64,000 nt of DNA from Aliiroseovarius halocynthiae (GTDB taxonomy: Bacteria > Pseudomonadota > Alphaproteobacteria > Rhodobacterales > Rhodobacteraceae), in contig NZ_ML660019.1 of assembly GCF_007004645.1 (NCBI RefSeq), positions 1,012,437 to 1,076,436 of the forward strand, given 5' to 3'. This document shows, piece after piece, positions 1 through 64,000 of the stretch. Every line of letters starts with the position of its first letter. Positions within the stretch are counted from its first letter, which is position 1. The notes beneath the pieces are model-generated. The model worked only from the letters and a program-made list of their open reading frames with translations, was not told the DNA's origin and did not search any database. A program made the translations under genes and the position numbers.

Positions 1-33
1 CCAGTTCTGTTTTCACGCCGCGTCACATCCCAC

Positions 34-88
34 AATTGTCGTAATTGTCTGACAATTCATTTGCTCGATTTGCAATTGTCAGACATTA
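34..88 (+). promoter_or_regulatory. Tandem GntR-like operator palindromes upstream of the DMSP operon
   Basis: Positions 43-57 read AATTGTCTGACAATT, a perfect inverted repeat around T50. Its core TTGT-CTG-ACAA fits the TnGT-N3-ACnA consensus known for FadR-subfamily GntR regulators. A second copy at 74-87, AATTGTC-A-GACATT, differs in one outer base and lies 31 bp (about three helical turns) downstream. A further half site AATTGTC is at 34-40. A weak possible sigma-70 promoter, TTGCTC at 61-66 and CATTAT at 84-89, overlaps the second site, which would suit repression. The start codon of the first operon gene follows at 118. The regulator itself is not in the window, so its identity is inference. 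Confidence 0.6.
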
Positions 89-117
89 TCAATCCCGACT
101 CGCAAGATGGGGGAAGC

Positions 118-897
118 ATGTCCGTTTCGTCAAGGATAAGAACCATGGGTGCGCCGCATTGGCTGGCGCTGTTCGGGTTGATTCTTGTGGGGTGGGTGCT
201 TCTGTATGCGATGGCGCTGCCACCCGACGCGCTGGAACTGTCGCGCATCTATGGTGCTGACTTCTGGCGCTCGCTCTGCGTGGTCGAGCCTGACAAGGCT
301 GGGTTTATGGGGCTCTTTGCCATGTGGGCGGTGATGTCCGCCGCGATGATGGCCCCGACGGCCCTGCCGACCTTCGCCACCTATGACGACATGATCGCTT
401 CGGGTGCCGGGTCTCAGCGCGGGTTTTTGGAACTGGTCGCGGGCTATCTGGTGATTTGGCTGGGCTTTGCAGCCATCGCGGCTGCCGGGCAGTTGGCACT
501 GTTCCGCGCTGGGCTTCTGTCACCGCTGGGCCAAAGCATCTCGCCGTGGCTGACGGGCGGATTGCTGATCGGCGCAGGAGTGTATCAATTCTCGTCCCTG
601 AAGGACCGCTGCCTGAGCCAATGCCGCCAGCCGATGACCTTCTTCATGCAATATTGGCGCGAGACCCGTTGGAACGCGGTCGCGCTGGGCCTGCGTTTGG
701 GGGCGATTTGCCTTGGTTGCTGTTGGGCGCTGATGCTTTTGGGCTTCGTGGGCGGGGTGATGAACCTCGCCTTCATGGGGCTCGCCACTCTCATCATGAT
801 TTTTGAAAAACTGCCGGATCTCGGCCGCTATCTGACCTGCCCCTTGGGCTGGGCGTTGATCGCGGGTGGGATCGTGGCGCTTGTCCAGGGAGGATAA
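118..897 (+). CDS. DUF2182 integral membrane protein, putative metal-handling
   Basis: This 259-residue protein has about six hydrophobic segments and the hallmarks of DUF2182: an M-W-x-V-M-x-x-A-M-M-x-P motif in an early membrane segment, a central CLSQCRQPMTFF loop, and a later LGCCWALM segment followed by a GVMNL motif. Methionine and cysteine pairs inside membrane helices suggest binding of a soft metal such as copper, but this is inference. ATG 118 was chosen because GGGGGAAG lies just upstream; the more distal TTG at 61 would run through the operator. The DUF1326 gene starts one base after the stop, so the two are probably translated together. It heads the operon containing dmdA and acuI. 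Confidence 0.8.
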   Translation: MSVSSRIRTMGAPHWLALFGLILVGWVLLYAMALPPDALELSRIYGADFWRSLCVVEPDKAGFMGLFAMWAVMSAAMMAPTALPTFATYDDMIASGAGSQRGFLELVAGYLVIWLGFAAIAAAGQLALFRAGLLSPLGQSISPWLTGGLLIGAGVYQFSSLKDRCLSQCRQPMTFFMQYWRETRWNAVALGLRLGAICLGCCWALMLLGFVGGVMNLAFMGLATLIMIFEKLPDLGRYLTCPLGWALIAGGIVALVQGG

Positions 898-898
898 C

Positions 899-1531
899 AT
901 GGACGGATCGCAAATAGGAACGGTCGAATGGACCATCAAAGGGGAGCTGATCCTCAACTGTAACTGCACGGTGTTCTGCCCCTGCGTGGTCAGTCTTGGC
1001 GACCACCCGCCGACCGAAGGCTACTGCATGGGCTGGGCGGGCATCCGCATCGACAGCGGTCAATATGGCGACGTGGACCTTTCGGGTCTGAATGTCGGTC
1101 TACTACTGGAAATCCCCGGCCGCATGGCGCGGGGGAACTGGAAAGCAGCGGCCTATATCGATGATCGCGCCAATGACGAGGCGTTCGAAGCGCTTTGCCA
1201 TATCTTTACCGGGGCCGCCAAAGGCACTACCGGCTTGTTCAAAATGCTGGTCAGTGAGTTCTTGGGCGCCGAGCGTGCACCCGTATCGTTTGAAACCGAA
1301 GGCAACACCCGTCGTCTGATCGTCGGCAAAGCCATTCGTGGCTCGGTCACGCCGGTGCCGGGTAAAGGCGGGGCTGAACAGGTGATCACCAACACCAACT
1401 ACTGGATGGGCCCGGATATCACCGTCGCCAAGGCAGACGAGGCCCGCGTGCGCGCCTTTGGACGCGTATGGGATTTTGACGGCAAATCCGCCGAGATCTG
1501 CCAGATCGATTGGAAAGGCCCCGGTCGCTAA
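899..1531 (+). CDS. DUF1326 domain protein, putative metal-binding partner of the DUF2182 protein
   Basis: A 210-residue soluble protein with no signal peptide. The N-terminal part carries the DUF1326 signature, a CNC-x4-CPC cluster (about residues 21-29) with another Cys in the sequence EGYCMGW about 20 residues later. The cysteine arrangement resembles a soft metal site. The start has a strong GGGAGGAT ribosome binding site, and the gene begins one base after the DUF2182 stop, the usual arrangement for this pair. A 32-base gap separates it from dmdA. The biochemical role of the family is not established; a copper or other metal chaperone or sensor role is inference. Confidence 0.8.
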   Translation: MDGSQIGTVEWTIKGELILNCNCTVFCPCVVSLGDHPPTEGYCMGWAGIRIDSGQYGDVDLSGLNVGLLLEIPGRMARGNWKAAAYIDDRANDEAFEALCHIFTGAAKGTTGLFKMLVSEFLGAERAPVSFETEGNTRRLIVGKAIRGSVTPVPGKGGAEQVITNTNYWMGPDITVAKADEARVRAFGRVWDFDGKSAEICQIDWKGPGR

Positions 1532-1563
1532 CGCGGCCGGAGGACCCCACGGGAGCGCGACCC

Positions 1564-2664
1564 ATGGCCCTGATTTCTCCGTCCCGCCGTCTGCGGCGCA
1601 CCCCTTTCTCTGACGGCGTCGAAGCTGCCGGGGTCAAAGGGTACACGGTATATAACCACATGTTGCTGCCGACCGTCTTTCGGTCGGTGGAGGAAGACTA
1701 TCGTCACTTGAAGTACGCCGTTCAGGTCTGGGACGTCGCTTGTGAACGTCAGGTGGAAGTGCGTGGCCCCGATGCAGCCCGCCTGATCCAGATGCTGACC
1801 CCGCGAGACCTGTCCAAGATGCAAGACGGGCAGTGTTTCTATGTCCCTATGGTGGATGAGACCGGCGGGATGCTGAACGACCCGGTGGCTGTGAAACTGG
1901 ATGACGACCGCTATTGGATCTCGATCGCTGACAGCGATCTGATCATGTGGGTGAAGGGGCTGGTTTATGGGTTCCGGCTGGACGTTCTGGTTGATGAACC
2001 TGACGTGTCGCCCTTGGCCATTCAGGGGCCACTGTCCGATGATCTGGCGGCGGCTGTCTTTGGCGATGCTGTGCGCGATATCCGCTTCTTCCGCTATAAA
2101 CGGCTGGAGTTTCAGGGGCGTAGCCTTGTCGTGGCACGTTCGGGATATTCCAAGCAGGGCGGTTTCGAGATCTATGTCGAAGGCAGTGACATCGGAATGC
2201 CGCTGTGGAACGCGCTTATGGAAGCTGGCAAGGGCATGGATGTGCATGCGGGCTGCCCCAACGGGATTGAGCGCGTCGAGGGCGGACTTCTGTCCTATGG
2301 CAACGATATGACCCGCGAAAATACACCGCACGAAGCCGGGCTGGGGCGGTTTTGCTCCACGGAAAGTGCGCTGGGCTGCGTGGGGCGCGATGCGCTGTTG
2401 CGTGTGGCCAAGGAAGGCCCCGTGCAACAGGTGCGCGCAATCGAAATTTTGGGCGGCGTGCCACCTTGTGACCGCGCGTGGCCCCTTATGGATGGGGATC
2501 GGCAGGTGGGTCAGGTGACCTCAGCCGCGAACTCGCCCGATTTTAACACTGGCGTTGCGATTGGCATGGTGCGGATGACCCATTGGGACACGGGCACCGA
2601 GCTGGATGTGATGACACAAGACGGACCGCGTGCGGCGACCGTCTATGACACTTTTTGGATATAA
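1564..2664 (+). CDS. dmdA: Dimethylsulfoniopropionate demethylase DmdA
   Basis: DmdA moves a methyl group from DMSP to tetrahydrofolate, giving methylmercaptopropionate, the entry to the demethylation route of marine bacteria. The 366-residue product is a GcvT-like aminomethyltransferase-fold protein of the usual DmdA length. It matches the family along its length: SRRLRRTPF near the N terminus, YTVYNHMLL, VQVWDVACERQVEV, LTPRDLSKMQ, WISIADSDLI, SGYSKQGGFEIYVE and SYGNDMTREN. These set DmdA apart from glycine cleavage T proteins. ATG 1564 follows a GGGAG site by eight bases and gives an N terminus beginning MALISPSRRL. acuI follows 10 bases downstream, the classical Roseobacter arrangement. 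Cofactor binding to THF is from family knowledge. Confidence 0.93.
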   Translation: MALISPSRRLRRTPFSDGVEAAGVKGYTVYNHMLLPTVFRSVEEDYRHLKYAVQVWDVACERQVEVRGPDAARLIQMLTPRDLSKMQDGQCFYVPMVDETGGMLNDPVAVKLDDDRYWISIADSDLIMWVKGLVYGFRLDVLVDEPDVSPLAIQGPLSDDLAAAVFGDAVRDIRFFRYKRLEFQGRSLVVARSGYSKQGGFEIYVEGSDIGMPLWNALMEAGKGMDVHAGCPNGIERVEGGLLSYGNDMTRENTPHEAGLGRFCSTESALGCVGRDALLRVAKEGPVQQVRAIEILGGVPPCDRAWPLMDGDRQVGQVTSAANSPDFNTGVAIGMVRMTHWDTGTELDVMTQDGPRAATVYDTFWI

Positions 2665-2674
2665 GGACATGACG

Positions 2675-3667
2675 ATGTTTAAAGCACTGGTAATGGAACA
2701 AAATGACGAGGGGTTGGCCCAAGCGTCGATCAAGGACATCGGTGAAGACGCGCTGCCCGAGGGCAATGTGACCGTCGCCGTGGAATACTCGACCGTGAAC
2801 TACAAGGACGGGCTGTGCTTGTCGGCCAAGGGCGGGGGCCTTGTGCGCAACTACCCCCATGTGCCGGGGATCGACTATGCGGGCACTGTGGAAGCGTCGG
2901 AAGATGACCGCTATAAACCCGGCGACAAGATTGTGCTGACCGGCTGGCGCGTGGGCGAGGTGTCTTGGGGCGGGTATGCCCAGAAGGCGCGCATTTCGGC
3001 TGACAAGCTTGTGCCGCTACCTGAAGGCCTGACCACCCGTCAGGCGATGGCCGTGGGGACGGCGGGTTTCACCGCGATGCTTGCTGTTATGGCGCTGGAG
3101 GATCATGGTTTGAAGCCGGGGCAGGGACCGGTGCTGGTTACCGGTGCGGCTGGAGGTGTTGGGTCCGTTGCGACCGCCATTCTGGCCAATCTGGGCTACG
3201 AAGTCGCAGCTGTCACAGGCCGACCGGATCAGGCGGACTATCTTAAAGGGCTTGGCGCCACCACTATTGTCGCACGTGAAGAACTGAACGAGACCACCAA
3301 GCGTCCGCTTGAAGCCGAGACATGGGCGGGCTGTGTGGACGCTGTGGGTGGTGATATGCTGGCGCGCGTTTTGGGACAGATGAAGTACGGGGCGTCCGTG
3401 TCCGCCGTGGGCCTTGCTGGCGGCGCTGGGCTGCCAGCGACCGTCATTCCCTTCCTTCTGCGTGGTGTGAACCTTCTGGGCATCGACAGTGTTATGCAAC
3501 CCTATGACAACCGTGTGCGTGCATGGCAGCGCATCGCCAATGACCTACCGATGGACAAGCTGGAAGCTATGATCACCCCTGCGACATTGAGCGACCTTCC
3601 CGGATTGGGGGGCGATATCCTAAAAGGGGGTGTCAAAGGTCGTGTCGTGGTGGATGTAAATGCCTGA
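2675..3667 (+). CDS. acuI: Acrylyl-CoA reductase (NADPH) AcuI
   Basis: AcuI reduces toxic acryloyl-CoA to propionyl-CoA, protecting cells that metabolise DMSP or acrylate. This 330-residue medium-chain dehydrogenase/reductase of the YhdH type has the GroES-like N-terminal part (VNYKDGL, HVPGIDYAGTV), the GTAGFTAMLAV segment and the Rossmann motif VTGAAGGVGSVA with nearby TGRPDQADYL for NADP. Zinc-ligand cysteines are absent, as expected. ATG 2675 is preferred over the in-frame ATG at 2669 because AAGGA lies seven bases before it. It belongs to the dmdA operon, and its last codons overlap the start of the next gene by eight bases. Confidence 0.92.
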   Translation: MFKALVMEQNDEGLAQASIKDIGEDALPEGNVTVAVEYSTVNYKDGLCLSAKGGGLVRNYPHVPGIDYAGTVEASEDDRYKPGDKIVLTGWRVGEVSWGGYAQKARISADKLVPLPEGLTTRQAMAVGTAGFTAMLAVMALEDHGLKPGQGPVLVTGAAGGVGSVATAILANLGYEVAAVTGRPDQADYLKGLGATTIVAREELNETTKRPLEAETWAGCVDAVGGDMLARVLGQMKYGASVSAVGLAGGAGLPATVIPFLLRGVNLLGIDSVMQPYDNRVRAWQRIANDLPMDKLEAMITPATLSDLPGLGGDILKGGVKGRVVVDVNA

Positions 3668-3989
3668 AGAACATGAGGGGCGCGTGATCGCGCCCCTCGC
3701 CAACAAAACACTGGAAGAGATTGACGGGCAGCGCTGGGGAACACCCTGCTGCGCGTCCTATATCGAGGCGACATGTGCCTCGCTACGCAAGAAACCCATT
3801 GGACAATTCACCACTGAAAACCTGCGCATGATGATATCGCAGGATATCGGCACGGATGTATTGAAGCCCTTTGCACTGGCAGTGTTGCAGGACGATCCCA
3901 TGGCCGAGGGGGACTATTACCCCGGCGATCTGCTTGAGGCCGCGGCCAAGCGGTGGCCAGATGATCCCGAGCTTCAAACCCTGACATAG
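3660..3989 (+). CDS. Orphan CdiI-type (CdiI_2-like) immunity protein
   Basis: The 109-residue product resembles the contact-dependent growth inhibition immunity family (CdiI_2): LRKKPIGQFTTENLRMMI, an IGTDVLKPFALAVL helix and the family-typical DPMAEGDYYPGDLLEA ending. Immunity proteins of this kind bind and block a cognate toxin C-terminal domain, but no cdiA-like toxin or secretion gene is nearby. The ATG overlaps the end of acuI by eight bases, so translation is probably coupled to the DMSP genes. A GGTGG about eight bases upstream could serve as ribosome binding site. A strong hairpin terminator follows directly. Its role in the absence of a toxin is unknown. Confidence 0.65.
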   Translation: MPEEHEGRVIAPLANKTLEEIDGQRWGTPCCASYIEATCASLRKKPIGQFTTENLRMMISQDIGTDVLKPFALAVLQDDPMAEGDYYPGDLLEAAAKRWPDDPELQTLT

Positions 3990-3992
3990 AAA

Positions 3993-4014
3993 CGGCGCCG
4001 GAAACCCGGCGCCG
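3993..4014. terminator. Hairpin between convergent genes, probable bidirectional terminator
   Basis: A perfect 9 bp stem, CGGCGCCGG at 3993-4001 and CCGGCGCCG at 4006-4014, encloses an AAAC loop and is followed by a T-rich stretch (CATTTGTTTT). It sits between the stop of the CdiI-like gene and the convergent BCCT gene and can end transcription from either side. Confidence 0.85.
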
Positions 4015-4041
4015 CATTTGTTTTCAGATGTTGGAGCTGCG

Positions 4042-5868
4042 TTACTCAGCCGGCTCTGCCTGAGCATCTGCGTGCTTGTCACGCAACCCGTCGCGGTAAA
4101 GCGCTTTGGTCAGCGACACCATCATCAGCCCCATGACCGCAGTAAAGGGTAGCGCGCCAATGATCATCGCGTTTTTCAGCGCGTCCATCGGGTTGTTTTC
4201 CCCTGCCGCCAGAAGCAGCGTGCCAATTACGGCAGTCAGGACGACACCCCAGACGATGCGGTGTTTGATGCCCGTTTCCTGCTCGCCGCCCGACATGATG
4301 GTGTTCATCACAAGGATGCCACTGTCTGCCGAGGTGACTAGGAAGGTTAGGATCAACACAACACACATGATGGTGATGGCCGACAGGAATGGCCCCGAGA
4401 TCATTTCGCCCAGAGTTACGAAAAGCTTCGCAGTGTTCGATGCACCAATGATAGCTCCTTCTGCCGCGCCACTTAGCTCCAGATCAATTGCGGTGCCGCC
4501 AAGGATAGTCATCCAAGCAAAGCAGACCAGTGCCGGAGCGAACACACAGCCGATGATGAATTCGCGAACCGAGCGACCCTTGGAAATGCGGGCTAGGAAC
4601 AGGCCCACGAAAGGTGAGAATGCGATCCACCATGCCCAATAGAAGGTGGTCCATCCCGCCTGCCAGCCGAACTGACGGGCGGGTTCACCGGCAGCGTAGA
4701 CTTCGCGTAGGACGTCCTCGGGCAGAGCGGCTGCGTCGCCTTCCAGACCGGATACGAAGCCACCATAGCTGCCCCAAGCGTTGGTTGCGCCACCTTTTAG
4801 GACGTCGGCCAACGGTGCGGCGGCTTCAGGCAGGTTTGCCACAAAGTCACCTGCAGGCTGTGGGCCATAGGCACCGAAGGACAGTTGCACTATATGCAGT
4901 ATATAGTCGATCAGGGCCGATCCATACGTTGTCATCGCAAAGAAGAACGACCCGAAGATGATGAAAGTCATCAGTAGGATCAATGACAAAACGAGGTTCA
5001 GGTTCGACAGGTATTTCACTCCGCGACCAACACCAGAAACAGCCGAGATGATCGACAACCCCATGATGCAGACCAGACCCGTAATCAGGCCAACCTTACC
5101 CGGAGCAGGCGCTTCACCCGACATATCCATCATCCACTCCATGCCGGTGATGGCATACAGGCCGTCGATAAACTGGCTGACACCGAAGCCGATGGTAACC
5201 GATACACCCAGAATGGTGGCGACAACGCCCAGAACGTCTACGATATGGCCGAAGAATCCATTCACGTATTTGCCGAATAGCGGGGTCAGGGCCGAGCGGA
5301 TGGTCAGCGGCATATCACGCGTATAGGCATAATATGCCAGCGATAGGCCGGTCATCACGTAGATGGCCCAAGCGTGAAACCCGTAGTGTAGGAAGGTGTA
5401 GCGATATCCCGACTGCAGGCTTTCTGGTGTGTTGGGCGCGACATCGCCGGTCAGAATGACAGGGTTCGATCCCCAAAGGCCCAGTGGCTCGGCAGTTGCG
5501 AAGACCATCAGGCCCACGCCAAGACCAGCACCAAACATCATCGAAAACCACGAGAAGTTCGAGAACTCGGGTTTTTCACCAGGAAGTCCCATCACGCGAC
5601 TTCCTGTAGACGGAATTATGGCCACAATGGCCAGAAAGAAAAGAAACATGCCTACAATGATAATGTAGAAGCTGTTGAACCCTTCAAGCAGGCGCCAGTT
5701 CAGGCTACCGAGGGTGGAATTTGCGTTTGCTGGGAAAACTAGTGCCCAGATCACCAATGCGACCATGACCCCTTTCGAGATCAGCGCAATCGGGAGGCTG
5801 TTGCCTTCGTAAAAACCTGACGGTGCCTTCGGAATGTGAAGATCCGTGAAAGGTGGTTTGATACTCAT
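4042..5868 (-). CDS. BCCT family transporter for betaine-type osmolytes, possibly DMSP
   Basis: A 608-residue secondary transporter with twelve predicted membrane helices. The BCCT signature is clear in the eighth helix, GWTTFYWAWWIAFSPF, whose aromatic box binds trimethylammonium or dimethylsulfonium groups in known members. HYGFHAWAIYVMTGLSLAY marks helix 4. Between these lies an extended extracytoplasmic insert of about 60 residues rich in Ala, Gly and acidic residues. ATG 5868 is preferred because the ribosome binding site AGGACAGGGA sits just upstream; a longer open frame reaching 6276 runs across noncoding DNA. It converges on the dmdA operon, which makes DMSP or glycine betaine a reasonable but unproven substrate. 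Confidence 0.88.
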   Translation of the reverse strand: MSIKPPFTDLHIPKAPSGFYEGNSLPIALISKGVMVALVIWALVFPANANSTLGSLNWRLLEGFNSFYIIIVGMFLFFLAIVAIIPSTGSRVMGLPGEKPEFSNFSWFSMMFGAGLGVGLMVFATAEPLGLWGSNPVILTGDVAPNTPESLQSGYRYTFLHYGFHAWAIYVMTGLSLAYYAYTRDMPLTIRSALTPLFGKYVNGFFGHIVDVLGVVATILGVSVTIGFGVSQFIDGLYAITGMEWMMDMSGEAPAPGKVGLITGLVCIMGLSIISAVSGVGRGVKYLSNLNLVLSLILLMTFIIFGSFFFAMTTYGSALIDYILHIVQLSFGAYGPQPAGDFVANLPEAAAPLADVLKGGATNAWGSYGGFVSGLEGDAAALPEDVLREVYAAGEPARQFGWQAGWTTFYWAWWIAFSPFVGLFLARISKGRSVREFIIGCVFAPALVCFAWMTILGGTAIDLELSGAAEGAIIGASNTAKLFVTLGEMISGPFLSAITIMCVVLILTFLVTSADSGILVMNTIMSGGEQETGIKHRIVWGVVLTAVIGTLLLAAGENNPMDALKNAMIIGALPFTAVMGLMMVSLTKALYRDGLRDKHADAQAEPAE

Positions 5869-6217
5869 GTTCCCTGTCCTTGATTGTTTACCTAGCTCAA
5901 TCGGTTGCTCCGAGTGGCCCCTTATGAGCCTGAAGGACGTGGTTTGAGCGACATTCGCCAAAACGGACAGGATTGTGTTCAGATGCGACAATTTGTCGTT
6001 TTCCAGCTGGTTTGAGACCGTGTCTTTGGTGTGCGAATGTATGCAGAACTTGTTGGCCTTGACGCTTAAAACAATGCGGTTTAGCCAGGTCGTGTCCTCG
6101 TATCTGTCGAGGGCTGCCCGTTGTTCTGAAATGTTACGGGTTGGCTGGAAGACCTGCCGGATCTGGGGTGGCTCTGATCTGAAAGGCACCTCTCGAACAT
6201 GACTGAAGGAGCCTACA
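5869..6217. other. Divergent intergenic region between the BCCT and aminotransferase genes
   Basis: About 350 bases separate the two divergent genes, so it should hold promoters for both. I found no clear palindrome, riboswitch or small gene. The minus-strand frame that is open across it has neither typical codon choice nor a ribosome binding site. Confidence 0.5.
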
Positions 6218-7444
6218 ATGGCCGAACTGGACATCAACTGGGTGCGCGCGCAGTTTCCCGCTTTTTCCGAACCCACACTGCTGGGCCAGGCGTTTTTCGA
6301 GAATGCAGGCGGGTCCTATACCTGTAAGCCGGTGCTGGATCGTCTGAACCGCTATTATACGCAGCGCAAAGTGCAGCCCTATGCGCCCTATGGTGCCTCA
6401 CGCCTAGCAGGCGAGGAAATGGACGAAGCGCGCGCGCGCCTTGCGGCCATGATGGGGGTCAAGACAGACGAACTGTCTTTCGGGCCGTCCACCACACAGA
6501 ATACTTATGTTTTGTCGCAAGCCTTCCGGCAGCACCTGACGCCGGGTGATGCAATCGTTGTGACCAATCAGGATCACGAGGCGAATTCTGGCCCTTGGCG
6601 GCGTTTGGCAGACGAGGGATTCGAGGTTCGCGAATGGAAGGTCGATCCCGAGACCGGACATTTGGATCCTGCAGATCTGGATGCACTTTTGGGTGACGGG
6701 AAGGTTAAGCTGGTATGCTTTCCGCATTGCTCGAACGTGGTAGGCGAGCTGAACGACGTGGCTGCGATCTGCGCTAAGGCCCGCGCCGCTGGGGCCTATA
6801 GCTGCGTTGATGGCGTCAGCTATGCGCCGCATGGGTTTGTGAACGTGGATACGCTGGGGGCGGATATCTATTTGTTCTCGGCCTATAAGACCTATGGCCC
6901 GCATCAGGGGATCATGGTGATCCGTCGCGCATTGGGGCAGGCGCTGCCAAATCAGGGGCATTATTTCAACGCGGACAGCTTGTATAAGCGCTTTACACCA
7001 GCTGGCCCCGATCACGCACAGGTCGCGGCGTGCGCAGGGATGGCGGATTATATCGAGGCCTTGGCGACGCATCACGGCGCAACGGGCGACGCAGCCGAAT
7101 TGTCCGCATCCGCGCATAAGCTGATGCGCGACCACGAGGTCGAATTGCTGCAACCCTTGTTGGATTACGCGTCAGCCAAGAACTCGGTCCGGCTGATTGG
7201 GCCGTCTGTGGCGGCCAATCGCGCGCCGACCGTATCGCTTTTATCGGCCCAGAAGGGCGAAGATCTGGCGGCTGCTTTGGCTCCGAAGGGCATCATGGCG
7301 GGCGGCGGCGACTTCTACGCTGTGCGCGCCTTATCCGCACAAGGTGTGGACCCGGATCACGGCGTCCTGCGCGTCAGTTTCACGCATTATACCAGCGCCG
7401 AAGAGGTCACAAAATTGATCGACGCCTTGGACCAGGTGCTCTGA
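6218..7444 (+). CDS. Class V aminotransferase, cysteine desulfurase-like
   Basis: A 408-residue fold-type I PLP enzyme of the class V (SufS/NifS-like) group. It has FFENAGGSY near the N terminus, FGPSTTQNTY for phosphate binding, DHEANSGPW, CSNVVGELNDV and VDGVSYAPH with the PLP-ring Asp. Lys224 in the sequence SAYKTYGPHQG is the likely Schiff-base lysine. No obvious desulfurase active-site Cys loop is visible, so another beta- or gamma-elimination or transamination reaction is possible. No suf or isc genes are adjacent. ATG 6218 has GAAGGAG just upstream. The substrate cannot be read from the sequence; proximity to sulfur-related genes may be coincidental. Confidence 0.8.
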   Translation: MAELDINWVRAQFPAFSEPTLLGQAFFENAGGSYTCKPVLDRLNRYYTQRKVQPYAPYGASRLAGEEMDEARARLAAMMGVKTDELSFGPSTTQNTYVLSQAFRQHLTPGDAIVVTNQDHEANSGPWRRLADEGFEVREWKVDPETGHLDPADLDALLGDGKVKLVCFPHCSNVVGELNDVAAICAKARAAGAYSCVDGVSYAPHGFVNVDTLGADIYLFSAYKTYGPHQGIMVIRRALGQALPNQGHYFNADSLYKRFTPAGPDHAQVAACAGMADYIEALATHHGATGDAAELSASAHKLMRDHEVELLQPLLDYASAKNSVRLIGPSVAANRAPTVSLLSAQKGEDLAAALAPKGIMAGGGDFYAVRALSAQGVDPDHGVLRVSFTHYTSAEEVTKLIDALDQVL

Positions 7445-7594
7445 TCCTGCTGCCCTGGTCCTAACGGGCTGGGGCAACCCATAGGCATACTGCGCCTGCA
7501 AACAGGTTTCCGCAGTTGCATAGCAGCCATCTTGCCAGCCTGCCTGTCCACGACATAGCCTTCCCATAGCATTCATATGTTTTTGGGAGGGGAC

Positions 7595-8803
7595 ATGATC
7601 CTGACCGATACAAAAAACCAAGCCGATCTGCCGCGCTATTTCGCGCAAGTCTTTGCTGTTGCCAAACGAATGAATAAAGGGCGGTTAGAGTTTGTGATGC
7701 CCGATGGACGCCGCTTTCGCGCGGACGGGGCGCAGCCGGGCTATGTCGCCGAGCTGCATGTGCACGACCCGGATGTCTTTGCACGCCTGATCCGCGAAGG
7801 TGATCTTGGCTTTTGCGACGCCTATATCGAGGGGGGGTGGTCCACGCCGGATCTTCAGGCCTTTCTGGATTTGGTGCAGGATGACAATGACATGGTCTAT
7901 GACGGCTTTCCGGGCCAGATATTCCTGCGTGCTTACGAGCGGATGCGCCACCTGATGCGGGAAAATACCAAGAAACAGGCGAAGAAGAACATCTCGGCTC
8001 ATTACGATTTAGGTAATGATTTCTATGGCTTGTGGCTGGATGATACCATGACGTATTCGTCCGCGCTGTTTCGCACTGGGCAAGAAAGCCTTGAGCGCGC
8101 TCAGGAAGAGAAATACGCGTCGATGATCGACGAGATGGGCGTGACGCCGGGCGATCATGTTCTGGAAATTGGCTGTGGCTGGGGGGGCTTTGCGGAACAT
8201 GCTGCCCGCAAAGGGATCCGTGTCACCGGGTTGACCATCAGCCAAGAACAGCACGATTTCGCGGTCGAGCGGCTGGAGAAGGCAGGCCTGTCCGATATGG
8301 TCGAGATCAAGCTGCAGGATTACCGTGACGAAACCGGGCAGTATGACGGAATCGCCTCGATCGAGATGTTTGAAGCTGTCGGTGAGAAATACTGGCCCAT
8401 CTATTTTGAAACGGTAAAGTCCTGTTTGAAGCCCGGTGCGAAAGCAACACTTCAGATCATCACCATCGCCGAGCGCCGGTTTGCTGCCTATCGCAAGGGG
8501 GTTGATTTCATTCAGAAATACATCTTCCCCGGTGGAATGCTGCCGTCAAAGACGATATTGCAGGATGAGGTGGCGAAGGCAGGGTTGGACACGCGTAACC
8601 GGATCGAATTCGGTGAAAGCTACTCGGTCACCCTGCGTCGCTGGTTTGAGCGGTTTAACGCAAGCTGGGCAAACATTGCCCTCATGGGGTTTGACGACAA
8701 GTTCCGTCGGATGTGGAACTTTTACCTCACTTCCTGTGCCGCGGCGTTCCATTCCGGCAGTTGTGACGTCGTTCAGTTGACGGTGGCCCGTCCTTCTGGA
8801 TAA
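7595..8803 (+). CDS. cfa: Cyclopropane-fatty-acyl-phospholipid synthase family methyltransferase
   Basis: A 402-residue SAM-dependent enzyme predicted to methylate cis double bonds of membrane phospholipids. The SAM motif VLEIGCGWGGFAEHAA, the segment NISAHYDLGNDFYGLWLD with the substrate-entry region, the post-SAM GLTISQEQ, and the later FIQKYIFPGGMLPS block are all typical of the CFA/CmaS family. The N-terminal 110 residues form the lipid-binding domain. ATG 7595 is chosen over 7577 because GGGAGGGG lies immediately upstream of it. It stands alone as a transcription unit. Confidence 0.88.
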   Translation: MILTDTKNQADLPRYFAQVFAVAKRMNKGRLEFVMPDGRRFRADGAQPGYVAELHVHDPDVFARLIREGDLGFCDAYIEGGWSTPDLQAFLDLVQDDNDMVYDGFPGQIFLRAYERMRHLMRENTKKQAKKNISAHYDLGNDFYGLWLDDTMTYSSALFRTGQESLERAQEEKYASMIDEMGVTPGDHVLEIGCGWGGFAEHAARKGIRVTGLTISQEQHDFAVERLEKAGLSDMVEIKLQDYRDETGQYDGIASIEMFEAVGEKYWPIYFETVKSCLKPGAKATLQIITIAERRFAAYRKGVDFIQKYIFPGGMLPSKTILQDEVAKAGLDTRNRIEFGESYSVTLRRWFERFNASWANIALMGFDDKFRRMWNFYLTSCAAAFHSGSCDVVQLTVARPSG

Positions 8804-8886
8804 ATCGGTGCAACTACCGAACTTTATGTCATATTGTGGCTATAAGTAATCCTGAAGACCTGACACACAAAGAGGGCAGAAAGCCT

Positions 8887-9327
8887 ATGCCAACAGCTGC
8901 GAAGTTTATTTCTGCCGTCATCCTTGCTGCGATCGGCTGGATGTGCGCCGAGATGGTGAAACCGTTGATGCCCGAGGGCAGCGATCCCAGATATTTTTCC
9001 CAAACCTGTGCCATCGCGGGATGGTTGGTGGGGTGGTTCTATTTGGGGCCGCGCGCTGATCGCGAGCTGGGTACAATGGGTTCCAATGCGGGAACGACCA
9101 CTTTTGTTCAGGTGATTTTCACGCTTTTTATTTTTTCCTTCGTCGAGATGATCGAGCGCTCGCTAAAGAAACGCTACGATGGTCCAATTGAAGGATTACA
9201 AGACATCTTTGTTATCGGTGGTGAAATGATGCTGGAATATACCACCGCCGAGATTGTTGCCGTTGCAATTCTTGGCGGGTTTATCGCCTCTAAGGTTGCC
9301 TTCTATGCCGCGCGCAAATGGGGCTAG
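8887..9327 (+). CDS. trgA: TrgA family membrane protein
   Basis: A 146-residue protein with about four hydrophobic segments beginning MPTAAKFISAVILAAIGW. The sequence and its position before a trgB-like gene and cysK match the trgA-trgB-cysK locus described in Rhodobacter sphaeroides as conferring tellurite resistance when supplied on plasmids. The middle has GWLVGWFYLGPRADRELG and a conserved AEIVAVAILGGFIASKVAFYAA tail. Translation probably starts at ATG 8887; a start 17 codons earlier (8836) is in frame but lacks the family N terminus. The biochemical function is unknown. It is 49 bases from trgB. Confidence 0.8.
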   Translation: MPTAAKFISAVILAAIGWMCAEMVKPLMPEGSDPRYFSQTCAIAGWLVGWFYLGPRADRELGTMGSNAGTTTFVQVIFTLFIFSFVEMIERSLKKRYDGPIEGLQDIFVIGGEMMLEYTTAEIVAVAILGGFIASKVAFYAARKWG

Positions 9328-9376
9328 CGACGTCACCCGACCCAACAGGCTTTGCATGTAAGTTGAAAGGGATCCT

Positions 9377-10513
9377 GTGAGCTCTATGTTTTTTTATGGC
9401 ACGCTGTGCCATCGCCCGCTTCTTGGCGTTGTTTTAGGAGCGGAAAGCACTTGTCGTGTTCGACCGGCATCCTTGTCGAACCATGTTGCACATTGGGTTT
9501 GTAACCAACCTTTTCCAATGATTTCGTCAAGTGTTGAAGGCGACGTAGTACACGGGCTTCTCGTACAGGATTTGTCTCCCAGTGATGTGGCCCGTTTGAA
9601 CTTCTATGAGGGCGGGTTTGACTATGCATTGGGCGACGTAACAGTACAGCCTGATGCGGGCGGGCCTTTGGTGCCAACACAGGTATATTACCCAACGCCG
9701 GGGTTGTGGGCGCCGGGGGGCTTGTGGGATCTTGCCGCTTGGGACGCGCGTTTTGGCGCAATGGCTGTGGAAGCCGCGAAAGAGGTGATGGATTTCTATG
9801 GTCAGGTCACGCCCGAGGATATCGCGCGACGCTTTCCGATGATCCGAACTCGCGCCAGCAGCACGCTGCGCGCGCGTCAGGAGCCCGCTCCGACCGCATT
9901 GCGCACGCATTACGGCCTGCAGGATGTAGACGTGCAAGACAAGCGGACACCTTACGCACAGTTCTTCTCGATGGAAGAGCAGGTCTTGTCCTTCCGCAAA
10001 TATTCCGGCGAGATGAGCGACGTGGTTGACCGCGCCGCCTTCGTGGGTGGGGATGCGGTCATCGTGCTGCCCTATGATCCCGCGCGCGACCGCGTGCTGC
10101 TTGTCGAACAGTTCCGCATGGGGCCTTTGGTGCGCGGGGATCAGTACCCTTGGACATTGGAACCCATTGCGGGGCGGATCGACGGTGGTGAAGTGCCCGA
10201 GGAAAGCGCCCGTCGCGAGGCGATAGAGGAAGCTGGCCTTGAACTTGATCGCTTGATCCCTTTGACGCCAAACTATCCCAGCCCGGGCGCCAGCACCGAA
10301 TTCTTTTATCCCTTCATCGCCATATGCGATCTGCCCGATGATGCAGGCGGCATTGGTGGTGTCGAAAGCGAAGCCGAGGACATCCGAAGCCATGTCATCC
10401 CCTTTAATCAATTGATGTCTCTGATCGCTACAGGAGAGGCGAATTGTGGCCCCTTGGTCTTGGCTGGTTGGTGGTTGGCTGCAAATCGTCAGGAATTGCG
10501 CACGCATTCGTGA
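9377..10513 (+). CDS. trgB: TrgB: gamma-glutamylcyclotransferase-like domain fused to a NUDIX hydrolase
   Basis: A 378-residue two-domain protein. Residues about 4-150 carry the AIG2/gamma-glutamylcyclotransferase-like start MFFYGTLCHRPLL and a DVARLNFYEGGFDY segment. Residues about 200-370 form a NUDIX domain with an intact box: G-x5-E-x7-R-E-A-I-E-E-A-G-L, like ADP-ribose pyrophosphatases, preceded by VLLVEQFRMGPLVRG. The probable start is GTG 9377, seven bases after AAAGG; ATG 9386 is an alternative. The gene lies between trgA and cysK. Hydrolysis of an ADP-sugar is the expected chemistry; the link to tellurite or thiol metabolism comes from the Rhodobacter locus and is not visible here. 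Confidence 0.82.
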   Translation: MSSMFFYGTLCHRPLLGVVLGAESTCRVRPASLSNHVAHWVCNQPFPMISSSVEGDVVHGLLVQDLSPSDVARLNFYEGGFDYALGDVTVQPDAGGPLVPTQVYYPTPGLWAPGGLWDLAAWDARFGAMAVEAAKEVMDFYGQVTPEDIARRFPMIRTRASSTLRARQEPAPTALRTHYGLQDVDVQDKRTPYAQFFSMEEQVLSFRKYSGEMSDVVDRAAFVGGDAVIVLPYDPARDRVLLVEQFRMGPLVRGDQYPWTLEPIAGRIDGGEVPEESARREAIEEAGLELDRLIPLTPNYPSPGASTEFFYPFIAICDLPDDAGGIGGVESEAEDIRSHVIPFNQLMSLIATGEANCGPLVLAGWWLAANRQELRTHS

Positions 10514-10586
10514 TGGTCGGCCCTTGAACCGCCTATGTTCAGGTCATACAGATGATAGGAACGACGCGCGATAAGGGGCTGAAACA

Positions 10587-11621
10587 ATGGACATCAAACG
10601 CGATCTTGAAGCAACCGTGGGCAACACGCCCCTGATCCGATTGAACGCGGCCTCCGAGGCAACAGGCTGTGAAATTCTGGGCAAGGCCGAGTTCATGAAC
10701 CCGGGCCAGTCCGTCAAGGACCGTGCGGCGCTGTTCATCATCCGCGATGCCGTTGCGAGTGGCGCGTTGAAGCCGGGTGGCACGATTGTGGAAGGGACAG
10801 CTGGTAACACCGGGATCGGGCTTGCGCTGGTTGGCGCGTCGATGGGGTTCAAAACGGTGATTGTGATCCCGGAAACCCAATCCGAAGAGAAGAAGGACAT
10901 GATCCGTCTGGCTGGGGCTGAATTGGTTCAAGTTCCTGCAGTGCCTTACAAGAACCCCAATAACTATGTGCATTATTCGCGCCGTCTGGCAGAGAAGCTG
11001 AATGAAAGCGAGCCAGCGGGTGCGATCTGGGCCAACCAGTTTGACAACGTGGCCAATCGTCAAGCGCATATCGAAGGCACCGGGCCCGAGATCTGGGCGC
11101 AAACTGGTGGTAAAGTCGATGGTTTCACATGTGCCGTTGGTTCTGGCGGGACGCTTGCAGGCGTTGGTATGGCATTGCAGCCCAAGGGCGTGAAAGTCGC
11201 GCTGAGCGATCCAATGGGATCGGGGCTGTTCTCGCTGTATGAAACCGGGACTGCGGCCGCAGAAGGTGGTTCGATCACCGAAGGGATCGGGCAGGGGCGG
11301 ATCACTGCGAACCTTGAAGGTTTCACGCCCGACATGCGGTTCCAGATCCCCGACGACGAAGCCTTGCCAGTCATTTTTGACTTGTTGCAGGACGAAGGTC
11401 TGTGTCTTGGTGGCTCGTCCGGTATTAACGTGGCGGGTGCAATGCGGATGGCGCGTGAAATGGGGCCGGGCCATACGATCGTGACGGTTCTGTGTGACTA
11501 TGGCACGCGTTATCAGTCGAAGCTGTTCAACCCCGACTTCCTGCGTGAAAAAGGCTTGCCGATCCCCGCGTGGCTGGAACGTGCGCCTGCCTTTATGCCT
11601 GAGGTGTTCGAGGATATCTGA
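10587..11621 (+). CDS. cysK: Cysteine synthase (O-acetylserine sulfhydrylase)
   Basis: This 344-residue fold-type II PLP enzyme makes cysteine from O-acetylserine and sulfide. The PLP lysine is in NPGQSVKDRAA, the Asn/substrate loop in EGTAGNTGIGLA, and the phosphate cup in GSGGTLAGVG. The C-terminal region keeps GEGLCLGGSSG-type residues (DEGLCLGGSSG). The protein is somewhat longer than the usual 305-325 residues because of its C-terminal tail. It follows trgB by 73 bases. Its TGA overlaps the ATG of the mechanosensitive channel gene by one base, giving translational coupling. Confidence 0.93.
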   Translation: MDIKRDLEATVGNTPLIRLNAASEATGCEILGKAEFMNPGQSVKDRAALFIIRDAVASGALKPGGTIVEGTAGNTGIGLALVGASMGFKTVIVIPETQSEEKKDMIRLAGAELVQVPAVPYKNPNNYVHYSRRLAEKLNESEPAGAIWANQFDNVANRQAHIEGTGPEIWAQTGGKVDGFTCAVGSGGTLAGVGMALQPKGVKVALSDPMGSGLFSLYETGTAAAEGGSITEGIGQGRITANLEGFTPDMRFQIPDDEALPVIFDLLQDEGLCLGGSSGINVAGAMRMAREMGPGHTIVTVLCDYGTRYQSKLFNPDFLREKGLPIPAWLERAPAFMPEVFEDI

Positions 11622-14107
11622 TGAGCTCTGAACTGCGCCGTTCGACTCTGCCTTCCCGGTTCTTTTGGCTTTTGCGGGTGTGGCTGTGCGCTGTCATGCT
11701 GTTGATGCCGATAGGGGCCAGCGCGCAAGACGCAGATACAAGCACGGATATATCCAGTTTTGTTCTGACAAAGGAAGGCGCGCCGGATTATCTGGCATGG
11801 TCGCGCGTAGCAGAGCGGGGCGAACGTGTGCTCGAAATTGGGCGGGCCTCGGACCAAGCTCTTAGCGAGCTACGTAGCGAAATTGCCCAATGGCGCGGCC
11901 TGTTCAAATCTGCGCAAGACGAGAATTCTATCCGTATTGATACGCTGAAAACACAGCTCGCCACTTTGGGGCCAGAACCTGAAGATCTCGGAAGTGAGCT
12001 GGCGGTGCTGGCACAGCGCCGCAAAGAGCTGAATGCTGAACTTAGCAAAGCACAGGCGCCGGTTAAGGAGGCGGAAGAATCCTATGCGCGGGCGGATTTT
12101 CTTGTTCGTGAGATCGACAGCATGTTGCGGACGCGCCAGACAGATCAATTGTTCAAGCTCGGTCCGACTCCGTTGAACCCAGCGGCTTGGTCAACTGCAT
12201 TTGCTGCGCTGAAAAAGACCTTTGCGACTGCAGCGTCTGAGACACGCAATGCTTGGGGAAGCGACGCGCAGAGACGAGACCTGCAAGCAGATTTGCCGGT
12301 TACCATCGCCTTGCTGGTTATCGGCCTTGTGCTGCTCACGCAGTCGCGCGGATGGTTGATCCGACTTGGGGGGCGTTTGCGCCAAATGCGCAAAGGGCCA
12401 TCGCGTGGCGTTGTGGGGTTTGTCATTTCACTAGGCCAAGTCATCGCGCCTATGTTGGGATTGTCAGCCTTCCTGATTGCCTTGAACCTTGCCGGTGTCC
12501 TGGGGCTGCGTGGTCAAGCGATCGCGGATGCATTACCTGCGGCAGGACTGCTATTCTTCGTCGCGTTGTGGATTGGTACACGCGTTTTTGGGGCCGAGGC
12601 ATCGCATGCATCTCTTTATCTGCCCAGCTCGGTGTTGCGGGCCGAAGCGCGGATTAATGTCACGCTTCTTGGCCTGTTGCTGGGTATCTTGGTCGTCCTT
12701 CGGCAAGTTGGTGCGGCGGAAGCATATTCGGAAAGCACAGTGGTTGTTCTGGCGTTCCCGGTGCTTGTGGGCGCGAGTGTTCTGTTGGTGCGTATGGGGC
12801 GTTTGCTGCGGCGCCATCTGGGCGCGCAGGATTCTGGAAACCATAGTGCGTTCAGGACGCGCGTGATCTCGGGAATTGGTCGCGTATGTGAAGCGGTTGG
12901 GTTCGTTTCTCCGATTGCAGCGGCTGTAGGCTATACCGCCTTTGCCGAAGCGTTGCTGCTGCCGACCATTCTGACCCTGGCAGTTCTTGCTGTTCTCGAG
13001 ATCCTGAATGTATTTGTGAAAGCAGTCTATGCCACCGTCATCCGTGCGGATGATGAGATCGCGGATCAGGCGCTCTTTCCTGTCATCGTCAGCTTCTGCC
13101 TATTGTTGGCAGCTTTGCCTTTGCTAGCTTTGATTTGGGGTGCACGAGCAACAGATCTGGCCGAACTCTGGGCGCAGTTCCTGAACGGCTTCCAGATGGG
13201 AAGCACGCGCATTACGCCACGGGCTTTCCTCGTCTTTGCAATTATATTTGTCGGTGGCTATGCGGCGACCCGCGCGCTTCAGGCAACTCTGCGAAGTTCA
13301 ATTCTTCCCAAGACCAACTTGGACAAGGGCGGGCAGAATGCCATCGCGGTTGGTACCGGATATGTGGGCTTATTTCTTGCAGCGGTGATTGCGATCACCG
13401 GAGCAGGGATCGACCTGAGCTCAGTCGCGATCATCGCGGGTGCTCTATCAGTCGGGATCGGGTTTGGCTTGCAGACCATCGTTTCCAATTTTGTCTCGGG
13501 CATCATTCTTCTGATCGAGCGCCCAATTTCTGAAGGCGATTGGATCGAAGTGAATGGCCAGATGGGCTATGTGCGCGACATTTCTGTCCGCGCTACGCGG
13601 ATCGAGACGTTTGACCGTTCGGATGTGATCTTGCCGAACTCCGACTTGGTATCGGGCGTTGTAACGAATTATACGCGCGGCAATTCGATTGGGCGGGTGA
13701 TCATTCCGGTTGGCGTGGCATATGGCACCGACACAAGGTGCGTAGAGACCATTCTGCGCGAGATCGCCGAAGCGCACCCAATGGTTACCGTAAATCCATC
13801 GCCAGCGGTGATTTTCCAGGGGTTTGGTGCAGATAGCCTTGATTTTGAGATCCGTGCGATCTTGTCAGACGTGAATTTCATGCTGTCGGTCAAAAGCGAG
13901 ATCAACCACGAGATCGCCCGCCGCTTTGTCGAAGAAGGGATCGAGATTCCGTTCGCACAGCGGGATATCTGGCTGCGCAATCCCGAGGCTTTGAGCGGAG
14001 GGGCAACCACGCCGAAAGCGGACCTTGCAGACGTGCCAGCACAGAATTTAACTCGGGATTCCTTCACGGTCGAAGACATGAATGGTGAGGGGGAGGGCGA
14101 TGAGTAA
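11621..14107 (+). CDS. DUF3772-containing MscS family mechanosensitive channel
   Basis: An 828-residue large MscS-type channel. It has a signal peptide ending near GASA-QDAD, a periplasmic DUF3772-like coiled-coil region (about residues 45-200), roughly ten membrane segments, then the conserved pore helix and beta domain: SVGIGFGLQTIVSNFVSGIILL followed by ERPISEGDWIEV. The IRATRIETFDRSDVILPNSDL-type stretch and a C-terminal alpha/beta domain complete the MscS core. Such channels release solutes on hypo-osmotic shock, which suits a bacterium accumulating osmolytes. It starts on the cysK stop (TGATG). An acidic, Gly-rich tail ends the protein. Confidence 0.88.
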   Translation: MSSELRRSTLPSRFFWLLRVWLCAVMLLMPIGASAQDADTSTDISSFVLTKEGAPDYLAWSRVAERGERVLEIGRASDQALSELRSEIAQWRGLFKSAQDENSIRIDTLKTQLATLGPEPEDLGSELAVLAQRRKELNAELSKAQAPVKEAEESYARADFLVREIDSMLRTRQTDQLFKLGPTPLNPAAWSTAFAALKKTFATAASETRNAWGSDAQRRDLQADLPVTIALLVIGLVLLTQSRGWLIRLGGRLRQMRKGPSRGVVGFVISLGQVIAPMLGLSAFLIALNLAGVLGLRGQAIADALPAAGLLFFVALWIGTRVFGAEASHASLYLPSSVLRAEARINVTLLGLLLGILVVLRQVGAAEAYSESTVVVLAFPVLVGASVLLVRMGRLLRRHLGAQDSGNHSAFRTRVISGIGRVCEAVGFVSPIAAAVGYTAFAEALLLPTILTLAVLAVLEILNVFVKAVYATVIRADDEIADQALFPVIVSFCLLLAALPLLALIWGARATDLAELWAQFLNGFQMGSTRITPRAFLVFAIIFVGGYAATRALQATLRSSILPKTNLDKGGQNAIAVGTGYVGLFLAAVIAITGAGIDLSSVAIIAGALSVGIGFGLQTIVSNFVSGIILLIERPISEGDWIEVNGQMGYVRDISVRATRIETFDRSDVILPNSDLVSGVVTNYTRGNSIGRVIIPVGVAYGTDTRCVETILREIAEAHPMVTVNPSPAVIFQGFGADSLDFEIRAILSDVNFMLSVKSEINHEIARRFVEEGIEIPFAQRDIWLRNPEALSGGATTPKADLADVPAQNLTRDSFTVEDMNGEGEGDE

Positions 14108-14390
14108 ACCTTTGGATCAGGACGATGCCTAGTTGACCGATGTCGCCGACAAGGATCTGCTGCAAGTTGCCATGATGTTTCACAATGGCTGAATTGAGAT
14201 TTGCGCCTGCGCCACATGCGGATGCACACGGCGCTGAATCCTCGGTCGGTTGTGGCTCCATTGTCCGTCGCTGCTGGGGGATCTGGACCGAGAGTTCTCG
14301 ATTGAACTTCTCTATCGGATATCCCTAATGGATAAGCAGTCCATTGAGGACTTACTGAATGCCCGACTTTCCGCGATTTTGAGCCGGTGA
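14100..14390 (+). pseudogene. Possible decayed small gene coupled to the mscS gene
   Basis: An ATG at 14100 overlaps the mscS stop by eight bases and is preceded by a strong GGGGGAGGG site. Its frame runs to 14390 (97 codons) but is broken by TAG at 14130, TGA at 14190 and TGA at 14235. Protein-like stretches stay in the same frame across the stops, for example LTDVADKDLLQVAMMF and the helical LLGDLDREFSIELLYRIS. The number of stops is close to that expected by chance at this base composition, so a relic is only a suggestion. I do not recognise the family. Confidence 0.3.
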
Positions 14391-14687
14391 AGAACTGAAA
14401 CTTGGACCCAAATCATACTGGTCGATTTGCAACCGTTTGGCGGACCCCCTTGTGCGCTGCATCTGAAAACCTAGCGTGGTCGCGCAGGATTGCCCCCGAC
14501 CGGCGGCACCCACTTAGCGGCGGCCCCAGCAGGCTGCTGAGGATCCGAGGTCTTGGGTAGGTGATTGTTGCGGCCAATGGTGCTCGATTGGTTCAGCTTT
14601 CCTTCGTGTTGGTCTATCGAAAATCAATCCATGAAAAGTGACAATGACGGCTTGAACCCTGAAGCACTTCCGAATAACAACGTCGGC
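14391..14687. other. Noncoding stretch before tRNA-Ser
   Basis: Nearly 300 bases with no convincing open frame, terminator or repeat. It presumably holds the tRNA-Ser promoter. The short open frames that run from here into the tRNA are artefacts. Confidence 0.5.
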
Positions 14688-14777
14688 GGAGCGGTGGCCG
14701 AGTGGTCGAAGGCGCACGCCTGGAAAGTGTGTAGGCGGGGAACCGTCTCGAGGGTTCGAATCCCTTCCGCTCCGCCA
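14688..14777 (+). tRNA. tRNA-Ser(GGA)
   Basis: A 90-base class II tRNA. The acceptor stem GGAGCGG (14688-14694) pairs with CCGCTCC (14767-14773), followed by discriminator G and an encoded CCA. The D arm has GCC/GGC, the anticodon stem CACGC/GTGTG holds the loop CTGGAAA with anticodon GGA, the variable arm is long as in serine tRNAs, and the T arm contains GGGTTCGAATCCC. Confidence 0.97.
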
Positions 14778-14930
14778 GAAATTTTTGTTTATGTTGTGAA
14801 ACGTACAAAATTCAGCTCACCAACAGCCATATGAGGTGTCGGTGTTGGCTGGGTTTTTGTCAGCGGTGACGCTCCAGAAATCTCTGTTTTGGCTTGTATT
14901 GCTTCCTATAGCTCTGATGGCGTGCGTGCG

Positions 14931-16250
14931 TTAGAAATGTGCGCCCCATCTAGGGTGTGCATCATCTATGACCAACGCGTGGGAATGTCTGCGATGCCCC
15001 TGAAGATGCGGGTGGTCAAGTGGTAGATTATCGTGTGTATGCGGCACCTCGACCGGGTCATCTGCTGGCCAGAACTGAAGGGCAGCAGCGATCCCGGTGG
15101 CTGATAGCGCAGCAAGGGTCAGCAGCGTTGGTACTGTGCCAAACGTGGTGAGAAGCCAGCCCGACAACGGATACGTAAACAGCCAGCAGGCGTGGGATAA
15201 CGCAAATTGCGCGGCAAAGATCGCTGGGCGGTCTTCAGCATGTGCGGATCGCGCCAGCAGGCGACCCGAAGGGGTTAGAACGGTCGAGTAGCCCAGTCCG
15301 ATCAACACCCATGCAGCCAACAGTGCCATCCAGCTTAGTCCGATCATCGATACCATCACACCAAACCCCAGAAGTGTTGCCACCATCAAACTGGCTCCGG
15401 TCAGCATCAACGGACGCTCGTTCCAGGTTTTTAGCGCTTTGGGCAGGGCAAAGGCGGCGACCATACTGCCCGATCCGAAGGCAAACATGGTCCAAGCCAA
15501 GGCGCTTTCCTCTAGCCCCAAGTGACTGCGCACCAAGATGACCGAGTTCACCAGCACCATTGCCCCGGCGCTGGACACGGCAAGGTTCAGCCCCAAGAGC
15601 CCGCGCAGCCGCGGAGTGGCCAGATAAATGCGGACGCCCAATGTGGTGCGCTCATAGAAGCCGCGCGGCGCGGCTGGTTTCGGGTTGGGCAGGCGTGTGC
15701 TTATCACCATAAACGCCGAGATCAGGAAGCCAAATGCCGTGCCAAGAAACAGGCTGCTATAGCTGGCAACGGTCAAGATCAAAGCGGCAAGGGTGGGGGA
15801 GAGGATGTTTTCAAGATCAAAGGCCAGACGCGACAGCGACAGCGCTTTTGTATAGCGCTCTTCATCCGGCAATACATCCGGGATGGTGGCCTGAAAGGTG
15901 GGCGTGAACGCCGCCGAGGCGGCTTGCAGAACGAAGATCAAGCCATAGACCTGCCATAGCGTTGTAGCAAAAGGCAGACATAGCACGACGGCTGCGCGGA
16001 TCAGATCGAGCACGACCAACAAAGCGCGTCGGTTCATCAGGTCTGCCACGGCGCTGGCGATCGGGGCAAGTCCGACATAGGCGACCATCTTGATGGTAAA
16101 GATCGTGCCCAACACCAGCGCCGCATTCTCGCCCGCCATATCGTACGCCAGAAGCCCCAGCGCGACGGTGGCAAGTCCGGTACCCAGAAGGGCCACAATC
16201 TGCGCCATGAACAGGTTGCGATAGGCTTGGTCGCCGAGAACTTCGAACAT
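14931..16250 (-). CDS. MFS exporter with histidine-rich tail, putative nickel/cobalt efflux (NrsD-like)
   Basis: A 439-residue major facilitator with about twelve membrane segments, beginning MFEVLGDQAYRNLFMAQ. The last 40 residues form a soluble tail with about ten histidines (VPHTHDNLP, LDHPHLQGHRRHSHA), a feature of the NreB/NrsD nickel exporters. The start at 16250 has GAGG five bases upstream and follows the sensor stop by seven bases; a longer frame to 16316 runs inside the sensor gene. Together with a CsoR/RcnR-family sensor bearing an InrS-like metal set, the likely role is expelling Ni(II), or possibly Co(II) or Cu. Metal identity is inference. Confidence 0.75.
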   Translation of the reverse strand: MFEVLGDQAYRNLFMAQIVALLGTGLATVALGLLAYDMAGENAALVLGTIFTIKMVAYVGLAPIASAVADLMNRRALLVVLDLIRAAVVLCLPFATTLWQVYGLIFVLQAASAAFTPTFQATIPDVLPDEERYTKALSLSRLAFDLENILSPTLAALILTVASYSSLFLGTAFGFLISAFMVISTRLPNPKPAAPRGFYERTTLGVRIYLATPRLRGLLGLNLAVSSAGAMVLVNSVILVRSHLGLEESALAWTMFAFGSGSMVAAFALPKALKTWNERPLMLTGASLMVATLLGFGVMVSMIGLSWMALLAAWVLIGLGYSTVLTPSGRLLARSAHAEDRPAIFAAQFALSHACWLFTYPLSGWLLTTFGTVPTLLTLAALSATGIAAALQFWPADDPVEVPHTHDNLPLDHPHLQGHRRHSHALVIDDAHPRWGAHF

Positions 16251-16257
16251 GCGTGCC

Positions 16258-16515
16258 TCACAGATACCGGGTGATGGCTTTAAGTTCAGCCACGGCGGCC
16301 GAAGTTTCATCTCCAAGGCAGTGATCTAGATGGTCGTGGATCAGCGCCTGTTTCGCATTTCGAATGGCGCTTTCAACTGCTTGTAATTGCTGGGCAAGGT
16401 CGACGCATGGGCGGCCTTGCTCGATCATCTCGATCACCGACTGAAGATGCCCACTGGCGCGTTTTAAGCGGGCCGAGATCTTAGGGTGGCTGGCATGTGT
16501 ATGTGTCTGTTCCAT
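16258..16515 (-). CDS. CsoR/RcnR/InrS family metal-responsive repressor
   Basis: An 85-residue all-helical DUF156 repressor. Counting from the start, His5, Cys37, His62 and Cys66 fall at the W-X-Y-Z fingerprint positions of this family. Cys-His-Cys at X-Y-Z is shared by CsoR (Cu) and InrS (Ni), and His at W is as in InrS and RcnR, so the set H-C-H-C matches the cyanobacterial nickel sensor InrS. RcnR would have His rather than Cys at Z, and FrmR lacks this set. A G/C-tract operator lies 12 bases upstream of the start, pointing to autoregulation, and the MFS pump follows in the same operon. Confidence 0.85.
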   Translation of the reverse strand: MEQTHTHASHPKISARLKRASGHLQSVIEMIEQGRPCVDLAQQLQAVESAIRNAKQALIHDHLDHCLGDETSAAVAELKAITRYL

Positions 16516-16526
16516 CAGGCAATGAT

Positions 16527-16543
16527 ATCCCCCCTAGGGGGAT
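16527..16543 (-). promoter_or_regulatory. CsoR/RcnR-type operator
   Basis: ATCCCCCCTAGGGGGAT is a near-perfect inverted repeat of a G/C tract flanked by A/T, the form of operator recognised by CsoR, RcnR and InrS proteins. It lies 12 bases before the start codon of the sensor gene, where bound repressor would block transcription of the sensor-pump operon until metal is bound. Confidence 0.85.
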
Positions 16544-16627
16544 GCGACAAGCCCGGCGGCGACACCGTGATCCGTGATCAAGACCGGTTTCGCTTTCCCC
16601 CAGCCGGTCAAGCGCGTATGCGGGGGC

Positions 16628-17545
16628 ATGACACAAAATCGCGGAATTCTACTGAAACTAGGATCGGTTGCGTTTTTCATGTCCATGCAGGCCATGATCA
16701 AGGCGGCATCGGGCCATATTCCGCCGGGCGAGATCGTCTTTTTCCGCTCTGTCTTTGCGTTGCCGGTGATCGCCGCATGGCTGGCCTATGAAGGCCGGTT
16801 ACATTCAGCGCTGCGCACCACCCAGCTTTGGGGGCATATCAGTCGCGGCACCGTGGGGGGTATGGCGATGGGGCTGAATTTCACGGCCGTCGCGTATTTG
16901 ACTCTGCCTGACATCACCGCGATCCTTTACGCTTCGCCCATTATCACCGTGGTCTTGGCCGCCATCATATTGGGCGAGCAGGTGCGCGCGGTGCGGATCG
17001 GGGCGGTGCTGGCTGGTCTGGTGGGTGTGTTGATCACTATGTGGCCGCAGCTTCAGGGCTGGGGGGACGGCAACGACATGCGGGCCTTTGGCGCAATGTT
17101 GGCGTTGACGGCGGCCTGTTTTATCGCGGTCGCCAAGATCCTTGTGCGCAAGCTGGTGGGGGTGGACCCGCCGTCGACCGTCGTGATCTATGCGTCTTTT
17201 ACGGCAATTGCCCTGTCACTGCTGACTCTGCCATTCGGTTGGGTCTGGCCAACGGGGCCGGAATTTACTCTGTTGCTTGCTGCTGGTTTGGCGGGTGGTG
17301 TCGGGCAGCTGATGCTGACCACCGCCTATACCCATGCCGAGGCATCTACGATTGCGCCGTTCGACTATTCCTCGATGATTTTCGCGCTGGCCTTCGGATA
17401 CCTCTTCTTCGGAGATCTGCCCACCGCGCAAACCCTTCTGGGCGCGGGTATCGTGATTTCCGCCGGTCTGGTGATCATCTGGCGCGAGGCGCGTCTGGGT
17501 AAAGACCGTTCGAAATCCCGCGCCGCCGGTTCGTCAGGCGGCTGA
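16628..17545 (+). CDS. EamA/DMT family transporter
   Basis: A 305-residue integral membrane protein with ten predicted helices in two EamA repeats, beginning MTQNRGILLKLGSVAFFMSMQ. Typical family features are PGEIVFFRSVFALPV, NFTAVAYLTLPDITAILYASPI at the end of the first repeat, and the matching AYTHAEASTIAPFDYSSMIFA in the second. Members move small organic solutes such as amino acids or S-adenosylmethionine; the substrate here is not predictable. Start 16628 is favoured; a GTG at 16574 would add 18 residues. It is divergent from the metal sensor and about 170 bases upstream of ftsW. Confidence 0.82.
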   Translation: MTQNRGILLKLGSVAFFMSMQAMIKAASGHIPPGEIVFFRSVFALPVIAAWLAYEGRLHSALRTTQLWGHISRGTVGGMAMGLNFTAVAYLTLPDITAILYASPIITVVLAAIILGEQVRAVRIGAVLAGLVGVLITMWPQLQGWGDGNDMRAFGAMLALTAACFIAVAKILVRKLVGVDPPSTVVIYASFTAIALSLLTLPFGWVWPTGPEFTLLLAAGLAGGVGQLMLTTAYTHAEASTIAPFDYSSMIFALAFGYLFFGDLPTAQTLLGAGIVISAGLVIIWREARLGKDRSKSRAAGSSGG

Positions 17546-17716
17546 TTGCCAATAGGTTTTACTGCTCACGTAAATTCACTGGAAATATTGGGAAAACCCA
17601 ACTATTATTGGCGCAAGCCCTCGCGTAAGACGAAGGCACAGGCGCCGGCACCAAGAACCCGCAAAGGGGTGGGCCGGATTTTATGAGCGGTACAAGTAAA
17701 TTGCAGGCGGTTACTC

Positions 17717-18886
17717 ATGACTGAAATGGTGTATGGCGCGGTCCCCGCACAAAGCGGCGATCCCATTCTTCCCCGTTGGTGGCGCACGATCGACAAGTGG
17801 TCGGTTTCGTGCATTTTGATCCTGTTTGGCATTGGTATGTTGCTTGGCTTTGCCGCCTCGCCACCGCTCGCCGAGCGCAACGGGCTGGGTTATTTCCACT
17901 ATGTCGAACGTCAGTTGATCTTTGGTGTTGCAGCCCTGATTACTATGCTTGCTTTCACCATGCTAAGCCCCAGAATGGTGCGCCGCTTGGGCGTGCTTGG
18001 GTTTGTGGTGGCGATGATCGCCGTGATGTTACTTCCCGTACTGGGAACCGATTTCGGAAAAGGGGCCACGCGCTGGTATTCGCTTGGATTTGCGTCGGTC
18101 CAGCCGTCTGAGTTTCTGAAACCCGGCTTTGTGGTGGTCGCCGCGTGGCTGATGGCAGCGAGCCAAGAAATCAACGGACCACCCGGACGCGCCATGTCCG
18201 CCGGGCTGGTCACCGTGATCGTGCTGTTTCTGGCGATGCAGCCAGACTTCGGTCAATCCGCGCTGATCCTCTTTGGCTGGGGTGTGATGTATTTCCTTGC
18301 CGGTGCCCCGATCCTTTTGCTGGTGGGTGCTGCTGGATTGGTCGTGCTGGGCGGCACGTTCGCCTATCACAACTCGCAACACTTTGCGCGCCGGATTGAC
18401 GGCTTCCTGAACCCAGAGGTCGACCCCACAACACAGCTTGGCTACGCCACCAACGCCATCCGCGAAGGCGGCTTCTTCGGCGTTGGTGTTGGCGAGGGGC
18501 AGGTGAAATGGTCGCTGCCGGATGCGCATACGGATTTCATTATCGCCGTCGCGGCCGAGGAATATGGCCTGCTTCTGGTTCTGATCATCATTGCGCTTTA
18601 CGCCACTATCGTTGTGCGCAGCTTCCTGCGCCTGATCCGCGAGCGGAACACATTTATCCGACTGGCTGGGTCTGGCCTGGCCGCCATGTTTGGCGTGCAA
18701 GCGCTGATTAATATGGGCGTGGCCGTACGCCTTCTGCCGGCAAAAGGCATGACCTTGCCGTTCGTCAGCTATGGCGGTTCGTCTTTGATCGCCGGGGGTA
18801 TTGCACTTGGCATGCTTTTGGCTTTTACCCGCACGCGGCCTCAGGGCCGGATGCAGGACGTATTTGCAAATAGGCAGGGCAGATGA
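17717..18886 (+). CDS. ftsW: Lipid II polymerase FtsW (SEDS family)
   Basis: A 389-residue SEDS protein with about ten helices, which polymerises septal peptidoglycan with its partner FtsI. Conserved family blocks are present: [22 protein letters not shown], the [10 protein letters not shown] motif with the catalytic-loop Asp, [18 protein letters not shown] and the C-terminal [11 protein letters not shown]. ftsW normally lies inside a run beginning with mraZ and ftsI. Here it follows a transporter gene, so this half of the division cluster stands alone with its own promoter in the preceding 170 bases. The stop overlaps murG (ATGA). Confidence 0.95.
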
Positions 18887-19980
18887 CAACGACACAACCG
18901 CTTCTTGTGATTGCGGCCGGAGGCACCGGCGGCCACATGTTTCCCGCGCAAGCGCTGGCCGAGGCGATGCTGGCCAAGGGCTGGCGGGTGAAGCTGTCGA
19001 CCGACGCACGCGGCGCACGCTATACGGGCGGCTTTCCCCATGTCGTCGAGATCGAGCAGGTCTCGTCTGCCACCTTCCAGCGCGGCGGCATCTTGGCGAA
19101 GGCAATCGTGCCGTTCCGTATTGGCGCAGGCGTGCTGGGCGCAGTTCTGAAAATGCGCCGGGATCGCCCAAAGGCTGTCGTTGGGTTCGGAGGCTATCCG
19201 ACCATCCCCGCTTTGGGCGCTGCCAAGCTTTTGAACCTGCCGCGTATGATCCACGAACAAAACGGCGTGCTGGGACGGGTGAACACACTATTTTCTAGCC
19301 GCGTGAACCGCGTGGCCTGTGGCACTTGGCCAACTGATCTGCCCGAAGGGGTCGAAGGCGTCTATACCGGAAATCCCGTGCGCGGGGCTGTCATGGCGCG
19401 TCAGGGCGCGGGCTATATTGCGCCGGGCGATTACCCCATGTCGGTGCTTGTGATTGGTGGCTCGCAGGGCGCGCGTGCCCTGTCCGATCATGTCCCTGCG
19501 GCTTTGGCCAGCCTGCCGGATCATCTGCGCCGTCATATCTCGGTCAGCCATCAGGCACGCGAAGAAGATATAGAGCGCGTCAGTGCATACTATAGCGAGC
19601 ACGGCATCCGCGCTGATGTGCAAAGCTTCTTCACCGACATTCCACGCCGCATGTCCGAAGCGCAGCTGGTCATCAGCCGGGCCGGGGCCTCGTCGGTCGC
19701 GGATATCTCGGTTATTGGGCGTCCCTCGATCCTGATCCCGCTGCCGACCGCCACAGATGATCACCAGACCGCCAATGCCCGCGGGCTGGTGGACGCAGGT
19801 GCGGCGATCTTGCTGCCTGAAAGCATGTTGACGCCCGACAGCCTGGCCGAGCAGGTCGCGCTGGTGTTGGGAACCCCTGAGGGGGCCGAGCAGATGGCCC
19901 GCGCCGCGCTGGCCCATGGCCGCCCGGACGCCACCGATGCGCTGGTCGCTTTGGTCGAAGATCTGGCCGCGCAGGCCTAA
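18883..19980 (+). CDS. murG: UDP-N-acetylglucosamine transferase MurG
   Basis: This 365-residue GT-B glycosyltransferase adds GlcNAc to lipid I to form lipid II on the inner face of the membrane. The glycine-rich [16 protein letters not shown]-terminal motif, [25 protein letters not shown], the second Gly-rich loop [12 protein letters not shown] and the UDP-GlcNAc-binding [12 protein letters not shown] block are all present. It overlaps the ftsW stop by four bases (ATGA), so the two are coupled. Confidence 0.96.
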
Positions 19981-20004
19981 GTATTGAATTCGAAGGATAA
20001 ATAG

Positions 20005-21402
20005 ATGAGTGCAGCAGCGACCAAGCTTCCCACCGAAATGGGTAAGATCCACTTTGTGGGCATCGGCGGGATCGGTATGTCCGGCATTGCCGAGGTGCTG
20101 TTGAATCACGGTTATCAAGTGCAGGGCTCGGATTTGAAGACCTCGAAAATCACGGATCGCCTGACTGATCTGGGCGCCGAGATTTTCATTGGCCAGCGTG
20201 CCGAGAACCTTGAGAATGCCGAGGTCGTGGTGATCTCGTCCGCGATCAAACCGGGCAATCCAGAATTGGACACCGCGCGCGCCCGTGGCCTTCCCGTCGT
20301 GCGTCGGGCCGAGATGCTGGCCGAATTGATGCGCCTGAAATCAAACATTGCTGTTGCGGGAACGCATGGCAAAACCACGACCACAACCATGGTGGCCGAG
20401 TTGCTGGTCAAAGGCGGTATCGATCCAACCGTGATCAATGGCGGCATCATCCATGCTTATGGCTCGAACGCGCGGATGGGGCAGGGCGAATGGATGGTGG
20501 TCGAAGCTGATGAAAGCGATGGCACCTTCAACCGTCTTCCCGCCACCATAGCCATCGTGACGAATATCGACCCCGAGCATATGGAGCACTGGGGCGACTT
20601 TGATACGCTTCGCCAGGGGTTTCTCGATTTTGTGTCGAATATACCTTTCTATGGGCTTGCGATCTGCTGTACCGATCACCCCGAGGTGCAGGCGCTGGTC
20701 GGCAAAGTCACTGACCGCCGTGTCCTGACCTATGGTTTCAACGCGCAGGCCGACGTGCGTGCCGTGAACCTGACCTATAAGCGCGGTGTTGCGCATTTCG
20801 ATATCGAGCTGAACCACGAAGGCACCAAGATCGAGGGCTGCACGCTGCCGATGCCGGGGGATCACAATGTCTCGAACGCATTGTCCGCGGTCGCCGTGTC
20901 GCGTCATTTGGGCATGAAACGTGATGAAATCCGCGCAGCACTTGCCAGTTTTGGCGGTGTGAACCGTCGCTTCACCAAAGTGGGCGAGGTGAACGGCGTC
21001 ACCATCATCGACGACTATGGGCATCACCCGGTCGAGATTGCAGCGGTTCTGAAAGCCGCCCGTCAGGCGACGGAGGGGCGCGTGATTGCGGTTCATCAGC
21101 CCCACCGCTTTACCCGCTTGCACGACCTGTTCGAGGATTTCTGCGCCTGTTTCAACGAGGCAGACGTCGTTGGCATCGCCGAGGTCTTCGCCGCAGGTGA
21201 AGCGCCCATCGAAGGCGCATCACGCGATGATCTGGTGGCGGGCTTGGTTCGTCATGGCCACCGCCACGCCATGGCCGTGGAGGATCAAGATGCCTTAACT
21301 GCGCTGGTCAAGGAGCACGCCAAACCTGGCGATATGGTTGTCTGTCTGGGCGCGGGCACCATCAGCGCTTGGGCGAACGGGCTGCCGGTGCGTTTGGGGT
21401 AA
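20005..21402 (+). CDS. murC: UDP-N-acetylmuramate-L-alanine ligase MurC
   Basis: A 465-residue Mur ligase adding L-alanine to UDP-MurNAc. The first domain has the dinucleotide-like [14 protein letters not shown]. The ATP P-loop is [15 protein letters not shown], followed by [19 protein letters not shown] and the C-terminal [18 protein letters not shown] and HQPHRFTRL motifs, all diagnostic for MurC. It begins 24 bases after murG. Confidence 0.96.
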
Positions 21403-21415
21403 AGCGGGATCGAAG

Positions 21416-21736
21416 GTGCAAACACTCTATCAAATTGTGTTCTGGCCAGTGATTATTGCGCCTTGGGCGTCCATTCCAGTTTGCGGATACATGACCTATC
21501 GGGGACGGCCTGTCCGGGCGCTGCTCACCGCAATGTTCCTGTGCTTTGGGCTCTGGTTTGCACATTTTGAAGTCGTATCCTATTTGGAAGGGGGGAGCAT
21601 CGACCGAGGGCCCGCTTTTGTACTGCATCTTGTGCTGGATTACGCGACCATGGCTTTTGGGATCTGCGTTGTCGTCATGTGCGCCATATGGATTTGGCAC
21701 CGCTGGCGAGGGTCCAATCGGCAAAAGGGAGCCTGA
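21416..21736 (+). CDS. Small membrane protein of unknown function between murC and murB
   Basis: A 106-residue protein with three hydrophobic segments (about residues 5-25, 33-50 and 63-87) and a basic C terminus (WHRWRGSNRQKGA). The likely start is GTG 21416, thirteen bases after the murC stop; the ribosome binding site is weak. It precedes two DUF2484 genes in the same run. I do not recognise the family; position suggests a link to envelope growth. Confidence 0.6.
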   Translation: MQTLYQIVFWPVIIAPWASIPVCGYMTYRGRPVRALLTAMFLCFGLWFAHFEVVSYLEGGSIDRGPAFVLHLVLDYATMAFGICVVVMCAIWIWHRWRGSNRQKGA

Positions 21737-21739
21737 TCT

Positions 21740-21979
21740 ATGTCCCTAGCGCTTGTTTGCGCCGCATTGTGGGTGATTGCGGCCAGCTTTGTTGCGATGC
21801 TTCCGATGCGGATGCAGTTCCCCCCCGGCTTGGCCCTGCTGATCCTCGCACCTGCCCTGATCATCTGGATCGGAATGAACCATGGCTGGCTGTGGGTCTT
21901 GGTTGGCACCTTTGGCTTTGTATCCATGTTCCGTCGTCCCCTATGGTACTTCGTCCGAAAATGGACGGGGCGCATATGA
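21740..21979 (+). CDS. DUF2484 family membrane protein, first copy
   Basis: A 79-residue protein with three hydrophobic segments, starting MSLALVCAALWVIAASFVAM and ending in a basic tail after FRRPLWYFVRKW. The length, start and end match DUF2484, a family found with murC and murB in Rhodobacteraceae. It starts three bases after the previous gene and overlaps the second copy by four bases (ATGA). No function is known. Confidence 0.75.
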   Translation: MSLALVCAALWVIAASFVAMLPMRMQFPPGLALLILAPALIIWIGMNHGWLWVLVGTFGFVSMFRRPLWYFVRKWTGRI

Positions 21980-22215
21980 CACTATCGTTGATTCTAGCCT
22001 GCCTTTGGGTGGTGGGCGCGCAGGTGATCGCGCTTACGCCATCGCGTGATCACCATTGGCGGGTGGCTTACGCCTTGATCACGGTGGGCATTCCGTTATT
22101 GGGGTATGTGGTTTATGAGAACGGCCCTTGGGTAGGGCTTCTGGTTATGTTTGGTGCGATGTCGATCCTGCGCTGGCCGGTGATCTACCTGACGCGCTGG
22201 TTAAGAAAGAGGTAA
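21976..22215 (+). CDS. DUF2484 family membrane protein, second copy
   Basis: Also 79 residues, it is a diverged paralogue of the preceding gene: [20 protein letters not shown] at the N terminus, [18 protein letters not shown] at the C terminus and the same three-segment layout. The ATG overlaps the previous stop (ATGA), and murB begins two bases after its stop. Tandem duplication followed by divergence is the simplest origin; the two may form a hetero-oligomer, which is inference. Confidence 0.75.
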
Positions 22216-22217
22216 AC

Positions 22218-23150
22218 ATGCCCCGTCCCGATCAGATTGACATTCGTGGCAGCCTTATGGTGGACAAAGAGCTGGCAGGATTGACCTGGCTTCGTGTTGG
22301 CGGTCCTGCAGACTGGCTGTTCATGCCCGCCGATGAAGATGATCTGGTGCATTTCCTGTCCGAACTGGATGTGAATATCCCTGTTTTCCCTATGGGCGTA
22401 GGCTCGAACCTGATTGTCCGCGATGGCGGGATCCGAGGGGTCGTGATCCGCTTGGGCCGCGGCTTTAACGGGGTTGAGATTGACGGTCAGACGGTGACCT
22501 CTGGCGTTGCGGCGCTGGATGCACAGGTTGCCAAGAAGGCCGCAGCCGAGGGCGTGGACCTGACATTCCTGCGCACAATTCCCGGTGCAATTGGGGGGGC
22601 AGTGTGCATGAACGCTGGCTGCTATGGGTCTTATATCGCTGATGTTTTTCAATCGGCGATCGCTGTCACGCGGGCCGGTGAACGTGTGACGTTAACCGCT
22701 GAAGATTTGCAATTCCAGTATCGTCAAAGCGCCTTGCCAGACGGTTGGGTACTGACCCAAGCCGTGTTGAAAGGCCCTGCTGGGGATCCCGATGCTTTGG
22801 CCGCGCATATGGACGCGCAGCTTGCCAAGCGCGATGAAACCCAGCCCACAAAAGATCGCACAGCGGGATCAACGTTCCGCAATCCTGCGGGCTTTAGTTC
22901 GACCGGGCGGGCCGATGATAACCATGAATTGAAGGCCTGGAAGGTGATTGATGACGCCGGAATGCGCGGCGCGACCAAGGGCGGCGCGCAAATGAACCAG
23001 ATGCATTCGAATTTTCTGACCAACACGGGGGATGCCTCCGCCGCCGACCTTGAAGGATTGGGCGAAGAGGTCAGAAAAAAGGTTTACGAACACAGCGGCA
23101 TAAAGCTAGAATGGGAAATTAAGCGCGTAGGTGATCCGGCAGCAGAATAA
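22218..23150 (+). CDS. murB: UDP-N-acetylenolpyruvoylglucosamine reductase MurB
   Basis: A 310-residue FAD enzyme that reduces enolpyruvyl-UDP-GlcNAc to UDP-MurNAc. FAD-binding residues are in [28 protein letters not shown] and [17 protein letters not shown]. The catalytic Ser is in AGSTFRNP and the late Glu region follows [15 protein letters not shown] 22218 has AAGAGG nearby and gives the family start; an upstream in-frame extension to 22128 would overlap the DUF2484 gene. Confidence 0.95.
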
Positions 23151-23372
23151 GTCGGACGCCAAGATACGAGACAACGCGAAAATTACGGCCGAAATGGCCG
23201 AAAATTGAGGGGTCGGGCAGGCCCTGAACGCCGAAAACAGACGCAGATAACTGCGCAATCCTTCGGTTCGGGGCGGTACGCCTCATGGCAGACACCGTGG
23301 TTGCACGGGATTAACGCCGGAAACGGCAGGGCATTTTGGCCGCTTTGCGGTCATGTACGAGGCATTACAGGC

Positions 23373-24287
23373 ATGTCGGGTTCTTCCGTCAGCAAAGTTG
23401 TGGTTTTGATGGGCGGTCCATCGGCCGAGCGCGATGTGTCGCTAAGCTCGGGCGGGGAGTGCGCCAAAGCGCTTGCGGGCGAAGGGTATGACGTCGTGAA
23501 GATCGACGCGGGCTCAGACCTGGCCGAGCGTCTGAAGGCCGAAGCCCCGGATGTTGTGTTCAACGCGCTACATGGTCGTTGGGGCGAAGACGGCTGCGTG
23601 CAAGGCCTGCTGGAATGGCTGCAAATCCCTTATACGCATTCGGGCGTTTTGGCGTCGTCGCTGGCGATGGACAAAGAACGTGCCAAAGAAACGTTCCGCG
23701 CTGCGGGTCTTCCCGTGGTCGCCAGCATTCTAGCCGACAAAGATGAGGTTCAGGCGCAACACGTTATGGACCCGCCTTATGTGGTGAAGCCTTACAACGA
23801 AGGCAGCTCGGTTGGGATTTATATCGTCAACGACCGAGCAAATACTCCGCCGAAACTGGCCTCGAATATGCCGGACACGGTGATGGTTGAAACCTATGCC
23901 CCCGGGCGCGAGCTGACCACCACCGTGATGGGGGATCGCGCGCTGGGTGTCACCGATATCATCACCGACGGTTGGTATGATTACAACGCAAAGTATGCCG
24001 AGGGCGGTTCACGCCACATTATTCCCGCCAAGATACCTGCCGAAATCGAGGCTGCGTGTCTGGACTATGCCCTGCGTGCCCATTCTGCCCTTGGATGTCG
24101 CGGTGTCAGCCGTACTGATTTCCGCTGGGATGAAACTCGTGGGCTGGATGGGTTGATCATTCTGGAAACCAACACCCAGCCTGGAATGACGCCAACCTCG
24201 CTTGCGCCTGAACAAGGTGCACATCAGGGGATAAGCTTTGGCCAGTTTTGTGCTTGGATGGTGGAGGATGCGTCGTGCAACCGATGA
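23373..24287 (+). CDS. ddl: D-alanine-D-alanine ligase
   Basis: A 304-residue ATP-grasp ligase that makes the D-Ala-D-Ala terminus of the stem peptide. It has VVVLMGGPSAERDVSLSSG, the FNALHGRWGEDG motif, the YTHSGVLASSLAMDK block, VVKPYNEGSSVG and the Mg-binding ETNTQPGMT near the C terminus. ATG 23373 gives the family-typical start; GAGG lies ten bases upstream. The 222-base gap before it is the largest in this part of the cluster, so an internal promoter is possible. The last four bases of the gene overlap ATG 24284 within ftsQ. Confidence 0.94.
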   Translation: MSGSSVSKVVVLMGGPSAERDVSLSSGGECAKALAGEGYDVVKIDAGSDLAERLKAEAPDVVFNALHGRWGEDGCVQGLLEWLQIPYTHSGVLASSLAMDKERAKETFRAAGLPVVASILADKDEVQAQHVMDPPYVVKPYNEGSSVGIYIVNDRANTPPKLASNMPDTVMVETYAPGRELTTTVMGDRALGVTDIITDGWYDYNAKYAEGGSRHIIPAKIPAEIEAACLDYALRAHSALGCRGVSRTDFRWDETRGLDGLIILETNTQPGMTPTSLAPEQGAHQGISFGQFCAWMVEDASCNR

Positions 24288-25177
24288 ATTCTTCACAACA
24301 GGATAAGACCGACGTACAGCGCCGCGACCCTGCGCCTTCGCGTCTTGCCTATAAGGCCCACCGTTTGTGGCTGACCCCGGTGTTTCGCGCGTTCCTGCGC
24401 GTCGGGCTTCCGGTCTTTGCCGTCCTGATGGCGACGGGCTGGTACTTGGCCAACCCGACCAACCGCTATGCAATCGGCGAGAAGCTGACCAATGTGAAGC
24501 GCTCGGTTCAGGAACGGCCCGAGTTTCTGGTCAAACTGATGGCCGTCGAAGGCGCGACCCCTGTGGTCGACAACGCTGTGCGTCAGATCCTGCCCATCGA
24601 CTTCCCGATTTCCAGCTTTGATCTGGATCTCGAACGGATGCGCGTCGAGATCATGAAGCTTGATGTGATCGAAGATGCGGATCTGCGCATCCGCCCCGGT
24701 GGGGTGCTTGAAGTTGCGTTGACAGAACGCCAGCCCGTCATCCTGTGGCGCCACGGTGGCGTCATTGACATGCTGGATGCAGGGGGACATCGGGTGGCCA
24801 GCTTGCTGGACCGGTCGGCCCGGTCGGATCTGCCACTGATCACGGGCGAGGGGGCTGCCGATGCGGTCCCTGAGGCGCGTGCGATCCTCAGTACCGCTGG
24901 ACCTCTGCGCAGCGAATTGCGTGGGTTGATCCGCGTCGGAGAACGCCGTTGGGACGTTGTTTTGAAAAGCGACCAACGCATTCAGCTTCCTGCTGACAAC
25001 CCAGTCGCAGCCTTTGAGCAGGTGATCGCATTGCATCAGGCGCAAGACCTGATCGGCCGCGATCTGGTTGTGATTGATATGAGAAACCCCCAGCGTCCCA
25101 CGTTGCGTCTTGGCGAAACTGCCATGAATGAGCTGCGCCGCATCAATGGGGTCGAGATTGAAGAGGTTTCCCAATGA
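24275..25177 (+). CDS. ftsQ: Cell division protein FtsQ
   Basis: A 300-residue bitopic protein of the FtsQLB complex. A basic cytoplasmic stretch (residues 1-45) leads into one membrane segment around FLRVGLPVFAVLMATGWYLA, then a POTRA domain and a beta domain with LTERQPVILWR. GTG 24275 is preferred because GGAGG lies seven bases before it; ATG 24284, which overlaps the ddl stop, is the alternative and would shorten the protein by three residues. The stop overlaps ftsA (ATGA). Confidence 0.92.
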   Translation: MQPMNSSQQDKTDVQRRDPAPSRLAYKAHRLWLTPVFRAFLRVGLPVFAVLMATGWYLANPTNRYAIGEKLTNVKRSVQERPEFLVKLMAVEGATPVVDNAVRQILPIDFPISSFDLDLERMRVEIMKLDVIEDADLRIRPGGVLEVALTERQPVILWRHGGVIDMLDAGGHRVASLLDRSARSDLPLITGEGAADAVPEARAILSTAGPLRSELRGLIRVGERRWDVVLKSDQRIQLPADNPVAAFEQVIALHQAQDLIGRDLVVIDMRNPQRPTLRLGETAMNELRRINGVEIEEVSQ

Positions 25178-26508
25178 CCGATATTTACAGCCAGCAACGC
25201 GCCATGCGGGCCATGCGCGAAGCCGCCATGCAGCGCGGCGTGATTGCCATTCTGGATATTGGCAGTGCCAAGGTCGGATGCTTGATCCTGCGCTTTGACG
25301 GACCGGATCAGTTCCGCGACAGCGATGGGGTAGGGTCCTTGGCCGGGCAAAGTGCTTTCCGTGTGATTGGTGCTGCGACGACGCGTTCGCGTGGTGTCCG
25401 TTTTGGCGAGATCGATGCCATGGCCGAGACCGAGCGCGCCATTCGCACTGCGGTGCAAGCCGCGCAGAAGATGGCGAACTTGCGTGTGGATCACGTGATT
25501 GCCTGTTTCTCGGGCGCGAACCCGCGCAGCTATGGTCTGGACGGCGTGGTCGAACTGGACGGACGCGCCGTGACTGAAGACGATGTAGCGCGTGTTTTGG
25601 CTGCTTGCGATATGCCCGACATTGGCGATGGCCGCGAGGTGCTGCACGCACAGCCAGTGAACTTCGCGCTTGATCATCGCTCGGGCCTTGGGGATCCGCG
25701 CGGACAGATCGGCAATCGGCTGGCGGTCGATCTGCATGTACTGACCGTTGATTCCGCGGTTATTCAGAACCTGCTTTACTGTATCAAGCGATGCGATCTT
25801 GAGGTCGCAGGTCTGGCAAGTTCGGCCTATGTGTCTGGCATTTCAGCGCTGGTCGAGGATGAACAAGAGCTGGGTGCTGCCTGTATTGATTTAGGTGGTG
25901 GTTCAACTGGCATCTCTATCTTCATGAAAAAGCACATGATCTTTGCAGACAGCGTGCGTTTGGGCGGAGATCATGTGACGTCGGATATCTCGAAGGGGTT
26001 GCAAGTGCCCTTGTCGACAGCGGAGCGGATCAAGACGTTTTACGGAGGCGTCATCGCCACCGGCATGGATGATCGCGAGATGATCGAAATCGGCGGTGAC
26101 TCTGGCGATTGGGAGCATGATCGCCGCACCGTAAGCCGGGCTGAGCTGATCGGCATCATGCGTCCGCGCGTCGAAGAAATCTTGGAAGAGGTGCGGATGC
26201 GCCTTGACGCTGCTGGGTTTGACCACCTTCCCAGCCAATCTATCGTGTTGACCGGAGGGGGCAGCCAGATCCCCGGTTTGGACAGCCTGGCTCCGAAAAT
26301 TCTGGGGCAGAATGTCCGCAGCGGCCGGCCGCTGCGGGTGCAGGGACTTCCGCAGGCCGCAACCGGGGCGGGGTTTTCCTCTGCTGTGGGGCTGTGCCTG
26401 TTTGCGGCGCATCCGCAGGACGAATGGTGGGACTTCGAAGCGCCCGCCGAAACCTATCCGGCGCGCAGTTTTCGACGGGCGTTTAGGTGGTTCAAAGACA
26501 ATTGGTAG
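25174..26508 (+). CDS. ftsA: Cell division protein FtsA
   Basis: A 444-residue actin-like ATPase that tethers FtsZ to the membrane. It shows the phosphate-1 motif AILDIGSAKVGCLI, the FtsA-specific 1C subdomain, phosphate-2 CIDLGGGSTGISIF and the adenosine motif VLTGGGSQIPGL. The extreme C terminus, AFRWFKDNW after basic residues, is the amphipathic membrane-targeting helix. The start overlaps ftsQ by four bases. Confidence 0.95.
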   Translation: MTDIYSQQRAMRAMREAAMQRGVIAILDIGSAKVGCLILRFDGPDQFRDSDGVGSLAGQSAFRVIGAATTRSRGVRFGEIDAMAETERAIRTAVQAAQKMANLRVDHVIACFSGANPRSYGLDGVVELDGRAVTEDDVARVLAACDMPDIGDGREVLHAQPVNFALDHRSGLGDPRGQIGNRLAVDLHVLTVDSAVIQNLLYCIKRCDLEVAGLASSAYVSGISALVEDEQELGAACIDLGGGSTGISIFMKKHMIFADSVRLGGDHVTSDISKGLQVPLSTAERIKTFYGGVIATGMDDREMIEIGGDSGDWEHDRRTVSRAELIGIMRPRVEEILEEVRMRLDAAGFDHLPSQSIVLTGGGSQIPGLDSLAPKILGQNVRSGRPLRVQGLPQAATGAGFSSAVGLCLFAAHPQDEWWDFEAPAETYPARSFRRAFRWFKDNW

Positions 26509-26739
26509 GCAGAGCAGGAAGCCACAATATGCGGTGTATTCGGCGAAATCCTGCTGAAAAACCCATCAATTCCTCAATATTTTGCGTTAAAACGCTCCTT
26601 TTGCAGGTGACGCACACTGCAAAATTGGGGTAACATGAAAAAAAAGAGGCAGTCTCCGGCGATTCAGTCGGAATAAGAAACATAGAAGCCGCCTTCGGGG
26701 TACATCGAAGCGGCGAGGACCTATACAGGCGGAAAAATC

Positions 26740-28365
26740 ATGACTTTGAACCTTACCATGCCCGGTCAGGAAGAGTTGAAACCTCGTATCACAGTGTTCG
26801 GTGTAGGCGGTGCTGGTGGCAACGCTGTCAACAACATGATCGAGAAAGAACTTGAGGGCGTAGAATTTGTCGTAGCTAACACGGATGCGCAGGCTTTGCA
26901 GCATTCGCACGCTAAAGATCGTATCCAGATGGGTGTGAAAGTCACCGAAGGTCTGGGCGCGGGCGCGCGGGCAACAGTCGGCGCTGCGGCAGCAGAAGAA
27001 AGCATTGAACAGATTGTGGACCACCTGGCGGGCGCACACATGTGCTTTATCACCGCTGGAATGGGTGGGGGAACTGGGACGGGGGCAGCTCCCATCATCG
27101 CGCAAGCCGCGCGTGAGCTTGGCGTTCTGACCGTGGGCGTTGTCACCAAACCCTTCCAATTCGAAGGTGCCAAGCGGATGCGTCAGGCTGAAGATGGCGT
27201 TGATGCTCTGCAGAAAATGGTCGACACGCTGATCATTATCCCAAACCAGAACTTGTTCCGCCTGGCCAACGAGAAGACGACCTTCACCGAAGCGTTCTCG
27301 ATGGCAGATGATGTTCTGTATCAAGGCGTTAAGGGTGTCACGGATCTGATGGTTCGCCCAGGTCTTATCAATCTCGACTTTGCGGATGTACGTGCCGTAA
27401 TGGACGAGATGGGCAAGGCGATGATGGGTACTGGCGAGAGTGAAGGCGAAGATCGCGCGGTTCAAGCTGCCGAGAAGGCCATTGCCAACCCGCTTCTGGA
27501 CGAAATCAGCCTGCGCGGCGCGAAAGGTGTGTTGATCAACATCACTGGCGGCAGCGATCTGACCCTGTTCGAATTGGACGAAGCAGCCAACCGCATCCGT
27601 GAAGAAGTGGACCCGGACGCCAACATCATCGTTGGCTCAACGCTGGATGATGGCCTGGAGGGCGGCATGCGTGTGTCGGTTGTGGCCACTGGAATCGATG
27701 CGTCAGAGGTACCGATGGACATCCCGGTTCCGCGCCGTTCGTTGGCACAGCCGCTGCAAGCCCCGATTGAGGTCGAGCAAAAAATTGAAGCCGAAGCCCC
27801 TGCCGCTGTGGCTGCTACGGCTGAAGTGGACGAAGTTGTTGCTGAGACCGCTGAACCGACGCTGTTTGGAGAGATGGACAGCACTGCTGGGGTTGCTGAG
27901 ACTGATATTCAGAGCAGCTTTCCCGCTGAAGCCGCGGGTGGCGATGTTCCTCCGCCTATTTATCAGGCACGCGAAGAGGAAACCGTTGAAGCGACACCCG
28001 TCGCCGAGACCCGTTTTGATGACGAACCTGCTGTGGCTCAGTTCGTAGCGCCCAAGGCTCCAGCCCCTGGTACTCCGTCGCCCGAGGCGATGGCGCGTCT
28101 GCAGGCAGCTGTTCACAACCAGCCCCGCGTTGGTCAGCCAGAACAGCCGGTTGATTCGATGGAATCATCCGTTCCGCAAGAGAAAGCACGCTTTGGAATC
28201 AACTCGCTGATCAACCGGATGACTGGGGCAAGTGCTGCTGATGGCACTGTCCGCTCGCAGCCGCCGGTACATAGCGAGCAACCCGTTCAGCATCAAGCCC
28301 CTACGGCTGATCCTGAGCAGGAGAAAGTCGAGATCCCCGCGTTCTTGCGCCGCCAGGCCAACTAA
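26740..28365 (+). CDS. ftsZ: Cell division GTPase FtsZ
   Basis: A 541-residue tubulin homologue forming the Z ring. The GTPase domain (about 1-320) has [22 protein letters not shown], the tubulin signature [10 protein letters not shown] and the T7 loop with [11 protein letters not shown]. Residues about 330-525 are a long Ala/Glu/Pro-rich linker typical of alphaproteobacteria, interrupted by the conserved [13 protein letters not shown] block. The C-terminal peptide [12 protein letters not shown] is the binding site for FtsA and other partners. A 231-base gap separates it from ftsA, so it may have its own promoter. A strong hairpin terminator follows. Confidence 0.97.
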
Positions 28366-28390
28366 GCCGGGCAAAATCGATCGGAAAGTC

Positions 28391-28423
28391 AAACCGCTGC
28401 GCAGAGATGTGCGGCGGTTTTTC
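28391..28423 (+). terminator. Intrinsic terminator after ftsZ
   Basis: AAACCGC-TGCGCA and TGTGC-GGCGGTTT form a stem around a GAGA loop, followed by TTTTTCGTTTTT. It should end the ftsW-ftsZ transcript. Confidence 0.8.
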
Positions 28424-28903
28424 GTTTTTATCCGAGCCGTTCCGCGTGAGTGGAACGGGAGTTTTGATTTCGTTGTGTTTCACCGGCGAAGCTTTGCCGG
28501 TAGGGGGGGGGCGGAGAAATCCGGGGACTTCATCACACGATTTTGAAAAAAATATATATTTCAGATTGTTATCCTACTTCTTGTTTTTGGTGCGCAGTTT
28601 TTCGCGCACGAACTGGACCATGTTACAAACCGTTACAGAGGTTTGAATTGTGAATGATCTCTTGGGGGCGTACCCACAGTGGTGCCAGTCGAACCTGATT
28701 GGAGCGCATCGTTTGGGCACTTGCCTAAAGAATTTGCAACCGCCATTGATTGCCGCCTTGTTGTTTCAAACGGATAGCTGGGCTTTAGGCCGATCGAACA
28801 GATTGGATGGCAGCGGATAGCGGTGCGCACGAAGAAATAAGAAGGCGGGACTGTCCAAGGGCAGAGCATCGCGAGCGGATCGAGGCAAAGAAAGAGGCGT
28901 CAC
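28424..28903. other. Long intergenic region before lpxC with two more hairpins
   Basis: Two short inverted repeats follow the ftsZ terminator: CCGTTCC/GGAACGG at about 28439-28460 and ACCGGC/GCCGGT at about 28482-28502. An AT-rich run around 28545-28565 may be part of a promoter. The remaining 300 bases before lpxC carry no convincing gene; a 56-codon frame starting GTG near 28649 lacks support. Confidence 0.5.
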
Positions 28904-29824
28904 GTGCAGACAACTGTAGCCAGCACAGTCAGTTTCAATGGCACTGGATTGCATTCCGGTCGTCCGGTTCGCATGAAAGTTCAATCTGCCTCGGCGGAGT
29001 ATGGCATCTGGTTCAAACGCGTCGACGTCGAGGACCGTGATAACCTGATCGCGGTGCACTGGGCGTCTGGCGTGCCGTCACCTCTGTGTACGGTGATCCG
29101 TAATGACGCAGGTGTCGAGGTTCGGACGATCGAACATATTATGGCTGCCCTTGCAGGCTGCGGTATTCACAACGCGCTGATTGAGATTGACGGTCCTGAA
29201 GTGCCGATCATGGATGGCAGCTCGGCCCGGTTTGTCGAAGGATTGATTAAGGCAGGGCAACGCAGGTTGGCCGCGCCAGTACGCGTGATCGAAGTGCTTG
29301 AGCCTGTGGAATTCCGTGATGGCGATGCTTGGGCGCGGCTTGAACCCGCGGACGGGTTTTACATTGATTTCCACATCTCATTCCCAGATGCCGCGATTGG
29401 CACGCAAGAGATGAGTCTGGATATGTCCAACGGCAATTTTGTGCGCGAATTATCAGATTGCCGGACCTTCTGCCGTCAGGCAGATGTCGACGCCATGCAC
29501 AAGGCCGGGCTGGCACTTGGCGGTACCTATGAGAATGCTGTTGTGGTAGATGGCGACCAAGTTCTGTCCCCCGGCGGTCTGCGTCGGATGGATGAAGCTG
29601 TGCGACATAAAATGCTGGACGCATTAGGTGATTTGGCTTTGGCTGGCGCACCCTTGCGCGCACGCTATTCCGGCCATCGTGCGGGGCATGCGATGACAAA
29701 CAAATTGTTGCGTGCGCTGTTTGACACTCCCGGCGCTTGGCGTTTGGCGGAGTGCAGCGATCAAGATGCGGGCAAACTTCCCGGCGTTGGTGTGTGCACC
29801 TCTGACTTTCCCATGACGGCATGA
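28904..29824 (+). CDS. lpxC: UDP-3-O-acyl-N-acetylglucosamine deacetylase LpxC
   Basis: The 306-residue zinc enzyme carries out the first committed step of lipid A synthesis. Zinc and active-site motifs are present: EHIMAALAGCGIHNA with the first His, MDGSSARFVEGL, and late in the protein DEAVRHKMLDALGDLALAG with His and Asp ligands, then the catalytic His in GHRAGHAMTN. GTG 28904 is the start, preceded by AAAGAGG and giving MQTTVASTVSF. Its position after ftsZ is conserved in proteobacteria. Confidence 0.96.
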   Translation: MQTTVASTVSFNGTGLHSGRPVRMKVQSASAEYGIWFKRVDVEDRDNLIAVHWASGVPSPLCTVIRNDAGVEVRTIEHIMAALAGCGIHNALIEIDGPEVPIMDGSSARFVEGLIKAGQRRLAAPVRVIEVLEPVEFRDGDAWARLEPADGFYIDFHISFPDAAIGTQEMSLDMSNGNFVRELSDCRTFCRQADVDAMHKAGLALGGTYENAVVVDGDQVLSPGGLRRMDEAVRHKMLDALGDLALAGAPLRARYSGHRAGHAMTNKLLRALFDTPGAWRLAECSDQDAGKLPGVGVCTSDFPMTA

Positions 29825-30025
29825 TCCGGTATTCGGAATAATTGCATTATCGCGCGTGGTACGCCGCTACCGGCTGGCGAATTTCGGCTTGCCGCCTGAT
29901 AAACTCTTCTCGAAGATCGAATTTTGACGCGCAAACCATTTTGCACTGAAAAATTCTGTGTTAGGACTTTCTGGAAGATGCCGGAACTATTCTATCGGCC
30001 GCAAAAAATTGGGGTTACTCGGGTT

Positions 30026-30928
30026 ATGATCCGCGTGAAATTATGTAAGACCGTCAGCGTTACATTGGTATCTGGTATGGTTCTGGCGGGCTGCAGTGGC
30101 GGTTCTGGGAGCTTGGGATTCGGCAGCTTGGGCGGCGGTTCCTCCAATCAGGGCGTTTTGGGAAGCCGCGTCGAAAAGCGTCCAATTGATCAATGGAGCG
30201 CCGAAGAGATTTTCAAACGTGGCGAATATGATCTGGAGAGCGGCGATCCTTCGGAAGCAGCCAAGTGGTTTGGTGAAGTCGAGCGTCTGTATCCCTATTC
30301 GGAGTGGGCCAAGCGCGCATTGATCATGCAGGCGTTCTCGCACCATAAAGACCGCGAATACGAATTGGCCCGTGCCAGCGCGCAACGCTATATTGACTTC
30401 TATCCCGGCGATGAAGATGCCGCCTATGCGCAGTATCTTCTGGCTATCAGCTATTACGATCAGATTGACCTGATTGGGCGCGATCAAGGCCTGACCTATC
30501 AGGCGCTTCAGGCGCTGCGCGTGGTGATTGAACGGTATCCCGATACGGAATACGCCAAGTCGGCCATTTTGAAATTTGACCTTGCCTTTGACCACCTCGC
30601 TGCGAAAGAGATGGAAATCGGGCGTTACTATCTGAAACGCAAGCATTACACGGCGTCGATCAACCGCTTCCGCGTGGTGGTCGAGCAGTTCCAGACCACC
30701 ACCCATGTGGCCGAGGCGTTACATCGTCTGGTCGAAGCTTATCTGTCACTTGGGCTGGAAAGCGAAGCCCAAACTGCTGCGGCCATTTTGGGGCATAATT
30801 TCAAGTCAACCGAATGGTACCAAGACAGCTATCGTCTGCTGACCAATCGTGGACTGAAGCCGGAAGCCAAAGGTGACAGCTGGTTGCGCAAAGTGCACCG
30901 TCAGATGATCAAGGGCGAATGGCTCTGA
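30026..30928 (+). CDS. bamD: Outer membrane assembly lipoprotein BamD
   Basis: A 300-residue lipoprotein of the BAM complex that folds outer membrane proteins. The signal peptide ends in the lipobox LAGC, giving a mature lipidated Cys. A Gly/Ser-rich tether leads to five TPR-like helical pairs, with EIFKRGEYDLESGDPSEAAKWF and ALIMQAFSHHKDREYELARA in the first repeats. ATG 30026 gives a compact lipoprotein signal; upstream in-frame starts would add a non-signal extension. recN follows after 60 bases. Confidence 0.92.
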   Translation: MIRVKLCKTVSVTLVSGMVLAGCSGGSGSLGFGSLGGGSSNQGVLGSRVEKRPIDQWSAEEIFKRGEYDLESGDPSEAAKWFGEVERLYPYSEWAKRALIMQAFSHHKDREYELARASAQRYIDFYPGDEDAAYAQYLLAISYYDQIDLIGRDQGLTYQALQALRVVIERYPDTEYAKSAILKFDLAFDHLAAKEMEIGRYYLKRKHYTASINRFRVVVEQFQTTTHVAEALHRLVEAYLSLGLESEAQTAAAILGHNFKSTEWYQDSYRLLTNRGLKPEAKGDSWLRKVHRQMIKGEWL

Positions 30929-30988
30929 CCGGGTCGGGCCAAACGGCCCGCATGATGGGTCTTGGGCGTATGATGGGCGGGGCATAGG

Positions 30989-32641
30989 ATGCTGCGGTCT
31001 CTGGATATTCGGGATATGCTGATCATTGACCGGTTGGAGCTTGAGTTCCAGCCGGGCCTTAACGTGCTGACGGGGGAAACCGGAGCCGGTAAATCCATCT
31101 TGCTGGACAGTCTTGGGTTCGTTCTGGGCTGGCGTGGCCGGGCCGATTTAGTGCGCACGGGTGCCGAACAGGGCGAGGTTGTGGCCGTCTTTGATCTGCC
31201 CGTTGATCACCCCGCGCATGCGGTGTTGGACGAGGCAGGGATCCCTGCTGACGACGAAGTGGTCCTGCGCCGGGTGAACCGCTCGGATGGGCGCAAGACA
31301 GCATGGGTGAATGATCGCCGCGCCAGCGGTGAGGTATTGCGGGCCCTGTCGGATACACTGGTCGAGCTTCATGGCCAGCAGGATGACAAAGGTCTTTTGA
31401 ACCCACGTGTTCATCGGCAATTGTTGGACGAGTTCGCCGGGCTTTCGGGCAAGGTCGATCAGGTGAAAACCGCCTGGCGATCGGTCGCACAGGCATCAAG
31501 TGCCCTTGACGAGGTCCGCCTGCGGATCGAGGCTGCAAAGGCAGAGGAAGAGTTTCTGCGTCATGCGGTCGAAGAGCTGGACGCGTTGGATCCGCAACCC
31601 GGCGAGGATGCAGAGTTGGATGCGCGACGTCGGTTGATGCAGGCCTCGGAACGGATCGGGGAAGACATCTCGCGTGCACATCAGGCGCTTGGCGTGGGCG
31701 AAGGGGCTGAAGCACGTCTTGGCGATGCGTTGCGGTGGTTGGAAGGTGCAGCCGAACAAGCAGGCGAAACGCTGGACGCCCCTATTGCGGCGCTTGGTCG
31801 AGCGATGGATGAACTGGGCGAGGCCGTCTCGGGCGTGGAAAGCGCGATGGACAGCCTGTCGTTTAACCCCCACGAGCTGGAGCAGGTCGAGGAACGCCTG
31901 TTTGCCATTCGTGCAATGGCCCGAAAACACATGACCACGCCGGACGAGCTGGGTGTGTTCGCTGAAGACCTGCGAAGTCGGTTGGCGGCATTGGATGCGG
32001 GCGCGGACGAAATCGCCGGATGCGAGACGGCTTTGGCTGATGCGCGTGCGCACTATGACACGGCGGCGCAAGCGCTATCCAACGCACGGCGTGAAGCTGC
32101 CGCGCGTCTGGATCAGGCCATGGGGGCTGAGTTGGCGCCGCTGAAGATGGAACGCGCTGTTTTCACAACGGATATTACAAATTCAGATCCCGGCCCGGAT
32201 GGCATCGATGCCGTAACCTTTACCGTCGCCACAAACCCCGGCGCGCCGTCTGGACCGTTGAACAAGATTGCCTCGGGTGGCGAACTCAGCCGGTTCCTGC
32301 TTGCCCTGAAAGTTTGCCTGACACGTGATGCGGCAGGCCTGACCATGATCTTTGATGAGATTGATCGCGGCGTCGGTGGTGCGACTGCGGATGCGGTCGG
32401 GCGCCGGTTGGCCGACCTGGCGGCAGCCGGGCAGGTGTTGGTCGTGACTCACAGCCCGCAAGTGGCGGCCCTTGGTGGGCATCATTGGCGCGTCAGCAAA
32501 GCCGTGACGGATGGTGTTACCCTGTCAACTGTATCACCCTTATCCTCAGATCAGCGCGTGGATGAAATCGCGCGCATGATCTCGGGGGATACAATCTCGG
32601 ATGCGGCGAAGGCCGCCGCGAAAGAGCTGCTGGCAGGTTAG
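30989..32641 (+). CDS. recN: DNA repair protein RecN
   Basis: A 550-residue SMC-like ATPase acting in double-strand break repair. The N-terminal Walker A is GETGAGKSILLDSLGF, a coiled-coil region spans about residues 150-370, and the C-terminal half holds the signature SGGELSRFLLALK and the Walker B LTMIFDEIDRGVGG. The last codon region overlaps the convergent oxidase gene by three bases, so the two are separated only by the shared stop codons. Confidence 0.95.
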   Translation: MLRSLDIRDMLIIDRLELEFQPGLNVLTGETGAGKSILLDSLGFVLGWRGRADLVRTGAEQGEVVAVFDLPVDHPAHAVLDEAGIPADDEVVLRRVNRSDGRKTAWVNDRRASGEVLRALSDTLVELHGQQDDKGLLNPRVHRQLLDEFAGLSGKVDQVKTAWRSVAQASSALDEVRLRIEAAKAEEEFLRHAVEELDALDPQPGEDAELDARRRLMQASERIGEDISRAHQALGVGEGAEARLGDALRWLEGAAEQAGETLDAPIAALGRAMDELGEAVSGVESAMDSLSFNPHELEQVEERLFAIRAMARKHMTTPDELGVFAEDLRSRLAALDAGADEIAGCETALADARAHYDTAAQALSNARREAAARLDQAMGAELAPLKMERAVFTTDITNSDPGPDGIDAVTFTVATNPGAPSGPLNKIASGGELSRFLLALKVCLTRDAAGLTMIFDEIDRGVGGATADAVGRRLADLAAAGQVLVVTHSPQVAALGGHHWRVSKAVTDGVTLSTVSPLSSDQRVDEIARMISGDTISDAAKAAAKELLAG

Positions 32642-34014
32642 GTGCCCTGCGGTACCAGTTTGCCGGGGTTCAGGATATTGCGCGGATCCAGTGCGGATTT
32701 GATATCCCCCATAACAGCCCAGCCATCGCCGTGTTCTTCTGCCATCAAGTGCAGTTTCCCCATGCCGATACCATGTTCGCCAGTAATCGTGCCGCCAAGC
32801 GCCAATGCACGGCGGCTCATTCGTTCGGCAAGATCCTTGGCAACCGCCAGTTCCTCTGGGCTTTCGGGATCTATTAGCAAGATGGCGTGAAAATTCCCAT
32901 CTCCGACATGTCCCAGAATGGGACCGGGCAGGATTGAGGCTTCGATGTCATCACGCGTTTCCTCAACCGCGTCCGCCAGTTTCGAGATCGGGACACAAAT
33001 GTCGGTGACAAGTGCATGTGCGCCAGGCCGCAGACTTTGCACGGCATAAAAGGCGTGATGTCTGATCTTCCACAGGGCATTGCGATCTTCGGTCTTCGTT
33101 GCGTGTTCATATCCAGTTGCGCCGAAGTCCTGGCTTATTTCATCAAAAAGCGTGTTCGCTTCTGAAACCGCAACGGGGCTTCCGTGGAATTCCACCAACA
33201 GATGCGGGCATTCTGCCATTTCTGTGCCTGCATATTGATTGAAAGCGCGGGCGGTGGCGTCATCCACGAACTCGATCCGTGCGATGGACAGCCCCATCTG
33301 GATCACCTGCTGCACAGCCCCCACCGCCGAGGCCATGTCAGGGAACGCGCAGATTCCTGCGCGGATTTCTTCGGGCTGACCATGCAGACGTAGCGTGAGC
33401 TCGGTAATGATGCCCAGCGTACCCTCAGAGCCAAGGAATAAGGCGGTCAGATCATACCCGGACGACGATTTGGGCGCCTGCGATCCGGTGCGGATCACCC
33501 GCCCATCTGCCAGTACCACTGTTAGCCCCAACACGTTTTGCCGCATTGAACCATAGCGTACCGTTGTGGTGCCCGACGCACGGGTGGCAGCCATCCCCCC
33601 CAGCGTGGCATTCGCACCCGGATCAACCGGGAAGAACACACCAACTGCGCGCAATTCATGGTTAAGCTCTTCACGTGTCAGGCCTGCTTCAACCCGTGCA
33701 ATCATATCCCCTGGATCATGGGACAACACGCGGTTCATCCGGGCCATGTCCAAGCAAACACCGCCTTTCGTGGCGCTTGTATGCCCCTCAAGTGAAGTGC
33801 CAGCCCCAAACGGGATCACGGGAATGCCAGCTTGATTGCAGATCCGCAGGATTCGGCTAATTTCGCTTGTATCCTTGGGCCAGACCACAATATCGGGTGG
33901 CGCAGGGGCGAAATGTGTCTCGGACCCGCCATGTTGATCCAGAACGGGCTTGGACCGGCTGATCCGATCGCCTAGAAATGACGAAAGCTCGGTAAACGCG
34001 GTGTCGATGGCCAT
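32638..34014 (-). CDS. FAD-linked 2-hydroxyacid dehydrogenase (D-lactate/glycolate type)
   Basis: A 458-residue flavoprotein of the FAD_binding_4/GlcD-like family, which oxidises D-2-hydroxyacids. PFGAGTSLEGH and GGMAATRASGTTTVRYG belong to the PCMH-type FAD domain, with LGSEGTLGIITELTLRLHG closing it. The C-terminal domain carries the HVGDGNFH and TGEHGIGMGK motifs with the catalytic His residues. No iron-sulfur partner gene is next to it, so a cytochrome-linked D-lactate dehydrogenase is likelier than the multi-subunit glycolate oxidase. It is divergent from the ClC gene. Confidence 0.85.
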   Translation of the reverse strand: MAIDTAFTELSSFLGDRISRSKPVLDQHGGSETHFAPAPPDIVVWPKDTSEISRILRICNQAGIPVIPFGAGTSLEGHTSATKGGVCLDMARMNRVLSHDPGDMIARVEAGLTREELNHELRAVGVFFPVDPGANATLGGMAATRASGTTTVRYGSMRQNVLGLTVVLADGRVIRTGSQAPKSSSGYDLTALFLGSEGTLGIITELTLRLHGQPEEIRAGICAFPDMASAVGAVQQVIQMGLSIARIEFVDDATARAFNQYAGTEMAECPHLLVEFHGSPVAVSEANTLFDEISQDFGATGYEHATKTEDRNALWKIRHHAFYAVQSLRPGAHALVTDICVPISKLADAVEETRDDIEASILPGPILGHVGDGNFHAILLIDPESPEELAVAKDLAERMSRRALALGGTITGEHGIGMGKLHLMAEEHGDGWAVMGDIKSALDPRNILNPGKLVPQGT

Positions 34015-34114
34015 CCCATCCCTCCCTGAGAAACCGGAACAACTTATGGTAAATGACGGGCCTTGGGAAGGGTTCTACACACGCAGCGCAATGATAAAAC
34101 AGATAAAATTGATA

Positions 34115-35779
34115 ATGGTTGAGCGCATGCAAAATCTGACTGCAAACATGCGCAATGCGTGGCACCTATTGGTCGAAAAAGGGCCAAGCCAAATACAGTT
34201 CTGGCTGATTGCCCTTATCATCGGTGTTGCGTCGGGTACGGCCGCCTTAGGGTTCCGTAAGGGGATCGAGATTTTACAGGCATCGCTTTATGGGACCGAT
34301 GATCTGACCCGGTTGCACAGCTTTGCGGAAACCCTGCCATGGTACTGGATTTTGCTGCTGCCAACAGTAGGTGGTTTGATTGTAGGGGTGATCTTGAACT
34401 GGTTTACCCATGACGGGCGTGTGCGCTCGGTCGCGGATGTGATTGAAGGCGCAGCCCTGTGGGAAGGCCGCGTGGAAAAACGCGCAGGGCTGGGGTCTGC
34501 GCTGGCGTCATTGGTGACTCTGTCCACGGGCGGATCCTCTGGTCGCGAAGGGCCGGTTGTCCACCTGGCCGCCGTGATCTCGACCTGGATTTCCGTGCGC
34601 ATCAATGCAAGTGGTATCACCGGACGCGACCTTTTGGGGTGCGCAGTCGCGGGCGCAGTTTCGGCCAGCTTTAACGCGCCGATTGCCGGAGCGCTCTTCG
34701 CGCTCGAGGTTGTATTGCGCCACTTTGCTGTCCACGCCTTTGCTCCGATTGCCATTGCCGCCGTGTCGGGCACTGTGATCAATCGGCTGGAATACGGCGG
34801 CGTAACGGAGTTTATATTGCCCGAAGAAGGCTCTCTTGCCTTCTATATCGAACTGCCCGCATTCCTGATTCTTGGTCTCATTTCGGGAATGGTCGCAGTG
34901 ATCCTCATGCGCTCGATTTTCTGGGCCGAGGATCTGGGAAACGCTGTTCAGCACCGCTTACGTCTGCCGCGGATTCTCCGCCCAGCCCTGTCTGGTTTCT
35001 TGCTGGGGGGCATCGCAATCTATTTTCCGCACATCATCGGGGTTGGGTATGAAACGACGTCGGCTGCGCTGACTGGTCAAATGACGGCAGGCGTCGCGAT
35101 CTTATTCGTCGCAGTAAAGGTCGCGGCCGTTGCGATTACCATGGCCGGCCGGATGGGCGGAGGTGTGTTTTCACCTGCGCTAATGGTAGGGGCTTTGACA
35201 GGGCTGGCCTTCGGCATCATCGCCACGGCGATATTCCCGGATGTCTCTGGGTCGGAAACGCTTTATGCACTCGCTGGGATGGGGGCGGTGGCCGCGGCAG
35301 TCCTTGGCGCTCCGATTTCTACCACGTTGATTGTGTTCGAGTTGACAGGAGATTGGCAAACCGGGATCGCCGTCATGTCTGCGGTTTCGCTGTCAACGGC
35401 CCTGTCCAGCCAGCTGGTCGATCGCAGCTTCTTCCTGACCCAGCTGGAACGGCGCAACATCCATTTGGCGGCGGGGCCACAAGCCTATTTGCTGTCGACC
35501 GTGCGCGTCGCGCAGGTGATGCGTGATCTCGAACACACGCGCGCTGCCGGGGAAGAGCATTGTTGGGAACTGATCGAGGCAGGCGTTTATGTCGATGGAA
35601 ACACAACGCTGGATGTCGTGATGCCCCTCTTCGAAGCGACCGGCGAACGCTATATCCCGGTCGTTACGCTTGGCGGCGAAGGCGACCCGCCCGAGCTGTG
35701 GGGCGCGGTCTTCCACGTAGATGCATTGAAAGCGTTCAACCGCGCGCTATCGGAAACAGCGGCCGAAGAACATTCGTAG
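34115..35779 (+). CDS. ClC family chloride channel/transporter with channel-like signature
   Basis: A protein of about 554 residues with the ClC fold. The gating-glutamate motif GREGP is intact (TGGSSGREGPVVHL), and the anion site GGVFSPALMVG is present. The first selectivity motif GSGIP is replaced by VRSVADV. At the position of the internal proton glutamate of antiporters the sequence FALEVVLRHF has Val in place of the second Glu, as in ClC channels. The C terminus has a divergent CBS-like region. The exact start is uncertain: ATG 34091, 34115 and 34127 are all in frame and none has a strong ribosome site. It may serve osmotic or pH control. Confidence 0.83.
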   Translation: MVERMQNLTANMRNAWHLLVEKGPSQIQFWLIALIIGVASGTAALGFRKGIEILQASLYGTDDLTRLHSFAETLPWYWILLLPTVGGLIVGVILNWFTHDGRVRSVADVIEGAALWEGRVEKRAGLGSALASLVTLSTGGSSGREGPVVHLAAVISTWISVRINASGITGRDLLGCAVAGAVSASFNAPIAGALFALEVVLRHFAVHAFAPIAIAAVSGTVINRLEYGGVTEFILPEEGSLAFYIELPAFLILGLISGMVAVILMRSIFWAEDLGNAVQHRLRLPRILRPALSGFLLGGIAIYFPHIIGVGYETTSAALTGQMTAGVAILFVAVKVAAVAITMAGRMGGGVFSPALMVGALTGLAFGIIATAIFPDVSGSETLYALAGMGAVAAAVLGAPISTTLIVFELTGDWQTGIAVMSAVSLSTALSSQLVDRSFFLTQLERRNIHLAAGPQAYLLSTVRVAQVMRDLEHTRAAGEEHCWELIEAGVYVDGNTTLDVVMPLFEATGERYIPVVTLGGEGDPPELWGAVFHVDALKAFNRALSETAAEEHS

Positions 35780-35790
35780 CGTCTCTTTTT

Positions 35791-35866
35791 TCTTGTCCAA
35801 AATATCCCGGGGTGAATGCCGCAGGCAGAGGGGCAGCGCCCCTCCAGGCTCACAACGTGAGCCACC
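35791..35866. repeat. Double-hairpin dispersed repeat, copy 1
   Basis: This 76-base element starts TCTTGTCCAAAATATCCCGG and contains two tight hairpins: GAGGGGC-AGC-GCCCCTC (35828-35844) and GGCTCAC-AAC-GTGAGCC (35847-35863). A closely related copy is at 49403-49479. Both lie between convergent genes and end a few bases before the stop codon of the minus-strand gene, which suggests a bidirectional terminator or a REP-like mobile palindrome. Confidence 0.85.
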
Positions 35867-35874
35867 AAATGCGT

Positions 35875-36711
35875 TTATCCCAAGGCGCGTGACAATGCGC
35901 AAAAGGCTTCGACATCGATCTCTTCGGCCCGTGATGTGGGCTTGATTCCAACCGATGTCAGTACGTCCTCGATCTCGGGATGCATTCCCTTCAGTGACGC
36001 GCGAAGCATCTTGCGGCGCTGTCCAAAGGCTTTCGCCACGACAGCTTGTAATTTACGCGCATCTGCCTCGAAGCGGGGGGCGGGCAGGGCGTCCAGATGC
36101 ACCACGGATGAATGGATTTTGGGCGGAGGTGTGAAAGCCTCGGGTGGCAGTTCCATCACTATACGTGGCGTGGTGCGCCACTGGGCCAGAACAGCCAATC
36201 GACCATATTTTTTCGATCCCGGCTGCGCGACAATGCGTTCCGCCACTTCCTTTTGGAACATCAGTGTCAGGCTGGACCACGCGGGCGGCCAGCTGGGTGG
36301 AGTCAACCAACGGACCAGAAGTTCGGTCCCAACATTATAAGGCAGGTTTGCCACGATGCGGATGGGCGGGGTCAGATGCTCAAGCGGATCCAACTCCAGC
36401 GCATCCGCGTTCACGACCTCAAGCCGTCCTGGGTAAGCGTCCGAGATCTCTGCCAGTGGCGCCATGGCACGGCTGTCTTTTTCCACGGCCAACACCTTGC
36501 GCGCACCTTCCACCAGAAGTCCGCGGGTCAACCCACCGGGGCCGGGGCCAACCTCTAACACGTCACATCCCGTTAGATCCCCCGCCTGACGCGCGATTTT
36601 GGCGGTCAGGTTCAAATCCAGAAGGAAGTTCTGACCCAGTGACTTCTTGGCCACCAGTCCATGGGTGTTGATCACCTCGCGCAAGGGGGGCAGGCCGTCA
36701 ATCTGGCTCAT
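35875..36711 (-). CDS. rsmA: 16S rRNA dimethyladenosine transferase RsmA (KsgA)
   Basis: A 278-residue SAM methyltransferase that dimethylates two adjacent adenosines near the 3' end of 16S rRNA. It has [19 protein letters not shown], the SAM loop [16 protein letters not shown] and the catalytic [14 protein letters not shown]. It is the last gene of the lptF operon; its ATG overlaps the pdxA stop (ATGA). The double-hairpin repeat lies just beyond its stop. Confidence 0.95.
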
Positions 36712-37712
36712 GAATTGTCCTCGTTTCGGCGCGCAAGGCCCAACTGATGGGCCATGCGCAGCGCATTGATCAGCGATGTTGCGTCTGCTTTTCCGCTGCC
36801 TGCGATGTCATACGCTGTGCCATGATCTGGCGAGGTGCGCACGAAAGGCAGGCCAAGCGTTACGTTGACACCGCCCGCGAAATCAATTGTCTTGATCGGG
36901 ATCAGCGCTTGATCGTGATACATGCATACCGCAGCGTCATATCCTGCACGTGCGCTGGCGTGAAACATGGTGTCGGCTGGCAGTGGGCCAAGCAGATCCA
37001 ACCCCTCGGTACGCAGATCGTCCAGCAGAGGCGTGATCATATCAATCTCGTCCATCCCCATTGTGCCGCCTTCGCCCGCATGGGGGTTTAGGCCAGCAAC
37101 CGCAATGCGGGGCGTTGCATGGCCAAAATCACGGATCAGCGCGGCGTGGGTGGTACGGATCACTTGGGTCAGTTTTTCACGGGTCAGTTGCGTGGGCACG
37201 TCCGACAGAGCGATATGGATCGTTGCAGGCACAACACGCAGCTCGTCACATGCCAGCATCATGACGACGTCTGCATCCCCAGCGAGATGCGACAGGTATT
37301 CTGTATGGCCCGGAAAGGGAAACCCGGCACCGTCCTTAAGGGCCTTCTTGTTGATCGGGTTGGTGCACACGGCCAAAGCCTGCCCCTGTTGGGTCAGCTC
37401 GACCGCGCGGGCAATCACGTCGATCACCGGTTGGGCATGTTCAGGTTGCGCCTCTCCGGGCACACGGGGCGAAGCGAAATTATGGGGCAACACAGGAAGC
37501 GTTGTTGCACCCAACGCATCGGACGGGCGTTCAATGGGCGTAAACGCCACGCTGCCGGGCAGGTGACTGGGATCTCCGATCAGAAAGAACGGAACGTCAC
37601 CCTGCAATGCTCCAAAGGCCTTGGTAGCGATTTCTGGTCCAATGCCTGCAGGTTCGCCCATGGTCAAAGCCACCGGCGGAACAGGACCAGACGCACCGTG
37701 ATGCAAGGTCAT
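36708..37712 (-). CDS. pdxA: 4-hydroxythreonine-4-phosphate dehydrogenase PdxA
   Basis: A 334-residue metal- and NAD-dependent enzyme of pyridoxal phosphate synthesis. The family motifs are [48 protein letters not shown] with a metal-binding His, and [10 protein letters not shown] and [14 protein letters not shown]. The start at 37712 overlaps the surA stop (ATGA), and the stop overlaps rsmA. The surA-pdxA-rsmA order is common in proteobacteria. Confidence 0.95.
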
Positions 37713-39001
37713 TGGCCGCGATAGTCTTCGATAAATGCCGCCGCCCGCAGTTCTTCTAAATAGGCGGTCGAGTAGGCTTGCAGCCGTTGGTTCTGCAGGC
37801 GCACACGCAATTGATCTCGGCTGACCTCTTCCGGCAGATCGCGGCTGCGCGAACATAGCATCAGGAAGACCAAGTTTTGCCCGTTTTCGGTCGTAAGCGC
37901 GGTCGAAACTTCACCTTCGTCAAGCTGAGCCAATTCAACAGCATAGCGCGTAGGCAGTTCGCCAATCGGAAGAGATTGATGCCGGATCTGTGCCTCGGTC
38001 GAGCCGGGGAATAGGCCGAAAAGATCATTGCAACCGTCTGCCTTCGCGCGAAGCTCAGCGGCTTGCGCAAGCGCCTCGGCGCTACGACCGCCGGGGATCA
38101 TCAAAGCGGAATAAGTGACCGTTACGTCTGCAGGAATTGGGCGATCGAGTTCTTCAATGGCACGCAGCTGAAATACTGCGACACCGTTTTTCACGGGAAC
38201 CGGTTCAGTGACGTGCCCCGGTGCGAGCGCCACAACCTGCGCCACAATGGCGGGCGGAAGATCCGCAGCATCGATCCAGTTCATCCGCCCCGAAACCTTA
38301 CGCGAGGGGGCAACCGATACGCTACGCGCCGCAGTGGCGAAAGCGCCCAGAGTCGTAATCTTAGACAGTTCCGAGGCCCGGAGGTTTGCTGACTGGAGCT
38401 CTTCCGGATTCCGCGCAGGCAAGATGATTTCGGATAGCAATACACGGACGTTCTGCCCAGGCGCTGTCAGCGAAAGCTGGCGGTCAATCTCGTCATCCGT
38501 AATATTCACACGTCCACGCCACCGTGCACGTACAACGCCACGCCAAGCCAAGCCATGCGATACGAAATCGCGGAAGGTTTCTGGCGCGACACCTGACTGG
38601 GCGATGATGTTGTTAAATGCCTCAACCTCCAGATTGAAGCGCCCGGTGAATTCGGACATCCCGGCCAGAACTTCCTCGGCAGTGACCGACACGCCGGCCG
38701 TATCCGCCGCTTGCTGCTGCAGCGCTTCGTCAGTTAGCTGTTCTATCGCCAATTCGCGCAGGTTTCCGGGTGCGCGCAGCACGGTTAGGAATGCAACTCT
38801 CTGTTCCAACTCGTAGGCAGTGATCACCCGATCATTGACCTTTTTCACTGGGGCAAACAAATTTTGAGCGTGCACCGGGGAAGCCCCCAATCCAAGCAGC
38901 GATACCAAGCCCAATACCACGCCTGAGGCGGCGCTGGTCCATGCGGAAGCTGTCGATTTACGCGGAGCGCTTTGCTTGTTCAGTTGGCGAAAAGATCCCA
39001 T
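37709..39001 (-). CDS. surA: Periplasmic chaperone and peptidyl-prolyl isomerase SurA
   Basis: A 430-residue periplasmic protein that escorts outer membrane proteins to the BAM complex. A signal peptide ends around SPVHA-QN. The N-terminal chaperone domain starts with KKVNDRVITAYELEQR. A parvulin-type domain follows, with VRVLLSEIILPARNPEE and GRMNWIDAADLPPAIVAQV, and a C-terminal helix completes the chaperone module. Start 39001 is favoured because AGGACA lies eight bases upstream; an in-frame ATG at 39022 lacks this. The domains are divergent, as in alphaproteobacterial SurA, so activity as an isomerase is uncertain. Confidence 0.87.
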   Translation of the reverse strand: MGSFRQLNKQSAPRKSTASAWTSAASGVVLGLVSLLGLGASPVHAQNLFAPVKKVNDRVITAYELEQRVAFLTVLRAPGNLRELAIEQLTDEALQQQAADTAGVSVTAEEVLAGMSEFTGRFNLEVEAFNNIIAQSGVAPETFRDFVSHGLAWRGVVRARWRGRVNITDDEIDRQLSLTAPGQNVRVLLSEIILPARNPEELQSANLRASELSKITTLGAFATAARSVSVAPSRKVSGRMNWIDAADLPPAIVAQVVALAPGHVTEPVPVKNGVAVFQLRAIEELDRPIPADVTVTYSALMIPGGRSAEALAQAAELRAKADGCNDLFGLFPGSTEAQIRHQSLPIGELPTRYAVELAQLDEGEVSTALTTENGQNLVFLMLCSRSRDLPEEVSRDQLRVRLQNQRLQAYSTAYLEELRAAAFIEDYRGQ

Positions 39002-39070
39002 TGGTGTTGTCCTGTCTCGCATAATGCTCGTATCTTCAGGCCTTGCATGGTCGCGTCTGGAGCGCCTTAC

Positions 39071-41224
39071 TTAGCCGTTACACTTATTCACGGTGGCCCC
39101 GCGGCCGCTTCCAAATCCGATAAGATCGAATTGCAGACCAAAATCAGTTGTTGGCCTCACATTAGTAGAGGTTGTGAAGCGACGCGAGAGGGAAAGATCA
39201 ACCGAAAGGCATTCATTTCGGTATCCGACCCCCAAACGTGCGCGAGTGGCCTGTTTTGCGTCGACATCAAAGCTTCCGTCGGCGGAAACTGTCCAGAAGT
39301 CGCCAACCTTCCACCGGCTGTCCACACGCAATTCGTGGGTTGGTTTCAACCTGTTTTCGTCCGGATCGTCAATAACCCAGATATGTGCAGCACCCAATTG
39401 AAAATCTTCGGTCAGCCACGCGGCGCGGGTCTCCGATTTGGTCAGGCCAAAGTCATCGCCCAGAAGTGCACGCCCCTGGACCGAAAACCGCCCACCGAGA
39501 TTAACAGCTGCCCCGAGCAGCCAGTCAGATTGGGTGCCGCCAAGGCCGGACGCCTTGGTGAACTGACCAAGGTCCAGATCGTGATACACGCGTCCCACGG
39601 CCAGCGTGTAGCCCCAGCCCGAAAGTGTACTGCGTGTCCAGTTCAGACCAACGGCTGCCCGTGTTCCTTGTTCGCGCCGGTCGCTTCCAGGGAACCGATT
39701 TAGGTCAAAAAGATTCCCCTGGTCGAACTCGACGAAACGGCTGTCTTCATTGGGAACATCTGCTCCGACTTGCTCAGACCATGCCAACGAGACAACCGGT
39801 TCCAAGACATCAACCGCACCGTTTCTGGTGACGCGTGACAAGGGCCAGCGTAGCGTCACACCCGCAGATGGTGTCGCAAAGCTTTGCTGCCTTTGATAGG
39901 TACTGTCCTGCTCGATCCAATAGATGTCGGCATCAATCGCTGCATGCGTTTCGAGCACCAGCCCACCAAAGCCAATCCAGTCGCGTCGCCAGTTCAGCCC
40001 GGCGCTCATACGTGCCACGTCTCGACCGAGTATGTCTTCTTCACTTTCCCGGAAATGTGCCTGCCAAGACAGGTTAGTGCGCAGTTCGCCTCCGATCCCC
40101 CAACTGGGGAAAACGCGGCGCTCGTAGAATGCGTCAATCTGGCCAAACGCCAGCTCTTCCGACGTGTTCAGCTCGGATGCGCGCAGCGTTTCGTACCGGG
40201 TAACCCCGGCAAAGGCGAACTCATCACGACGTGCGCGCATCACTGCAATAGCATTGCGTAACCGGTCTTGGTCAGAATAGCCATAGTCCAGCAGGTAACT
40301 TGGGTCCGAGACCTCTTGCAACTGAAAGGACAAGGTGAAGTCGTTCGGCAGATCAAATGTGCCTTCACCAAAGACGTAGAAACGTGTTGTGTCTTGTCGG
40401 ATGCTGTCGCGGCTGATTGCGCCATTAAACAGTATTTCGCCTTTGCGGAAGGCTTGACGATAGCGCAGCTCAAGCGTGCGGGATTTGTCTGCGAAATACG
40501 GCGAGACTGTTAGGTCCGCGTGATTACCAAGCTTGATGAAGTATGGAACTGCAAGGCCAAAGCCTAGCGTGGTATTTGTGCGGATTCTAGGCGGCAAAAA
40601 ACCAGTTGCGCGGGTTTGTGTTGGGTCTGGTAGGCGTAAGCGCGGCAGATAGAAGATCGGCACGTCGGCCACGCGAAGCTGTGCACCATGGAAATAAAGC
40701 TGTCGGGCCTCTTCGTCATGAACCACACGTTCAGCCCGGATTTGCCACAGAGGAACCGGGTTTTTCAGGCAGACATGACAGGATGAGGCTGTAACGCGCG
40801 AAAGCTGGGTGTAGCGATCTTCAACGCGGTTGATCTGGGCCGCCGCGATCTGCAACTGTTGGTCTAAAACCAAGCGCGCGCTGGACAGAATGCCGTTGCG
40901 CAGATCGGAAGATAGTTGGGCGGCTTCTGCCACCAACAATGTGCCATTTGGGCGCGTGATGGTGATCGGTCCGGAAATGGTTAGCTTGCTGCCGGACTTG
41001 TCATAGGTCACCCGAGAGGCTGTTAGGCGTGTGCCATCAAACAGGACTACCACATTGCCTTCCGCCACTAAGCCGCTATTGCCCATTACGCGCACGTGAT
41101 CTGCAATCAGATTTGCGGTCTGTGCTAATGCAGTTTGTGCGCAAAGCGTCGCTGCACTGGCAGATACAGCTAAAAGAGTCAGCGCCAACCGACCTGCGCG
41201 CAGACGTTGTGCCAAGCCCATCAT
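39071..41224 (-). CDS. lptD: LPS assembly protein LptD
   Basis: A 717-residue outer membrane protein that inserts lipopolysaccharide in the outer leaflet. A signal peptide (LALTLLAVSASAATLCAQTALAQ, 23 residues in total, seen in part) precedes an OstA-like domain starting NLIADHVRVMGNSGLVAEG. A large beta-barrel domain with many aromatic strands fills the rest. Cysteines in SSCHVCLK and near the C terminus (RNECLS, NKCNG) could form the disulfides typical of LptD. GGAGG lies near two adjacent ATGs (41224 and 41221); the first overlaps the lptG stop. Confidence 0.92.
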   Translation of the reverse strand: MMGLAQRLRAGRLALTLLAVSASAATLCAQTALAQTANLIADHVRVMGNSGLVAEGNVVVLFDGTRLTASRVTYDKSGSKLTISGPITITRPNGTLLVAEAAQLSSDLRNGILSSARLVLDQQLQIAAAQINRVEDRYTQLSRVTASSCHVCLKNPVPLWQIRAERVVHDEEARQLYFHGAQLRVADVPIFYLPRLRLPDPTQTRATGFLPPRIRTNTTLGFGLAVPYFIKLGNHADLTVSPYFADKSRTLELRYRQAFRKGEILFNGAISRDSIRQDTTRFYVFGEGTFDLPNDFTLSFQLQEVSDPSYLLDYGYSDQDRLRNAIAVMRARRDEFAFAGVTRYETLRASELNTSEELAFGQIDAFYERRVFPSWGIGGELRTNLSWQAHFRESEEDILGRDVARMSAGLNWRRDWIGFGGLVLETHAAIDADIYWIEQDSTYQRQQSFATPSAGVTLRWPLSRVTRNGAVDVLEPVVSLAWSEQVGADVPNEDSRFVEFDQGNLFDLNRFPGSDRREQGTRAAVGLNWTRSTLSGWGYTLAVGRVYHDLDLGQFTKASGLGGTQSDWLLGAAVNLGGRFSVQGRALLGDDFGLTKSETRAAWLTEDFQLGAAHIWVIDDPDENRLKPTHELRVDSRWKVGDFWTVSADGSFDVDAKQATRARLGVGYRNECLSVDLSLSRRFTTSTNVRPTTDFGLQFDLIGFGSGRGATVNKCNG

Positions 41225-42318
41225 CCATCCTCCAGATGAAGTAGAATTCCTAGCGGTAAAAGGATGGCTGCTATGGGAGGCGCCCAGGCTGCCAGAATGA
41301 TCGGGATTTGCCCATTCTCTCCGAGAATTTGAGCAAAATTTCGTATGAAATAGATGCCAAATCCCATCATCAGGGCATACAGGACCATGACCCCGGTGCG
41401 TCCAAACCGCGTATGGCGCATCGTGAAACCTGCACCAATCAATACCATCGCAACCAGAAACACCGGCATCGCAAGCTCCATATGCAGCCAAACACGATGC
41501 GATCTGGCTGAGAAACCGGCGGCTTCTAGTTGACGAATAAAGGCGGGCAGGTCCCAGATCGGGATGGTGCTTGGCTTCCCAAAGCTGTCGAGGATCTGCT
41601 CCAAGGTCAGGTTCGAGGCTAGTGTGAACATGGGATATTCAATGGCAGTCATTTCAGGGTTTTTTTCACTGATCAGATCCCAAACCTTTGCGCCACGAAT
41701 GGCCCAGTAACCGGGTTCCAGTTTGGCACTGTCGGCTTCGATGCGCAGGGTTGGCGGACCTTCGGGCGAGAAGGAAAAGAAAGTGACTTCGAATAGCTCG
41801 GTTCCCTCCAGATTGGCTCGGTCCGCACGGATCACTGTCTGTCCCGATGCGATTCCCTGACGTAGCCACACACCGTCAGATGCAATCGACAGAACCGATG
41901 CACCGCGCCCTTCATACTGGGCCGAGATACGTTCATACTTCTTGGTTGTGCCTGCGGCGATTGGATTTCCAATGGCAACAGCCAGAATGCCAAACAACAG
42001 CACAGTTAGCACCGGAGAGATCAGGGTCATCAAAGCCGAGCGACCGGCTGCTCGCGTCACCACCATTTCCGAACTGCGTGACAGGCTGAGGAACATCCAG
42101 ACCGTGGATAAAATCACAATCAAGGGCAGAATGCGATACATCCAGACAGGCGCGTTCAGCAGTGTTAATCCAAGCACATTCATGAATCCAACAGATGCTG
42201 CATCGAATCTTCGCATGCCTTCAACCATGTCCAGCAGGACAAAGATCATAGCCAGCACGATGAGCATGCTGAAAAACGCGCGCAGAAAGCGGCGCGCGAT
42301 ATAGAGATGCAACCTCAT
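41221..42318 (-). CDS. lptG: LPS export permease LptG
   Basis: A 365-residue permease with six membrane segments around a periplasmic jellyroll domain, partner of LptF and the LptB ATPase (not in this window). The start MRLHLYIARRFLRAFFSMLIVL, DMVEGMRRFD, a coupling-helix region SLSRSSEMVVTRAAG and the C-terminal MELAMPVFLVAMVLIGAGF are typical of LptG. It overlaps lptF and lptD by four bases on each side. Confidence 0.94.
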   Translation of the reverse strand: MRLHLYIARRFLRAFFSMLIVLAMIFVLLDMVEGMRRFDAASVGFMNVLGLTLLNAPVWMYRILPLIVILSTVWMFLSLSRSSEMVVTRAAGRSALMTLISPVLTVLLFGILAVAIGNPIAAGTTKKYERISAQYEGRGASVLSIASDGVWLRQGIASGQTVIRADRANLEGTELFEVTFFSFSPEGPPTLRIEADSAKLEPGYWAIRGAKVWDLISEKNPEMTAIEYPMFTLASNLTLEQILDSFGKPSTIPIWDLPAFIRQLEAAGFSARSHRVWLHMELAMPVFLVAMVLIGAGFTMRHTRFGRTGVMVLYALMMGFGIYFIRNFAQILGENGQIPIILAAWAPPIAAILLPLGILLHLEDG

Positions 42319-43478
42319 GCACGAGCCTCGGAGAGTTGGCGGTCGCGTTCGCGCTGGGTGCGGCGACGGCGGCGTAAATCAGAAAATGACGGGCGCGTAG
42401 CCAGGTAAAGAACGATCACGTTGAACACGACACCTATTAGAGTGGCAACGTAGACTAGCCATACGCGGCCCTCGGTTCGGCGGGCCGTATCGAGCATCGT
42501 GTTGTCCACGGATTGTAGTGTGGCTACCACGGCCAGCGCGATTACCACCTGTCGCCACAGCCCGAAGCGACTAAAACCTGCGACGATCAGCATCGAAAAA
42601 CCGGACATCGCTGTAACTACGGAGTAAAGAGCCTGAGCGTTACGGAAATGCCCTTCTGCGCGCAGTGCTGCACGCGTCTGCCCGGTTTCTTCCAGCGTGG
42701 CGACCGGCGGATCAAGCAATTCGGGCGTGTAAATTTGAGCAATATAGCGCGCGCCTTGCTGGCCTGCGGTCAACAGGGTTGCAATGTTATAGGTGAAATC
42801 TTCAAATCCTGTTGTGGTCAGTCGCTGGCTTGCTGTGTTGATTACCTGCGCCAATCCATCAAACATCACGAGGCGCGGACCGAACTCGGTTTTCACAATC
42901 AGCGCGCGACGGGCGGTATAAGTGTAGTGCTGTTCTTCGTCCCGTTCATCAGACAAGAATATGTCAAACAGCTCACCTGCTGGGCTGATCTCGCGGATAT
43001 AAAGCGTGATTCCGTGCGCGGGATGGACAAAGCTGCCCTCGGTCAAAAAACGCGCGGTGACGTTCTCAGCGATCTCAGCCTGACGTTCAGCAAATCGCAA
43101 TTGGCTCATCGGGACAAGGATATGGGTGAGTAATAGCATGAACAGCGCCGTAAGCAGACCAAAAACAAGTACCGGTCGGGCCAGTCGAAAGGGGCCATAG
43201 CCCGCCGCCTGCGCTACGACCAATTCGCTTTCCGAATTCAGTCGATTGGTGACGGACACCGCTGATGCAAAAGACGCAATCGGGGTGATGAACACGATTA
43301 CGCCGGGCAGGATCATCGCTGAAAATTCAAGGAAAACCAGCGCCGTTTGACCGTTGGCGATTAGCTGGTCAAACAGCTGAACTGCCCGGTTCACCCAAAA
43401 GAGCAACACAAGGACAAGCCCGTAAAAGCCGAACAGCACCACAAGCTGCGACAGCATATACCGGTCGAATCTAGCCAC
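42315..43478 (-). CDS. lptF: LPS export permease LptF
   Basis: A 387-residue permease, partner of LptG. It begins MARFDRYMLSQLVVLFGFYGLVLVL and shows a VTNRLNSESELVVAQAAGYG coupling-helix motif, two sets of three membrane segments and a large periplasmic domain between them. A basic C-terminal tail (RRRRRTQRERDRQ) ends it. It is the first gene of the operon lptF-lptG-lptD-surA-pdxA-rsmA. pepA is divergent after 132 bases, and a TGGTTT-CT-AAACCA inverted repeat at 43511-43524 sits between them. Confidence 0.93.
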   Translation of the reverse strand: MARFDRYMLSQLVVLFGFYGLVLVLLFWVNRAVQLFDQLIANGQTALVFLEFSAMILPGVIVFITPIASFASAVSVTNRLNSESELVVAQAAGYGPFRLARPVLVFGLLTALFMLLLTHILVPMSQLRFAERQAEIAENVTARFLTEGSFVHPAHGITLYIREISPAGELFDIFLSDERDEEQHYTYTARRALIVKTEFGPRLVMFDGLAQVINTASQRLTTTGFEDFTYNIATLLTAGQQGARYIAQIYTPELLDPPVATLEETGQTRAALRAEGHFRNAQALYSVVTAMSGFSMLIVAGFSRFGLWRQVVIALAVVATLQSVDNTMLDTARRTEGRVWLVYVATLIGVVFNVIVLYLATRPSFSDLRRRRRTQRERDRQLSEARA

Positions 43479-43610
43479 GTTCCCCCCTGAGAACTCAATA
43501 TCTTGTGGTTTGGTTTCTAAACCATCCGACGGGCGGGGAAAACTGCTATCTGGTCAAACCCGCGACAGGGGGCTACCAATGGCAGAAACCTGCCAGACAA
43601 AGGACCTGTC

Positions 43611-45083
43611 ATGACCGCTCCGATCCTTCCAAGTTTTACCGAAATCGACCTAGAATCGATTGGCACCCATACGGGCCGCGTTGCCGTGGTTCTGTCCGAA
43701 CCCGGCAAGCTGCATCCGGCCGCGCGGCGTGTAAACAAGCTGATGCGTGGGGCGTTGGTGCGCTTCACCGAAAGCGATGCATTCTCGAAAATGAAGGATG
43801 GCGAGGCGCAGGATCTGGCCTGGCCCGTAGGGATGGAGGCCGAAGCCGTTCAAGTTGTCCGCCTGTCACCGCGCGCCGACGAGAATACCGCGCGTAAAGC
43901 GGGGGGTAAGATCGGTAAGTCTCTGCTAGGCAAGGATGTTCTGGTGCTGGCAGGGCCGTTGAAGTCGCCCGACGAACTGGCACTTGGCGCAAGTCTGCGA
44001 GCCTATGCGTTTGACGATCATCAAACCAATGACGATGCGCCCGAAGGGGGCAGCCTGAAGATCATGGTGTCGAAACCCGAAAACTTCTCGGGCGCAACTG
44101 ACTCCGTCAAGGCGCTGGTTGAAGGTGTCTTCTTCAGCCGCGATCTTGTGAACGAGCCGGCCAATGTGCTGACCACCAGCGAATTCGCGGCGCGTCTTGA
44201 GGCGCTGAAGGATTTGGGCGTAACCGTCAAAGTGCTGGATGAACCCGAGCTTGAGGCACTTGGTATGCGTGCTCTTTTGGGTGTGGGGCAGGGTTCGGAA
44301 AGCCCGTCGAAAGTGGTCATCATGGAATGGCTTAAAGGCGAGGCGGGCGAAGCGCCGCTGGCGTTGGTAGGCAAAGGGGTTGTGTTCGACACCGGCGGGA
44401 TCAGCTTGAAGCCCGGTGCAGGCATGGAAGATATGACCATGGATATGGGCGGTGCGGGCACCGTTTCGGGTGTCATGAAAACGCTCGCGCTGCGCGGGGC
44501 CAAGGCCAATGTGGTCGGGCTGGTCGGGCTGGTTGAAAACATGCCGGACGGTCGCGCACAACGTCCCGGTGACATCGTGACCTCTATGAAGGGCACGACG
44601 ATCGAGGTGATCAACACTGACGCCGAGGGTCGCTTGGTTCTGTGCGACGTGATGTGGCATGCGCAAGAGGAATATAAACCCGCCGCGATGGTGGATCTGG
44701 CCACGCTGACCGGCGCGATCATTATCGGCTTGGGCCATGAAAACACGGGCGTTTTCTCGAATGATGATGCGTTCTGCAACAACTTCCTGAACGCGGCTTC
44801 CGCAGAAGGTGAAGGCGCGTGGCGGATGCCGATGGGACCGGGCTATGACAAGCTGATCAAGTCGCACAAGGCGGATATCAAAAACGTCGGCGGGCGTGCC
44901 GCTGGTTCGGTTACGGCCGCCCAGTTCCTTGGCCGTTTCGTAAAAGAAGATCAGCCTTGGATCCACTTGGACATCGCGGGGACCGCCCAACTGTCCAGCG
45001 AAAGCCCGCTTGCGCCCAAAGGGGCGACGGGCTGGGGTGTGCTGGCGCTGAACCGTCTGGTGAAAGACCAGTTCGAAGGCTAG
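43611..45083 (+). CDS. pepA: Leucyl aminopeptidase PepA
   Basis: A 490-residue M17 aminopeptidase that removes N-terminal residues, using two metal ions. The catalytic domain has VGKGVVFDTGGISLKP with metal-binding Asp, MDMGGAGTVSGVM and the family signature NTDAEGRLVL. The divergent N-terminal third is as in other PepA proteins. ATG 43611 has AAAGGA six bases upstream. holC begins four bases after its stop, a common proteobacterial pairing. Confidence 0.96.
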   Translation: MTAPILPSFTEIDLESIGTHTGRVAVVLSEPGKLHPAARRVNKLMRGALVRFTESDAFSKMKDGEAQDLAWPVGMEAEAVQVVRLSPRADENTARKAGGKIGKSLLGKDVLVLAGPLKSPDELALGASLRAYAFDDHQTNDDAPEGGSLKIMVSKPENFSGATDSVKALVEGVFFSRDLVNEPANVLTTSEFAARLEALKDLGVTVKVLDEPELEALGMRALLGVGQGSESPSKVVIMEWLKGEAGEAPLALVGKGVVFDTGGISLKPGAGMEDMTMDMGGAGTVSGVMKTLALRGAKANVVGLVGLVENMPDGRAQRPGDIVTSMKGTTIEVINTDAEGRLVLCDVMWHAQEEYKPAAMVDLATLTGAIIIGLGHENTGVFSNDDAFCNNFLNAASAEGEGAWRMPMGPGYDKLIKSHKADIKNVGGRAAGSVTAAQFLGRFVKEDQPWIHLDIAGTAQLSSESPLAPKGATGWGVLALNRLVKDQFEG

Positions 45084-45087
45084 GCAC

Positions 45088-45612
45088 ATGACGGATACAG
45101 CGGAAACCGGAATGAAAGAGGGAAAGGACGACGCGTCGCAAGGCGAAGTCTTCTTTTACCATCTGACCCGGTCTCCGCTGGAAGCCGCACTGCCCATGCT
45201 GCTTGAGCGAAGCCTTCAGGCCGGATGGCGTGTGTGTGTTCGTGGGCCGAATGCAGCGCGGTTGAACTGGCTAGATGAACGGCTGTGGCTGTTCCCTGAA
45301 GACAGTTTTTTGCCGCATGGGCAGGCGGGTGGCCCACAAGACGCCCTTCAACCTATCTTATTGACCAACGCGACGGATAATCCCAATGACGCCGAGGCGC
45401 TGATGGTCATTGATGGGGCCGAGATTTCTGCGGAAGACATGCGCGGCCATACCCGTGTATTTGTTGTCTTTGATGGCAATGACCCCGACGCGGTTGCGCA
45501 TGCGCGGACCCAGTGGATGGCCGCCAAAACCGCGGGCGTTACTGCAAAATACTGGAGCCAGGAAAGCGGACGTTGGGAAATGAAGGCCAGCACCGCGCCT
45601 GAAGATGCCTGA
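45088..45612 (+). CDS. holC: DNA polymerase III chi subunit HolC
   Basis: A 174-residue protein of the clamp-loader complex that links to SSB. After a short acidic N terminus it has the chi-type EVFFYHLTRSPLEAALPMLLERSLQAGWRV, the LDERLWLFPEDSFLPHG block and FVVFDGNDPDAVAHART. The start at 45088 has AAGG eight bases upstream; an internal ATG at 45112 would begin eight codons later. It follows pepA in the same transcript. Confidence 0.9.
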   Translation: MTDTAETGMKEGKDDASQGEVFFYHLTRSPLEAALPMLLERSLQAGWRVCVRGPNAARLNWLDERLWLFPEDSFLPHGQAGGPQDALQPILLTNATDNPNDAEALMVIDGAEISAEDMRGHTRVFVVFDGNDPDAVAHARTQWMAAKTAGVTAKYWSQESGRWEMKASTAPEDA

Positions 45613-45661
45613 TCCTGTGCGTCGCTTGGCCCAGATACCAAAAACGTGGAACTGGCGCGCG

Positions 45662-46246
45662 TTAGTTGCGCGTCAGGATCAACTTGTTACGGTTGATCTC
45701 GATCTTTTCGAAACGTTGAAGATAGTCATTACCCAGAAGCGAGCGCGGCATCTCGCCTTCGTTTACCCAGACCTCGACTCCGTAATCATGCACGCCCATA
45801 AGCTGGACATTTGCGATGCGGGCCGGGGCTGTACGGACCTCTCCGTTTGCGCTCATCGCGCGGCCATAGAAGCGTAGGGCGTTCATTTCCACCCCGACGC
45901 GGGCGGCGTCTTCTTTGGTCAAAACGATGTTGCTGGCCCCGGTATCGACAATGAAATCAACAGGTTGCCCGTTCATCTTCAAAGTCGCGTAGAAATGACC
46001 ATCAAGGGCACGCGGCAATACGATCTGGCCGGTATCTTGTACAAGGCTTTGCCGCGGAGAGATGTCGTCGCGGATATCGTTCCAAAGCCCGACGCCTGCT
46101 AAAACACCAATGAAGATCAGCGCCCAAATCAGTGCATAGCGCAAATTCTGCCCAAGATTGGCGCGGCTCTCGGCCACGAAATACCCCCCCACTGCCGTCA
46201 AAAGCAGGGCAAGATAAGCAAGTCTGGCGATATCGTCTCCGGTCAT
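45662..46246 (-). CDS. Retropepsin-like aspartic protease (TIGR02281 type), membrane-anchored
   Basis: A 194-residue protein with two hydrophobic segments at the N terminus (about residues 8-22 and 35-52) and a periplasmic domain. The active-site motif VDFIVDTGASNIVLTKEDAARVG is that of single-domain aspartic proteases acting as dimers, followed by EVWVNEGEMPRSLLGNDYL with the conserved LLGxxYL. It converges on holC, with the intergenic spacing of only 49 bases. The substrate is unknown. Confidence 0.83.
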   Translation of the reverse strand: MTGDDIARLAYLALLLTAVGGYFVAESRANLGQNLRYALIWALIFIGVLAGVGLWNDIRDDISPRQSLVQDTGQIVLPRALDGHFYATLKMNGQPVDFIVDTGASNIVLTKEDAARVGVEMNALRFYGRAMSANGEVRTAPARIANVQLMGVHDYGVEVWVNEGEMPRSLLGNDYLQRFEKIEINRNKLILTRN

Positions 46247-46310
46247 GGTTTCGATATAGGCACACTGGCGCGCAATGTCACCGGGTCAGCGTGACGCGTC
46301 AGAACCTAAA

Positions 46311-46931
46311 TCACCCCATCAGCCCGAAATCGCGCAAGCCTTCCAGCACAAACTGAACCGCCAGCGCGGCCAGCAGCATGCCCAGAAGCCGGGTCACCAC
46401 TTTGATACCAGTTTCGCGCAATAGGCGCTCAAGAAGGGGGGCTGCGTTGAACAGAACAAAGGCAATGATCAGTACAAGGGACATGACGACCAGCGCCAAT
46501 CCGACGCCCGCCAAACCGTCCCCTTGGCCCGCCAGCAAGATCACCGTGGCAATGGACCCCGGTCCCGCGATCAAGGGCATGGCCAACGGGAAAACGGAAG
46601 GGTCGTCATCGCTTTCTGTCTCTTCCGACTGGTCCTTACGGCGCTGCGTGCGCCGTTCAAATAACATGTCCAAAGCCGTTAGCAGCAGCAAGATCCCACC
46701 AGCGATGCGGAAGGCCGGCATCGAAATGCCAAGGAAATTCAACACCCCTTCACCAAGGAAGGCAAAGAGTGTCAGAAGTACGCCCGCAATGATGCAGGCG
46801 CGTATCGCGACGGCACGGCGTTTGGCTGCACTCATCCCCTGGGTCAGCGCCATGAACAGGGGCGAAATCCCGATCGGGTCCATCACGACAAACAGGGTCA
46901 CAAAGGACGGGACGAATAGATCAAGATCCAT
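46311..46931 (-). CDS. MarC family integral membrane protein
   Basis: A 206-residue protein with six predicted membrane segments. Family features are FVTLFVVMDPIGISPLFMALTQG near the start, then GEGVLNFLGISMPAFRIAGGILLLLTALDM and PLAMPLIAGPGSIATVILLA. Transport function is not established for the family. A short charged loop rich in basic and acidic residues sits in the middle. Its start lies two bases after the stop of the ABC-F gene, so the two form an operon. Confidence 0.87.
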   Translation of the reverse strand: MDLDLFVPSFVTLFVVMDPIGISPLFMALTQGMSAAKRRAVAIRACIIAGVLLTLFAFLGEGVLNFLGISMPAFRIAGGILLLLTALDMLFERRTQRRKDQSEETESDDDPSVFPLAMPLIAGPGSIATVILLAGQGDGLAGVGLALVVMSLVLIIAFVLFNAAPLLERLLRETGIKVVTRLLGMLLAALAVQFVLEGLRDFGLMG

Positions 46932-46933
46932 GC

Positions 46934-48790
46934 CTAAGCCTCTGCCTTTTCAAGTTTATCTTGCGCGGACATCCAAAGATCCTCGGCCTTGTCCATAGCC
47001 TCCATCACTTCGGCATATTTCTTTTGCCAGACCCCCAGATCACCGGCACGCCCATCTTCATACAGCTCGGGATTGGCAAGTTTCGTGGCCAGCTTGTCGC
47101 GCATTTCTTCGATCTTCGCCATGCGGGCTTCGCATTTGCGCACCTCGGCGCGCAGGGCCAACACCTGATCACGGCTTGGGCGTTTTGGTTTGGGCTTTGT
47201 GGCCGCTTTCTTGTCTGTCTTCTTGGCCGTATCGGGCGCCAACAGCAACTTACGATAGGCCTGCAGGTCTTCCTCATACGGAGCGACATGGCCGTCCTTC
47301 ACAAGCCACAGGCGATCTGCGACCATCGACAACAAATGCATGTCGTGGCTGACCAGAATAACCGCACCGCTGTAAGCGGTCAGCGCTTCGACCAGCGCTT
47401 CGCGGCTCTCAATGTCTAAGTGGTTGGTCGGTTCATCGAGGATCAACAGATGCGGGGCGGGCAGAGTGGCCAACAACAGCGACAGACGCGCCTTTTGGCC
47501 GCCGGACAGGCGCCCAACTTCTGTGTCCGCCTGATCCGGCCCCAGACCGAACCCCGCCAAACGTGCGCGAAGCTTGGCTTGCCCTTCCGACGCACGCTCG
47601 CGCATCAAGTGTTGCAGGGGTGTTTCGTCGACATACAGCTCGTCGACCTGATGCTGCGCAAAGAACCCGATACGCAACTTGCTTGAGGACACCATTTTGC
47701 CGTCCATCAGATCCAGCCGACCCGACAACAATTTGGAGAGCGTGGATTTCCCTTCGCCATTGCGCCCCAAAAGAGCGATGCGGTCGTCTTGGTCAATGCG
47801 CAGGTTCAGATTGCGCAGAACGACAGTTTCGCCATAGCCCACAGCTGCCTTTTCCGTGGCGATGATGGGGGGCGACAGCTCTTCTGGTTTGGGGAAGGTG
47901 AAGACGGTGCGCGCGGCATCTTCGGGCGCACGGATGGTTTCCATCCGCTCCAACGCTTTTACGCGCGATTGCGCCTGTTTCGCCTTTGATGCTTTGGCTT
48001 TGAAGCGATCCACAAAAGCTTGCAAATGCGCCCGTTGCGCATCTTGTTTCTTGGCCGCAGATGCCTGCAAAGCACGCTTTTGGGCGCGCTGCTTGGCGAA
48101 CATGTCATAGGTGCCAGTGTAATAAATCAGCCCCTTGTCTTCGAGGTGCAGAATACCCCCGACCGAGCGGTTCAAAAGCTCGCGGTCGTGCGAAACGATC
48201 AATACAGTGTGGGGATATTTGACCAGATAGGCCTCAAGCCACAATGCGCCTTCCAAATCCAGATAGTTGGTCGGTTCGTCCAGCAGCAGAAGGTCAGGTT
48301 CGGAAAACAGCACCGCCGCCAACGCCACGCGCATCCGCCAGCCGCCCGAAAAGGCCGAACAGGGCATTTGCTGCTCTTCATGCGTAAACCCAAGACCTTT
48401 CAGGATTGACGCGGCCCGCGCCTCGGCCGACCACGCGTCGATATCAGACAATCTCGTTTGGACTTCGGCGATCCGGGTCGGGTCTGTGGCGGTCTCGGCC
48501 TCGGCCATCAAAGCTTCGCGTTCCGTGTCCGCGCGCAAGACCGTGTCGATCAGTGACACTTCGTTGCCCGGCACTTCTTGGCTGACACCGCCGATCTTCC
48601 AGCCTTTGGGCAGTGAAACCGTGCCCGTGTCCAACACCATCTCGCCGCGGATGACCTTGAACAGCGTCGTTTTGCCCGAGCCATTGCGCCCCACAAGGCC
48701 CACTTTGTGACCTGCCGGAATGGTCACGCTCGCGTTTTCGACCAAGGTGCGACCAGAGATGGAATATGTGATGTCTGAGATTTTAAGCAT
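46934..48790 (-). CDS. ABC-F family ATPase (Uup/YheS-like)
   Basis: A 618-residue soluble protein with two ATPase domains and no membrane segments. Walker A motifs are [10 protein letters not shown] and [10 protein letters not shown]; each domain has its signature ([12 protein letters not shown] and [12 protein letters not shown]) and Walker [12 protein letters not shown] and [12 protein letters not shown] linker of about 80 residues rich in Lys, Ala and Gln separates them, as in translation-associated ABC-F factors. A C-terminal coiled-coil extension starts around [12 protein letters not shown]. It probably acts on the ribosome or tRNA; the exact member is not certain. Confidence 0.9.
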
Positions 48791-48922
48791 GACCCCATGT
48801 GCCTGACATGCGCCAGCCCGTCAATCGCCGCTTTTCAAAATGCTGATCCCATGCTACGGGGGCGCAAATCACACGCGCATCGGGGCAGGGGTCTTGGTGC
48901 CACAAACGCAAAGAGGACCATC

Positions 48923-49345
48923 ATGGCCATTCAACGCACATTCTCGATCATCAAACCCGACGCAACCAAGCGCAACCTGACCGGCCAAATCGCCGCCAAG
49001 TTCGAAGAAGCAGGCCTGCGCATCGTCGCGTCCAAGCGCATTCAACTGACTCTGGCACAAGCCCAGAAGTTCTATGGCGTCCACTCTGAGCGTCCGTTCT
49101 TTGGCGAACTGTGTGAGTTCATGATCTCCGAGCCGATCGTTGTTCAGGTTCTGGAAGGTGAAGACGCCATCGCGAAAAACCGCGAAGTTATGGGCGCAAC
49201 CAACCCGGCTGAAGCTGCCGAAGGCACCATCCGTAAAGAGTTCGCCCTGTCGATCGGCGAAAACTCGGTCCACGGTTCGGACGCCCCGGAAACCGCAGCA
49301 GAAGAAATCGCATTCTTCTTCTCGGGTCTGGAACTGGTTGGCTAA
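48923..49345 (+). CDS. ndk: Nucleoside diphosphate kinase
   Basis: A 140-residue enzyme, the usual length, balancing NTP pools. It starts [18 protein letters not shown], has the phosphate-binding region [18 protein letters not shown], and carries the catalytic His in [17 protein letters not shown] 48923 has AGAGGA ten bases before it. Its terminator and the second copy of the repeat follow. Confidence 0.97.
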
Positions 49346-49366
49346 GCCGATTTATCAGATTGTCGA

Positions 49367-49398
49367 AAGGCCGCGCGGGGTAACTCGGGCGGCTTTTT
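49367..49398 (+). terminator. Intrinsic terminator after ndk
   Basis: GGCCGC and GCGGCTTTTT form a short GC stem with an intervening 14-17 base loop, ending in a run of T residues. It lies 22 bases after the ndk stop. Confidence 0.65.
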
Positions 49399-49402
49399 CA
49401 TA

Positions 49403-49479
49403 TCTTGGGTCCGAAACTATCCCGGGGTGAGGCCGCAGGCCGAGGGGCCGCGCCCCTCAGGCTCACGATGTGAGCCACC
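49403..49479. repeat. Double-hairpin dispersed repeat, copy 2
   Basis: Begins TCTTGGGTCCGAAACTATCC and matches copy 1 at 35791-35866 except at scattered positions. Hairpins are GAGGGGC-CGC-GCCCCTC and GGCTCAC-GAT-GTGAGCC. Stems are identical between the copies, and the loops differ (AGC/CGC and AAC/GAT), which points to selection for structure. It ends six bases before the stop codon of the minus-strand TfoX-like gene. Confidence 0.85.
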
Positions 49480-49484
49480 GAAAG

Positions 49485-49820
49485 CTATGAGGATTGGCGA
49501 ATGCCAATCTCGTCCAGAATGGCTTTCATCTTGTCTTCGGGGGGCTTGTTGGTTGCGGCTTCGGCCTTCAACGCATCAAACCGCGCACGCAGGGCGTCTT
49601 TTTCTTTGCCTTTGCAGTCATTCCACGGACGGCCCTGCAAGCCCATGACCATGGCGTAGTAGGCGATGAAATGCGCGCGCGAGCCGGTGGCCAGAAGGCG
49701 GCGATAGGCCTCGTCCGGGCCAAGGGTGCGCAGCTCTTCGGCGGTATGGATGCCTGCGCGGGCATAGACCGCGTCGGAGGCTTCGCCAAGATTTCGAATG
49801 GATGATACAGGGTCGCTCAT
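49485..49820 (-). CDS. TfoX/Sxy C-terminal domain protein
   Basis: A 111-residue protein matching the TfoX C-terminal domain, a helix-hairpin-helix-like fold: SIRNLGEASDAVYARAGIHTAEELRTLGPDEAYRRLL followed by FIAYYAMVMGLQGRPWNDC (both longer runs seen in the translation). The full-length competence regulator also has an N-terminal domain that is missing here, so this is a stand-alone C-terminal module. A C-terminal Lys/Glu-rich helix extends it. Role unknown. Confidence 0.78.
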   Translation of the reverse strand: MSDPVSSIRNLGEASDAVYARAGIHTAEELRTLGPDEAYRRLLATGSRAHFIAYYAMVMGLQGRPWNDCKGKEKDALRARFDALKAEAATNKPPEDKMKAILDEIGIRQSS

Positions 49821-49874
49821 GCGCCGAGGTTAATCGGAACAATAAAATTCTTAAACCCGTCTCAAGCCCAAATC

Positions 49875-50024
49875 TTAAATGCTGGCCCAATCGGTAAATA
49901 GAACCGTCGGCTCTTTCGGCTCGTCCGTGCGGGTGCGATCCCGCTTGGGCGGTGCCTTGACATGCACGTAACGCGTGCCGCCAGACGGTGGTTTATGCTT
50001 TTCTTCGGTCTTTTCCCCAGCCAT
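49875..50024 (-). CDS. Small basic protein of 49 residues, unknown function
   Basis: A short open frame of 49 codons with a plausible ribosome binding site (GGAG eight bases before the ATG, AAGG closer). The product is hydrophilic and Lys/Arg/Pro-rich, starting MAGEKTEEKHKPPSGGTRYV, then a basic KRDRTRTDEPKEP stretch, and ending in the hydrophobic TVLFTDWASI. It contains no membrane segment. Frame, start site and termination in a gene gap of about 450 bases make it a likely real gene that is easily missed. It could bind nucleic acid; this is inference. Confidence 0.6.
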   Translation of the reverse strand: MAGEKTEEKHKPPSGGTRYVHVKAPPKRDRTRTDEPKEPTVLFTDWASI

Positions 50025-50271
50025 ATCCTTGCTCCATTACTCATCCAAAACGCGTCAAAATAGACGCAAAAATTCCCCACAGGAGCCTTTCGGCTTTCTC
50101 ATATTAACATATTGTTGCGCAATATTCGTAAAAAATTGAACACAAATTGTTTCCAAAGTGGAAAGGTGTGGCGTCGCGGCGACAACGGGTGCAGCACGGA
50201 ATTCCTTTGAGCAGAACTGATCTGGTCCTGTGGCGTGTCGCTAAATTACGGAAAACAAGGGATATTGCGGA

Positions 50272-53200
50272 TCAATAGTCCCGTTCGAAATACACGCCGA
50301 CACCTGTGTTGCCATCCGAGCCCAAAGTGCCGCGTGCGGTCAGCGACGGGGTTAGCGTCAGGTTCAGATTAACTTCGGCCTTGCCCTCGGCGCCGACAGT
50401 CACGTCAGTATAGATGTTTTCCGAGATGTACTTGCCTGCTCGGACAGAAGCAGCCCCCGTTTCATCCGTGGTTACATCCAAGTCATCCAGGGCGAATTCT
50501 CCGCGCAGGCGCCCCAACACGCCTTCGCCACCCTTACCGGCCAAGGTGCGGACGGCTGCGGCCAGCCGCAGGGCCTGTATGGCTGAGATCTGCGTGATAT
50601 CCTTGCCAAACAAAAGCCGCGCAAGCACTTCGTCCTCGGGCAGTTCAGGCGACGAGGTGAAGCTGATTTCGGGGGCCGAGGCCGGGCCAGTCACGCCAAT
50701 CCTGATATCGGTATCTTCCGCTTTGGCCGTTGCCAGAAAGCGCAGGTAGGCGTTGAAATCACCTTGCAGGCTGACGTCGCCTTCGGTCAGGGTCAGGCGC
50801 TTACCCAGCATGTCCAGACGACCCCGAATTAGGTTGAATTCGCCTTGTGGGATAACGTTGGCGCTGGTGCCTGTGACACGCAAAGATCCGCCCAGCTCAG
50901 CATCCAACCCACGCCCACGGACGAAAATCTGACCGGGTGCATTCAGGGTGATGTCCAGGGGATAGGGACGTGCAGGGGCGGTGGTGCTGGGGGCGACGAT
51001 CAGGCCTGCAAATTTCCGGGTCTGGCGCACGGCCGTAGGTTCACCCACATGTTCGAGCCCCTCCATCACCGGCAAGGTGCCGGGTGCGGTTTCTGGAATG
51101 CGCAGTTCGGTGCGCCCTAGGGTTAGGGCGGCCCGCAATGTGGCTCCGCCTTGCAGTGGGCCGCGCAGGTTGGCTGTGCCATCTATTGTGGTTTCAAACA
51201 GTGCTCCGTCCGTCAGGCGAAGTTGGTTCAGGAAAAGTGACAGATCCGCCTGCATGGGGGCGGTCAGGCCAATTGATCCGCTGGTTGAAATGCGCCCACC
51301 CGCGGGGATCGAGCTTTGAATGTTCACGTTCGCTGTGCCGTTGTCCAAATTGACCTGTCCGCTGTCAATATCGATGGATTGCCGAAGCCGTGGCAGCGCG
51401 AGACGTGCGTTTTGAGTGGCGATTGAGCCTGTCAATGACGACAGATCCAGCGGTCCGCGCAGGGCAAGGTCATAGCTTGCGGTACCTGTGGCCAGACGTG
51501 GGCGGATTGCTGGGTTGGCCAATGCCAGTGGAGCCGTGCCTGACATGGTCAAATCGGCGCGTGCGCCATCAGTGCTGATAGTGCCGTTTACACGTCCGTT
51601 CACGCCTGCAGGGCCGGTGCCATCCACGCTGATACGCCACGTATCTGCGGCCAGCTCGGCGCTTCCCTGTGCTTGCGCCGGGCCTGTGATTCCGTCGGCC
51701 AGAAGGCCAAGATTTGATAGGCGAGACTGGAAGGTAACGCGCGTGCCATCATCCGAAGGCTGGCCCTCGGCAGTTAACGTCAGCGCTTCATTGCGCAGGT
51801 TGAGCCGATCCAGCAAAATGGGGGCATCACCGTCTCGACCCGCTTTCAAGGACAGGGTGGTCGTGCCGCGCAGGATGGCATCTACTTGTGATTTGCCGGT
51901 GCCCAATGACTGTGTCGTGCCATCGAGAGAGACCGAGAAGCTGCCAGTGTCAGGGCGCATATTGCCGGTGGCTTCGAAGGTTAACCCACCGGACAAGCGA
52001 CGCTGCGCCTGCCCGCTATAAGGGGCGAGTTGGGCAATCTTGCCCTGTGCGGATATGTCGATCTGGTCCAACACTCCATCCACAAATCCCAGCAGAGATG
52101 ATGCTGTAAGTTCTGCATTGCCGGGGCCGGTAAAGCTTTTATTCACCTGCCAGTTCGCACCCGCTTGTGTCAGGATTGCAGACAGCTGTGCAGGCCCGGT
52201 CAATTTGGGATCAACAGCGCCAGAATTTGGCAAGTTTAACGTGAGGGCAGCGGTGGATCCTTGGGTTTTCAGGTCGGCAGAACCGTCCAGCCGCGCTTTG
52301 TCGGTTTCAAGTTTGAACACCGAAACACGCGTGCCGTCGGCATCGCGCACGGCCTGGACATCCAAGCTGCTTTGTCCCCCGACCAGTGCGTCCAGTTGCG
52401 GTTGGTTCACGCCCAGATCTGCGCCGCGCCCATTCAGCGCGATGTTAAACGCACCGCCTAGAAGGTTGGTTTCTCCGCTGACGTCCAGCCCAACACGCCC
52501 CGAAAGTGGCGCGCCTGCGACGCCCGAGAAACGTGACAGGTCGTGTGCGGTCAAACGCAACTCTTCGCTGCGCAAAACCACGCCTTCGGCAAAGTCAGAT
52601 AAGGTCAGTGCACCGGTCAGGTCATAGTCAGCCCCAGCCAGATTAAGCCCCGAGATCGCCAGGATTGTGTCGTCCAACCAGTCAAAGCGCAATGTGCCGC
52701 TTAGGTCTGATCCAATGGCAGCGGCCAGTTCGGGACTGCCGGGATCAATGGAGCGTAGGTCGACTTGGAGTGCGCCATTGATGACGGGGTCCGTTTCCGC
52801 GTTGCCTTGGACCAATTGGCCCGAACCGGTCAGACGCGCGGCGTCAAGGCGCAGAGCGTCTTGGGTCAGGTTCGACAGGTTGGCGCTAGCGGTCCACAGA
52901 TCTCCGGTTTGCGCGTCATAGGCCAGGTTCAAATCGACCGAAGACACCAGAGTAGGCGGGCCGGACATTGGCAAGCGCACGGGACTGCCATCGGGCGATG
53001 CGATCTGTCCATTCAAAGCCAAGCGTTCGGGCCAGCCACCGGGGGCAAGGGTCATGTCACCGGTCAGCGACAGGGACGCCGATGTCAACGACAGCGTCTC
53101 GATCCGTGTCGCGCCATTCGCCGCCTGTGCCGCACGCGCCGTCAGATTAACAGCATCGCCAAAGAAGCCGTGATAGTCAGAATGCACAAGTGGGGTTAGG

Positions 53201-54057
53201 TCGCCGGACAGGTCCACCGCGAATTGCCGGTCGGGTTTGGTGTCACCGGCCTGTTCCGACGCAGCCAGAGTTTCAAGCACTGTGACACTGCCGCTTAGTC
53301 GTTCCTGTCCATCCGTCGCCAATGCGATCTGCGCTTTGAAATCAGCGAGGGGGCCATCACCTTTGACGCTTAGGCCAAGGGCAGGGCGGTCAGGGATGTT
53401 CAGAATGGATGCCGCAAGCCCGTTTTCAGCTTCGTCCAATGCCAGTGCCAGTGACAAGATACGGGTCGTGTTGTCATAGCTGCCCGCCAATTCAAGTGCG
53501 CCCGTTGGGCCATCCAGACGGGTGACGTCGAAGTCGATATGCCCAGCACCTGACTCCAGCGATGCAGAACCTTGAAGCGAAATTGCGGCGGCCGCACCCA
53601 AGATGTCTTCGCCCAAGTTTACCCGGCCTGCGCGGATCGATCCGATGTTCAGAGATACCGGAAGTTCGGGCAAAGCAAACCCAGACGCTTCGGGTGACGG
53701 AAGGCCGGGGTCGGGGATAGGCTGGCGTAATAACGAAATCTCATCGGCTTCCAGTGCGTCGATTTTCACGTTTCCAGTCAGCAACGCGCTGCGTGTCCAA
53801 GACAGCGTCAGGCCGCGCATCGACAGCCAGATGCCCTCGCTATCGGCGATGGTGATCTCGTCCACCGTTGCTTGCGAACTGAGCGCACCCTGAAACCCAA
53901 TAATTTTGATCTCGCGCCCGGTGTCGGACAGGTTGTCTTCCAGAAGTGCCTGGATATAGCCACGGTCATCGACGGCCGAGGCGTCGTTGCTTTGCCCCAT
54001 CGCCATGAATGGCAAGATGATCAGCGTGATCAGGACCGGTAAGATACGGTGAAACAT
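50272..54057 (-). CDS. tamB: Translocation and assembly module protein TamB
   Basis: A very large (1261 residues) inner-membrane anchored periplasmic protein with an N-terminal hydrophobic segment, a long beta-rich region of repeated amphipathic strands and the DUF490 (TamB) C-terminal domain with GGSLRVTGTSANVIPQGEF and RGRLDMLGKRLTLTEG, ending with a terminal aromatic (VYFERDY). It works with TamA in outer membrane protein and lipid transport. Start ATG 54057 overlaps the tamA stop by one base; a TTG one codon earlier is possible. Confidence 0.9.
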   Translation of the reverse strand: MFHRILPVLITLIILPFMAMGQSNDASAVDDRGYIQALLEDNLSDTGREIKIIGFQGALSSQATVDEITIADSEGIWLSMRGLTLSWTRSALLTGNVKIDALEADEISLLRQPIPDPGLPSPEASGFALPELPVSLNIGSIRAGRVNLGEDILGAAAAISLQGSASLESGAGHIDFDVTRLDGPTGALELAGSYDNTTRILSLALALDEAENGLAASILNIPDRPALGLSVKGDGPLADFKAQIALATDGQERLSGSVTVLETLAASEQAGDTKPDRQFAVDLSGDLTPLVHSDYHGFFGDAVNLTARAAQAANGATRIETLSLTSASLSLTGDMTLAPGGWPERLALNGQIASPDGSPVRLPMSGPPTLVSSVDLNLAYDAQTGDLWTASANLSNLTQDALRLDAARLTGSGQLVQGNAETDPVINGALQVDLRSIDPGSPELAAAIGSDLSGTLRFDWLDDTILAISGLNLAGADYDLTGALTLSDFAEGVVLRSEELRLTAHDLSRFSGVAGAPLSGRVGLDVSGETNLLGGAFNIALNGRGADLGVNQPQLDALVGGQSSLDVQAVRDADGTRVSVFKLETDKARLDGSADLKTQGSTAALTLNLPNSGAVDPKLTGPAQLSAILTQAGANWQVNKSFTGPGNAELTASSLLGFVDGVLDQIDISAQGKIAQLAPYSGQAQRRLSGGLTFEATGNMRPDTGSFSVSLDGTTQSLGTGKSQVDAILRGTTTLSLKAGRDGDAPILLDRLNLRNEALTLTAEGQPSDDGTRVTFQSRLSNLGLLADGITGPAQAQGSAELAADTWRISVDGTGPAGVNGRVNGTISTDGARADLTMSGTAPLALANPAIRPRLATGTASYDLALRGPLDLSSLTGSIATQNARLALPRLRQSIDIDSGQVNLDNGTANVNIQSSIPAGGRISTSGSIGLTAPMQADLSLFLNQLRLTDGALFETTIDGTANLRGPLQGGATLRAALTLGRTELRIPETAPGTLPVMEGLEHVGEPTAVRQTRKFAGLIVAPSTTAPARPYPLDITLNAPGQIFVRGRGLDAELGGSLRVTGTSANVIPQGEFNLIRGRLDMLGKRLTLTEGDVSLQGDFNAYLRFLATAKAEDTDIRIGVTGPASAPEISFTSSPELPEDEVLARLLFGKDITQISAIQALRLAAAVRTLAGKGGEGVLGRLRGEFALDDLDVTTDETGAASVRAGKYISENIYTDVTVGAEGKAEVNLNLTLTPSLTARGTLGSDGNTGVGVYFERDY

Positions 54058-55865
54058 CAAAACGCCTGCCCAATCCCAAGATAGATCTGAACTCCGTCAC
54101 CTGTGTCGCCGGAAACCGGTCCGGCCACATCCAACCGCAGCGGCCCGATGGGTGTTTTATAGCGCAGTCCCAACCCCGCGCCTGCGTGCCAGTCTCCGTT
54201 CCCTGCAAACAGGCTGTCATCACTGATATGCCCGGCATCTGCGAATGCCACGACGCCGATTGTGTCGGTGATGGTCGCGCGCAGCTCGGTCGATACGGCC
54301 AAATACGATCGCCCACCGCGCAGCCCGTCTGTTCCGACAGGAATGCCCAAAGATTGATACGGTTGCCCGCGCACGGAATTTCCGCCGCCCGAGAAGAACA
54401 GGTATTCCGGCGGGATGTCCTGTACACTGTCGGAATAGACTGTGCCCGCGTGCACACGCCCTGCCAGCACAAAGCGGTCGCCTGCTCCCAGCCCACGATA
54501 GGCGCGGGCATCGACAAAGCCGCGCGCGCCGCTTCCACCATCGTTCAAGGACAAAAACGGTGTGATTTCAGCCCGGACATAGGTGCCGTCTGTGGCATCC
54601 AACATGTCATTGCGTCGATCCCAGGTCAGGCCCACGGGTAAAGTCAGGTGGAAAAACTCTCGGTTTCCAAAGACATCTGTCGTGTCCGAGTAATGAACGC
54701 CAACACCGATTTCGCCCGTCAACGTATCTGAGAATATACGCGTCATGCCGACACCCAAATTGACGTTGCGCGAGATATAGGCCGGTTCGTCCTCGTAGGC
54801 CGCATTCACAAAGCCAAAAGCCGTGGTGTCAGGTCCAAAGGTGGCGGGTTGTTCCAGTCGCGCGCCAAGGCGGTAATCGATGCCGCCGCTTTGCCCCCCG
54901 ATCCCGGTGACCTCGCCCTCGACGCGGAACCTTTCGGCACCGCCCAGAAAATTGCGGTGCATCCAGAAACCGGATAGGCCGATCCCTTCAAGGGACGAAA
55001 GCTCGGCCCCGAACCCAAAGCGGCGCGGCTTTTCATCGGCCAGCGCCAAATCGACATCCAGCGTGTTGTCGGGGTTTAGAACCTCGGCCTCGGTCAGGGC
55101 GACGGACGAAAACGCGCCCGTACGGCGCAGCCGGTTGGCGACCTTATCCAGCGCTTCGGGCGAATACACGGTTCCCGTCGGAAAGCCAGCAATTCGCGCG
55201 ATGCGATCAGATCTGATGGTGCTGTCAGACGTTTGGGTCATTGTGCCAAAACGGGCTTTGGGGCCGGGTGAAAATCGTAGATCAGCGGACAAGGTCTTGC
55301 GGGTGTGATCGGCGGTGACGCGTTGCCCCGTCAGAGTGGCCTTGGGGTGTCCGGCTTGGCGCCACGACAGATGGGCTGCGTCGGCGGCGGCCTGGATTTG
55401 CGTGCTTTCGGCGCGCTCGCCACTGCGAAACCCCTTGGGCAACACGGTACCCTGCGCCAGTGGGGCCACACGTGCAGTGCCAAAGGTAAAGGGGTGTCCC
55501 GGGTCGACCGTGACGGCGATCTTGTTGATACGTGCGGGCAGGTGGAACACCGGAATGCGCCCGGCTTCGCGCCCGTCGACCAAGACCCGTACCACGCCGC
55601 CATAGTACCCGTTGGCATAGAGCACCTCGGTCAGGCGGCCATATTCTGCCAAGGCGGCGGCCATGACATCACGGGGATCGGTTTCGTCGTCCGCTTTGGC
55701 AGTTTGCACCAAAGAAGCTGCGTTGATTGCGCTTTCAAGATCGCTGTCAGCGCCCAGTACGGTGATCTCGACTTCGTCCAACGCCAGCGCAGCTTGCCCA
55801 AACACGGCCAAAGCAGCGGGCACACACACGTGGCGCCATACCGGCGCGACACTTAACTTTTTCAA
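54057..55865 (-). CDS. tamA: Outer membrane Omp85 protein TamA
   Basis: A 602-residue Omp85 family protein with a signal peptide ending around FGQAALA-LDEVE, POTRA domains (about residues 30-260) and a C-terminal sixteen-stranded barrel. The barrel shows FFSGGGNSVRGQPYQSLG, the RGQP-type Omp85 motif, and ends in an aromatic (QIYLGIGQAF). TTG 55865 is the best start: AAGGAA lies about seven bases upstream and the signal peptide begins immediately. Longer frames reaching 56174 would cross into the neighbouring operon. tamB follows with a TGATG overlap. Confidence 0.9.
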   Translation of the reverse strand: MKKLSVAPVWRHVCVPAALAVFGQAALALDEVEITVLGADSDLESAINAASLVQTAKADDETDPRDVMAAALAEYGRLTEVLYANGYYGGVVRVLVDGREAGRIPVFHLPARINKIAVTVDPGHPFTFGTARVAPLAQGTVLPKGFRSGERAESTQIQAAADAAHLSWRQAGHPKATLTGQRVTADHTRKTLSADLRFSPGPKARFGTMTQTSDSTIRSDRIARIAGFPTGTVYSPEALDKVANRLRRTGAFSSVALTEAEVLNPDNTLDVDLALADEKPRRFGFGAELSSLEGIGLSGFWMHRNFLGGAERFRVEGEVTGIGGQSGGIDYRLGARLEQPATFGPDTTAFGFVNAAYEDEPAYISRNVNLGVGMTRIFSDTLTGEIGVGVHYSDTTDVFGNREFFHLTLPVGLTWDRRNDMLDATDGTYVRAEITPFLSLNDGGSGARGFVDARAYRGLGAGDRFVLAGRVHAGTVYSDSVQDIPPEYLFFSGGGNSVRGQPYQSLGIPVGTDGLRGGRSYLAVSTELRATITDTIGVVAFADAGHISDDSLFAGNGDWHAGAGLGLRYKTPIGPLRLDVAGPVSGDTGDGVQIYLGIGQAF

Positions 55866-55984
55866 ACTAAAGTTCCTTGCGAGCAGCACAACATTCCCCA
55901 ATGAAGAAAGCCTAGCCCGTCGGGGGGGAAAGCTCCACAGGAATTGCCGGGTCGGCAGGATTTCGCCTTGCACCCTACACGGGC

Positions 55985-56755
55985 TTAATCTGCAAGTTCC
56001 ACATCGAACAACCGGCAGATCTGAGGTCGCCGATCTGACACGCCTGCAAGCCTTAGCATGTGCCAGACAAGTGCGGTGTTGCTGGACAGAACAGGGATCC
56101 CCAGCTCGGCCTCTAGCTGCGGGATGATGTTCAGGCACCGCAGATTTGTGCAGGATATGACCAATGCGTCGCACGGTGTGGCTTTGGGGGCGGCATTGGC
56201 AACGTGTCGGGCGGCGTTTTGAATGGCTTGTTCGGAAATTCGCGCAACCACGCGGTCATCGCTTTCCTCGAACGATCCACCAGCAGAAATGTGAAACCCC
56301 GCCTCTTCCAGCTTGTCCCGCATCCGCTGCGAAACGTCGGGGATGTAAGGTGTGATGAAGCCAAGGTTTGTCACGCCTAGGGCACGTGCAGCCGCAATCA
56401 GCGCGGCCAAGGGGTCGGTCACTTTCACGTTTGGGCGCACGCTTTGAATGGCAGCGGCCACTTTGTCGGACCCGATCACGGTCGAGGCCGACGTGCAGCC
56501 ATATCCGATCACATCAAAATCCAACGATGACGGCAATAGACGGGTCGAGGCGGGCAGGTCCTTCAGCATCATCGCCAGCGTATCCGGGCGGATCTCGGTC
56601 ACCATGGGGATGCGGCTGTGATAGCGCGCAACGCCGTCGATATCCGCCATTCGGGCAAACTCGGCCTCGAGCGTCTCGTCTGTTTCCAAAACGATCATGC
56701 CCAAATTGGCGCGGGTCCCGATGCCGTCATCTGTGTCAAACTCAAGTTTCAGCAT
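55985..56755 (-). CDS. Asp/Glu racemase family protein, EutA/maleate isomerase-like
   Basis: A 256-residue member of the two-cysteine racemase superfamily that includes maleate isomerase, arylmalonate decarboxylase and the ectoine-linked EutA. Active-site cysteines are in IGYGCTSASTVIG and VISCTNLRCLNIIPQL, each flanked by the expected Thr/Ser residues. NLGFITPYIPDVSQRMRD is a further family block. It is the last gene of the four-gene catabolic operon, seven bases after the M24 gene. Substrate is unknown. Confidence 0.8.
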   Translation of the reverse strand: MLKLEFDTDDGIGTRANLGMIVLETDETLEAEFARMADIDGVARYHSRIPMVTEIRPDTLAMMLKDLPASTRLLPSSLDFDVIGYGCTSASTVIGSDKVAAAIQSVRPNVKVTDPLAALIAAARALGVTNLGFITPYIPDVSQRMRDKLEEAGFHISAGGSFEESDDRVVARISEQAIQNAARHVANAAPKATPCDALVISCTNLRCLNIIPQLEAELGIPVLSSNTALVWHMLRLAGVSDRRPQICRLFDVELAD

Positions 56756-56762
56756 AAGTGCC

Positions 56763-57956
56763 TCATATCACCGGCAGATCCACAGGCGCGCGCTTCGTCA
56801 ACAGCTTTGCGCCGTCTGCCCGCACAACGATGTTTTCTTCATGAACCATGATGCGCCCATCCCCATAAGAAAGCGAGGGTTCCAGTGTCAGGACCATGTT
56901 TTCCTCGATCACCGTGTCGTCAAACGCGGCGTGGGATGGCCATTCGGTCAGCTGCATGCCCAACCCGTGCCCCAATCGCCCGACATCTCCGCCCTGATCA
57001 TCAAGTTCTGCGATCACGGCCTGCATGGCGTGAAACAGTTCGCGACAGGTGGTGCCGGGGCGTGCAGCAGCAATGCCGGCTTCTGTTGCGCGCCACAGAA
57101 CATCATAGGCCCGGCGCGAGGCATCGTCGGCGCGTCCAACGGCCCAGTTCCGGTCAAAGTCGCAGTAATACCCATCCCACGTGGCACCGGTGTCCAGCAT
57201 GAAGATATCCCCGCGTTGCAACGGTCGGGGCGAGGGCGGCGAGATCACATCGTGATACCCCCCCTGATCCGCGCCGCCGACCAGATAGGGCACGTCATCT
57301 GCGCCCTGATACAGCGCCTCGCGTCGGAACAGCCGGAACAGATCTTCGAATGCCAGCCCCTCGCGGGCAAGTTTCGGTACTTCGTCGAATGTGCGGGACC
57401 CGATAGAGCAGATATGGGTCAGTTTTTCGATTTCGGCCTCGGATTTCACCATGCGCAGGGCGCGGATCAACGGTGTTGCGTCCGTAACCTTCAAGCCGGG
57501 CAGGGCGGCCATCAATCGTTCATAGTCGCCCAATGGCATGCGAAGATGGGTCTCGTGCCCCTTCAGCATGCCCAACCGTCCGCCTGTGTCGGCGACAGGG
57601 GCCAAAAGCTCGGTCAGCAAGCTGATCCCATCATCGGACGGGGCGGGCGCGCTCCAGGTGCGGATGTCGTCAATCCACGTCTGGTGCATCAGCTCGGCTC
57701 CGATTTCCGGGATGATCGCGATGGGTTTGCCAGCTGCCGGGACGAACAAGAACCACGGTCGCGTGGGGCTTTGCCAAAACAGCGTATGGAAACCGCTGAA
57801 ATAGCGAATTTCCGGTTCGGTCAAAAGCAACAGCCCGTCCAGCGCGTGCTGCGCCATAAGGGCTTGCAGCTTTTGGGTGCGCAAGGCGAACTCGCTGGCT
57901 GGAAACCCGCGTATCGGCGCGTTTGGCGCACCAAGGGGAGGCTGCACATTAGACAT
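56763..57956 (-). CDS. M24 family metallohydrolase, ectoine hydrolase/creatinase-like
   Basis: A 397-residue pita-bread hydrolase. The N-terminal domain has RYFSGFHTLFWQSPTRPW, as in ectoine hydrolase (DoeA/EutD) and related proteins, and the C-terminal catalytic domain carries all five metal ligands in DTGATWDGYYCDFDRN (two Asp), LGHGLGMQLTEWP (His), LTLEPSLSY (Glu) and VHEENIVV (Glu). This fits a Xaa-Pro peptidase-like metal hydrolase. DddP, a DMSP lyase of the same fold, is less likely because it is larger. The ATG overlaps the end of the upstream ammonia-lyase-like gene by eight bases. Ectoine as substrate is only a possibility. Confidence 0.78.
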   Translation of the reverse strand: MSNVQPPLGAPNAPIRGFPASEFALRTQKLQALMAQHALDGLLLLTEPEIRYFSGFHTLFWQSPTRPWFLFVPAAGKPIAIIPEIGAELMHQTWIDDIRTWSAPAPSDDGISLLTELLAPVADTGGRLGMLKGHETHLRMPLGDYERLMAALPGLKVTDATPLIRALRMVKSEAEIEKLTHICSIGSRTFDEVPKLAREGLAFEDLFRLFRREALYQGADDVPYLVGGADQGGYHDVISPPSPRPLQRGDIFMLDTGATWDGYYCDFDRNWAVGRADDASRRAYDVLWRATEAGIAAARPGTTCRELFHAMQAVIAELDDQGGDVGRLGHGLGMQLTEWPSHAAFDDTVIEENMVLTLEPSLSYGDGRIMVHEENIVVRADGAKLLTKRAPVDLPVI

Positions 57957-59142
57957 GATCAGCACCAGCCATGATGGCTTCGAAAATGGCCGGATCGGTG
58001 ACACCTTCGGAACCAATCAGCAAAACACGTGAATTTGCATCCAGACCAAGCGTGTCAGACAGTGCCGGATCCTGCCGTGCAGCGATCAGCGCTGCCAATC
58101 CCGCCACCGCGCTTTCACCTGCCTCGACCACGTGATCTCCGGTTTCGCCATTTGCCAGCAGACGCACTGTCGGGGCGACTATGCTGTCGGGAATGGTCAG
58201 GAAATCTGCGGCCTCTTCCGTCAGGATGCTCCACGCCATTTCGGAAGGCTCTCCGCAAGACAGACCCGCCATGATGGTTTCTTCGGCGATCTCGAACGTT
58301 GTGGGCTTGCCGGATTTCGCGCTGTCGAACAAACAGGCCGCCAGTTCTGGTTCAACGATCACCACACGAGGCGAAATATCTTTGTAATACTGTCGCAGGC
58401 CTGCTGCGACCGAGGCTGCCAGCCCGCCCACGCCGCCTTGCAGGAAAACATGTGTGGGCGGCTGTTCCAGTGTCTCGCAAACCTCGCGAGTCATGACGCC
58501 ATAGCCCGCCATCACATCGCGGGGCGGTTCGGTATAGCCGTCCCATGATGTGTCCGAAACCACGAACCAGCCGTTTTCTTCGGCCTCGGTTTTGGCCAAG
58601 ATGACCGATGCGTCATAGTCGCCGTCGATGCGGATCACGTCGGCACCCAAATTGCGCATCGCCTCGGCGCGGCCTTCGCTGACCTCGGCGTGGATATAGA
58701 TGCGGCAGGGTGCGCCGAACCGCTGACAGCCCCACGCCAAGGATCGCCCGTGATTGCCATCGGTGGCCGACACTAAGGTGATCTTTGCGCAGGCCTCGCG
58801 GTGTTCGCCGCTGCGGATCTCTTCCAAGCTGGCATCACGGCCCAGCTGCGTAGTTAACTGGCGTTGTAACACGCGCAGGGCGGCATAGGATCCCCCCAGT
58901 GCTTTGAAGCTGCCCAGCCCAAAACGGGCCCCTTCGTGTTTATAGTCGATCCGGGCAACGCCCAGCTGGTCGGCCAATCCGTCAAGCGACACCAATGGGG
59001 TTGGCGTGTATCCATCCCAGGCCATGATCTCGTCGCAGGCATTTGCGAAGTCTTGTTCGGACAAAACACGAAACGCAGCTTTCGCAGCGGTTGGGTTTCC
59101 TGCCGTGTGGCACAAGGTGGCCGTATTGAAAATATCTTTCAT
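57949..59142 (-). CDS. Diaminopropionate ammonia-lyase-like PLP enzyme
   Basis: A 397-residue fold-type II PLP enzyme. It follows the diaminopropionate ammonia-lyase (DpaL/YgeX) pattern, not that of the shorter EutB dehydratase: KHEGARFGLGSFKALGG with PLP-lysine Lys80, SATDGNHGRSLAWG containing one of the catalytic Asp residues, SDTSWDGYTEPPRDVMAGYG with the second, FLQGGVGGLAASVAAGLRQ for phosphate binding, and the late LIGSEGVTD block. Such enzymes convert 2,3-diaminopropionate to pyruvate and two ammonia. Start overlaps none; the M20 gene ends two bases earlier. Substrate identity is inference. Confidence 0.82.
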   Translation of the reverse strand: MKDIFNTATLCHTAGNPTAAKAAFRVLSEQDFANACDEIMAWDGYTPTPLVSLDGLADQLGVARIDYKHEGARFGLGSFKALGGSYAALRVLQRQLTTQLGRDASLEEIRSGEHREACAKITLVSATDGNHGRSLAWGCQRFGAPCRIYIHAEVSEGRAEAMRNLGADVIRIDGDYDASVILAKTEAEENGWFVVSDTSWDGYTEPPRDVMAGYGVMTREVCETLEQPPTHVFLQGGVGGLAASVAAGLRQYYKDISPRVVIVEPELAACLFDSAKSGKPTTFEIAEETIMAGLSCGEPSEMAWSILTEEAADFLTIPDSIVAPTVRLLANGETGDHVVEAGESAVAGLAALIAARQDPALSDTLGLDANSRVLLIGSEGVTDPAIFEAIMAGADHV

Positions 59143-59144
59143 GA

Positions 59145-60302
59145 TCAGTCCTTTCGGGCGGGCAGGCGATCCTGCACGAGCTGTGTCCAGAACGCGGCCC
59201 CAATGGGCAAAAGCGCGTCGTTAAAGTCATAATCCGAGGCGTGCAAGGGCTGGCCATGCGCGCCCTCGGTGCCATTTCCAAGCAGCAAAAAGCAGCCCGG
59301 AACGGCGGCAGAGAAATGAGCGAAATCTTCCGAAAAGCTCATTGGTTGGCGATCCGGGATAACGTCACATCCTGCCTCTTGCGCAGCGCGGCAGACGGCT
59401 TGTGTTGGAATGTCTGCATTTATGGTTTCGATGAACTCGGTTTGGAAACCGACGGTCGCAGTAACCCCATGGGCCGCGGCTACTCCATCGGTGATCTGGC
59501 GCATGAAACGCTCGATCGCGTGACGGTCATCCGGCGTGCGGGCGCGCACATCTCCTTTCAATACGGCACGCCCCGGCAACACATTGCGCTGTCCGTCTGT
59601 CACGAACTCGGTCACCGAGACCACAGCCCCCGCACCGGGGGGAAGTTTGCGCGACACGATGGTCTGCAGGGCTTGCACAAGTTCGGCTCCGACGGTGATC
59701 GCATCCACCCCAACCTGCGGCATCGAGGCATGGCCCCCCTGACCTTGAACGGATATTTCAAACAGGCTTTCGCTGCTACAGATAAGGCCGGGCCGGGTCG
59801 ACACCTGACCCACCGGCGCACCCGGCAGATTGTGAATGGCATAGACCTCGTCGATTGGGAAACGTGTCAGGGTGCCATCGTTGATCATGGCCTGAGCACC
59901 AAGCCCATGTTCTTCATTCGGTTGGAAGATGAACACCACAGTGCCGTCAAAATCCGCGTCATTTACCAGCGTTTCAGCCGCGCCCAGCAACATGGTCATA
60001 TGTCCGTCATGCCCGCAGGCATGCATCACGCCAGGGGTGTCCGACGGGTAATCGTGATCCGAGGTTTCAAGGATCGGAAGCGCGTCCATATCTGCCCGCA
60101 AGCCGATGGCGCGATTTCCTGTGCCTTTGCGCAATATGCCGATGACGCCAACACCTTCATGCACTTCAATCCCCATATCGCGAAGATGCTGGGCAACCAT
60201 GGCTTTGGTTGCGTCTTCTTTAAAGCCAAGCTCGGGGTGGCGATGAAACTGTCGCCGCAATTCAACCAAGTGATCCACGTAGTTCTCCTGTTTCGTCTGC
60301 AT
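59145..60302 (-). CDS. M20 family amidohydrolase/deacylase (hippurate hydrolase-like)
   Basis: A 385-residue zinc amidohydrolase that removes an N-acyl group from an amino acid. It has HRHPELGFKE, GLRADMDALPI with the first metal Asp, HACGHDGHMTMLLGAAE with Cys/His ligands, the NEEHGLGA-type catalytic Glu (QPNEEHGLGAQAMI) and late MSFSEDFAHFS. The dimerisation insert holds GGHASMPQVGVDAI. It is the first gene of the minus-strand operon; start 60302 has GGAAG upstream and avoids overlap with the divergent Lrp gene. It belongs to a different family from the AstE/AspA-type ectoine deacetylase DoeB. Confidence 0.85.
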   Translation of the reverse strand: MQTKQENYVDHLVELRRQFHRHPELGFKEDATKAMVAQHLRDMGIEVHEGVGVIGILRKGTGNRAIGLRADMDALPILETSDHDYPSDTPGVMHACGHDGHMTMLLGAAETLVNDADFDGTVVFIFQPNEEHGLGAQAMINDGTLTRFPIDEVYAIHNLPGAPVGQVSTRPGLICSSESLFEISVQGQGGHASMPQVGVDAITVGAELVQALQTIVSRKLPPGAGAVVSVTEFVTDGQRNVLPGRAVLKGDVRARTPDDRHAIERFMRQITDGVAAAHGVTATVGFQTEFIETINADIPTQAVCRAAQEAGCDVIPDRQPMSFSEDFAHFSAAVPGCFLLLGNGTEGAHGQPLHASDYDFNDALLPIGAAFWTQLVQDRLPARKD

Positions 60303-60334
60303 ATCATAGCGAGCTTCCAGGCATGTTGATCGTC

Positions 60335-60363
60335 GAAATTTTTCAAAGGCTTTCTGAAAATTC
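60335..60363. promoter_or_regulatory. Putative Lrp/AsnC binding region between divergent genes
   Basis: Two AT-rich inverted-repeat-like sequences, GAAATTTTTC (60335-60344) and GAAAATTC (60356-60363), have centres about 20 bases apart (two helical turns), in the 96-base gap between the divergent M20 and Lrp genes. This spacing is what an Lrp/AsnC octamer would bind. Confidence 0.4.
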
Positions 60364-60398
60364 TTGTATATCGGATCAGATGATATGATTTTCGGACC

Positions 60399-60848
60399 AT
60401 GGACGACAAAGACCTTCAAATCCTCAGCTTGGTGCAATCGAACGCGCGCCTAACCGCAGATACCCTTGGCGAACAGGTGGGCCTGTCCCCGGCGGCGGTT
60501 CAAAAGCGCCTGAAAAAGCTGAAAGAGACTGGCGTGATCGAACGTGAAATCGCAGTGCTTTCTCCGTCCAAGTTGGATCGGGAACTCACTGTGATTGTTG
60601 AAGTCATTTTAGAGCGAGAGAACCGGCAGAAACTGGATGCTTTCAAGAAGAAGATGCGCAATACGCCGTCGGTTCAGCAGTGCTATTACACGACCGGCGA
60701 GGCGGATTTCCTGCTGATACTATCCATGCGTGACATCAAGGAATATGAAGCTTTCACGCAGGAGCATTTCTTTGAGGCCTCCAATATCAGCCGTTTCAAA
60801 ACCTCGATCGTAATGGACCGGGTGAAGACGTCTTTGGATGTGCTTTAG
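60399..60848 (+). CDS. Lrp/AsnC family transcriptional regulator
   Basis: A 149-residue regulator with an N-terminal winged helix-turn-helix (DLQILSLVQSNARLTADTLGEQVGLSPAAVQKRLKKLKETG) and a C-terminal RAM (ACT-like) effector-binding domain ending in FKTSIVMDRVKTSL. It is divergent from the four-gene operon, and linked Lrp proteins of this sort usually respond to the substrate or an intermediate of the adjacent pathway. The start at 60399 lacks a strong ribosome binding site. (Full HTH run is longer than quoted motifs in other entries; key residues are the LSPAAVQKRLKKL recognition region.). Confidence 0.9.
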   Translation: MDDKDLQILSLVQSNARLTADTLGEQVGLSPAAVQKRLKKLKETGVIEREIAVLSPSKLDRELTVIVEVILERENRQKLDAFKKKMRNTPSVQQCYYTTGEADFLLILSMRDIKEYEAFTQEHFFEASNISRFKTSIVMDRVKTSLDVL

Positions 60849-61472
60849 CGCGGTTCTTGTACTGGTTTGACGATGTATCCTGCCTTCCCTGCGACTGGCG
60901 TGCACCTCAAAATGTCCCGTGACATTATGGCGGCGATCTAATGTGGCAATGGCGGGTCCTGAAACTCGCGGCAGAGTGGTTCAGACAAGGCAACCTTTGA
61001 TGCTTTCATCAGCTTAGCAAAAGTCGCGAATGGTAGCAGGTGTTTTGCTTGCTCGTGTGGGTGGCGAGCACTGCCTGCAGCGCGTTGGGAGCGTGGGGCG
61101 TCGTCAGTTTCGGGGCAGGTGATGCCAATAGTGCCCTCCATGGGATGGCCCAGCTCGGTTGTCCAGTTAAATGGGGTGTCGTGATCTCGGGATGCATATC
61201 TGTCTCCGCGTTAAAGTGGAGCTCTCTGATTATCATCAGTCGACGGGCACGCTCTGCGGACACGCGGGGGACGTGGGTTCGCGGGGAAAAACAGAAAATG
61301 CATGTGTGGACCGGCTTGATCGCGGGCAGGAACGCGCCTGCGCCAGTAAAAACCGGTTTTTCAAAGTTTGAGGTGGGGTAATGAAATGGTCAAATGCACC
61401 TCTTAAGAATAGGAGGTGCCGGGCAATGGGTCAGAAGTTCTGTGCAAGCTTTTGTGCAAAGCTTTGTGCAAC
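60849..61472. other. Unassigned region between the Lrp gene and tRNA-Asn
   Basis: About 620 bases with no gene I can support. Two weak open frames (61040-61381 plus, 61009-61263 minus) overlap and look non-coding. A hairpin GCACCTC/GAGGTGC lies at 61396-61419 and three direct copies of a TTGTGCAA-type unit at about 61436-61471 (TCTGTGCAAGC, TTTGTGCAAAG, TTTGTGCAACA). Composition and the tandem repeat next to a tRNA 3' end could mark an old insertion scar. Confidence 0.45.
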
Positions 61473-61509
61473 AAAAAAACCCGCCCGATTTCTCGGAGCG
61501 GGTTTTTTG
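61473..61509. terminator. Bidirectional terminator beside tRNA-Asn
   Basis: AAAAAAACCCGC and GCGGGTTTTTT form a stem of about 12 pairs enclosing a secondary CCGA/TCGG hairpin. T runs appear on both strands, so it can end the minus-strand tRNA transcript and transcripts arriving from the left. Confidence 0.85.
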
Positions 61510-61536
61510 TTTTCAATCAATGCCTTGCGGTGTGAT

Positions 61537-61611
61537 TGGCTCCGGCGGTAGGGATCGAACCTACGACCAATTGATTAACAGTCAACTGCTCTACCGCTGA
61601 GCTACGCCGGA
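61537..61611 (-). tRNA. tRNA-Asn(GTT)
   Basis: On the minus strand the acceptor stem TCCGGCG (61611-61605) pairs with CGCCGGA (61547-61541), followed by G and CCA. The D arm has AGCTCAGCGGTAGAGC, the anticodon loop CTGTTAA contains GTT, and the T arm has GGTTCGATCCC. Length is 75 bases with encoded CCA. Confidence 0.97.
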
Positions 61612-61659
61612 ACATGGGGGGCTTATAGCTAGGGCGATTTCGGGCTGCAAGAGGCGAAT

Positions 61660-62586
61660 TTAACTTTTTTCGTCCATCATTCGGAAAAATGCATTGGCCT
61701 CGAGATGTGGAGCGGCGCTCACGATTTCGCGGGTCGCCAGGTCAATCAAATGGGCAAAGACATTTCGCTCGGCGGCGGGGATCAAGGCGCCTGGTGTATC
61801 GGTGTAGATTTCCCGAGTTAGGCTGGACACAGATGCTGTTTTCATTCGTGTCAAAGCGGTACGGATCTCGGCCTCGCGTGTTAGACGGTGCTGAATCAGC
61901 CAGTTCAACCTTGTCGCCGGATTATCAATTTGACCGCCATGAGCCGGATAGAAAACGCGGTCCTTACGGGCGGCCAATTTGTGGCACGAGGCCATAAACG
62001 CAGTCAGGTCACCATCGGGTGGTGACACAAAAGAACTGGCCCAAGCCATAATATGGTCGCCTGTAAAAACAGCGCCTTGCGTGGCGAAGCATAAGTGGTT
62101 GGCGAAGTGGCCGGGGGTCCAGATGGCCTCGATTTGCAGTCCGCCTGCGGTGAAGATCTCTCCATCCGACAGGGTGATGTCGCACTTGAACGATGCATCC
62201 ACGCCCTCGCCGCCGGAACTCAACCCGCGTTCCACGAGATCACGCATGACGTCGCTGCGACCTGACTGCGCGTCTCCAAAGGCTAGGACGGGGGCTTTGG
62301 TTGACTCAGACAGGATGCGTGCCAGTGGAGAGTGGTCCAGGTGGGCATGAGTCACAAGAATATGCGTGATACGTTCGCCTTGCTGAAGCCCGTCCAGCAG
62401 GGCTCGCATGTGCGAAAGATCAGGTGGCCCAGGATCGATCACAACCACATCACCTTCCCCCAGAACGAATGTATTGGTGCCCCAATAGGTCATGGGTGAG
62501 GGGTTGGGCGCGATGATCCGGCGTATGCCGGGTTCGATCCGTTGCATGATACCTGTACCGGGCGGTGTTGCGTGATCAGGTGCCAT
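61660..62586 (-). CDS. Metallo-beta-lactamase fold hydrolase (LACTB2-like)
   Basis: A 308-residue hydrolase. The metal-binding signature is VTHAHLDHSPLARIL (H-x-H-x-D-H), with further His in TPGHFANHLCF and an Asp in VFTGDHIM. A C-terminal winged-helix-like part follows. Members cleave thioesters, RNA or small phosphoesters; the substrate here is unknown. Start 62586 has AAAGG nine bases upstream, and a longer frame to 62700 would overlap the divergent kinase gene. Confidence 0.83.
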   Translation of the reverse strand: MAPDHATPPGTGIMQRIEPGIRRIIAPNPSPMTYWGTNTFVLGEGDVVVIDPGPPDLSHMRALLDGLQQGERITHILVTHAHLDHSPLARILSESTKAPVLAFGDAQSGRSDVMRDLVERGLSSGGEGVDASFKCDITLSDGEIFTAGGLQIEAIWTPGHFANHLCFATQGAVFTGDHIMAWASSFVSPPDGDLTAFMASCHKLAARKDRVFYPAHGGQIDNPATRLNWLIQHRLTREAEIRTALTRMKTASVSSLTREIYTDTPGALIPAAERNVFAHLIDLATREIVSAAPHLEANAFFRMMDEKS

Positions 62587-62669
62587 CAGCTTGCCTTTCG
62601 ATGTCCTAACTCTTCCTGACGTGCGACCTGCCGCTTGGCAAGCGCGCCGCCGCGTCATAGGGTCGAGCC

Positions 62670-64000
62670 ATGTCGCAGGTAAATCGTTCTTCTCGCGCAA
62701 GTTGGCGTGATTTTGCTTGGCTGAAACGGGCCATGCCGCGCGGGCTATACGGCCGTGCAGCTCTGATTTTGATCGTGCCCATCGTCACCTTGCAGCTTGT
62801 TGTTTCTGTGGTTTTCATACAGCGGCACTTCAACCGGATCACAGTACAGATGACCGAGGCGGTGGTTGCCGAGGTGCAGCTGATCGTCAATCGGGTGAAC
62901 GCAGCCCGCACAGTTCAAGAGGCCTTGGTGCGTGCTGAAACCATCGCTTTGCCGCTAGGTATCCATTTGACCTTACCGACGGAACCTGTGGAATCTCAGC
63001 GCCGCCTGACGGATTTCACCGGTCCAAGGGTTGAAAGCACATTGCAGCAAGGGGTGCCGGGGTTCATCGGCGTTGATCTTCTGACAAATCGTTCATTGGT
63101 GTTCATCGCGGTTGCCACGGATCACGGGGTTTTGGGGGTTGTGTTGGATCGTGGGCGGGTTTCGGCTACCAATCCCCACCAACTGCTGGTCCTGATGGTC
63201 GTCACGGGCTTTTTGATGACGTTGATCGCATATCTGTTTTTACGAAATCAGCTGAGACCGATCCGCCGTCTTGCACGTGCGGCGGAAGCATTCGGGAAAG
63301 GGCAGGTGGTGCCCTATCGCCTGGCCGGCGCGACCGAGGTTCGGGCTGCTGGCAAGGCGTTTCTAGACATGCGCTCGCGTATTGATCGACAGATCGAACA
63401 GCGCACCTTGATGTTGTCCGGGGTCAGTCATGACCTGCGTACGCCTTTGACGCGGCTACGCCTTGGGCTTTCCATGGTCGAGGATGAGGCACGCGTAGAT
63501 CTTGAGCGGGATGTTGAAGATATGGTGCGTCTTGTGGACGGTTTTCTTGGGTTCGCACAGGCTGACGCGCTTGAAGATGCCCCCGAGTCCGTGGATCCCG
63601 TCGGCCTTATTTATCATTTAGCAGAGAACGCACAGCGCGCCGGAATGAATGTGGCTTTGGGCGAGGTCGCGGATCTTGGCAAGCGCCCATTCCGGCGGGC
63701 AGCACTTGAGCGGGCATTGGACAACCTTCTTGCGAATGCAACCCGCTATGGTTCGCGCGCACGTCTGTCGTTGCTTCTTGGGCGCGCAGACATGCGCTTT
63801 GTTGTTGAAGATGACGGGCCAGGGATTGCTGTCGAAGACCGTGAAGAAGCTATGAAACCTTTCGCGCGGCTCGACAAATCCCGCAATCAAAACAAAGGCT
63901 CGGGCGTTGGTTTGGGGCTTGCGATCGCCAGCGACATCGCCCGCAGCCATGGCGGTCATTTGCGTCTGGGGCTAAGCGAGGATTTGGGGGGATTGAAGGT
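62670..64000 (+). CDS. EnvZ-like sensor histidine kinase, truncated by the window end
   Basis: At least 443 residues; no stop before position 64000. An N-terminal membrane segment (ALILIVPIVTLQLVVSVVFIQ), a periplasmic loop of about 120 residues, a second membrane segment near LLVLMVVTGFLMTLIAYLFL, a HAMP-like linker and the HisKA block SGVSHDLRTPLTRLRLGLS with the phospho-His are visible. The ATPase motifs NLLANATRYG (N box), VEDDGPGIA (G1) and GSGVGLGLAIASDIA (G2) follow, so the kinase core is nearly complete. The layout matches the EnvZ/osmosensor subfamily. It starts 84 bases from the divergent MBL gene. The response regulator is outside the window. Confidence 0.9.
   Translation, partial: MSQVNRSSRASWRDFAWLKRAMPRGLYGRAALILIVPIVTLQLVVSVVFIQRHFNRITVQMTEAVVAEVQLIVNRVNAARTVQEALVRAETIALPLGIHLTLPTEPVESQRRLTDFTGPRVESTLQQGVPGFIGVDLLTNRSLVFIAVATDHGVLGVVLDRGRVSATNPHQLLVLMVVTGFLMTLIAYLFLRNQLRPIRRLARAAEAFGKGQVVPYRLAGATEVRAAGKAFLDMRSRIDRQIEQRTLMLSGVSHDLRTPLTRLRLGLSMVEDEARVDLERDVEDMVRLVDGFLGFAQADALEDAPESVDPVGLIYHLAENAQRAGMNVALGEVADLGKRPFRRAALERALDNLLANATRYGSRARLSLLLGRADMRFVVEDDGPGIAVEDREEAMKPFARLDKSRNQNKGSGVGLGLAIASDIARSHGGHLRLGLSEDLGGLK

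What the first reader, a model, noticed from the sequence alone, without database searches (positions are those of the whole stretch)
55985..60848. Four-enzyme catabolic operon with a divergent Lrp regulator, ectoine-like but different
The operon order is M20 deacylase, diaminopropionate ammonia-lyase-like enzyme, M24 hydrolase and EutA-like protein, with an Lrp regulator opposite. Ectoine eut/doe clusters also pair an M24 hydrolase, a EutA protein and an AsnC regulator. Here, however, the deacylase is M20 and not AstE/AspA type, the PLP enzyme is DpaL-like and not EutB, and EutC and an ABC importer are absent. The set suggests breakdown of an N-acylated or cyclic diamino acid, releasing pyruvate and ammonia. 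I do not know of a described pathway with this combination.
Basis: partly seen in the sequence, partly recalled or inferred. Interest (0 to 1): 0.7.

Follow-up and report, generated by a model that had tools for sequence, protein, structure and literature searches.

The report
Widespread ectoine-like nutrient breakdown gene cluster
A set of four enzymes and a switch gene, found in many sea bacteria, looks like machinery for eating a small salt-protectant molecule that resembles, but is probably not, the known molecule ectoine.

Summary
The operon is real: a divergent Lrp gene and tightly packed M20, DpaL-like, M24 and EutA-like genes. It is probably not an ectoine pathway. Its M24 and relatives keep the five metal ligands of prolidases (D, D, H in 142 of 142 rows; both E in the 141 covering them); ten EutD-like rows keep neither Asp nor the His. 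The window genome has no EutD above cut-off. The set recurs in marine Gammaproteobacteria: of the 33 closest loci, 27 hold all four enzymes plus Lrp, 24 also a TRAP transporter. That transporter's binding protein is closest in the PDB to ectoine-binding UehA and TeaA, but TeaA F66 is His in 30 of 30. DpaL keeps both diaminopropionate-lyase aspartates. Four of 19 genomes carry, instead of DpaL, a shorter lyase at the same locus that lacks one aspartate. Best reading: breakdown of a zwitterionic, ectoine-like or N-acylated diamino acid to pyruvate and ammonia. The substrate is not shown; M20 and even DpaL can be missing; M24 plus EutA is the core.

The parts
60399..60848 (+). Lrp/AsnC-family regulator, divergent
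   Evidence: Pfam AsnC_trans_reg 2.4e-18; Lrp genes 68-80% identical in 16 other fetched loci, in 12 of them divergent from M20 or DpaL
60356..60393 (.). Putative Lrp operator: inverted repeat GAAAAT-N26-ATTTTC, 38 bases
   Evidence: Same GAAAWT-N26-AWTTTC geometry in 5 of 13 divergent gaps (window, L033, L034, L046, L032); 2000 mononucleotide shuffles average 0.015 loci, none reach 5. Motif chosen after seeing the sequences; inference
59145..60302 (-). M20 amidohydrolase/deacylase
   Evidence: Pfam Peptidase_M20 2.9e-37; TIGR01891 317 bits (cut-off 154, met); DoeB2 325 bits (cut-off 550, not met); YgeY 30 bits (cut-off 321, not met)
57949..59142 (-). PLP-dependent diaminopropionate ammonia-lyase-like enzyme
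   Evidence: PRK08206 480 bits (cut-off 276, met), TIGR01747 287 (274, met), TIGR03528 329 (532, not met); aligns over 43-391 with the solved diaminopropionate ammonia-lyase 4d9g; both Asp kept
56763..57956 (-). M24 hydrolase, metal-binding prolidase-like type
   Evidence: Pfam M24 1.6e-34 and Creatinase_N; nearest solved chain Xaa-Pro dipeptidase 1pv9, five ligand positions aligned; EutD model 46 bits, cut-off 613
55985..56755 (-). EutA-like protein of the aspartate racemase / maleate isomerase / arylmalonate decarboxylase superfamily
   Evidence: TIGR02990 EutA 189 bits (cut-off 318, not met); Pfam Amdase 2.4e-20; two Cys kept

Best explanation
The operon is a catabolic module, controlled by its divergent Lrp protein, for a zwitterionic ectoine-like small molecule: a cyclic amidine or an N-acylated form of a 2,3-diamino (or other beta-substituted) amino acid. 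Relatives import it with a TRAP transporter of the TeaA/UehA type. The M24 enzyme, a metal hydrolase, opens the ring or cuts the amide. M20 removes a remaining acyl group where needed. The EutA-like two-cysteine enzyme sets the configuration at a carbon. The DpaL-like PLP enzyme then deaminates the free diamino acid to pyruvate and two ammonia. Shown by sequence: enzyme classes, intact catalytic-type residues, conserved linkage, transporter kinship. Inferred: regulation by the substrate, order of steps, substrate class, products.
For: Gene set conserved: 27 of the 33 closest loci hold DpaL, Lrp, EutA, M20 and M24; 24 also the TRAP genes. DctP best PDB hits UehA 3fxb 210 bits and TeaA 3gyy/2vpn 208/198; next 4pfi 181, then 111. 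In 30 of 30 DctPs TeaA R144, W167 and N184 are kept, E9 in 29 with one gap, while F66 is His and F209 Tyr; a TRAP protein next to a true DoeB2 cluster keeps F66. One Rhodobacterales-family locus, L046, carries the same TRAP (67% identity) beside M20-M24-EutA. DpaL D120 and D189 kept in 94 of 95 rows each. DpaL above cut-off for PRK08206. A DpaL clade with 96/86 support, 43 of its 48 rows M24-linked, spans Alpha- and Gammaproteobacteria.
Against: The window genome has no close DctP (best 25% and 27% identity), so the transporter argument is by proxy. The two gammaproteobacterial EutAs compared are 31 and 34% identical to the window's, so the two groups may have recruited different EutAs. M20 orthologues are absent from 7 of 19 genomes; three congeners keep only M24 plus EutA at the locus (L237-239). 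The M24-linkage label needs 9 changes on the DpaL tree, so it is not one event. Other loci link M24/EutA with betaine-type ABC transporters and FAD/GCV_T demethylase-like genes, which suggests N-methylated substrates. A EutD-like gene (57-65% identical) lies near in L049, L066 and L149, without EutB, C or E. Of the 47 weaker M24 loci, 20 have no EutA, DpaL, M20, PALP330 or EutB nearby (some contigs are short). No chemistry was tested.
Confidence: 0.42

Rival explanations
1. Use of N-acyl-diaminopropionate or diaminopropionate-containing peptides: M24 as dipeptidase, M20 as aminoacylase, EutA as racemase, DpaL as final lyase.
For: M24 nearest solved relatives are Xaa-Pro dipeptidases. An M19 membrane dipeptidase lies beside some M24-EutA loci (Pfam on L038 and L064; L046 by clustering; L119 by tblastn). 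The M20-DpaL-Lrp triad without M24 or EutA recurs in 6 of 17 further DpaL loci (L210, L211, L213, L214, L216, L217).
Against: The transporter conserved in the gammaproteobacterial loci is an ectoine-type TRAP, not a peptide importer.
Confidence: 0.22
2. An alternative 5-hydroxyectoine route. EutA inverts the hydroxyl, M24 and M20 open and deacetylate, and the DpaL-like enzyme eliminates water or ammonia from 3-hydroxy-2,4-diaminobutyrate.
For: 5-hydroxyectoine's ring derives from a beta-hydroxy diamino acid (recalled chemistry), a plausible target for a PLP beta-eliminating enzyme. The linked TRAP protein is UehA/TeaA-like. EutABC are proposed to act on hydroxy-ADABA and hydroxy-DABA (PMC13188858 introduction passage).
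Against: The M24 is not the EutD type, EutC is absent from 80 loci, and the binding pocket lost F66 in 30 of 30. No EutD over cut-off in the window genome.
Confidence: 0.15
3. Breakdown of an N-methylated, betaine-like solute. M24 plus EutA is the true core; DpaL and M20 are accessories.
For: L050 and L247 place M24 and EutA with GntR, FAD/GCV_T and a glycine-betaine-type OpuAC ABC transporter, L247 also with PhyH (Pfam); L246 matches L247 by clustering. L121 has MTTB (Pfam) and FAD/GCV_T next to DpaL and M24; L125 and L140 match by clustering. M24 is in 19 of 19 genomes, DpaL in 15, M20 in 12.
Against: The window operon has no demethylase gene, and FAD/GCV_T was not matched in the 33 closest gammaproteobacterial-type loci.
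Confidence: 0.15
4. An ordinary ectoine catabolic cluster that has diverged.
For: Same enzyme classes and AsnC/Lrp regulator; UehA-like transporter in relatives. A EutD-like gene lies near related loci L049, L066 and L149.
Against: M24 metal ligands intact, against 0 of 10 EutD-like rows for H and both D. M24, M20 and EutA fall below ectoine model cut-offs. No DABA transaminase or dehydrogenase in the window operon.
Confidence: 0.04

Closest known systems
Ectoine/5-hydroxyectoine catabolism (eutABCDE / doeABCD, with uehABC or ehuABCD)
   Same: M24 enzyme, deacylase, EutA-like protein, PLP enzyme, AsnC/Lrp regulator; TeaA/UehA-type TRAP in relatives
   Different: M24 keeps metal ligands; DpaL-like instead of EutB; no EutC or EutE in 80 M24 loci; altered SBP pocket; no DABA transaminase in the operon
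DoeA2/DoeB2 variant of ectoine degradation (NF038259/NF038260)
   Same: M20-type deacetylase near an M24-family enzyme
   Different: Window M20 325 bits against cut-off 550; M24 40 bits against 575; DoeA2 proteins of L199-L201 lack the metal ligands
Reductive uric-acid pathway (YgeW, YgeY, YgeX, HyuA, SsnA, YgfK)
   Same: An M20 enzyme feeding 2,3-diaminopropionate to a diaminopropionate ammonia-lyase giving pyruvate
   Different: Window M20 is not YgeY (30 bits against 321); no HyuA, YgeW, SsnA or YgfK in the operon; M24 and EutA extra
   Same: Three of the five genes
   Different: No M24 or EutA nearby; these DpaLs fall outside the M24-linked clade

Membership tests
Ectoine catabolic cluster (eut/doe) | EutD/DoeA-type M24 hydrolase | tested here: not met
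   TIGR02993 46 bits, cut-off 613; metal ligands D, D, H kept 142/142 against 0/10 in EutD-like rows
Ectoine catabolic cluster (eut/doe) | EutE/DoeB (AstE type) or DoeB2 deacetylase | tested here: not met
   DoeB2 325 bits, cut-off 550; no EutE in 80 M24 loci
Ectoine catabolic cluster (eut/doe) | EutB and EutC | tested here: not met
   PLP enzyme scores 56 bits on EutB (cut-off 413); no EutC in 80 loci, EutB-like (33%) in 3
Ectoine catabolic cluster (eut/doe) | EutA | tested here: not met
   TIGR02990 189 bits, cut-off 318; both Cys shared with S. meliloti EutA
Ectoine catabolic cluster (eut/doe) | Ectoine-specific importer | tested here: inconclusive
   None next to the window operon; relatives carry a UehA/TeaA-type TRAP with changed pocket
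Ectoine catabolic cluster (eut/doe) | Growth on ectoine | not testable with these tools
   needs mutants
Diaminopropionate ammonia-lyase | Family model over cut-off | tested here: met
   PRK08206 480/276 and TIGR01747 287/274 met; TIGR03528 329/532 not met
Diaminopropionate ammonia-lyase | Schiff-base Lys and two Asp of the solved enzyme (roles recalled) | tested here: met
   ATDGNHG and SDTSW in the window; K 95/95, each D 94/95 over DpaL rows
Diaminopropionate ammonia-lyase | Activity on D- and L-diaminopropionate | not testable with these tools
   enzyme assay needed
M24 metallopeptidase (prolidase-like) | Five metal ligands D, D, H, E, E (positions recalled, aligned to 1pv9) | tested here: met
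   142/142 for D, D, H and 141/141 covered for E, E
YgeY/YgeX uric-acid module | YgeY-type M20 | tested here: not met
   PRK13004 30 bits, cut-off 321

The most novel reading that the evidence does not exclude
Marine bacteria make and eat an unrecognised ectoine-like compatible solute built on 2,3-diaminopropionate, for example a five-membered 2-methylimidazoline-4-carboxylate. This operon is its dedicated pathway: modified TeaA-type uptake, metal-dependent M24 ring opening, M20 deacylation, EutA epimerisation and DpaL cleavage to pyruvate and ammonia.
Probability: 0.14. Interest if true: 0.87.

Novelty: new variant of a known kind. Interest (0 to 1): 0.58.

Why it matters
If right, a module found in many marine bacteria (the window's family, Vibrionaceae, Oceanospirillaceae and others) feeds on a zwitterionic solute whose identity is unknown, next to the well-studied ectoine cycle. 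The TRAP binding protein, with its fixed change in the ectoine pocket, gives a direct way to find that solute by ligand screening. It also warns that 'EutA' or 'ectoine-like' annotations in marine genomes may mislead: an EutA-like match alone (162 of 295 genomes of the family) may overcount ectoine users.

Tried and rejected
Ectoine cluster proper: disfavoured on M24 ligands and model cut-offs. DoeA2/DoeB2 variant: tested with true DoeB2 loci (3 of 299 genomes over cut-off; contexts) and rejected. YgeY/YgeX module: window M20 is not YgeY. A promoter/terminator scan gave no more than shuffles. No tandem repeats in 55000-62000. The gap after eutA has no unusual RNA fold (z 1.34). Paper searches listed no description of this gene set; this covers only open-licence PMC papers and those terms. 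The first gene-calling pass was length-only and gave likely antisense calls; later passes used codon-position GC. The 555-777-aa gene beside M19 was not resolved.

Rows dropped: EutA 1 of 49 and M24 1 of 41 short rows. For the DpaL tree, proteins under 250 aa were skipped and the rows of 18 listed loci, mostly near-duplicates, were left out of the 96 found; 78 plus EutB were used. Residue counts used rows covering over 75% of the reference, M24 at least 40% and EutA at least 28% identical; of 142 M24 rows 138 are distinct. Some loci are the same genome fetched twice, judged by equal contig lengths (L202/L085, L203/L154, L056/L155). DctP: 27 of the loci L082-L161 with a match over 50% identity, plus L080, L076 and L046. 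The ten EutD-like rows are S. meliloti itself, two at 60-65%, three DoeA2 at 30-31% and four at 23-33%, so not all are proven ectoine hydrolases.
Full report
Observation. The five genes are present as stated. They are tightly packed: 2 bases between M20 and the lyase, an 8-base overlap between the lyase and M24, 7 bases between M24 and EutA. Lrp is divergent across a 96-base gap. Proteins P0001 and P0003 carry two and one extra N-terminal residues from my choice of coordinates. The genome is a 3.39-Mb draft in 29 contigs, 99.99% complete.

Families. The lyase passes two of three diaminopropionate ammonia-lyase models; M20 passes only the general amidohydrolase model; EutA and M24 stay well under the ectoine models. 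The best NCBIfam hit of the M20 is nevertheless DoeB2, an M20-type ectoine deacetylase, under its cut-off.

Discriminating residues. Aligned to the solved Xaa-Pro dipeptidase 1pv9, the window M24 keeps the five metal-ligand positions (that these are the ligands is recalled). Over 142 M24 rows (138 distinct) D, D and H are kept in 142, and both E in the 141 that cover them. Ten EutD-like rows keep none of D1, D2 or H; three of them are clear EutDs (60-100% identical to S. meliloti's), three are DoeA2 proteins of true DoeB2 loci, four are distant. The DpaL-like enzyme keeps the two aspartates of the solved enzyme (94 of 95 rows each). The numbering D120 and D189 and their roles are recalled from the E. 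coli enzyme's paper, which was not held. EutA rows keep the two cysteines in 116 and 115 of 116.

Distribution in the family. Of 295 genomes of the window's family, 162 have an EutA-like match at E 1e-20; 18 besides the window have it at 59% identity or more. Among those 19 genomes M24 is present in 19, DpaL in 15 and the M20 orthologue in 12. In two (G241, G100) the M24 is unlinked. The four genomes without DpaL each have a 330-aa paralogue (37-39% identical) at the same locus, and none of the 15 with DpaL shows that paralogue at the same threshold. The paralogue lacks the first aspartate in 14 of 14 rows, those four included.

The genus. 19 of 21 genomes have the M24 at E 1e-100. Of 20 loci looked at (window and 19 fetched, two from one genome), the window and 7 others hold all five genes beside TamA and TamB, with the MBL-fold gene matched on the other side in the window and 5 of the 7; three (L240-242) hold all five at another site; three (L236, L243, L244) hold DpaL, M24 and EutA (L243 is a short contig); three (L237-239) hold only M24 and EutA; and three (L245-247) have a variant with GntR, PhyH, EutA, FAD/GCV_T and an OpuAC-type transporter, in L245 apparently broken or poorly resolved. 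PhyH and OpuAC were shown by Pfam for L247 only.

Beyond the family. Among the closest 33 (70-79% identical), 27 hold DpaL, Lrp, EutA, M20 and M24, and 24 of these also TRAP DctPQM. They come from Vibrio, Enterovibrio, Grimontia, Motiliproteus, Neptunomonas, Marinobacterium, Zobellella, Denitromonas and others. Of the nine others, three are Thalassospira with the five genes but no full TRAP, two are cut by contig ends (L098, L100), two Marinomonas lack DpaL nearby, and two (L102, L104) have fewer genes. Among the weaker 47, EutA is near in 14, DpaL in 13, all four enzymes in 3, and none of EutA, DpaL, M20, PALP330 or EutB in 20. A Photobacterium plasmid and the Vibrio record pTHAF64_a carry the same order with TRAP.

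Transporter. The linked DctP matches UehA (3fxb, 210 bits) and TeaA (3gyy, 2vpn, 208 and 198 bits); the fourth is 4pfi (181, ligand not known to me) and the fifth falls to 111 bits. That 3FXB is UehA and 2VPN is TeaA with ectoine is stated in PMC5924519 (passages). The arginine-carboxylate contact is stated in PMC6344544 and the aromatic contacts in PMC2871039 (passages); residue numbers were counted by me on the alignment and their single contacts are recalled. In all 30 DctPs R144, W167 and N184 stay, F66 becomes His, residue 67 Leu and F209 Tyr. A TRAP protein beside a true DoeB2 cluster keeps Phe at 66. This is the strongest hint that the solute is ectoine-like but not ectoine. The window genome has no close copy, so the hint reaches the window only through its relatives; L046 in the same family bridges the two groups.

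Phylogeny. In a 79-row DpaL tree, one clade (support 96/86; 48 rows, 43 with M24 within 8.5 kb) joins Alpha- and Gammaproteobacteria. Two of its other rows, L034 and L035, have their M24 elsewhere in the genome. Of 11 rows with M20 but no M24, seven lie outside it. The M24 label as a whole needs 9 changes on the tree (shuffled mean 18.1), and M24-linked L134, L147 and the 14 short paralogues lie outside, so linkage arose or was lost more than once. The EutA tree places the two gammaproteobacterial EutAs with S. meliloti EutA on long branches that may attract falsely.

Regulation. Five of 13 divergent gaps, the window's included, share an inverted repeat of identical 38-base geometry near the lrp start. 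The motif was picked after looking and the shuffles were mononucleotide, so this is a lead, not a proof.

Mechanism. I commit to a pathway for an ectoine-like or N-acylated diamino acid: import by a TeaA-like TRAP or another carrier, amide or amidine hydrolysis by M24, deacylation by M20 where needed, epimerisation by EutA, and deamination by DpaL to pyruvate and ammonia, under Lrp control. Enzyme classes and linkage are shown by sequence; substrate, order and products are inferred. That M24 and EutA persist without DpaL or M20 nearby in some congeners suggests that these two do the substrate-specific work.

Against this reading. EutD-like genes lie near related loci L049 (65% identical, about 5 kb from EutA), L066 (60%) and L149, without EutB, C or E. 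Betaine-type transporters and demethylase-like genes accompany M24/EutA elsewhere, and M19 dipeptidases in a few loci. These keep the rivals open.

Known counterparts. Ectoine clusters (L077; PMC5924519 passages; PMC13188858 abstract and passages) use the same enzyme classes with different members. The reductive uric-acid pathway joins YgeY (M20) and YgeX to turn albizziin into pyruvate (PMC12507026 abstract and sections 8-9). Neither has this set. My paper searches listed no description of it.

Noticed in passing
L081 1485-11301 (Rhizobium daejeonense plasmid): A DpaL-like gene sits with dihydropyrimidinase, a Zn-dependent hydrolase, N-carbamoyl-D-amino-acid hydrolase and an ABC importer; perhaps another route to 2,3-diaminopropionate through ureido intermediates.
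   Followed up: no
L078 7947-9282 (S. meliloti pSymA): A EutA-like protein lies directly next to an L-2-amino-thiazoline-4-carboxylate hydrolase, suggesting that EutA-like proteins also serve other cyclic amidine carboxylates.
   Followed up: no
L246 3307-12900 and L247 3596-13200: Variant cluster in the window's genus: M24, GntR, PhyH dioxygenase, EutA, FAD/GCV_T oxidoreductase and a glycine-betaine-type OpuAC ABC transporter (Pfam on L247; L246 by clustering).
   Followed up: partly
L038 523-9159, L046 10110-16896, L064 2701-6983: A recurring neighbour module: aldehyde dehydrogenase, M19 dipeptidase, a 555-777-aa protein without a Pfam hit in the two copies tested (L038, L064), DUF3726, Ldh_2 (not all parts in each) and, in L038, a BCCT transporter.
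   Followed up: partly
L049 3463-4641, L066 11759-12919: EutD-like genes (65% and 60% identical to S. meliloti EutD) within 10 kb of M24-EutA loci, without EutB, EutC or EutE matches in the stretch.
   Followed up: partly
L143, L146, L148, L157: Acidimicrobiales loci pair EutA and M24 with a PhyH dioxygenase and, in L143 and L146, a 2OG-Fe(II)-oxygenase-family gene (Pfam on L143; others by clustering).
   Followed up: no
PDB 4pfi: Solved TRAP binding protein shares the Gly-His-Leu pocket signature with the operon-linked DctPs; its ligand is not known to me.
   Followed up: no
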